This document shows positions 1 through 32,038 of a stretch of 32,038 nt of DNA, one piece after another (the first letter of the stretch is position 1; each line of letters begins with the position of its first letter). A model generated the notes under the pieces. The model was given only the letters and a program-made list of their open reading frames with translations. It ran no database searches and had not been told where the DNA came from. A program made the translations under genes and the position numbers. Source of the DNA: Desulfurococcaceae archaeon (GTDB lineage: Archaea > Thermoproteota > Thermoprotei_A > Sulfolobales > NBVN01); assembly GCA_020833255.1 (NCBI GenBank), contig JAJHQR010000014.1, positions 1 through 32,038 on the forward strand. The letters run 5' to 3'.

Positions 1-1239
1 GTCTCACTACAGGAAACTAAGGAGGTTTTCTTCAGGCACATGAGAGAGTTCAGCATGGACTTCAGCGAGTTAGAGTCTAGAGACTTATTCAAGTTTTACG
101 GGTTACCCATAATAATAGATCCTGAGCTAATCAACACGTTAATCAACGAGTTAAGCACTTACTCAAGCAAGTATAAGGTGTTGGTGGTGGATAGCTTCAC
201 GCCCTTAAGCACGTTGATGGGGAAGAACTCTGAGACCAGGGCAATACTTCAAAACTTCTTCTATAATCTCGCGAAGATCGAGAAGTCTTTAGTAGTGTTA
301 GTAGCTGAGATCCCTATAGGGAGGGAGGCGCTAGACTTGGGGGACGTGGAATTCGTGTCAGACGTGGTGTTGCTTCTGAGGCAGTACGTGGAGAGAGGTT
401 TGGTGACTAGATTCATAGAGATTAGGAAAGCTAGGGAAGCGCCGATAAGTATTGGTGAGGTGCCGTTCAAGATAATTGATAAGGTAGGCATACGCTCGTT
501 CCTACCGCCACAACTCGAGGAACTCCCGCCGATAATACGTGGAGTAAGCTATGAGTACCCGTGCAAGGAACTTAACGAATTGCTAGGACCTGTTAGTGCC
601 GGATCATCGATGTTTGTTGTGATGCCTGCTGACGCGCGGTCAACGGAGAATTACGTGCCAGGATTAGTGTCTTTATCGCTAGCGCTGAAACATAAGCTTA
701 AGACTTTAATAATAGATTACGTTAGATTACCGCACACCCTCATAGACTCTCTAATGGAGTATGCCGCCAGGAAATCGCCGAGAAGCTGTGACGTAATCAA
801 GAAATTAATCAACGAGTTAGTTAGTGTTGAGTACGTTAACCCGGCCACGATGAGTCTAGAAGAGCTATACACGCACGAGATAGAGTTGGTGAGGCAGCAT
901 CAACCAAAACTCCTCATTCTTAACAGGGTCGACATACCTTCCCGTATTCACGGGATGAGGGAACCCGAGAAATACTTCACGTACTTGTGGAACGAGCTAC
1001 TCTGGTTTAGGAAGCGTGGGGTAACTGTCGTGAGGGTCAGCACCTACGTTAATAGGGAGTCATACCTGCAGAGCGCGTCCATATCCGAGACCGTTGTACG
1101 CTTGTTTAAGAGTATCAAAGAACCAAACCTGAAGATTTACTTATGGTCGGAGAGGAGAACCCCTAAGATAATAGATTTTCAAGTCTTGAGTAGATGCCTC
1201 GACGAGTTCATCTACAGCGCGTGCAGTGAGAAGAGGTAA
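1..1239 (+). CDS. KaiC/RecA-superfamily ATPase-like protein, 5'-truncated by the window edge
   Basis: The frame is open from base 1 (VSLQETKEVFFRHMREFSMDF...) through the listed M at 40. KaiC-like strings are YKVLVVDSFTPLSTL, VVLVAEIPIG, VSDVVLLLRQYVERGLVTRFIEIRKAR; a second, degenerate lobe follows. Confidence 0.75.
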   Translation, partial: VSLQETKEVFFRHMREFSMDFSELESRDLFKFYGLPIIIDPELINTLINELSTYSSKYKVLVVDSFTPLSTLMGKNSETRAILQNFFYNLAKIEKSLVVLVAEIPIGREALDLGDVEFVSDVVLLLRQYVERGLVTRFIEIRKAREAPISIGEVPFKIIDKVGIRSFLPPQLEELPPIIRGVSYEYPCKELNELLGPVSAGSSMFVVMPADARSTENYVPGLVSLSLALKHKLKTLIIDYVRLPHTLIDSLMEYAARKSPRSCDVIKKLINELVSVEYVNPATMSLEELYTHEIELVRQHQPKLLILNRVDIPSRIHGMREPEKYFTYLWNELLWFRKRGVTVVRVSTYVNRESYLQSASISETVVRLFKSIKEPNLKIYLWSERRTPKIIDFQVLSRCLDEFIYSACSEKR

Positions 1240-1310
1240 GCGGAGACGTGATGAGGAAGTCGTAAAAACGCTGTTCGTAATATATAAACACCCGTAAATT
1301 CATGTTTTAG

Positions 1311-1613
1311 GTGCTCAAAATGGTTAAGTGCCCTAGATGCGGTGCTGAAGTAAGTCCTGAGAGGACGTGGCAAGTCATAAGCCCTCTGCCAGACGCTTAC
1401 GGGAGGATAACCATAACGGTCCTCGGAAGCTTTAAGTGCTCGTCCTGCGGTTATAGCTGGAAAGGCAAGGTATCAACAGTTAAGGTAGGCCCTGAAGGCG
1501 AGGTTTCTTTCGGTGAGGGGAGGAAATCTAAGAAGAAGGGCGAAGCCTCCGGTGAGAGGAGGGAGGGCAAAGTAATAGAGGTAGATATCTCCGACATACT
1601 GGAGGAAGAGTAA
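1311..1613 (+). CDS. Small zinc-ribbon protein conserved in Crenarchaeota (function unknown); start may be ATG at 1320
   Basis: Two CxxC pairs (CPRCG...CSSCGYSW) followed by a charged tail; TATA-like taatatataaac at about 1279-1290. Confidence 0.65.
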   Translation: MLKMVKCPRCGAEVSPERTWQVISPLPDAYGRITITVLGSFKCSSCGYSWKGKVSTVKVGPEGEVSFGEGRKSKKKGEASGERREGKVIEVDISDILEEE

Positions 1614-2017
1614 TGAGATTTAGTCAATTCATCGACCTAGCCCTAGTGATACTGCTGATAGCTATCTTAACACTCGCTCTGACCGGCACACTCACGCTAG
1701 CGGTCGTGGAAGGCAAGTCTATGGAGCCCTTGCTCTGGACCGGGGACGTGGTGATAGTATATAAAACTAGTGAGATGAGGGTAGGTGATGTAGTGATATA
1801 TGAGGGTAGGGGAAACTACGTAATACATAGAATAATTGAAATCCGCGATAACTGCTACGTCATCAAGGGAGATAACAACGCTCTACCAGATGGGTGCATA
1901 CCTAAAGAACTAGTAACAGGGAAGGTGTTAAGTATAGGGAGCTCAGTCATTAAAGTGCCTGGAATAGGGTACCTAACCCTCCTCATCAGAAGTTTATGGG
2001 AACGAGTCATGACCTAG
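1613..2017 (+). CDS. Archaeal (Sec11-type) signal peptidase I, S26B family
   Basis: N-terminal TM segment, VEGKSMEPLLWTGDVVIV, YVIHRIIEI, CYVIKGDNNALPD motifs. Confidence 0.88.
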   Translation: MRFSQFIDLALVILLIAILTLALTGTLTLAVVEGKSMEPLLWTGDVVIVYKTSEMRVGDVVIYEGRGNYVIHRIIEIRDNCYVIKGDNNALPDGCIPKELVTGKVLSIGSSVIKVPGIGYLTLLIRSLWERVMT

Positions 2018-2059
2018 AGACGCGTTCTTAATGGTTTCCAGCCGTTAACAAGACCCGAG

Positions 2060-2211
2060 GATCCCTACCGTTTCTCAGCAGATAGTGGTTCATTTGTTTG
2101 TTCCCCACCATCTGCTTCTCAACGGTCTCCCCGAGCCCGCTCACCGCAGTGGCTCCCCTCTAGTTGCCTAGGGTTCACAGCCTCTACGGGTCTCGGAAAC
2201 CCGGAGTCACC
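2060..2211 (-). ncRNA. Candidate structured ncRNA, copy 1 of an inverted pair flanking topoisomerase IA
   Basis: Minus-strand RNA from about GGUGACUCC (2211). Contains the 58-nt hairpin CCGUU-GAGA-AGCAGAUGGUGG-N16-CCACUAUCUGCU-GAGA-AACGG (2068-2125) and a homologous UGAACC..CUAGGC block (2164-2179). Paralog of 4524-4697. Ends approximate. Confidence 0.7.
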
Positions 2212-2381
2212 AATTAATTCATAAGCTAAAGCTTAATAAACCTTACTAAGGACTCTAATAAAACTATGAAGAGATATGGATTAGACAGACATGTTACATT
2301 AACACACCCCACAACATTAAGAAACCTAAACATTAATGAATATGAACATTACAAACGATTATGAAAATCGAAACAGCCCCT
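2068..2381 (-). repeat. Inverted duplicated segment, copy 1 (topA 3' end + spacer + ncRNA)
   Basis: Collinear and inverted relative to 4437-4697: GGGGCTGTTTC...stop, then TTTATTAAG, TGAACCnCTAGGC and the 58-nt hairpin. Confidence 0.6.
2228..2240 (-). promoter_or_regulatory. TATA-type promoter for ncRNA copy 1 (TTTATTAAGCTTT)
   Basis: Located about 25 nt upstream of the inferred RNA start; matches TTTATTAAGTTTT in front of copy 2. Confidence 0.55.
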
Positions 2382-4397
2382 CCTAGATAGAAGTAGCTCA
2401 GCTACTTCCTTAACGTACTTACCGCTAGACTTAAGCGTCAAGACCTTATTAAGAAATTCCACGAAGGAGATCTTAGTTTTCTTACTCCACGCCTCGTAAG
2501 CCTCTCTTAACCTCTCATAAGCTATTCCGTGAAACCTGCATAACCTCAACCCCTCATAACTGAATTCTGCGAGTCTCTGGCAGATTACGCACGACGCGTC
2601 ACCGCTGTTAAGACCTGCCAACCTCCTCAACTCGTTAACAGACTCATCACTCTCTAGGAGTTTCTTGATGTTGATTAGCCTGGGTTTCAACACGGACGCG
2701 ACCTCCCTCACCACCTCGTCCCTGCTTAACTCTCCTGTAATTATCTTGTCGAGCTTCTCTTCTACCTCACGCGTTAACTGAACACTGGATAGTTCCGAGA
2801 AGAGGTTGGTTGATATCGTGGAGACGACGCTACCCAACTCCGTAATATCGATCCCGGAAGTTGTTTGCTTAAGATACCCGCGCTTAAATAAGGTCTCGAT
2901 TATCTCAGCTCTCGTAGCCTCAGTACCGATCCCCGACCTCTCCATCCATTTAAGTAAGGACGACTTAGTGTAAGCGTCTGAGGGCTTGCTGAAAGTCTTA
3001 ACCACCCTCACGTCAAGTATCGGCACTTCCTCACCTAACCTCAAAGAAAACTTCTTTAAAGTACCTACCTCTCCGTATTCATATATCTTCAACCACCCGC
3101 CCCTCAACAACTCTCTCGAAGTAATCACTAACTCGAGATCAAGCACTCTCAAAACATAGGTTGAGATTCTGAGTAAGGCTTCATCACTTAACGAAGCTAA
3201 GTACCTCCTCACTATTAAGTCATACACTACCCGCTCCCTATCCTTAAGAGGTTTTCTAGGTAGGTACCCTGTCGGGTGTATTGCCGGGTGTGCCGGATCT
3301 TCCCTAGGCCCCTCCGCAGGAGCTAGCGAAGGCTTCTTAAGCAACTCGCTAACGTACTCTCCGTAACCCTCTAGATTAGATAAGCTCCTCAATATAGCTC
3401 TATGGTTAAGTGTTTTAGGTAGTTTCTGCGAGTTTGTTCTAGGATAACTTATGAGTTGGTCTAGGTAGAGTGACTCAGCAATACTTAACGTCAGGGCAGG
3501 AGATATCTTAGCTACTCTGTAAGCCTCGTACTGCAGATCCGGCAAGTTGAAGGGGGGCGGCGGCCTCAGGACCTCTGTCCTGGACTTAACGTCCACCACC
3601 CTCGCTTTACCAACCCTCTCGATAGCGAGCTTCAACCTATTAGCTTCCTCCTCGGTAAGATCCTTACCGAAATCACTCCTTATACTCAACTCCTCGCTCC
3701 CGACCCTCAACTTCAGGGAGATACTGAACTTTATTTCCGGAACGAAACACTCCCTCTCAACATGTTTCTTGAAGACCTCTATCAGGGTAGGTGTCTGAAC
3801 CCTGCCAGCACTCAAGATCTTGAAACCTCCGAAAACCTTCTTATAGAAACTCATGAGAGCTCTGCTAACGTTAATCCCCCATATCCAGTCTACCTCATGC
3901 CTGCACAAGCCAGCCTCAACCATCCTCAAATCCAGCGGTTGGAGATTTCTGAAAGCACTCACTAACTCTTCCTTAGTTAGGGAAGAGAACTTAGCTCTCC
4001 TAGACCTGCTTAAGTCACCGAAATGCTTGATTATTAGGTAGCCTATGACCGACCCCTCAATATCGTAATCACACGCGTTAACGTACTCGCTAGCCCCCCT
4101 AGCCAAGCTCTTCAAAACCTCGAAATACTTGCGTGCGTGCCTACTCCTCCTCTCAACCAACCACCTAGGAACCCACCTATAAGTAAAGACCGGGAATCCC
4201 CTCTCCTCAGTATCTAGAGAGAATAGGTGACCAACCGCCGGAGCCACTAAAAACCTACGTCCCTCGAAGAAACCCTCCCAAACCCTAACACCGTTCACCA
4301 CCCTCTTACCACTCAGGTTTAGAGCAGCAGCTATCTTGTCAGCCGCCCTAGGCTTCTCAGCAATCACTAAAACGTACCCAGAGTCTCTCAACTTCAT
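2349..4397 (-). CDS. topA: DNA topoisomerase IA (TopA/topoisomerase III-like) with C-terminal CxxC/CxxH extension
   Basis: Toprim start YVLVIAEKPRAADKIA, NACDYDIEGSVIGY, active-site region LISYPRTNSQKLP, GIGTEATRAEIIETLFKRGY. Confidence 0.93.
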   Translation of the reverse strand: MKLRDSGYVLVIAEKPRAADKIAAALNLSGKRVVNGVRVWEGFFEGRRFLVAPAVGHLFSLDTEERGFPVFTYRWVPRWLVERRSRHARKYFEVLKSLARGASEYVNACDYDIEGSVIGYLIIKHFGDLSRSRRAKFSSLTKEELVSAFRNLQPLDLRMVEAGLCRHEVDWIWGINVSRALMSFYKKVFGGFKILSAGRVQTPTLIEVFKKHVERECFVPEIKFSISLKLRVGSEELSIRSDFGKDLTEEEANRLKLAIERVGKARVVDVKSRTEVLRPPPPFNLPDLQYEAYRVAKISPALTLSIAESLYLDQLISYPRTNSQKLPKTLNHRAILRSLSNLEGYGEYVSELLKKPSLAPAEGPREDPAHPAIHPTGYLPRKPLKDRERVVYDLIVRRYLASLSDEALLRISTYVLRVLDLELVITSRELLRGGWLKIYEYGEVGTLKKFSLRLGEEVPILDVRVVKTFSKPSDAYTKSSLLKWMERSGIGTEATRAEIIETLFKRGYLKQTTSGIDITELGSVVSTISTNLFSELSSVQLTREVEEKLDKIITGELSRDEVVREVASVLKPRLINIKKLLESDESVNELRRLAGLNSGDASCVICQRLAEFSYEGLRLCRFHGIAYERLREAYEAWSKKTKISFVEFLNKVLTLKSSGKYVKEVAELLLSRRGCFDFHNRL

Positions 4398-4494
4398 CCT
4401 AAACTATAATCTAGCAAATCAAGAAATCTTAAATGTGGGGGGCTGTTTCAGTCTTCGTATTCACTTATAGTGTTTGTTGATGTTTAAGAAATTC

Positions 4495-4507
4495 TTTATT
4501 AAGTTTT
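4495..4507 (+). promoter_or_regulatory. TATA-type promoter for ncRNA copy 2 (TTTATTAAGTTTT)
   Basis: Shared with copy 1; inferred start about 25 nt downstream. Confidence 0.55.
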
Positions 4508-4523
4508 CTGTGAACAGGTAGTG

Positions 4524-4697
4524 GATGATCTCGATGAGCTAGGTGAGGGGGACTCCTAGGGCCGTCTTCGGCGGAGGGAGGGTGGGATGAACCACTAGGC
4601 GACCGCTCCCGCAGCACGGGGACGGCCTATAAGAAAGCCGTTGAGAAGTAGATGATGGGGCTCTAACAAATGAACTGCCATCTACTGAGAAACGGTC
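4524..4697 (+). ncRNA. Candidate structured ncRNA, copy 2 of an inverted pair flanking topoisomerase IA
   Basis: 58-nt hairpin CCGUU-GAGA-AGUAGAUGAUGG-N16-CUGCCAUCUACU-GAGA-AACGG (4638-4695), upstream stem GGCCGUC/GACGGCC (4560-4566/4621-4627), block UGAACCACUAGGC (4588-4600). Confidence 0.7.
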
Positions 4698-5804
4698 TCA
4701 AGCAATCACTGGCAGGGTTAGTAAGAGTAGGAGAGCGTATAAGGAGCTGAAGAGTGCCTTATCCCTTACTTCCAGTCTTGAGTTTAGGTTAGCAACCCCG
4801 TAGTGCGGGGCCCTGCCGGAAATAAGCCATGCTAAAACGCTGAAAACACCTAGCCAAAGAAGGTTTGGCTGAATAAAAGATATCACTATGCTCACAGCTA
4901 TAATCACGTGGGACAGCGTTGAGTGCACCCTGACGTTAGTTAGGGACCGCATCACGTGTCCGCCGTCTAACTGACCTATAGGGAGTAAGTTAGCGAAATG
5001 CACTAGTAAGAGGAACCAGGCAGCCATAGCGATAGGGCTGAGGAGAACCACCTCCCTAGGCTCTATTAGTAAGGTTAGTAATGGAACAACCCTGAGCTCA
5101 CTGATTAACCCGGCTTCTAAAGCCTTCTGCGCGACGTATTGCGGGATCCTCGGGGACGTGAGGTAGGAAAAGACGTAGAGGATTGCGGAGAGCGTGACAC
5201 CTGCTAGAGGACCTGAAATACCTACTAAAGCAAGCCCTCTCATGTCTTTAGGAGGGTGATGCGATCTTATGAAAGCTCCGAAAGTACCGACAGGAGATAT
5301 GAGGGGGGCCGGTATAGGTAATGGGTAAGTCACCGGAATCCCGGCACGCCTACTCACGACGTAATGACCTAACTCGTGACACATTAAGGGAGCTAAAACA
5401 CCTACCAAGAAACTTAAGGTGCCGACGAGAGGCTCGATTAGAGGTATCCCGACACCGAATCTCCCATTAAGTTCCTCAGCTATAGAATTATAGTTAGTTA
5501 TGGTGAAATAACCTGTGACAGCCACTGAAGCCGCGGTGACTAGAAATAATATTAGAAACTGTGATGAGGGCTTCTTAAAAGTCGCTGGCTTCTTACTAAC
5601 CCTGAGGAAATTCATGCCTTTACTACTAAACATTATTACTGAGTAGCCCCTAGGCACTAACTCATCGTAGACTTTAGAGAAAGCATCGTTTAAATCCAGG
5701 CCAGGCAATGCCTCAACTAAAAACTCGAGGATGTTCTCGTCTTCGTGCGTGAGGGTGTAGGTGAAGTACCTGGAAATTAAGTACTCTAACTCCCCACTAC
5801 TCAT
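4698..5804 (-). CDS. Membrane metalloprotease, site-2 protease (M50) family
   Basis: HELGHYVVSRRAG zinc motif, LLPIGQLDGGHVMRSL, multiple TM segments. Confidence 0.9.
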   Translation of the reverse strand: MSSGELEYLISRYFTYTLTHEDENILEFLVEALPGLDLNDAFSKVYDELVPRGYSVIMFSSKGMNFLRVSKKPATFKKPSSQFLILFLVTAASVAVTGYFTITNYNSIAEELNGRFGVGIPLIEPLVGTLSFLVGVLAPLMCHELGHYVVSRRAGIPVTYPLPIPAPLISPVGTFGAFIRSHHPPKDMRGLALVGISGPLAGVTLSAILYVFSYLTSPRIPQYVAQKALEAGLISELRVVPLLTLLIEPREVVLLSPIAMAAWFLLLVHFANLLPIGQLDGGHVMRSLTNVRVHSTLSHVIIAVSIVISFIQPNLLWLGVFSVLAWLISGRAPHYGVANLNSRLEVRDKALFSSLYALLLLLTLPVIA

Positions 5805-6160
5805 TAATCCTCTAACCCGTGAACTCTCTTAAACAACTTACGCTCCAACTCGATAAGCTTGCTCACAGGTATTAACTCAACCTCCCCTGCAGGGGTTCTC
5901 CTAATGATGGTCATGGGCAGCAAACCCCTCTTAAGCTCCTCTATAGCTATCATTACAGGGTCTTTCGGCATGTTGCTGACTTCTATGAGCGGCATAGCGC
6001 CTAAACTGAGTTGCAGGGCTCTAGCAGCTACTATACGCGCTTTCTCATACCTAGTGAGCCTGTAAGGCTTAGTCTTAAGATCCACCTTCCTCAAATACTC
6101 AATTATCCTCTCATTCACACACTCACACCTATCAGACTTAATAATATTTTGAGAAAACAT
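5804..6160 (-). CDS. rpoK: DNA-directed RNA polymerase subunit Rpo6 (RpoK)
   Basis: LTRYEKARIVAARALQLSLGAMPLIEV...DPVMIAIEELKRGLLPMTIIRRTP. Confidence 0.92.
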   Translation of the reverse strand: MFSQNIIKSDRCECVNERIIEYLRKVDLKTKPYRLTRYEKARIVAARALQLSLGAMPLIEVSNMPKDPVMIAIEELKRGLLPMTIIRRTPAGEVELIPVSKLIELERKLFKRVHGLED

Positions 6161-6209
6161 TAATAAAAATACTTGGATTAAATAAAAATACGTGAGCTAC
6201 ACACTCAAC

Positions 6210-7916
6210 TTACTCTAAACCACCGAACTTTCCTTCAGGGGCTTCAGCTCCTTCCTTCCCTTTCTCCTTCTCCTCCTTCTTCATGGGGGTAGCCGCTATA
6301 ACGTCGTCAACCTTCAATATCGCTGTAGCTGCCTCCGTAGCAGCCTTAATGACCTGCTTCTTAACTATGACAGGGTCAATCACTCTCGTCGTGGTCATGT
6401 CCTCTAATATCTTACCGCTCAACACTTCTATCCCGGCATTAACCTTGCCTTCGCTGTGAAGCCTCCTCAAATCCATTATTGTTTGTAAGGGATCCATACC
6501 CGCGGATTGCGCGAGTATAGACGCTATCTCTTCTAGAGCGTCCGCGAAGGCCTGAATAGCTAGCTGCTCCTTACCGCTAACCTCCTCGGCTTTCTTCCTC
6601 AGTCTGAGAGCTAGCTCAACCTCTACGGCGCCACCGCCGGGAACTATCTTAGGATCTCTGAGTATGTTGCGTAGTGAGTGTAGCGCGTCATTGAAAGCTC
6701 TCTCAGTATCGTCGAGTATCATGTCGCTAGAACCCCTTATCAGTATAGTCACAGCCTTCGGGTTCTTACAGCCCTCGACAAACACCATCTTCTCATTACC
6801 TACCCTCCTCTCCTCAACTAATTCCGCGTAGCCTAGGTCGTTAGGCGTTAAGTCCCTCACGCTAGTGACTATCCTCCCTCCAGTAGCTCTCTCAAGTTTC
6901 TCCATGTCTGATCTCTTAACTCTTCTTACTGCTAGTATTCCTTTCTTTGCTAGGAAGTGTTGAGCGACGTCGTCAATACCTTTCTGACAAATAACGACGT
7001 TAGCACCAGTAGCAGCAATCTTCTCAACCATATCCTTAAGAACTCTAGTCTCCTCATCTAAGAACGTCTTTATCTGATCCGGGGAAGTTATGTTTATCTT
7101 AGCCGTTATATCAGGCTTCTCGATCTCTAGTGGCGCGTCGATTAAGGCGATCCTGGCTTTCTCAACCCTCCTAGGCATGCCCGGGTGGACTACCTCCTTA
7201 TCTAGCACTATACCGCTAATCAGCTTCGTCTCAGCTAATGAAGCGCCCTTCTTCTTCTCTATCTTAACGTTGTCTAGCTTCACGTCGTAAGTCCCGTCAG
7301 GCCTCTTCTCAGCTACTCTCAAAGCAGCTTCAATACTTAAGTCTATCATGTAGTCTACGATGTCCGGGGTTGCTATATACTTAGAAGCTAGCACCGAGTA
7401 AACCACATTCCTTAACTCACGCTTAGAAGCTTCCAAACCCTCCGGCGTTTCTAGATCGTGTACACGAATCTTCACGCCAAGCTCGTCAAGCATTTCGAGA
7501 GCCATGCTAGCCGCTTTCTTATACCCCTCGATTATTATCGTTGGATGTATGTTCTGGTCGAGCAATGCCTCAGCCTTACTCAGCAACTCACCGGCAAGAA
7601 CAACCGCTGAAGTAGTGCCGTCACCTACCTCGGCGTCAGTAGCTTTAGCTACCTCAACAAGCAACTTAGCGGCGGGGTGTTGAATCTCCATCTCCTTAAC
7701 TATAGCCGCCCCGTCGTTAGTTACTGTCACGTCACCGAAAGAATCAACCAACATCTTATCCATGCCTCTAGGACCTAAGCTAGTCTTAAGTATCTCAGCT
7801 AACGCTCTAGCCGCTATTATGTTATTCCTTAAAGCCTCACGACCGTAAGTCCTCTGCGTACCCTCCTTAAGGATGACCACAGGTATACCGTAAAGAGCCG
7901 ACATGTTTGATCCCAT
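6210..7916 (-). CDS. Thermosome (group II chaperonin) subunit
   Basis: [69 protein letters not shown]-terminal acidic/Gly tail. Confidence 0.98.
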
Positions 7917-8179
7917 TAACTCATCATTAAACGGTTCTATTTAAGCTTTTCGGTTCCTTAAAACCGTTAAAGCTTATTAACCCCTAACCCAAAACAAAGA
8001 CCAACCTTAAATCACTTAATTAAAGAAAATAAAGAAACAACTAGCTAAGAAGTTCTACTCTTTCTTAAACTTCAAGCAAATCCCCCATCATACCGGGATT
8101 AGCGTTGGTTAGGGGATGCGTAATCCTCACGCGCTGAACACATTTATTTAGTTTCAGGATTCTTGATTATTAGGCTGAG

Positions 8180-8470
8180 GTGACGTGTATGTCGAGCACG
8201 ACCGAGAAACAAACCTTAAATGAGGCTAGGATAAGGCAAGCTATGCTAATGCTTGAGAAAATAGTTAATGACTCAAGCATACCGAGGAATATTAGGAGAG
8301 CTGCGATAAACTCACTAAACATGCTGAGGGATTCTTCACTAACACCCGGCGTCAGAGCCGCGAACGCTGTGAGCATTTTAGATGAGGTGACTCAAGACCC
8401 TAACATGCCGATGCACGCTAGAACAGCTATATGGAACGTCATAGCAGTACTCTCGACAGTAAAAGATTAA
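8180..8470 (+). CDS. UPF0147 family protein
   Basis: Small helical protein with [25 protein letters not shown]...[18 protein letters not shown], typical of archaeal UPF0147. Confidence 0.82.
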
Positions 8471-8521
8471 GACACGGTAGGAAAGTGACGTGAAGAAACC
8501 ACTACCGGGGTAGTTAACTCG

Positions 8522-9979
8522 ATGTTTTTGAGAGCTCGTGTTAGAGGAATATACTCGACAGCGATCTCTAAGATACTGAGCGAGAACGGGGTAGAGTTAG
8601 TGGACGTAACACCGTCCATAGCGTCTAGACTCAAGATAAGTGAGAATAGAGGGATACCTGCTGACGTGACGGTTAAGACAGAAAACGATAACTTATCACA
8701 GGTAATGTTGATAGGGTTCCCTGAAGCAGTGAGTAAGGTTTCGGAAATACTGGAGATGAATATTCCTGACATGCTAGTTTTTAAGCCACTAACAGGTCTC
8801 TACACCACGTTCAAGACCCGTATCACGGGATATGAGGGTAGGGAGTGCGTGGCTCTGAGCCCGTGGGGTAAGGCAGTTCTAGTAGATTACAAGGAGTGCA
8901 CGCAGGATAGGGAGATCCCCGCCACAACAATAAAGCTAATCACGAATAAAGACAGCAAGATAGTGATCTCGGAGAACATAAGGTTGGTGGGTAAGTACGC
9001 TATAATAGGGAGAGGCTCTAACATCACCTTCAGTCACTTCATAAGGAACAGGAAGAGAATCACGGAATTAATTGATGTCTCAGCAAAATACCTGCGGGAA
9101 GGCTTCAGCATAAGGTGGAGAAGCAACGCTGACGAAGCAAGCCTGATAGACATAATGAGCGAGTTAGAGGAACTCACCAAGAAATACGAAGACCTGGTAA
9201 GGAAGGTTCAGAAAGCACCTTTACTAGAGATCGTGTATGAGGGTGAGTCAGCCAAGTTCTACGAACTCACCTACAACTCTAAAATATTCTTAGATTACGT
9301 GAGGAAGAGCGTGTGCCCCACCATATTCCTACACCACTTCTTCAAAAGCTTTGACGCGAGAGATAACATCCTCGTAGGACTCCTAGACGTCTTATCAGCT
9401 AAAGTGCCTAGAGAGGAAGAAAACGAGCTAGTCTTTAAGTGGTTTTCAAACGAGTTGAGGGAGAGGAAAGAAGCGATAATAGAGCATAAGAAACTATCAG
9501 GTAAGGTAATCTTCATGAAGGGGCTGATATGCAGGGTACCCGATAACGAGGAACCGTCGCTAATAATCAGGCGCGTAATAAAAACTCAGGGAATTTACGA
9601 CGGGTTGAACATACCTAAAGAAATAGGTGACGTAGTCTTAACTTCCGTGAAGACCGGGGCGTGGCACGTAAAACACGAGTACTTCGATAAGAGAGGAGTG
9701 TTTAAGGGCGCTTACGTAAGTTTCAACACACCCGTCGAGATACTGTATACTGGCAGAATCCGCTACGTGGATCTCGAGGCAGACTTAGTGAGGGTGGGGG
9801 ACTCAGGATGTAGATTAATAGATACTAAAGCTTTCCGCGAGCTACTCACCGAAGGAATACTAACTCAAGACGTTTTAGAAAAACTCATCGCGGAATTCGA
9901 TAAGGTATTCCAAGAAGTTTGCAGCAAGACTTACTCTCCAATAAGTCACGAAGCCGAGTCTTCAGACACTGAATCATAG
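8522..9979 (+). CDS. FAU-1 family RNA-binding/ribonuclease protein (RNase E/G-like plus DUF402)
   Basis: MFLRARVRGIYSTAISKILSENGVELVDVTPSIASRL N-terminus and C-terminal DUF402-like TGAWHVKHEYFDKRGVFKGAYVSFNTPVEI. Confidence 0.82.
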   Translation: MFLRARVRGIYSTAISKILSENGVELVDVTPSIASRLKISENRGIPADVTVKTENDNLSQVMLIGFPEAVSKVSEILEMNIPDMLVFKPLTGLYTTFKTRITGYEGRECVALSPWGKAVLVDYKECTQDREIPATTIKLITNKDSKIVISENIRLVGKYAIIGRGSNITFSHFIRNRKRITELIDVSAKYLREGFSIRWRSNADEASLIDIMSELEELTKKYEDLVRKVQKAPLLEIVYEGESAKFYELTYNSKIFLDYVRKSVCPTIFLHHFFKSFDARDNILVGLLDVLSAKVPREEENELVFKWFSNELRERKEAIIEHKKLSGKVIFMKGLICRVPDNEEPSLIIRRVIKTQGIYDGLNIPKEIGDVVLTSVKTGAWHVKHEYFDKRGVFKGAYVSFNTPVEILYTGRIRYVDLEADLVRVGDSGCRLIDTKAFRELLTEGILTQDVLEKLIAEFDKVFQEVCSKTYSPISHEAESSDTES

Positions 9980-10582
9980 ACTTGCGTGAGTGCAGAGCAT
10001 CTTAAGTTTCTCACATATTACCCTAGCACACCTGCTCACAACGTTTTCTAAATCGTTTGAAGCGTCTACTTCGATCATCAAACCCTTAGCTACGAGTTCT
10101 TTGTAGATCGCTCTAACCCTGTGTAAGAAGCTCTCGCTTTCTTCTAAGTACTTTATTTTAGTAGTGGAGGACTGCTTCCTCCGCAACCCTATGCTAGGCT
10201 CAACATCCAAGTATATGGTTAGGTCAGGCTCCGGCGCGAACTTATTCAAAACCTTAATCCACTCAATCTCCACGCCCTTCGCCCCCTGATAAGCGATAGA
10301 GGAGTAATAATACCTATCGCTAACGACCACCACCCCTTCTCTCAGAGCAGGGATGATAACGGATGTGACGTGGTTATACCTGTCAGCAGCCATTAGGTAA
10401 GCTTCCATGACCCCGCCCAACCTCCTACCATACACATTAATCAATTTGATGAAGTCATCGCTATACGGCTCATACGTATACAACACCTTAAAACCCTCCT
10501 TAGTCAGGCCCTCAACAATCCTCGTAGAGACTGTGGTCTTGCCGGAACCGTCAAGACCTTCGAAAACTATGAAGTAACCCAA
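9974..10582 (-). CDS. tmk: Thymidylate kinase
   Basis: FIVFEGLDGSGKTT P-loop, VVVSDRYYYSSIAYQG, DLTIYLDVEPSIGLRRK. Confidence 0.93.
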   Translation of the reverse strand: MGYFIVFEGLDGSGKTTVSTRIVEGLTKEGFKVLYTYEPYSDDFIKLINVYGRRLGGVMEAYLMAADRYNHVTSVIIPALREGVVVVSDRYYYSSIAYQGAKGVEIEWIKVLNKFAPEPDLTIYLDVEPSIGLRRKQSSTTKIKYLEESESFLHRVRAIYKELVAKGLMIEVDASNDLENVVSRCARVICEKLKMLCTHASL

Positions 10583-10588
10583 GATAGC

Positions 10589-10996
10589 TCACCTAAGCAA
10601 ACCTATCCTAAGCTTATCGCCCTCAACACACGCGTCAAGCCCTTCCAAAGCCTTTAATTCGTTAAAGTCTACAGCACCGCTTACGAATCTGTAAAGAGAT
10701 ACGTCAGCCAGCACACAACCAGCAACTAGAGTAGGGTCTATAGACCTAGTTATCAATGCTTTAGGCGCTAACCCCCTCTTTCCTAGAGCGTAAAGAACGT
10801 AAGGACCTACCGTACTACCCACCAACGCAGGAACGACCAGCACAGAACGAGCGACACTCCCAACCCCCCTAACCTCCCCATTCTCAACCACAACATCACC
10901 CAAGAATGAAAAAGGACGAACAGATACCTTCAACTCACCACACACATTGCTAGACCCGTAAACCCTAGATACCTCGTATATCTTTACCTGACTCAC
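10589..10996 (-). CDS. Phosphomevalonate dehydratase small subunit (AcnX swivel domain, DUF126)
   Basis: FLGDVVVENGEVRG, VLVVPALVGSTVGPYVLYAL; overlaps the AcnX catalytic subunit gene by 4 nt. Confidence 0.85.
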   Translation of the reverse strand: MSQVKIYEVSRVYGSSNVCGELKVSVRPFSFLGDVVVENGEVRGVGSVARSVLVVPALVGSTVGPYVLYALGKRGLAPKALITRSIDPTLVAGCVLADVSLYRFVSGAVDFNELKALEGLDACVEGDKLRIGLLR

Positions 10997-12204
10997 CTGA
11001 CCTCCTCCCCGCCGTGGAGGAATTCCTTAAGTATCTCTCCTCTATCCTTTATTACTACCTTAACACCAGCTAATTTCGGCATGTAATGGAGAGCCTTCCC
11101 CGAGTCGGTGACGACGTACTTAATACCCATTAAACTTAGCTTGGTGGTGACGGGGCACATACCTCTAACTATTCTAACACCTCTCTCGCTTAAGTGCTTG
11201 AGGGTCTCATCATCTAGACTCACTGTATCGCTAACCCCTAACCAGAGTTCCCCTTTACCCGGGCTCTTCCTACCCTCTCCTAGCAAGTATCTTAACATAT
11301 TCGTAATCTCTTCTAACGAGAGGTGTGGGCAACCGATGAAGTAAAGAACCTCCCCATTCTCGCGAGCGTCTCTCAAATCTGATAGAGCACTCCTTAAATC
11401 ACTTAAGTCTACGGAGAACCTCTCCACAATATCCAAGTGTTTTAAGAATTCCTGGCTGTGAGGGGTTAATTTATTGAAGACAACCATTGGAGCGTTAGAT
11501 GTGGAGCCGAATGATGCGAGGAAAGCACGCGCATGCTCCTCAGACATCCCCTCAAGTCCTTCCACGAAGGGTATTGAGTCAGGACATAACTCACCTACCT
11601 TGAGACCAAGCATCGACGAATAGAGAAAACTGCTTTCATGATTTTTAACTGACACGAAACATTTAGGTTCGCGCCCCTCACGTATGTGGACACCGGCAGC
11701 GTAAGTCTTTCCTAAAAGACCTTCGAGTAAGGCTAGGGGTCCCCCCTCCCTATTACTCCAAGCACCGATAAGTGAGTTAGCGTAGAGAACGGCGTTAGAC
11801 TCAGCCCAAGCCAGGTGCTCCCCGTAAGAAGGCCTCCTAACGTAGTAGGGGGCGCACGTAAACGCGCGAGCACCCATACTTCTTAAATAGTTGATTATCT
11901 TCAGTTGCTTCCCCACAACGTCGTCGGGTAAGCTACCGTACGAAGAACTTAGTATAGCTGCGTAAGGATTAGCCGTCGTGAAAACACGGAATACAGCATT
12001 GTTGCCTACGAGAGATTCTATGAATTCAAGCCCTGCATCACCTATGTTGAAGTATGAGACGCCTGAAACGTGAGCGTGCACTACGGGGATCAGCCTCTCA
12101 GCTTTTAAGGACTCCCCAACAGCGACAACAACCTTCATAGCTAGCGCGTACGGGTAACCTAACTCACCGTCGAGTATCGCTTCCTCCTCCCTACTCAAAT
12201 ACAT
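10993..12204 (-). CDS. Phosphomevalonate dehydratase large subunit (aconitase X catalytic domain, DUF521)
   Basis: MYLSREEEAILDGELGYPYALAMKVVVAVGE; HAHVSGVSYFNIGDAGLEFIE; AESNAVLYANSLIGAWSNREGGPLALLEGLLG. Confidence 0.88.
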   Translation of the reverse strand: MYLSREEEAILDGELGYPYALAMKVVVAVGESLKAERLIPVVHAHVSGVSYFNIGDAGLEFIESLVGNNAVFRVFTTANPYAAILSSSYGSLPDDVVGKQLKIINYLRSMGARAFTCAPYYVRRPSYGEHLAWAESNAVLYANSLIGAWSNREGGPLALLEGLLGKTYAAGVHIREGREPKCFVSVKNHESSFLYSSMLGLKVGELCPDSIPFVEGLEGMSEEHARAFLASFGSTSNAPMVVFNKLTPHSQEFLKHLDIVERFSVDLSDLRSALSDLRDARENGEVLYFIGCPHLSLEEITNMLRYLLGEGRKSPGKGELWLGVSDTVSLDDETLKHLSERGVRIVRGMCPVTTKLSLMGIKYVVTDSGKALHYMPKLAGVKVVIKDRGEILKEFLHGGEEVR

Positions 12205-12206
12205 CG

Positions 12207-13523
12207 CTACCAGCCTTCAGGTATCTTAGGCTTCTCGAAAACGCTCTTTTTAGTGAGTGGGTAGGTAGCTATTATAGCTACCTTATCCGTTAAGCCGTCT
12301 TCAGAGCTGGGGTCTAGCGTAGAACCCCTACCACCCTTGATCACTATGAGCCCTCTAGAGGCTTGGAATCTGGTGGCTATCGCCCACTCAACGTCGTTCA
12401 GATTATCAGGGTCTATATCCGAATCAACTATTACGACGTGCTTCAAGCTCGGGTGTCCGGCGAAAGCAGCTAAGGCTGCGTTCTTCCCGTCCCCCTCATG
12501 ATTCCTCTCAATAGATATCACGGCGTGTAACCACTGCCCCCCACCCTCAGTAAGCCTAACCTTAACTACTTTAGGAACGACTTTTCTCACAGAATCCCAT
12601 ATTAGGGCTTCCCTAGGGAAACCCATGAAAATCTTGTGTTCTTTACCGCCGGGAAGTAGCACGTGGAATAAGGGGCTGTCTTTAAGCAAATATATTGACT
12701 CAACCTTGATTAGAGGTTGTTTCCTGACAGTATCATACAGGTTGAGGAGATCTACGAAAGGCCCCTCATCAACTAAGTTTAACGTAATCCTCCCCTCTAT
12801 AACGACTGAAGTCCCCGCTACAACAGGCAACCCATACTTAGGGGTTCTCACGATAGGTACTTTAGCCCCGTTTAAAGCAGCGGCAAGCGAGAACTCGAAA
12901 ACACCGTAAGGCGGTGAAATAGATGAGGCCATGAAGACTATCGGGTGGACACCCACAGATATCGCGACAGGCGTCTCAACACCCCTCAACCTATTCTGCT
13001 CGTAAATCCTGAAGAGGTGCCTCGGAACTATCCTAACCGCGAATCCCCCGTCAACCAGCATGAGCCTATGAACTGAGGCGTTGTAGGAATCCATTTCCGG
13101 GGTCTTAGCAACTAATACCGCGGTATCAATATAGTAACCCCCATCCCCCTCGAAAAACTTTATCGCCGGTAACTCACGGTAATCCCCACCATACGTTCCG
13201 TAGAACTCGGAGAAGGAGTACTCAGTAAACCAATCACTAAACTCTCTCTCAGAGCTCATAGCGTTAATCAACTTCTTATAAGCTTCCACATCATCACCTA
13301 CCCTGAGGAGCTGATAGAGTCTTTGACGCGATCCCACCAAATTACCCACGCACGCAGGACGCTTACCGGCAACCTGAAAAAGCACTGTCTTATTAAGTTC
13401 CTCAGCCTTGATCAAGACCTTGGTAGGCTCGTACTCACTCCTTAACCGCTCCTCAACCACCATTAACTCTCCGCGACTACCTACCTCATCAACTACTTCC
13501 TTCAAACCCCACAAACTACTCAC
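12207..13523 (-). CDS. UbiD-family decarboxylase, probable trans-anhydromevalonate 5-phosphate decarboxylase
   Basis: UbiD strings (HRLMLVDGGFAVRIVPRHLF, VDSDIDPDNLNDVEWAIATRFQASRGLIVIKGGRGSTLDPSS) plus adjacency to the AcnX genes. Confidence 0.85.
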   Translation of the reverse strand: MSSLWGLKEVVDEVGSRGELMVVEERLRSEYEPTKVLIKAEELNKTVLFQVAGKRPACVGNLVGSRQRLYQLLRVGDDVEAYKKLINAMSSEREFSDWFTEYSFSEFYGTYGGDYRELPAIKFFEGDGGYYIDTAVLVAKTPEMDSYNASVHRLMLVDGGFAVRIVPRHLFRIYEQNRLRGVETPVAISVGVHPIVFMASSISPPYGVFEFSLAAALNGAKVPIVRTPKYGLPVVAGTSVVIEGRITLNLVDEGPFVDLLNLYDTVRKQPLIKVESIYLLKDSPLFHVLLPGGKEHKIFMGFPREALIWDSVRKVVPKVVKVRLTEGGGQWLHAVISIERNHEGDGKNAALAAFAGHPSLKHVVIVDSDIDPDNLNDVEWAIATRFQASRGLIVIKGGRGSTLDPSSEDGLTDKVAIIATYPLTKKSVFEKPKIPEGW

Positions 13524-14838
13524 CCTTCCTGACCTCCCTATACTCCTCGTCTAATCTAATATTACCGCTAATCAAGCTTTTTATGGGGCCGTTATACGGC
13601 GTTCTCAATTTTATTACGATATCGTTTTCCTCAAGCCTCACGTCCTCCACCAAACCTACCGCAACCTCACTCATGTTCTCCCCTACGACACCCATCAAGC
13701 ATCTCTTCAAGTCTTCCACACTTGAGATAACTAACCTAGCTGAGTACTTGGAGTATACCTCGTTTCTTAGGGTGTCCAGCAAACCTGTGTGCGGGTACTC
13801 ATCAACCAGTAAGATAAGTTCTTTATCGTCTTTACAAGCTCTCACTATGTGTGACGCGATAGCGGAGAGCTCTGGAAACGTCTCTAACAGCTTGTTTACC
13901 GGCACCCCCGCACAGTTTAACGGGGGCACGCCGATCAAGCCTATCTCGCTAGCTCGCAAAGTCCTCACTGAAGAATTGATGAAGTACCTCTTATACGCCT
14001 CAGTCCTTAATCTCTGCCTCTCCTCCCTGCTCCTAACCCTGGGTTGAGTAGGTGGCCTAGCTCTAATCACCTTAATAGCCCCGCGAAACACGTTACTCAT
14101 TAAATCGCTTAAGCCCTGGTCAAGCACCACGAGGTGTGTAGGCTTAACCCACCTAAGTAACTCCAGCTTATACGAGACCCCGTCCCTACCACTAACCCAC
14201 CCATCAGTGTTCACCACCACAACGTCGCACCCCTTACTCAAGGCTTGATTAACTAAGTCCACCACTGAAGCTATTATCCTAGAACCACAATTCCTCGGGC
14301 TAATACAGCCGATAAACCTAAACTCACTAAAGCTCAGCTCTCTCTGCCATATGAAAGGCTTATTAACCACGGCTAAAGCTATGGTCGCAGGCATCGCTAA
14401 ATCTTCCTGACCAACATCGCCCTCCAAGATGCAGCAATTAAGCCCTCTGCCCCTGAGGTAGTTAGCTATGAATGCTGTTAAAGTAGTTTTACCGGACTCA
14501 GGAGGCCCTACCACAACCACCTTAAGCCTCTTAAGTAGAGTGAAATCGCCGCCGATCACCTCAGCCACACGTAACCAGTCATCAACGACCTCCGTAGAGG
14601 GGTCGACAACGCTGAAGAAACCCCCGGAACCTAAGAAGACCTTAAGCTCGGTCTCGGCGAGAGCTTTAAGCGAGTAACTCCTCAACTCGTGAATCACTAA
14701 ATTACTCTTCTCACCATAAACACTGCCTACCAACAGGATCCTACCGTTAACTACCTCGATCCTCGCAGGACCTGAGACCCTCGCTACCTCACCAGCTTTC
14801 AGAGTATACGTAACTACACTCATAAACACCCTACCCAA
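13516..14838 (-). CDS. Polynucleotide 5'-kinase, Grc3/Clp1 family
   Basis: VVVGPPESGKTTLTAFIANYLRGRGLNCCILEGDVGQEDLAMP and downstream Clp1-like segments. Confidence 0.85.
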   Translation of the reverse strand: MGRVFMSVVTYTLKAGEVARVSGPARIEVVNGRILLVGSVYGEKSNLVIHELRSYSLKALAETELKVFLGSGGFFSVVDPSTEVVDDWLRVAEVIGGDFTLLKRLKVVVVGPPESGKTTLTAFIANYLRGRGLNCCILEGDVGQEDLAMPATIALAVVNKPFIWQRELSFSEFRFIGCISPRNCGSRIIASVVDLVNQALSKGCDVVVVNTDGWVSGRDGVSYKLELLRWVKPTHLVVLDQGLSDLMSNVFRGAIKVIRARPPTQPRVRSREERQRLRTEAYKRYFINSSVRTLRASEIGLIGVPPLNCAGVPVNKLLETFPELSAIASHIVRACKDDKELILLVDEYPHTGLLDTLRNEVYSKYSARLVISSVEDLKRCLMGVVGENMSEVAVGLVEDVRLEENDIVIKLRTPYNGPIKSLISGNIRLDEEYREVRKGE

Positions 14839-14893
14839 ACCATTCTCAACTATTATTTAGCGTTTTAAAGACTTCTTAACATGGTTTAGATAG

Positions 14894-15730
14894 ATGGTGT
14901 GTTTAAGAGACGACCCATGCTCCTGGCTTAAGAAAGTGTCAGCAGAAGTCATTAAAGAATTACCACTGACTAAGAGGTATAGCCAACACGTAATGGTGGA
15001 CTGCAAGCTAGGTTACTTATTCAGGGAAAACCTCTCAAGACTTAACGTGAGGTCGGCGGTGGAGATAGGGGCTGGCCCAGGACTCTTAACGAAATTCATT
15101 AAAGACTCGGTCAACTACTTGATAGCTGTGGAGCTAGATATAAAGTTCTTAAAGTTCGGCAGCAGACTAATCAGTGAAGAACCTAACGTAGAATATTTAA
15201 TGAGCGACGGCCTCAAACTACTAGATAGTAAAGTCTTAAGGGTGGATGCCGTAGTATCAAATACGCCGTACTCGCTCACAGGACCCCTGCTAGCATCGAT
15301 AGTGAAGTCAAACATCCCTTACGCACTGCTAACGCTACAGAAAGAAGTCGGTGAGAGACTTGTCGCCGAGCCAGGCAGTAGATCCTACGGACGCGCGACG
15401 GTGTTCGTTCAAAACTTCATGAAGCCTGAAATAATAGATTACGTAAGCCCAACCTCTTTCTACCCACCACCGAAAGTCTGGTCAACGCTACTCCTACTAA
15501 GGAGGTATAGGGTGTGGCGTGAAGAGGATGAGACGCTTGAAAAACTCATTAAATGCTTGTTCAATCAGAGGAGGAAGAAAGCTCTTAAGATAGTTAAAGA
15601 ATGCGTGGACAAACTCTCACCACGTAGATTAGAAGAGAGCGAGTTAAGAAACTTAATCGGCGAGAAGAGAGTCTACGAATTAAGCGCCTCAACCATAAAC
15701 GCTATTCATGAGTTAATTACTAGTAAGTGA
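14894..15730 (+). CDS. ksgA: 16S rRNA dimethyladenosine transferase (KsgA/Dim1)
   Basis: SQHVMVDCKLGYLF, AVEIGAGPGLLTKFI, AVVSNTPYSLTGPLLA (NTPY version of the NLPY motif). Confidence 0.88.
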   Translation: MVCLRDDPCSWLKKVSAEVIKELPLTKRYSQHVMVDCKLGYLFRENLSRLNVRSAVEIGAGPGLLTKFIKDSVNYLIAVELDIKFLKFGSRLISEEPNVEYLMSDGLKLLDSKVLRVDAVVSNTPYSLTGPLLASIVKSNIPYALLTLQKEVGERLVAEPGSRSYGRATVFVQNFMKPEIIDYVSPTSFYPPPKVWSTLLLLRRYRVWREEDETLEKLIKCLFNQRRKKALKIVKECVDKLSPRRLEESELRNLIGEKRVYELSASTINAIHELITSK

Positions 15731-16364
15731 GTCGCAGCAAACCATCTCTGAGAGCTATGTTAATACACGCTCTTAAGTCAGGGTCCTTAATATCCTTCCT
15801 TCCAATATATGTTGTAGGACACGCGTCAGTAGTACTACTCTCATCAACTAAGACGAGGGAGTACCTACCCTCCTCAGCCATTCTCAGAACTTCAGGCATG
15901 AAAGACTCCCAGAACCCCGCCGGAGACACACCAACCTTAACAACCACTTTCTCAGGACGTAGTAAACTCTTAATCTTATCCAGCACCTCAGCTAATTCCG
16001 AGAACTTCTTAACAGAGCCGTAACTCAGTAAAACGTTGTTAGCGAACACTACGTAATTTATTAATGTGTTACCCGGATCAACGCCTACGACGAGAGCCTC
16101 AACCCTACTCACACCAACCAGTTCAAGAACCCTAGCCAAAACATTATCCTCCGAGACCCTCACCACCCTAACCTTGCTAAGATCGTGATCCTTCTTAATT
16201 AGCTCAAGACACTCATCGTCAACGATCAGAGTACTAGCCTCGCGCAAGCTCTCATACGACTCGAAAACAGTGTAATCGAGATCTACTAACTCGCTGAAAT
16301 TCCTAAACACACTCATCAATTTAGGATCGCAAATCGCTACCACGTTACTGCTTGCAGACCTCAC
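15720..16364 (-). CDS. Uncharacterised archaeal protein with RuvC/RNase H-like signature
   Basis: VVGVDPGNTLINYVVF (beta1 Asp), VVVKVGVSP, C-terminal DPDLRACINIALRDG helix as in the RuvC-like fold. Confidence 0.6.
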   Translation of the reverse strand: MRSASSNVVAICDPKLMSVFRNFSELVDLDYTVFESYESLREASTLIVDDECLELIKKDHDLSKVRVVRVSEDNVLARVLELVGVSRVEALVVGVDPGNTLINYVVFANNVLLSYGSVKKFSELAEVLDKIKSLLRPEKVVVKVGVSPAGFWESFMPEVLRMAEEGRYSLVLVDESSTTDACPTTYIGRKDIKDPDLRACINIALRDGLLRLTY

Positions 16365-16428
16365 GCCGACCTACGCTCACCTTATTAACAAAGGTCTCAA
16401 AACATATAACCTTAACGCTTGCCTCATC

Positions 16429-16469
16429 GAAGATCCCTTTTCAGGGCGGGGAGCCACTAACGCAGTCAC
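16429..16469 (+). mobile_element. Possible solo right-end remnant of an IS200/IS605-family (TnpB-type) element
   Basis: GAAGATCCCTTTTCAGGGCGGGGAGCCACTAACGCAGTCAC resembles the GAAG-CCC-loop-GGG-GGGGAG...TCAC architecture recalled for archaeal IS605 right ends; no tnpA/tnpB in the window. Confidence 0.35.
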
Positions 16470-16487
16470 TAGATTAATCTTTTAAGC

Positions 16488-17060
16488 GTGAACATGAGGT
16501 TATTCTCAAGGGTATGCGTGTTGAGTGACGTCGCTGAGTATCTGCTAAGGGTAGTGATGATGTATTTACCGGCGATGGTGTCTAACGCAGTGCCTCTGAT
16601 ATGCCGTAAGTACCTCTTCAAAAACCCCCACCCAATAGATTTCAGAACGAATTTCCTTGATGGCAGGAGATTGTTCGGGGACAATAAATCTATTGAGGGC
16701 TTCATATCGGGTGTTGTGGCAGGTACGTTAATAGGCTTGGCTTACAGCCACTACATGCATTCATATGAGTGGGTTACTTACGGATTCCTATCGGGTGTCG
16801 GAGCTATGAGCGGTGACCTCCTCAACTCATTCGTTAAGAGGAGATTAAGTATGAAGCCCGGCCAGCCCTTCATACCGTTCGATCAAATCTCTTTCGTTAT
16901 AGGCGCGTCAATACTTATTAAGGCTTCAGGAATAGACCTTGCCGTCAACCACGAATTAAGATTTGCTGACTTCCTTACAGGTCTTTTACTAGCCGGGATA
17001 CTTCACCCACTAACTAATTACATGGCTTACCTGGCAGGGATAAAGGAAACCCCGCTCTAA
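16488..17060 (+). CDS. carS: CDP-archaeol synthase (CarS)
   Basis: PHPIDFRTNFLDGRRLFGDNKSIEGFISGVVAGT; DLLNSFVKRRLSMKPGQPFIPFDQISFVIGA; GTG start at 16488 or ATG at 16494. Confidence 0.9.
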   Translation: MNMRLFSRVCVLSDVAEYLLRVVMMYLPAMVSNAVPLICRKYLFKNPHPIDFRTNFLDGRRLFGDNKSIEGFISGVVAGTLIGLAYSHYMHSYEWVTYGFLSGVGAMSGDLLNSFVKRRLSMKPGQPFIPFDQISFVIGASILIKASGIDLAVNHELRFADFLTGLLLAGILHPLTNYMAYLAGIKETPL

Positions 17061-17242
17061 TCATTCTTCGAGGAACTACTCCCGCTACTCAAGTACTTAA
17101 CAGACACTCTATAACTAACGTACTTATCCACAGGGGAGAATCTGGGGGGATGCGGGCAGACAGTCCGTGATCCGCACACAGGACACACTTCCTTCAACGT
17201 GTACCTACCGCAGTTAACGCATCTCCTCATCAAAAACCTCAC
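17057..17242 (-). CDS. nop10: H/ACA RNP protein Nop10
   Basis: RRCVNCGRYTLKEVCPVCGSRTVCPHPPRFSPVDKY. Confidence 0.93.
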   Translation of the reverse strand: MRFLMRRCVNCGRYTLKEVCPVCGSRTVCPHPPRFSPVDKYVSYRVSVKYLSSGSSSSKND

Positions 17243-18060
17243 TTTAATCTCTCCCTTTCAAATACTAACTCAATACCGTGTTTACTTGCCGCGTTCCTAG
17301 CGTTATTTAATGCCTCAGCTAAGGCTTTCTCAGCGATCTTATAGTCTTCGGCCAGGACCTCCACAGCGTATCTGGGGGCGCCGACCGTGTAGATCCTGAC
17401 GGAAAGATTCCCTGAGCTCTTAACAGAGGACGCGAGAAGCTCCAGGATTTCCTTGATCTTGTCAACCCCGTCCGACGCCGTGGTACTCAAAGTTATGATG
17501 CCGCGTATCTTCACGCTCTTAGGCTTTATCCTCTTCTTTACTTCCTCAACTATAGCCGGAATCCACTCCTCAGGGATTTCAATCTCAGTTAAGAGTTCCT
17601 CACCCCTAGTAGCTATTTCTTCGAAGGCCGTCATGAGGTCTCCGAAGTAGTCTTCAAGCTTCCACCCGACCTCCCTATAAGCCTCCTCAAGCGACTTACC
17701 TAGTCTCTGAGCTATCATCTCAAGTATTTTCTCAGCTTTCTGCGATCTCTTAAACTCTATGAGCTTATTCCTCTGCTCACTCTCAGTAACCCTCTTAAGC
17801 GAGACGTCTATCTGGTTCTTCCTAGTATCGACTCTTATGACCTTGACCACCACCTTCTGGTTCTCTCTGAGAACCTCGTGTATGTCTTTAACGTACTTAG
17901 AACTTACCTCAGACCACGGCAAGTAAGCTTCTATACCGTTATACTCGTCTAGCTTTAGGTAAGCTCCGTACTCGAAGATCTTGTTCACGGTGCCTATTAC
18001 TAATTCTCCGGCTGACGGGATCGGCCGCCTCTTCCTAACCAACACAAACACCCTCAACAC
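17239..18060 (-). CDS. Translation initiation factor aIF2 subunit alpha
   Basis: S1 domain GELVIGTVNKIFEYGAYLKLDEYNGIEAYLPWSEVSSK plus C-terminal aIF2-alpha domain. Confidence 0.95.
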   Translation of the reverse strand: MLRVFVLVRKRRPIPSAGELVIGTVNKIFEYGAYLKLDEYNGIEAYLPWSEVSSKYVKDIHEVLRENQKVVVKVIRVDTRKNQIDVSLKRVTESEQRNKLIEFKRSQKAEKILEMIAQRLGKSLEEAYREVGWKLEDYFGDLMTAFEEIATRGEELLTEIEIPEEWIPAIVEEVKKRIKPKSVKIRGIITLSTTASDGVDKIKEILELLASSVKSSGNLSVRIYTVGAPRYAVEVLAEDYKIAEKALAEALNNARNAASKHGIELVFERERLK

Positions 18061-18260
18061 TAGCTAAGTATCTTGACTACCTCGCCCAGCAACTTAGCCT
18101 TAGCTCCGGTAGGCTGAACTAGTTGCGCACCGCAAATAAGGCATCTCACGGGGAATGAGGCGTGGTCAAAAACTATCTGCTCGTTACCGCACGAGGGGCA
18201 CTTAACCTTGAGGAACTTGCTCTTAGGCATAGGTATTAAGACTTTCTTCTTCCTACTCAT
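18060..18260 (-). CDS. rps27e: Ribosomal protein S27e
   Basis: [32 protein letters not shown]. Confidence 0.95.
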
Positions 18261-18565
18261 GCCTTACTCAACACCTCACCCAACTCAGCCTTCTTCAACC
18301 TAATGCCTTCCCTATGACTTATGTAGCCACACACACTACACTTAAGCTTGAGAACAACCTTCTTAGTAGTCTTAGCAAACCTCTTCTGCTCTGGCTTCCT
18401 CTTACTCCCGTAACCCTTATTCTTCCTATCATACCTTCTCTGACCCTCGGCAAGAGACCTCCTCTTACCAGACTTGTAGATAGTTATCGAGTGTTGCGTG
18501 TGTTTCTTACACCTCGGGCAGTAAGTGTTGAGCGACTTAGGTATCTTCACGTCACAGCACCCCAC
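18257..18565 (-). CDS. rpl44e: Ribosomal protein L44e
   Basis: [55 protein letters not shown]. Confidence 0.96.
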
Positions 18566-18616
18566 TCACTACTAAATCTTGTGATCACCAGATAATTTAA
18601 GTTTTGCTCGACACCA

Positions 18617-18910
18617 TCACTGCACTCTCGTACCCTTCCTCTCCTCCTCAGCCCTAACCTTAATTATGCCCAAGAACACAGCGCAGCTAACACAGTAACA
18701 CTTAGTTACCGGGTACCTAGCTATTATAGCACCCTTCTTCTCCAACTCGTCAGCTAGTTGCGGGTCGACAGGGGAATACCACCTAGTAACGCAGACGGCC
18801 TTGTCTTCAGGAACTAGCCTACCGCACTGATCACAGTGAATTAATTCCACAGAACCCTTACTACCCTTACGCCTCCCCCTACTCTCACGCTTCTTCGGCA
18901 AACCAAACAC
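18617..18910 (-). CDS. rps26e: Ribosomal protein S26e (crenarchaeal)
   Basis: KRESRGRRKGSKGSVELIHCDQCGRLVPEDKAVCVTRW...CYCVSCAVF. Confidence 0.92.
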   Translation of the reverse strand: MFGLPKKRESRGRRKGSKGSVELIHCDQCGRLVPEDKAVCVTRWYSPVDPQLADELEKKGAIIARYPVTKCYCVSCAVFLGIIKVRAEEERKGTRVQ

Positions 18911-18930
18911 CTATAGCTATTGACTCAAGA

Positions 18931-18941
18931 CCTTATAAATC
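18931..18941 (-). promoter_or_regulatory. TATA box of S26e, possibly bidirectional
   Basis: ATTTATAAGG centred about 25 nt before the S26e ATG at 18910, consistent with a leaderless transcript. Confidence 0.5.
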
Positions 18942-19078
18942 GTTAACGTTGACTGGTGTGGTGGTTTAGGTAACGCTCACGCGCTGAGCGTGGGGAAGTT
19001 GCAACCAGGATGAGCTGACTACCCAGCAAATCTTCCTTCACGTTCCGGTAAGCGGGAAGCCGCCTAAAATCCCCGTAG

Positions 19079-20509
19079 CTAGTATTTTCTAGCGTACCTC
19101 ATATGGGTTACGGCTCTCCCACCGCAGACAGGGCACCTCAACTCCCCGTTCCTCACGTCCTCTCTTACCTTAAGAGGGGTTCCTAAAGCTTCTAGACCGT
19201 ACTTACTCGTCACGTAGTCAACGCATCCCTTCGACCCGCACCACGGGATCTCAACTAAGCATTTTCTCTCTTTAAGAGCTTCTTCCAAAGCTTTTAGGTC
19301 GCTTACCTCAGCCACACGACTCTTGAATACTTCCCAAGCCCTCCTACTCAAGTTAGCGTCTATTTCCTCACCCAACCTCCTGAGAACCTCGGGGAGTTCA
19401 TTCATAGGAACCTTCAACCTACTCAAAGTATCCCTCCTGAATACCGTGGCCTTACCCTCACTAAGTTCCCTGGGGCCTAAGTCTATCCTTAGAGGAACTC
19501 CCTTAAGCTCCCAATACACGAACTTCTCACTCGGTGTTTTCTCCTCATCTAGATCTGCGTAAGCTCTGAAACCTTCGTTCTCGAGGCGCTCACTCAATCT
19601 CCCTGCTTCAAGAAACACCTTCTTCTTTTCCTCGTCGCCGCCGGCCGGTATAGGAACCACGACTACTTGGGTAGGGGCTACCTTGAAAGGCAACACCAAG
19701 CCTTTCTCGTCGCCGTGCGTGCTTATAACGGTAGCTATGACCCTCTCGGAAATCCCGTAGGAGGTCTGCCACGCGTAATCGATCGACTCATCCCTCCTCT
19801 GAATCTTAACCTCGAAAACCTTAGTGAAGTTCTGTCCTAGATTGTGTACGGTGCCTATCTGAAGCGCTCTACCGTCAGGCATTAAAGTATCGAAAGCTAT
19901 CGTGTATAAAGCTCCGGGGAACTTATCCCAGTCAGGCCTTCTCGACACTACGTAAGGAATACCCAGCAAATCAAAGAACTTACTGTAAATCCCGACAGCC
20001 TCAGAAACCTGCCTCTCCGAGTCTCTGAAGTCTTCGTGAACCGTGTGCGCTTCCTTGAAAGTGCTGACCTCCCTAACACGTAGCATGGCTCTAGTAGCTT
20101 TCGTCTCATACCTGAAAATACTGACCACCTGATAATACTTCTTAGGTAACTGCTTGTAGCTCTTAATCCAGAAAGACTCCATATAGGTCAAGGAAGTCTC
20201 GCTAGTAGGTCTTAAAGCGAGCTTGACTTCCAGAGGGTCTAAACCGCCGTGAGTAACCCAGAAAACCTGGTCTTCAAACCCTCTCACGTGCTCCGACTCC
20301 TTAGCGAGGAGATCCTCAGGTATTAAGAGAGGCAACAATATCTCCTCATGCCCTGTAGAATCGAGAAGTGAGCGCATTAAGTCGATGACGTGTTTCCTGA
20401 GCTTGAAGCCGTAAGGCATCCACACACCGAAACCCTTAACAGGGTACCTACCATAATCGTAGAGCTCCGCCTCCCTCAAAACCCAGTCAAACCACTCACT
20501 AAAAGTCAT
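19079..20509 (-). CDS. proS: Prolyl-tRNA synthetase
   Basis: Class II core: [74 protein letters not shown]. Confidence 0.96.
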
Positions 20510-20614
20510 ATTCCTCAGATCTTCCTCCCGAACCAGGACTCACCACCCGACCTAAAAACTAAACCTAAGTACCACTTATATTTTTCTCTCCCTGAATAAC
20601 CCGCGTAAAACGAA

Positions 20615-20725
20615 TGGCGCCGCGGCCGGGATTTGAACCCGGGTCACGGGCTTTCCACGCATGCCCCCATCTCTTAGGAGGCACTCGACAGGCCCGCATA
20701 CTAGGCCGGGCTATACTACCGCGGC
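20615..20725 (-). tRNA. tRNA-Asp(GTC) with 33-nt intron (20653-20685) after position 37; CCA encoded
   Basis: GCCGCGG/CCGCGGC acceptor, CGGGC/GCCCG anticodon stem, CUGUCG loop, CCGGG UUCAAAU CCCGG T-arm, G discriminator plus CCA; intron contains GCCUCC/GGGGGC helix. Confidence 0.95.
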
Positions 20726-20839
20726 GCCAATCAATTCTTAGGTGTGAAGCTTATAAGCTTTTTAATGGCTGGGAACGCGTGCCTTCAAAACCGAAGACGT
20801 TAAAATATATTAGGTTTGTTTAGGATTAGTTAAGGTGCT

Positions 20840-21250
20840 GTGGTAATGAGTACAACATACGCTGAGTTAGGGGAGTTGCGTGAGGGTAGCTTCATAGTAA
20901 TAGATGGGGAGCCTTGCAGGATAGTTGAGATAAGTAAGGCTAAGACAGGCAAGCACGGGAGTGCTAAAGCACATGTTGTCGCCGTAAGCATATTCTCCGG
21001 GGTTAAGAAGACCTTGGTAGCCCCTGTAGATCAGAGGGTGGAGGTCCCGATAATCGATAAGAGGACTGGTCACGTCATAGCTGTTACGGGGGCTAGCGTT
21101 CAAGTCATGGATTTAGAGACTTACGATACTATAGAGATGGAGATGCCTGAAGAGGAGGAATTAAGGAGTAAGATAGCGGTAGGTGCCGAAGTAGAGTACT
21201 GGAACGTTTTAGGTAAGAGGAAAATTATGAGAGTTCTAAAGGGAGCTTAA
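20840..21250 (+). CDS. Translation factor aIF5A (start probably ATG at 20846)
   Basis: Hypusine-site region [39 protein letters not shown]. Confidence 0.96.
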
Positions 21251-22599
21251 TGAGTTACTTAGGAAGACTAAAAGACTTAATCTCAGATTTTGTGAGAGGT
21301 AAAGGACCTTACGAGGAAAGCGTTAACGAGTTTATAAAAGAACTCCAGAAAGAACTGATTAAGGCTGACGTAAACCTAAAGTTAGTGATTGAGTTAACTA
21401 AGAACATAAAAGAGCAAGCACTAAAGTCTGAGCCGCCGCCAGGGATCCTGAGGCGTGAGTGGTTCGTTAAAATAGTCTACGATAACCTAGTAAAGTTCTT
21501 CGGCGGTGAGGTAGTCGACGTACTGCCTAAGAAGATCCCGTGGGTCCTGATGTTGGTCGGCATACAAGGTAGCGGGAAAACAACTACTGCGGGGAAACTC
21601 GCTTACTACTATAAGAAACTCGGTTACAAGCCCTGCTTAATAACCACGGACACCTACAGACCTGCCGCGTACGACCAGCTGAAGCAGATAGCCGAGAAAC
21701 TCAACGTACCCTTCTACGGTGAAAAAGATAGCGATAACCCCGTCGAGATAGGCGTGCGCGGCTTAAGCAAAGCTCTTAAAGAAGGGTGTAGCTTAGTCAT
21801 AATTGACACGGCCGGTAGACACGGCTACGGGGAGGAAGAACGCCTCCTCACCGAGATGGAGGAGTTAGCTAAGGCTTTAAAACCTGATGAGATCATGCTA
21901 GTCATTGACGCGTACATAGGTCAGAAAGCTTACGACATAGCGAGGAGATTCCACGAGAAAACCCCTGTAGGCTCTATCTTCGTTACGAAACTTGATGGAA
22001 CAGCTAAGGGCGGCGGAGCCCTCTCAGCGGTCGCGGCAACGGGAGCTAGAATAAAATTCGTTGGTGACGGGGAGAAACTTGAAGACATAGAGCCATTCAA
22101 CCCCAAGAAATTCGTCGCTCGACTACTAGGTCTCGGAGATCTGGAAACCTTGTTAGAGAAGTTTAGAGCTTTAGAAGAGAGTGAGGAGGTTCAGAAAAGA
22201 CTTGAGAAAGCTATCCTCACAGGGAAGCTGACTTTAAGAGATGTTTACGCTCAAATAAAGTCTTTGAGGAGATTAGGGCCTCTGAGGAAGGTACTCCAGA
22301 TGATTCCGGGCTTCAGCATGCCCATACCAATCGACGACGAAAAACTACAGATCTCTGAAAAGAACATGGAGAAATGGCTGCATATAATGGATTCAATGAC
22401 TTACGACGAGCTAGACCACCCGACAATAATAGACAAGAGCAGAATAAACAGGATAGCTAGGGGTGCTGGAGTAAGCCCTAACGACGTGAAGGAACTCCTA
22501 CAATATTACGAGACCTTAGTAAAGATGGTGAAGACTCTGAGAAGTAAGAAAGACATACTTAAGAGGTTCGGGCTGAAAGATGTCTCACTTGAACAATGA
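21250..22599 (+). CDS. srp54: Signal recognition particle 54 kDa protein
   Basis: GIQGSGKTTTAGKLAYYYKK, TTDTYRPAAYDQLKQIA, VTKLDGTAKGGGALSA, M-domain. Confidence 0.97.
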   Translation: MSYLGRLKDLISDFVRGKGPYEESVNEFIKELQKELIKADVNLKLVIELTKNIKEQALKSEPPPGILRREWFVKIVYDNLVKFFGGEVVDVLPKKIPWVLMLVGIQGSGKTTTAGKLAYYYKKLGYKPCLITTDTYRPAAYDQLKQIAEKLNVPFYGEKDSDNPVEIGVRGLSKALKEGCSLVIIDTAGRHGYGEEERLLTEMEELAKALKPDEIMLVIDAYIGQKAYDIARRFHEKTPVGSIFVTKLDGTAKGGGALSAVAATGARIKFVGDGEKLEDIEPFNPKKFVARLLGLGDLETLLEKFRALEESEEVQKRLEKAILTGKLTLRDVYAQIKSLRRLGPLRKVLQMIPGFSMPIPIDDEKLQISEKNMEKWLHIMDSMTYDELDHPTIIDKSRINRIARGAGVSPNDVKELLQYYETLVKMVKTLRSKKDILKRFGLKDVSLEQ

Positions 22600-23869
22600 G
22601 TTACTTGATAAAGCGCTTAAAGCACTATCTAACTACCCCCTCTGCGACAGGTGTTTAGGAAGGCTTTTCGCTAAGTACGGGTTAAGATTGAGTAATCCTG
22701 AGAGAGGCAGAGCACTCAAGGTATTGCTGGCGATGAGCATACATAAAGGGCTGGGTAGCGGTAGTGACGTGTTAAGTAAGGAAGACCTAGTGAGGATCGC
22801 GGAAAACGGGGGTAGCCCGATCTCGGATCTAGTGCAACACTACGTAGGCCCTGTTAACTTAAGGAAGTGCTATATCTGCGGTAGCAAACTCGACGCGTTA
22901 TTAAGCGAGTTGACCGTTAAGTGCCTTAACCTTCTTAAGGGCAGGGAATTTAAGTCGTTGCTGATAGGCGTGGAGAAGAATTCCACCTATGAGGAGAGGG
23001 AGAGGGAAGTCGTGTTCACGTTAAGCATAGATTCTTGGGAATCGATCAGGAGGGAGGTCAAGAGGGAGGTAGGTAAGAGACTCCAGTTAATTACCGGCGT
23101 TGAACCCGGTTTTAAAGAACCTGACGTCTTACTAGTTCTTAATCTAGACACGAAGGAAGTTAGGGTTAGGTCCTCCCAGATATTTCTTAAAGGATACTAC
23201 CTCAAGTTAGGAAGGAACATATCTCAGAGATGGTGGTATTCTAAAAACGGTGGTTTAAGATATAAAGCGTCTGTTGAGGGGGTCGCGGAAAAATTAGCGA
23301 GTGTTTTCTCAAGCGACGGCATCTTAATACACGCGGCGGGGCGGGAGGATTCTGACGCGAGAATGCTAGGCAGTGGGAGACCTCTAATCATTGAGGTAAT
23401 CAACCCCCGCAAGAAGAGCTTCGAGTTAGAGAGGGTGAACGAAGTATTACGTGATGATTGGGTTAAGATAAAGATACTTACAACAACGTCTTCAGGAGAG
23501 CTTGAGGAGGTTAAGAAAGCTAGGAAACCTAAGGTGTATAGGGTGGTTGCTTACGTGCCTGAAGGTCTTGAAGAAGAAGATCTTAAGAGGGTTGAGAACG
23601 GATTAAGTAACGCCGTAATATTTCAGAGAACCCCTAAGAGAATACTTAAGAGAAAGAAAGATGTTTTGAGGAAAAGAGCGGTGCATAAGCTAATTGCTAG
23701 AATGCTCTCCAAGAACTTGATGGAGTTAATAGTGGTGTGCGAGAGCGGGCTTTACGTTAAAGAGGTTGTCACGGGCGATGAAGGCCGCACCAACCCCTCA
23801 GTTAGCTCATTACTGGGTAAGGAGTCACTCCCCGTATTTCTGGATGTCCTGGAGTACGTGAAGGACTGA
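22580..23869 (+). CDS. pus10: tRNA pseudouridine synthase Pus10
   Basis: N-terminal LCDRCLGRLFAKYG and CYICGS zinc motif, VEGVAEKLASVF, HAAGREDSDARMLGSGRPLIIEVINPRK. Confidence 0.92.
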   Translation: MSHLNNELLDKALKALSNYPLCDRCLGRLFAKYGLRLSNPERGRALKVLLAMSIHKGLGSGSDVLSKEDLVRIAENGGSPISDLVQHYVGPVNLRKCYICGSKLDALLSELTVKCLNLLKGREFKSLLIGVEKNSTYEEREREVVFTLSIDSWESIRREVKREVGKRLQLITGVEPGFKEPDVLLVLNLDTKEVRVRSSQIFLKGYYLKLGRNISQRWWYSKNGGLRYKASVEGVAEKLASVFSSDGILIHAAGREDSDARMLGSGRPLIIEVINPRKKSFELERVNEVLRDDWVKIKILTTTSSGELEEVKKARKPKVYRVVAYVPEGLEEEDLKRVENGLSNAVIFQRTPKRILKRKKDVLRKRAVHKLIARMLSKNLMELIVVCESGLYVKEVVTGDEGRTNPSVSSLLGKESLPVFLDVLEYVKD

Positions 23870-23880
23870 GCACGCAATCA

Positions 23881-24738
23881 TCATGCCCCGAACCTCCTCT
23901 GCCTTCTTTGATAAGCTCTGATAGCTCTCAACAAATCAATACGCCTGAATTCAGGCCAAAAAACATCGCAGAAGTAAAGCTCGCTGTAAGCTATATGCCA
24001 TAAGAGGAAGTTACTTATGCGTAACTCACCCGAGGTCCTTATCACTAAATCAGGTTCTGACAAACCCGACGTAGGGAAATGCGACGCTCCCGGAAGGTAC
24101 TTCATGAAAAGCTCCTCACTTATCTCGTCTACACGTACCCTACCCTCCCTCACGTCCTCGGCTAACACCCTAACCGCATCCACTATCTCCTGCCTACCAC
24201 CATAGCAGAGAGCTACGTTAAGGAATTTCTCGCTATACTGACTACTTAATTCCTCGATTCTCCTTATCTCAGACCTCAGGTCTTCCGGTATTATGTCTAG
24301 CCTCCCTAAAAACCTCACACGCACCCTGTGTTTCTCAAGTACTCGCTCGCTGATAAACCTATCTACCCCCTTCTTCATCAAATTAAATAGGTGGGTCTTC
24401 TCCTCCTCAGACCTCTTAATGCAGTTCTCGTATGACATAGCGTAGACAGTCACTACCTTAACCCCCAGCTCCCAAAGCCACTTAAGGACTTCCTCAAGTC
24501 TTTCATAACCAACTTCATGACCCACGTTCACGTCAAAACCTTGACTCCTAGCCCACCTCCTATTCCCGTCAGGAATTATAGCTATGTGTTTAGGCATAGG
24601 GCCGTCGGAAATCTGAGTGTATAGCCAGTTCTCGTAGAAACCGTAAATTAACTTACCTAGAGGTCTAGAAACGAACCTAAGTCTCCGACTCAAATCCCTC
24701 GCTAGCTTAGCAAGAGATAGCATTAACTCCGTCAACAT
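23881..24738 (-). CDS. uppS: Isoprenyl (undecaprenyl-type) diphosphate synthase
   Basis: PKHIAIIPDGNRRWARSQG; VTVYAMSYENCIKRSEEE; DLVIRTSGELRISNFLLWHIAYSELYF. Confidence 0.95.
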   Translation of the reverse strand: MLTELMLSLAKLARDLSRRLRFVSRPLGKLIYGFYENWLYTQISDGPMPKHIAIIPDGNRRWARSQGFDVNVGHEVGYERLEEVLKWLWELGVKVVTVYAMSYENCIKRSEEEKTHLFNLMKKGVDRFISERVLEKHRVRVRFLGRLDIIPEDLRSEIRRIEELSSQYSEKFLNVALCYGGRQEIVDAVRVLAEDVREGRVRVDEISEELFMKYLPGASHFPTSGLSEPDLVIRTSGELRISNFLLWHIAYSELYFCDVFWPEFRRIDLLRAIRAYQRRQRRFGA

Positions 24739-24846
24739 CCCCTCTAAACAAGTTAGTGTATTGCGAGCTAAAAATTCGTGTTCTAGAGTAGCGCTTATTA
24801 ACCTTTACTAGATGATAGTCTTAGTCGTGAGATAGGGTGGCGTTAC

Positions 24847-25233
24847 GTGGGCATATACCAAGGAAATGACTTCAGGAAAGTAAGTGGGGGTAGGAGAAGA
24901 CCGCATAGAATGAATAGAAAGTACGAGTTAGGGAGATTCCCCACGATGACCACGGTTAGCGAGGAAGAGGAGATAGAGACTTTACGGGTGAGGGGAGGGA
25001 ACCTAAAAATACGTTGTAAGAAAGCTTTATACGCTAACGTAGCAGACCCCTCAACCAACACAGTCAAGAAGGTGAAGATAATTAAGGTTGTTGAGACCCC
25101 AGCTAACAGAGAATTAGCTAGACTCTCAGTGATTACTAAAGGCACGATAATAGAGACGGAGCTCGGCTTAGCTAAAGTAACGTCAAGACCTGGTCAGGAC
25201 GGAACTGTTAACGCTGTTTTAATTAAAGAGTGA
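24847..25233 (+). CDS. rps8e: Ribosomal protein S8e
   Basis: GIYQGNDFRKVSGGRRRPHRMNRKYELGRFPTMTTV. Confidence 0.96.
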   Translation: MGIYQGNDFRKVSGGRRRPHRMNRKYELGRFPTMTTVSEEEEIETLRVRGGNLKIRCKKALYANVADPSTNTVKKVKIIKVVETPANRELARLSVITKGTIIETELGLAKVTSRPGQDGTVNAVLIKE

Positions 25234-25296
25234 TGACGCTGAAGAAACACACAACTCTGCCTCAATAATAAGCAAGACCTACTCCGGTGTCTTTAA

Positions 25297-25590
25297 GTGA
25301 AGGAATACGTCATATGGCCTGAATACCTATCAGCGAATCTCAGTAGGAGGAGGGGAAGGAGGGTTAATAAGGCGTTATCTGTGGCCAAGATAAAACCGGA
25401 AGCAGTCCTCAAAGCATGCACTGAGCTAAACTGGAAGTGCAGGATCGAGGAGGGCAGATACCCGCGCACGTGGTTTGAGTCTCACGGTTTTAAAATAATT
25501 GTTGTGCTAGAGAATGAAGTGGGGAACAAGCACAAATTAATCAAAACTCTAGCAAGTAAGTTGAAAGAAATCGGCGAGAAACCCGCTTAA
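25297..25590 (+). CDS. srp19: Signal recognition particle 19 kDa protein
   Basis: VIWPEYLSANLSRRRGRRVNKALSVAKIKPEAVLKAC. Confidence 0.93.
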   Translation: MKEYVIWPEYLSANLSRRRGRRVNKALSVAKIKPEAVLKACTELNWKCRIEEGRYPRTWFESHGFKIIVVLENEVGNKHKLIKTLASKLKEIGEKPA

Positions 25591-25720
25591 TTCGATTAAG
25601 CAGTGTTTTAATGTATTACGTAGGCACATAAAAATACAGCTCACGAATAAAGTAAGGTATTACATTAATTATTACTTTTAAGTCCGGACATAGTATAAAG
25701 TCTTAGCTCAGGGACCTCCC

Positions 25721-25963
25721 TTGATCAAATTAGGGTACTACCTTCATAAAACTCCTTCAGGAAAACTCATCGTCAAGATCAGCGGTAAGAAACCGCCTAA
25801 ACTCGGGAGTAAAGTAGTTGATGGTAGGGGGGACCTACTAGGTATTGTGACTGACGTGATAGGTCCTGTAAGCTCGCCGTACGCCGTGATCAAGCCGCTC
25901 AAAGCTAGTCTAAGCCTTAACCAGTTTGAGGAAGTCTACGTAAAGCCGGCGAGAGGTGATTGA
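25721..25963 (+). CDS. gar1: H/ACA RNP protein Gar1-like
   Basis: LGSKVVDGRGDLLGIVTDVIGPVSSPYAVIKP; overlaps TFB; TTG start; TATA-like TACTTTTAAGT upstream. Confidence 0.85.
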   Translation: MIKLGYYLHKTPSGKLIVKISGKKPPKLGSKVVDGRGDLLGIVTDVIGPVSSPYAVIKPLKASLSLNQFEEVYVKPARGD

Positions 25964-26828
25964 CGTGTCTTCATGCCCTCAATCATCAATAATATACGAT
26001 GAGGTCAGGGGAGAATACATATGTACCGAGACGGGTGAGGTATTAGAGGAAAGACTGGTTGACGTAGGTCCTGAATGGAGATCTTTTGAAGTAATTAGCG
26101 ATACGGGTAGGGTGAGAGGCAGTGAGCCGGTGACTAGTAAGGTCCACGACTACGGTCTATCGACAACAATAGACGAGCACTCATACGAGGGGAGGAAATT
26201 AAACGAGCTTAACAAGTCTTCCAGAGTACTCAGCAGGGAGAAGAGATTAGTGAAAGCTCTGCAACTAACGAACTCAATAATAAACAGGCTAAACCTCCCT
26301 AACTCAGACCTAATAAAAAATGAGGTCGGGATGATAGTAAACAAGCTCTACCGTAAGAACATAATAAAGAAGAAGAACATGCGAGCCATGATAGCTGCGG
26401 TAATCATCACCGCTCTCAAGAACCATAACATCCCGCTAAACACTAGAGAAATCCTTAATCTATGTCAAGTAACTCAGAGAGAGGCCTGGAAAGCACTCCT
26501 CAAAATCCACAGAGATTCTGGGGAGAGGATACGGCTGAACGTGGTAGATCCCTTAAGTTACGTGAGGCAGTACTCATGCCTTCTGGAAGTCACGCCGGAG
26601 ACAGAGTCTCTCGCCATGAAGTTAGTGACCACCGCCAAGAACTCGGGGATAACGTCCGGTAAAGGCCCTCAAGGCATTGCCGCGGCAGCACTCTACATAG
26701 CCTCAATATTGATGAACGAAAAGCAAACACAGCAAAACATTTCTGAGAAACTCGGCGTTACTGAAGTGACTTTAAGGAATAGGTATAGGGACTTAATAGA
26801 AGGGCTGGATATACTGGTAGAACTCTGA
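25956..26828 (+). CDS. tfb: Transcription initiation factor B (TFB) with degenerate zinc ribbon
   Basis: YDEVRGEYICTETGEVL, VDVGPEWRSF, KVHDYGLSTTID, two cyclin folds (QGIAAAALYIASILMNEKQTQQNISEKLGVTEVTLRNRYRDL). Confidence 0.93.
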   Translation: MIDVSSCPQSSIIYDEVRGEYICTETGEVLEERLVDVGPEWRSFEVISDTGRVRGSEPVTSKVHDYGLSTTIDEHSYEGRKLNELNKSSRVLSREKRLVKALQLTNSIINRLNLPNSDLIKNEVGMIVNKLYRKNIIKKKNMRAMIAAVIITALKNHNIPLNTREILNLCQVTQREAWKALLKIHRDSGERIRLNVVDPLSYVRQYSCLLEVTPETESLAMKLVTTAKNSGITSGKGPQGIAAAALYIASILMNEKQTQQNISEKLGVTEVTLRNRYRDLIEGLDILVEL

Positions 26829-26845
26829 TTCACGCGACTAGGTCA

Positions 26846-27178
26846 TTACAGGTCCAACAACCTAAACTTAATTAGTTTGACTTCCGTATCATCCGTTATT
26901 CTCTGCTTACCGTATATCTTCCTTAACTCGTTGAGGAGGTCTTCCTTACTCCTAAACCCGTCGTCTCTCGCGTCAGAATCCGTTAACTCACTCACCTTCT
27001 TCACGGTGACCGACTCAATAATAGCTCTACCAACGTGAACGTCCCCAACCCTCACATCCACTATATCGCCTTTCTTAACGTTGGAGCTAAGCCTTATAGT
27101 AGTTGTCTTCTTACCTAATATTATGCTCCTCCCGTACTCCTTCTTGAAAACCAAGGTCTTCCTCACAGATCTCACCAA
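26846..27178 (-). CDS. ASCH (PUA-like) domain protein
   Basis: LVFKKEYGRSIILGKKTTTIRLSSNVKKGDIVDVRVGDVHVGRAIIESV. Confidence 0.75.
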   Translation of the reverse strand: MVRSVRKTLVFKKEYGRSIILGKKTTTIRLSSNVKKGDIVDVRVGDVHVGRAIIESVTVKKVSELTDSDARDDGFRSKEDLLNELRKIYGKQRITDDTEVKLIKFRLLDL

Positions 27179-27209
27179 ACCCTAAATTATTGATTTCAGT
27201 CTCTCGGCT

Positions 27210-29195
27210 TTAAAACTCTCTGCCCTTCCTATACTCCTCAATTAAAGCGTTAATATCCTCGTACGTCAGACCATACCTCTTCTTCCTCCTTTCCTCAGAT
27301 AACTGAGGAACTAAAGCAATAACTCTGTCGAAGGAGTTTCTATCCGCGACCACGAGACATTCATTAACCTCGAAAACCTCCTCAGCCGAGACCGCAGGTA
27401 TTGACTCTTCCTCTATTAAGTGCTTACTCAAGCCTAGCGCCGTAGGAGGTAGGAGGAAGCCTAGTCTCGCACTCTCAACGAGTTCCCGCGCCTCCTTGAG
27501 AGCCTCAGTTACGTTATACGTGAACGCTACGAGAACCCCTCCCCTCTCATCCCTTAAGAACTTGAGGCACTTGTCGTTATATACGGGGACTAACACGTGT
27601 GTACCCGCGTAAAGCTTCATAAACAGATTCTCATAGTTGATAGCCTTAGACTTCAACACGCTATTCTCATTCTCCAATATCCTCAAACGTGCTTCAAGAT
27701 TCCTCACCCTCTGCATAAGCTCACTCACTTTCCTATCCTTAAGAACCCTCTCATTAAGTTCCGACGTCACAGCATCTAAACGCGAGGAGAGCTCGCGTAC
27801 CGCGTTCTCCAACTCAAGAACTCTTTGCTTGTAGAATTCTTTCTCCCTCTCAAGAACGCTCACCCTCTCCTTAAGCGCTTCCTCCACCCTAGGTGCTTGA
27901 GCCGTTACATCACTCTTCAAAACAACTGCGGATTCTTTCCTCTCCTCCCGAACATAATCGTTTATCACTTCCTCAATTATGGTGGAGAGATCCTCGTTCA
28001 TCAATACCTTGACCTTATACCTCTGTAAATTCACGTCGTAGAACCCCATCTCCCTCAGCTTGTAAGACAGCTTATCCAGCTTTTCCTGAAATTCCCCGTA
28101 AGCCTTAAGCGCGGCTGCTAAAGCGTCTCTCTCATGCGTGTTCTTAACATCTATTGACGGATGACGCTTAACGAACTCGGATACAGCCACCTCCTTCTCC
28201 GCGGTACTCAACGATTTCTGAGGCACGTACAGCAACGCGCCGAGAGACGCAGCCAACTTCCTGCACATCTCCGGCGGGGGGTTCTTATCAGTCGCTACCA
28301 GTACTGGACGACCTAACTTAACGAGCAGGTTATGTATGTCCCCCCTATCAAGCTCCCTCCCCGACGTAACGTACACTAAATTCATGTCTAGGTCTAGAAC
28401 CGCTAAACCGACATTAACTCCCGGATCATACCCTACTATCAAGTAACGCTCCTCATCACCCCTCCTCAACTCTACGAGATCGCTGAGGAAGCTCTTGTTG
28501 AGAACAGGCTTAATCTTAACTACCACGTCCTTACCCTTAACCTGTTTTATGAGGCCGTAAAGCCTCTCACGCGGCGTGTAGACGGTGAAGAGAGCTTTCT
28601 CAACACCTCCGTCGCTCTTCCTGACCGTGAGGTCGTAATCTATGTTATTCTTGTCTAAAACCTCCTTTATCTTCCTGACGTGTCTGGTGACTATAGCGCG
28701 GAGATTCCTGACGTACTTCTCCGTCCTAGAACCCCCGGCTATCCCGGAACGCCCTGGATACACGTAGATCTTGACCTTATCCTCGAAAACCCTTAACCTA
28801 CTACCGTAACCTTCCCTCGCTAAGTACGCTATGACTAGGGCGGTCTTGAAAGGATCTAGCTTACTTTTGTCGCCGACGAGCCCTGCCTTCTCAGCTAGGT
28901 ACTGAATCTTGACAGGCTTGCCTGACTCAACGTTAACCTGAACTAACGTGATGCTTGGGGGGAGCATCTTAATTACTCTGAGTAAGTCCCTCTTACTACC
29001 GCCTAGCTCGAGCACGTTATCCGTGGCTAGGACGTCAGGTTTTATCTCCCAGAGCTCCCTAATCAAGCCGCCGAAGCTAACCTCCTTAACCGCTTTAAGA
29101 ACCTCACCCTCTAGAAACACCATCGCGTACCTAAACTGTGATAAGTCGCTACCAGACCTGATTATATCAATACCTACTATCTTGTCAGAACTCAT
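27210..29195 (-). CDS. DUF460 protein: RNase H-like domains plus long coiled coil
   Basis: LIVGYDPGVNVGLAVLD...NTHERDALAAALKAY; coiled coil RVSVLEREKEFYKQRVLELENAVRELSSRLDAV. Confidence 0.85.
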   Translation of the reverse strand: MSSDKIVGIDIIRSGSDLSQFRYAMVFLEGEVLKAVKEVSFGGLIRELWEIKPDVLATDNVLELGGSKRDLLRVIKMLPPSITLVQVNVESGKPVKIQYLAEKAGLVGDKSKLDPFKTALVIAYLAREGYGSRLRVFEDKVKIYVYPGRSGIAGGSRTEKYVRNLRAIVTRHVRKIKEVLDKNNIDYDLTVRKSDGGVEKALFTVYTPRERLYGLIKQVKGKDVVVKIKPVLNKSFLSDLVELRRGDEERYLIVGYDPGVNVGLAVLDLDMNLVYVTSGRELDRGDIHNLLVKLGRPVLVATDKNPPPEMCRKLAASLGALLYVPQKSLSTAEKEVAVSEFVKRHPSIDVKNTHERDALAAALKAYGEFQEKLDKLSYKLREMGFYDVNLQRYKVKVLMNEDLSTIIEEVINDYVREERKESAVVLKSDVTAQAPRVEEALKERVSVLEREKEFYKQRVLELENAVRELSSRLDAVTSELNERVLKDRKVSELMQRVRNLEARLRILENENSVLKSKAINYENLFMKLYAGTHVLVPVYNDKCLKFLRDERGGVLVAFTYNVTEALKEARELVESARLGFLLPPTALGLSKHLIEEESIPAVSAEEVFEVNECLVVADRNSFDRVIALVPQLSEERRKKRYGLTYEDINALIEEYRKGREF

Positions 29196-30084
29196 CTCTC
29201 AAACCCTTCACAAACTCTAGGCAGTCACCCACTCTCTTCTCCAAGTTATAACGTTCTTTGAAGAATTTAACCATGTAAGAAACGTCTCTGAGGAGGAGTT
29301 CCTCGGCTCTAGGATCGTCTTTATAGACGTACTGAGGCCAGTCAATAATATAGGGCTTCTCACCCTCATCAACACTAACCAACACGTTATACTCGCTTAA
29401 GTCTCCGTGGATAATGCCTAAATACACGTAAGCACTTCTCAGAGCCATCATTACACACCTCAGAATATTCTCAGGCGCTAAAGCCTCTCTATACCTATAT
29501 AATTCGACACCGCTCACGTAATCCATGACTACAGAGTGTTCTACGTGAGCGTAGACTCTTGGGACGAACTGCGTGTAGTCGCTTAACCTACTCAAGACCT
29601 CGTACTCCTTACTCGCAGCACTTCTCGAGTGCGTGAACCACCTACCCTCATCTAAGGAGTAAGTCCTCACCCTCTTAACTTTCTGGAAGCTAATACGCCC
29701 TATCTTATAGAACTTGACCGCGACTACCCTACCCTCAGGGGTCTTAGCGATGTAGATCTCGCTCTCCTTCCCAACCCCGACTCTAGTCCCTATATAACCT
29801 AACACCCCGGAATCACTTAACTTCTTAAGAGCTACCAGGTCTAGTCCTAGGTAGGTAAGCCTGAAGCTTTGAGTGACTTTATGCTTAACAACCGCTTTCA
29901 CATCCATTAACTCGCGGAGAGATTTAATCACGCGTGAGGGAGGAAGCTTAGCGACTTTCTCGATCAATTCTAAAGGTACGTACTCATACTTAGTACTCAT
30001 GCTATTAAGCACCGTCAATATCTTAAAGCTTTCATCACTCAGATCTCTGTAAATCAGCGCTAACTCCTTCAGCCCCTTAACCAC
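29185..30084 (-). CDS. rio2: Rio2 family serine/threonine protein kinase
   Basis: N-terminal winged helix, GYIGTRVGVGKESEIYIAKTPEGRVVAVKFYK, IIHGDLSEYNVLVSVD, YIIDWPQYV. Confidence 0.93.
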   Translation of the reverse strand: MVKGLKELALIYRDLSDESFKILTVLNSMSTKYEYVPLELIEKVAKLPPSRVIKSLRELMDVKAVVKHKVTQSFRLTYLGLDLVALKKLSDSGVLGYIGTRVGVGKESEIYIAKTPEGRVVAVKFYKIGRISFQKVKRVRTYSLDEGRWFTHSRSAASKEYEVLSRLSDYTQFVPRVYAHVEHSVVMDYVSGVELYRYREALAPENILRCVMMALRSAYVYLGIIHGDLSEYNVLVSVDEGEKPYIIDWPQYVYKDDPRAEELLLRDVSYMVKFFKERYNLEKRVGDCLEFVKGLRDEF

Positions 30085-30091
30085 CCCCTAG

Positions 30092-30148
30092 AAGCTCAGG
30101 TAACGAACCTTACATCACTGCTCAGACCCGGGTTCACTCATCACTTCC
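30092..30148 (-). ncRNA. C/D box sRNA
   Basis: Minus strand: GUGAUGA (C, 30138-30144)-gugaacccgggu-CUGA (D', 30122-30125)-gca-GUGAUGU (C', 30112-30118)-aagguucguuac-CUGA (D, 30096-30099). Guides are 12 nt. TATA-like AAATTATTAATT lies about 25-30 nt upstream. Confidence 0.88.
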
Positions 30149-30177
30149 ACGCGAAAAACCGTTAGGGAATTAATAAT

Positions 30178-31428
30178 TTAAAATAGCATGACCTTACCGC
30201 TCAGTACCTCGTGCGTGATCTTAGTTACGTTTTCCAGCTCTTCATTAACTATCTCAGTAACGTCGGATTTGATGGCGTTGAAAGCCTCTTTCTGAGCAGG
30301 TATTAGCCTTACTAAAGCCATCTGAGGATCGTCTATCGGGTGACCTATCCTGGAAAGAAGCTCTACGTAAACCTCCTTAACCTTAGGGACCTCGTTAATT
30401 ATCCTCACAGCTATCTTATTAGCGAGCACGTTGTATATCTTGCCAACATGGGTCACCGCGTTCTTACCGGCAGTAGCTTCTAAACTCATAGGCCTCATAG
30501 GAGTTATTAAACCGTTAACCCTGTTCCCGCGGCCAGTCATCCCATCATCGCCGTGCTCTGCGGAAGTCCCTGTGACCGTTATGTACACAGAGTTTTTCTC
30601 AGGGATGTCAGCGCTGTTAACGAAGACCTTAATATCGTACTTACGTGTTTCATCAATCCTAGATAATTCCCTAACCACGTAATCCTCAACCCTATTCGTT
30701 AACTCTTCCTTAACGGATAGGTAATGGCTTAAGTCATTTATTAAGTGTGATATCATCGCTGCAGCGACTGTGAGCCTCACCTCATTCCCTACCCTGAGAC
30801 CCATAACCTTAATATCTTCCCCGACTTCAGGGAGCTTCTCCTTAAACTCACGTGAGTTTAAGTATCTCTCAACACCTAAGACCACGGTCTCCAGAGGGGT
30901 TAACGGCGCGTAGCTAACCCCTATGCTGGTGTCGTTAGCTAGAGGTCTGCGCTTCTCTTTCAAACCTGTCTCGTACGTCTGAACCAAGTCTACACTACCC
31001 GTTCTTATCATGTAATCAACGATCACGTGCCTCTCAGGATCTAAAAACCTGAAGTTTTGAGAGATCCACTTCTTAACAGCGTCAATCACTATGGTGCCGA
31101 CTGGGATCCTGTCTAAGCTACCGTTACTTAAGCTCACGAACTCGGTAGCTCTCCCGGCGATCAGTATGTATATCGGGTGGAGGACCTCGCCACCACCAAA
31201 ACGAGGCTTTGACTGCCCGCCAACCACCAAAACCTTATCTACGTTGTGGTGTAAGATCATGTTATAGTTTTCTAGGTAGTATTTTGAGAGAGCGACGCTG
31301 GATACCTCGGAGGCCGCGTCAGCTATGTAGTCAGGATGCCCGAGCCCCTTCCTCTCAACAAGCTCTATCCTCCACTCACTAACTGGGGAGTAATCAGCTA
31401 GCTCAACCTCAATATTCCGGGACGTCAC
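30178..31428 (-). CDS. mat: Archaeal S-adenosylmethionine synthetase
   Basis: [81 protein letters not shown]. Confidence 0.97.
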
Positions 31429-31506
31429 GCCACATCACCTAATAAAGTTTTAAGCCCTTAGAAATTAAATATTAGACCCCCGGCGATTAAGGCGTTTTAG
31501 TTAGCT

Positions 31507-32038
31507 TCAAGCACGCAAAAATCTGTCTAGACAGCAAGCAGGTAAAATCAGCTTAACGGTCTCCTCCCTATAACCAGTTATGAGCCTCCAGTAACCACTC
31601 AGCTCAAGCTCTAATTCAGGGTCGCCGACATCTATTAAGAGATACTTTATCTCAGCAAGCTTAGAAGGGGTTGCTAACACGAAGATATTATCTTTCCTAA
31701 CCAGCCTCAACACTCTAGCGCTAAATTGTTGATTCCCTCTACCGAAGACGTATCCCTGCCTACCTATAACTGAGACTACCAGGGAAGCATGCTCGTACCT
31801 CCTTATCAAATCAAGTATCTCAGACTCGCTTAAGTCCCTACCTACCAACTCCCCGTTATAAACCGCGTCCACGCCGAGTAAGGTCTTCTTAAGCCCTAGA
31901 AGATCCGTGACAGCCTTGGTAGTCGTCCCAGGACCTAGGAAGTAGAGAATGTCGGGGAGCATGTAGTCCTCGATAAAATACTTGGCAATACCCCACTTCT
32001 CCTCCTCGGAACCGCTGACTAAGTCCTTAGAAGGTACT
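31507..32038 (-). CDS. ATP-NAD kinase-like protein (COG3199 type), 5'-truncated by window edge
   Basis: The frame stays open upstream of the listed M to the window end (VPSKDLVSGSEEEKWGIAKYFIEDYM...); ILYFLGPGTTTKAVTDLLGLKKTLLGVDAVYNGELVGRDL; VSVIGRQGYVFGRGNQQFS. Confidence 0.75.
   Translation of the reverse strand, partial: VPSKDLVSGSEEEKWGIAKYFIEDYMLPDILYFLGPGTTTKAVTDLLGLKKTLLGVDAVYNGELVGRDLSESEILDLIRRYEHASLVVSVIGRQGYVFGRGNQQFSARVLRLVRKDNIFVLATPSKLAEIKYLLIDVGDPELELELSGYWRLITGYREETVKLILPACCLDRFLRA

What the first reader, a model, noticed from the sequence alone, without database searches (positions are those of the whole stretch)
4437..4474. Fossil of the topoisomerase 3' end upstream of its own gene, extending the inverted duplication
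Seen in sequence: + strand 4441-4470 reads GGC TGT TTC AGT CTT CGT ATT CAC TTA TAG. The last codons of topA (minus) read GGC TGT TTC GAT TTT CAT AAT CGT TTG TAA. Both have the same length to the stop, both continue with TGTT, and all differences but one are transitions. Order is then preserved: stop, TTTATTAAG promoter, ncRNA. Inference: the block [topA 3' end + ncRNA] was duplicated in inverted orientation, so a second topA-like gene, or a mobile/recombinational unit containing the RNA, may once have lain here.
Basis: partly seen in the sequence, partly recalled or inferred. Interest (0 to 1): 0.6.

Follow-up and report, generated by a model that had tools for sequence, protein, structure and literature searches.

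The report
Archaeal mini-transposons carrying guide-like RNA
The repeated stretch is not a broken second topoisomerase gene: it is one end of a small jumping element, scattered through this archaeon and many of its relatives, that carries a structured RNA and derives from a larger element encoding a distant cousin of the DNA-cutting enzymes behind CRISPR, with the RNA placed the opposite way round from the usual arrangement.

Summary
In detail: 4439-4474 matches the reverse complement of 2345-2380 at 27/36, and 0 of 2000 shuffles reach its score. The reading is wrong. Both stretches are the left end of a dispersed element (about 310 nt as E1, 255 nt as E2; 17 RNA-model hits in this 1.33 Mb genome). 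topA orthologues end "LLLTKK*" or "LLLTRKK*". The element landed at the topA stop codon, so topA now ends with element-encoded GCFDFHNRL*.

The parent element has the same ends and encodes a 363-aa TnpB/Cas12f-like protein. Its fold matches Cas12f (2e-12), RuvC D/E/D is conserved, but it scores below every curated family cut-off. The structured RNA covaries (25 of 33 pairs change on both sides, 0/500 shuffles), has its own TATA box, and runs divergently from tnpB to the element's end. This arrangement is in 57 of 67 homologous tnpB loci; most others lack upstream sequence. RNA and tnpB co-occur across 197 genomes (p = 9e-16).

Best explanation: a TnpB-family (OMEGA-like) system whose guide RNA lies upstream and divergent instead of overlapping the tnpB 3' end, plus RNA-only copies able to act in trans. 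Guide function, transposase and target motif are not shown.

The parts
2068..2378 (-). E1: mini-element at the topA 3' end (left end at 2378, right end at 2068; exact left end uncertain by 1-3 G)
   Evidence: 92% identical over its length to G000:C36:9424-9737; ends shared with the long tnpB-bearing copy
2345..2380 (-). E1 left end, which supplies the last codons (GCFDFHNRL*) of topA
   Evidence: same-genus orthologues end LLLTKK* / LLLTRKK*; 76% match to the left end of the long copy
2245..2328 (+). remnant of the tnpB 3' coding part (MKRYGLDRH) inside E1
   Evidence: tblastn E = 0.003; DNA match 76% over 123 nt, E = 8e-21
2232..2240 (-). TATA-like box TTTATTAAG of the E1 RNA
   Evidence: about 25 nt before the RNA 5' end; family-wide spacing mostly 25-30 nt in 82 of 111 copies
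2068..2211 (-). E1 structured RNA, guide-RNA candidate; guide would be the flank from 2067 downward
   Evidence: covariance model R1, 88.6 bits, E = 2.5e-21; structure z = -5.7
4442..4695 (+). E2: second mini-element, upstream of topA, opposite orientation; a different RNA core on the same ends
   Evidence: 87% over 236 nt to G000:C56:3326-3558; alignment A4
4437..4474 (+). the stretch in the finding: left end of E2 with flanking G-run
   Evidence: 27/36 to the E1 left end, 0 of 2000 shuffles
4495..4503 (+). TATA-like box TTTATTAAG of the E2 RNA
   Evidence: sequence; same position relative to the RNA in sister copies
4525..4695 (+). E2 RNA, approximate 5' end; the part 4586-4695 matches R1 weakly
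   Evidence: R1 28.8 bits, E = 5.6e-6
2349..4397 (-). topA-like type IA topoisomerase gene, its 3' end altered by E1
   Evidence: ORF; orthologues in 41 of 41 genomes

Best explanation
Shown: 4437-4474 is the left end of a mini-element, and the topA 3' end matches it because a sister element inserted at the topA stop codon and now supplies topA's last codons. The mini-elements derive by internal deletion from a roughly 1.3 kb element that encodes a divergent TnpB/Cas12f-like protein and, divergently from it, a conserved structured RNA with its own promoter-like box. The RNA reads outward and ends at the element's end. Inferred: the RNA is the guide RNA of the TnpB-like nuclease. Its transcript would run into the flanking DNA, so each copy makes a guide matching its own insertion site; the nuclease cuts the empty site, and repair from the occupied copy keeps or restores the element. 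RNA-only copies, such as the two beside topA, would use the nuclease made by the intact tnpB copy in trans. Open: the transposase, which must act from elsewhere.
For: Dispersed copies and common ends; long copy with tnpB-like ORF; tnpB remnant in E1; topA orthologues without the extension; fold match to Cas12f, Cas12k, Fanzor2 and TnpB; D209 and E273 in 56/56, D346 in 53/54; dN/dS about 0.2; RNA covariation 25/33 pairs, 0/500 shuffles; RNA divergent from tnpB in 57/67 loci; TATA-like box mostly 25-30 nt before the RNA in 82/111 copies against 13.9 shuffled; conservation stops at the RNA 3' end, only a pyrimidine at +1 follows; RNA and tnpB co-occur, p = 9e-16; near-identical RNA-only copies at nine sites of closed genome G054.
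Against: No transcript, binding or cleavage data. No clear transposon-adjacent motif. The family scores below all curated TnpB and Cas12 cut-offs. 20 of 72 RNA-positive genomes have no detected tnpB of this family (draft genomes in part). E2 fits the RNA model only weakly. One nested insertion does not fit the boundary rule.
Confidence: 0.72

Rival explanations
1. One reading: an inverted duplication of [topA 3' end + RNA], with a lost second topA.
For: The 36-nt match and the preserved order end, promoter, RNA.
Against: Orthologous topA genes lack the shared block; nine other copies have the same end with no topA; the block matches a tnpB-bearing element.
Confidence: 0.02
2. The conserved hairpins act as DNA: they are transposase recognition structures of a TnpB-only or IS200-like element, and the RNA is not functional.
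For: Hairpins at the element end are typical of IS200/IS605 ends (my knowledge); mini-elements need only ends to move.
Against: Covariation covers two domains over about 130 nt, not only the end; a promoter-like box sits at archaeal spacing before the RNA 5' end; G-U pairs are frequent in the counted helices; the opposite end has no comparable hairpin (sequence); Y1 transposase does not follow the RNA.
Confidence: 0.12
3. The RNA regulates tnpB or the element (a regulatory divergent RNA) and the true guide RNA lies, as usual, over the tnpB 3' end.
For: RNA and tnpB share a short divergent promoter region, median 60 nt.
Against: Only about 40 nt lie between the tnpB stop and the element end and no structured RNA shows there in the sequences read; RNA-only copies keep the RNA and its promoter-like box while losing most of tnpB.
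Confidence: 0.1
4. The elements are moved in trans by an IS607-type serine recombinase, with GG as crossover core.
For: Serine recombinase genes are more frequent in RNA-positive genomes (50/72 against 51/125, p = 1e-4; p = 6e-7 without the group I set aside as Sulfolobaceae); elements start with G and usually end with GG; a nested insertion (L260) fits extra G's.
Against: Closed genome G054, with 11 copies, has neither serine recombinase nor Y1 hits; frame restoration at topA, L176 and L053 fits one extra G rather than a 2-bp core; the IS607-type element of the own genome has visibly different ends.
Confidence: 0.3

Closest known systems
IS200/IS605 TnpB with omega RNA (reRNA), e.g. S. islandicus TnpB7 (PMC11043419)
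   Same: RuvC nuclease of the TnpB/Cas12 fold carried by a small mobile element; structured RNA running through an element end into the flank
   Different: In S. islandicus the RNA is a sense transcript overlapping the tnpB 3' end (PMC11043419); here it is upstream, divergent and with its own promoter-like box. No zinc finger, no Y1 transposase, no TTTAA-like target
IS607 TnpB with RAGATH-18-derived reRNA (PMC11061315)
   Same: Conserved structured RNA stably paired with a TnpB; ISFba1 TnpB is among the fold matches
   Different: There tnpB lies upstream of the RNA and the target motif is AGGAG or GAGGG; here the RNA is divergent and no such motif shows
Miniature Cas12f effectors
   Same: Best fold matches (AsCas12f, 2e-12) and best weak profile matches
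   Different: No CRISPR array is part of the element; about 360 aa with no paired CxxC motif
IscB/OMEGA with RNA upstream of the protein gene (my knowledge)
   Same: RNA on the 5' side of the nuclease gene
   Different: IscB belongs to the Cas9 lineage; here the protein has the Cas12/TnpB fold and the RNA is on the opposite strand
MITE-like or palindrome-associated non-autonomous elements of archaea (my knowledge)
   Same: Short, multicopy, internally deleted relatives of a full element
   Different: These keep a promoter-like box and a covarying RNA, so each copy could still act

Membership tests
TnpB / Cas12 RNA-guided nuclease | RuvC catalytic D, E, D | tested here: met
   D209 56/56, E273 56/56, D346 53/54
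TnpB / Cas12 RNA-guided nuclease | Overall fold | tested here: met
   AlphaFold model pLDDT 88; Foldseek: Cas12f 2e-12, Cas12k, Fanzor2, ISFba1 TnpB
TnpB / Cas12 RNA-guided nuclease | Curated profile cut-off (Pfam, NCBIfam) | tested here: not met
   Best member 5.8e-6 to TIGR01766; the window genome's protein 16.4 bits against a cut-off of 32
TnpB / Cas12 RNA-guided nuclease | Zinc-finger CxxC pair in the TNB domain (usual, not universal) | tested here: not met
   0 of 56 members
OMEGA (TnpB + omega RNA) | Structured RNA ending at the element end, flank as guide | tested here: met
   Covarying RNA ends at the boundary in 111 copies, flank variable
OMEGA (TnpB + omega RNA) | RNA overlaps the tnpB 3' end on the sense strand (canonical TnpB) | tested here: not met
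   RNA divergent upstream in 57/67 loci; about 40 nt after tnpB only
OMEGA (TnpB + omega RNA) | RNA-guided DNA cleavage with a target-adjacent motif | not testable with these tools
   No biochemistry; no clear motif from insertion sites
IS200/IS605 | Y1 transposase in the element or tracking it | tested here: not met
   No room in the element; no association across 197 genomes, p = 0.70
IS607 | Serine recombinase in the element or tracking it | tested here: inconclusive
   Not in the element; association p = 1e-4, but absent from G054
MITE | Short multicopy copies sharing ends with a coding element | tested here: met
MITE | Terminal inverted repeats and target-site duplication | tested here: inconclusive
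   Only a short GTTTC/GAAAC in some subfamilies; no duplication beyond 1-3 G
topA duplication | Block contains sequence of the orthologous topA 3' end | tested here: not met
   Orthologues end before the block
Kink-turn / box C/D-like RNA | C-stem, 3-nt bulge, GA/GA, NC-stem | tested here: inconclusive
   C-stem + 3 nt + GA pattern in 82 of 111, GUGAUGA in 62 of 111 copies; own subfamily has a GAGA/GAGA loop; no structure or binding test

The most novel reading that the evidence does not exclude
A separate branch of the RNA-guided nucleases in Thermoproteota in which the guide RNA is a stand-alone, divergently transcribed gene with a kink-turn next to the guide, freeing RNA-only copies to spread and act in trans; and in which the TnpB-like protein itself takes part in mobility, since near-identical copies have multiplied in a closed genome with no Y1 or serine recombinase hit.
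Probability: 0.12. Interest if true: 0.92.

Novelty: new variant of a known kind. Interest (0 to 1): 0.72.

Why it matters
Known TnpB guide RNAs overlap the end of the tnpB message, which ties guide and nuclease together. Here the RNA has its own promoter-like box and place, as in CRISPR-Cas loci where guide and effector are separate genes. That offers a natural case of a transposon nuclease uncoupled from its guide. RNA-only copies far outnumber tnpB copies in this genome, which raises a testable question about trans-acting guide RNAs. The protein family scores below every curated cut-off used here, so annotation pipelines relying on these models would probably miss it; the RNA is in 72 of 197 genomes of the order and 49 of 398 of the phylum sample. 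Zinc-finger-free 360-aa nucleases from hot-spring archaea with a compact RNA would also interest tool developers.

Tried and rejected
Second topA or inverted block duplication: rejected by orthologues and by non-topA copies. Known Rfam RNA: none; only a tRNA in the window. Mobilisation by the IS605 transposase: no association across genomes. IS607 GG-core crossover: frame restoration at topA, L176 and L053 does not fit, one nested insertion does; left open. Strong transposon-adjacent motif: not found; the -1 G is partly built in by my search pattern. Long joined-flank ORFs in GC-rich genomes (L169, L058, L072) were judged not informative, and the dppA-like case in L014 too, because its left flank is not the matching gene part. 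Plasmid and phage collections: one weak plasmid hit, no phage hit. Literature: searches of the open-access library found no description of a TnpB guide RNA divergent from tnpB; the main TnpB classification paper that I know of was not among the results, so prior description cannot be excluded.

Full report
Observation. The match is real: 27 of 36 positions between 4439-4474 and the reverse complement of 2345-2380, above all of 2000 dinucleotide shuffles, though only just (score 27 against a highest shuffled score of 26). The inverted pair is also found by the repeat tool.

What it is. Searching the window's own genome (1.33 Mb, 77 contigs) with 2000-4800 gave 31 matches, nearly all falling on the two blocks beside topA. 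Copies share a left end GGGCTGTTTC and a right end GAGAAACGG preceded by a long hairpin. Eleven copies with the left end were found; only one forms the end of topA. One long copy (L014 6127-7441) has the same two ends and a 363-aa open reading frame between them. The left 123 nt of the copy at topA are 76% identical to that long copy (E = 8e-21), across the end and the 3' coding part of its gene; window 2245-2328 still reads MKRYGLDRH, a piece of the protein's last catalytic motif. The short copies are therefore internally deleted relatives of the long one.

topA. Orthologues in two genomes of the same genus end LLLTKK* and LLLTRKK*; the window's topA reads LLLSRR-GCFDFHNRL*. Joining the flanks with two G's from the G-run gives LLLSRR followed by TAG (sequence). 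The element landed at the stop codon and now supplies the C-terminus. The second copy (E2, 4442-4695) is missing upstream of topA in those relatives and ends two bases before the stop codon of the next gene. These are two insertions, not a duplicated block.

The protein. Homologues were found in 71 of 197 genomes of the order and at 67 loci of named genomes: Ignisphaera, Zestosphaera, Aeropyrum, Pyrodictiaceae, Acidilobaceae, Caldivirga, Vulcanisaeta and others. Sequence profiles give only weak TnpB or Cas12f signals, below cut-off where one exists, and no PDB match. The AlphaFold model (mean pLDDT 88) matches AsCas12f (2e-12), Cas12k, Fanzor2 and ISFba1 TnpB. D209 and E273 are invariant in 56 members, D346 is present in 53 of 54; no member has the paired CxxC motif. 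dN/dS is about 0.2 between relatives. So it is a divergent, probably active nuclease of the TnpB/Cas12 superfamily (inference from fold and residues).

The RNA. Upstream of tnpB, reading away from it, lies a conserved sequence GGUGACCCCGGG...AACGG that ends at the element boundary. Across 28 sequences the drawn structure pairs in 89.8% of cells (73.9% when shuffled, 41-50% when slid), 25 of 33 pairs change on both sides, and no measure is reached by 500 shuffles. A covariance model built from it finds 17 places in the own genome, among them both window copies (E2 only weakly), 72 of 197 genomes of the order and 49 of 398 of the phylum sample. In 57 of 67 tnpB loci the RNA is divergent with a median gap of 60 nt; seven of the other ten hold less than 50 nt upstream and the remaining three are partial matches. 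A TATA-like box is present in 82 of 111 copies (13.9 when shuffled), mostly 25-30 nt before the RNA 5' end, the archaeal promoter spacing. Many RNAs carry CCGU-GAU-GA...GA-ACGG, the pattern of a kink-turn, beside the 3' end (GUGAUGA in 62 of 111); the own subfamily has a GAGA/GAGA loop instead. Kink-turn and L7Ae binding are inference.

Mechanism. In known TnpB systems the RNA reads through one element end into the flank, which becomes the guide. In S. islandicus it is a sense transcript overlapping the tnpB 3' end (PMC11043419). Here the only structured RNA that reaches an element end is the divergent one; the tnpB stop lies about 40 nt from the opposite end. I therefore propose it as the guide RNA. 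Shown: position, promoter-like box, structure, boundary, co-occurrence with tnpB (52 both, 19 and 20 alone, 106 neither; p = 9e-16). Not shown: transcription, binding, cleavage. RNA-only copies outnumber tnpB copies and multiply: nine in closed genome G054 are 96-99% identical and share one deletion junction. If the RNA is a guide, these copies act in trans with the intact tnpB.

Insertion sites. At 111 right junctions the first flanking base is T or C in 98%, after which no position is strongly conserved. On the left the base before the element is G (search pattern biased) and hardly ever C before that. Reading frames restored at topA and in L176 fit an element GG...ACGG with no target duplication, and reading the L053 flanks by eye gives the same; a solo copy nested inside a tnpB gene (L260) fits a different count of G's. 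The ends are thus uncertain by 1-3 G.

Transposase. None fits in the element. Y1 transposase does not follow the RNA (p = 0.70); serine recombinase does somewhat (p = 1e-4), yet G054 has neither. This is unresolved.

Novelty. The known kind is TnpB with its guide RNA. What differs is the divergent RNA with its own promoter-like box, the missing zinc finger, sub-threshold sequence similarity and the RNA-only copies. I found no such description in the open-access library, which does not hold every relevant paper.

Noticed in passing
20618-20725 (-): tRNA by Rfam (47.6 bits) spanning 108 nt and not called by ARAGORN; the length suggests an intron-containing tRNA.
   Followed up: no
4512-4640, L011:3364-3502, L012:48-187, L016:1687-1778, L260:3541-3576: A second RNA core (E2 type, AGGGCCGUCUUCGGCGGAGGGAGGGUGGGAUGA...) on the same element ends and 3' hairpin; no tnpB linked to it was found.
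   Followed up: partly
L260:3441-3714: A solo element nested inside a tnpB gene of the same family, a natural near-empty-site comparison.
   Followed up: partly
G054 (closed genome), L162-L170: Nine RNA-only copies 96-99% identical with one shared deletion junction, in a genome without Y1 or serine recombinase hits.
   Followed up: partly
L112, L113 (own genome): An ordinary IS605-type (Y1 transposase + start of a tnpB) and an IS607-type (serine recombinase + zinc-finger TnpB) element coexist with the divergent family.
   Followed up: partly
family f11 genomes (probably Sulfolobaceae): Distant homologues of the protein (about 35% identity) without hits of the RNA model; they may use another RNA.
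   Followed up: no
L246 (NZ_JACDNS010000002.1): A tnpB with divergent RNA in a contig labelled Thermococcus MAG: transfer between phyla or a binning error.
   Followed up: no
upstream of tnpB in L023, L053-L062: Short palindrome GGGGAATCCCC between the tnpB start and the shared TATA region in several subfamilies; possible operator.
   Followed up: no
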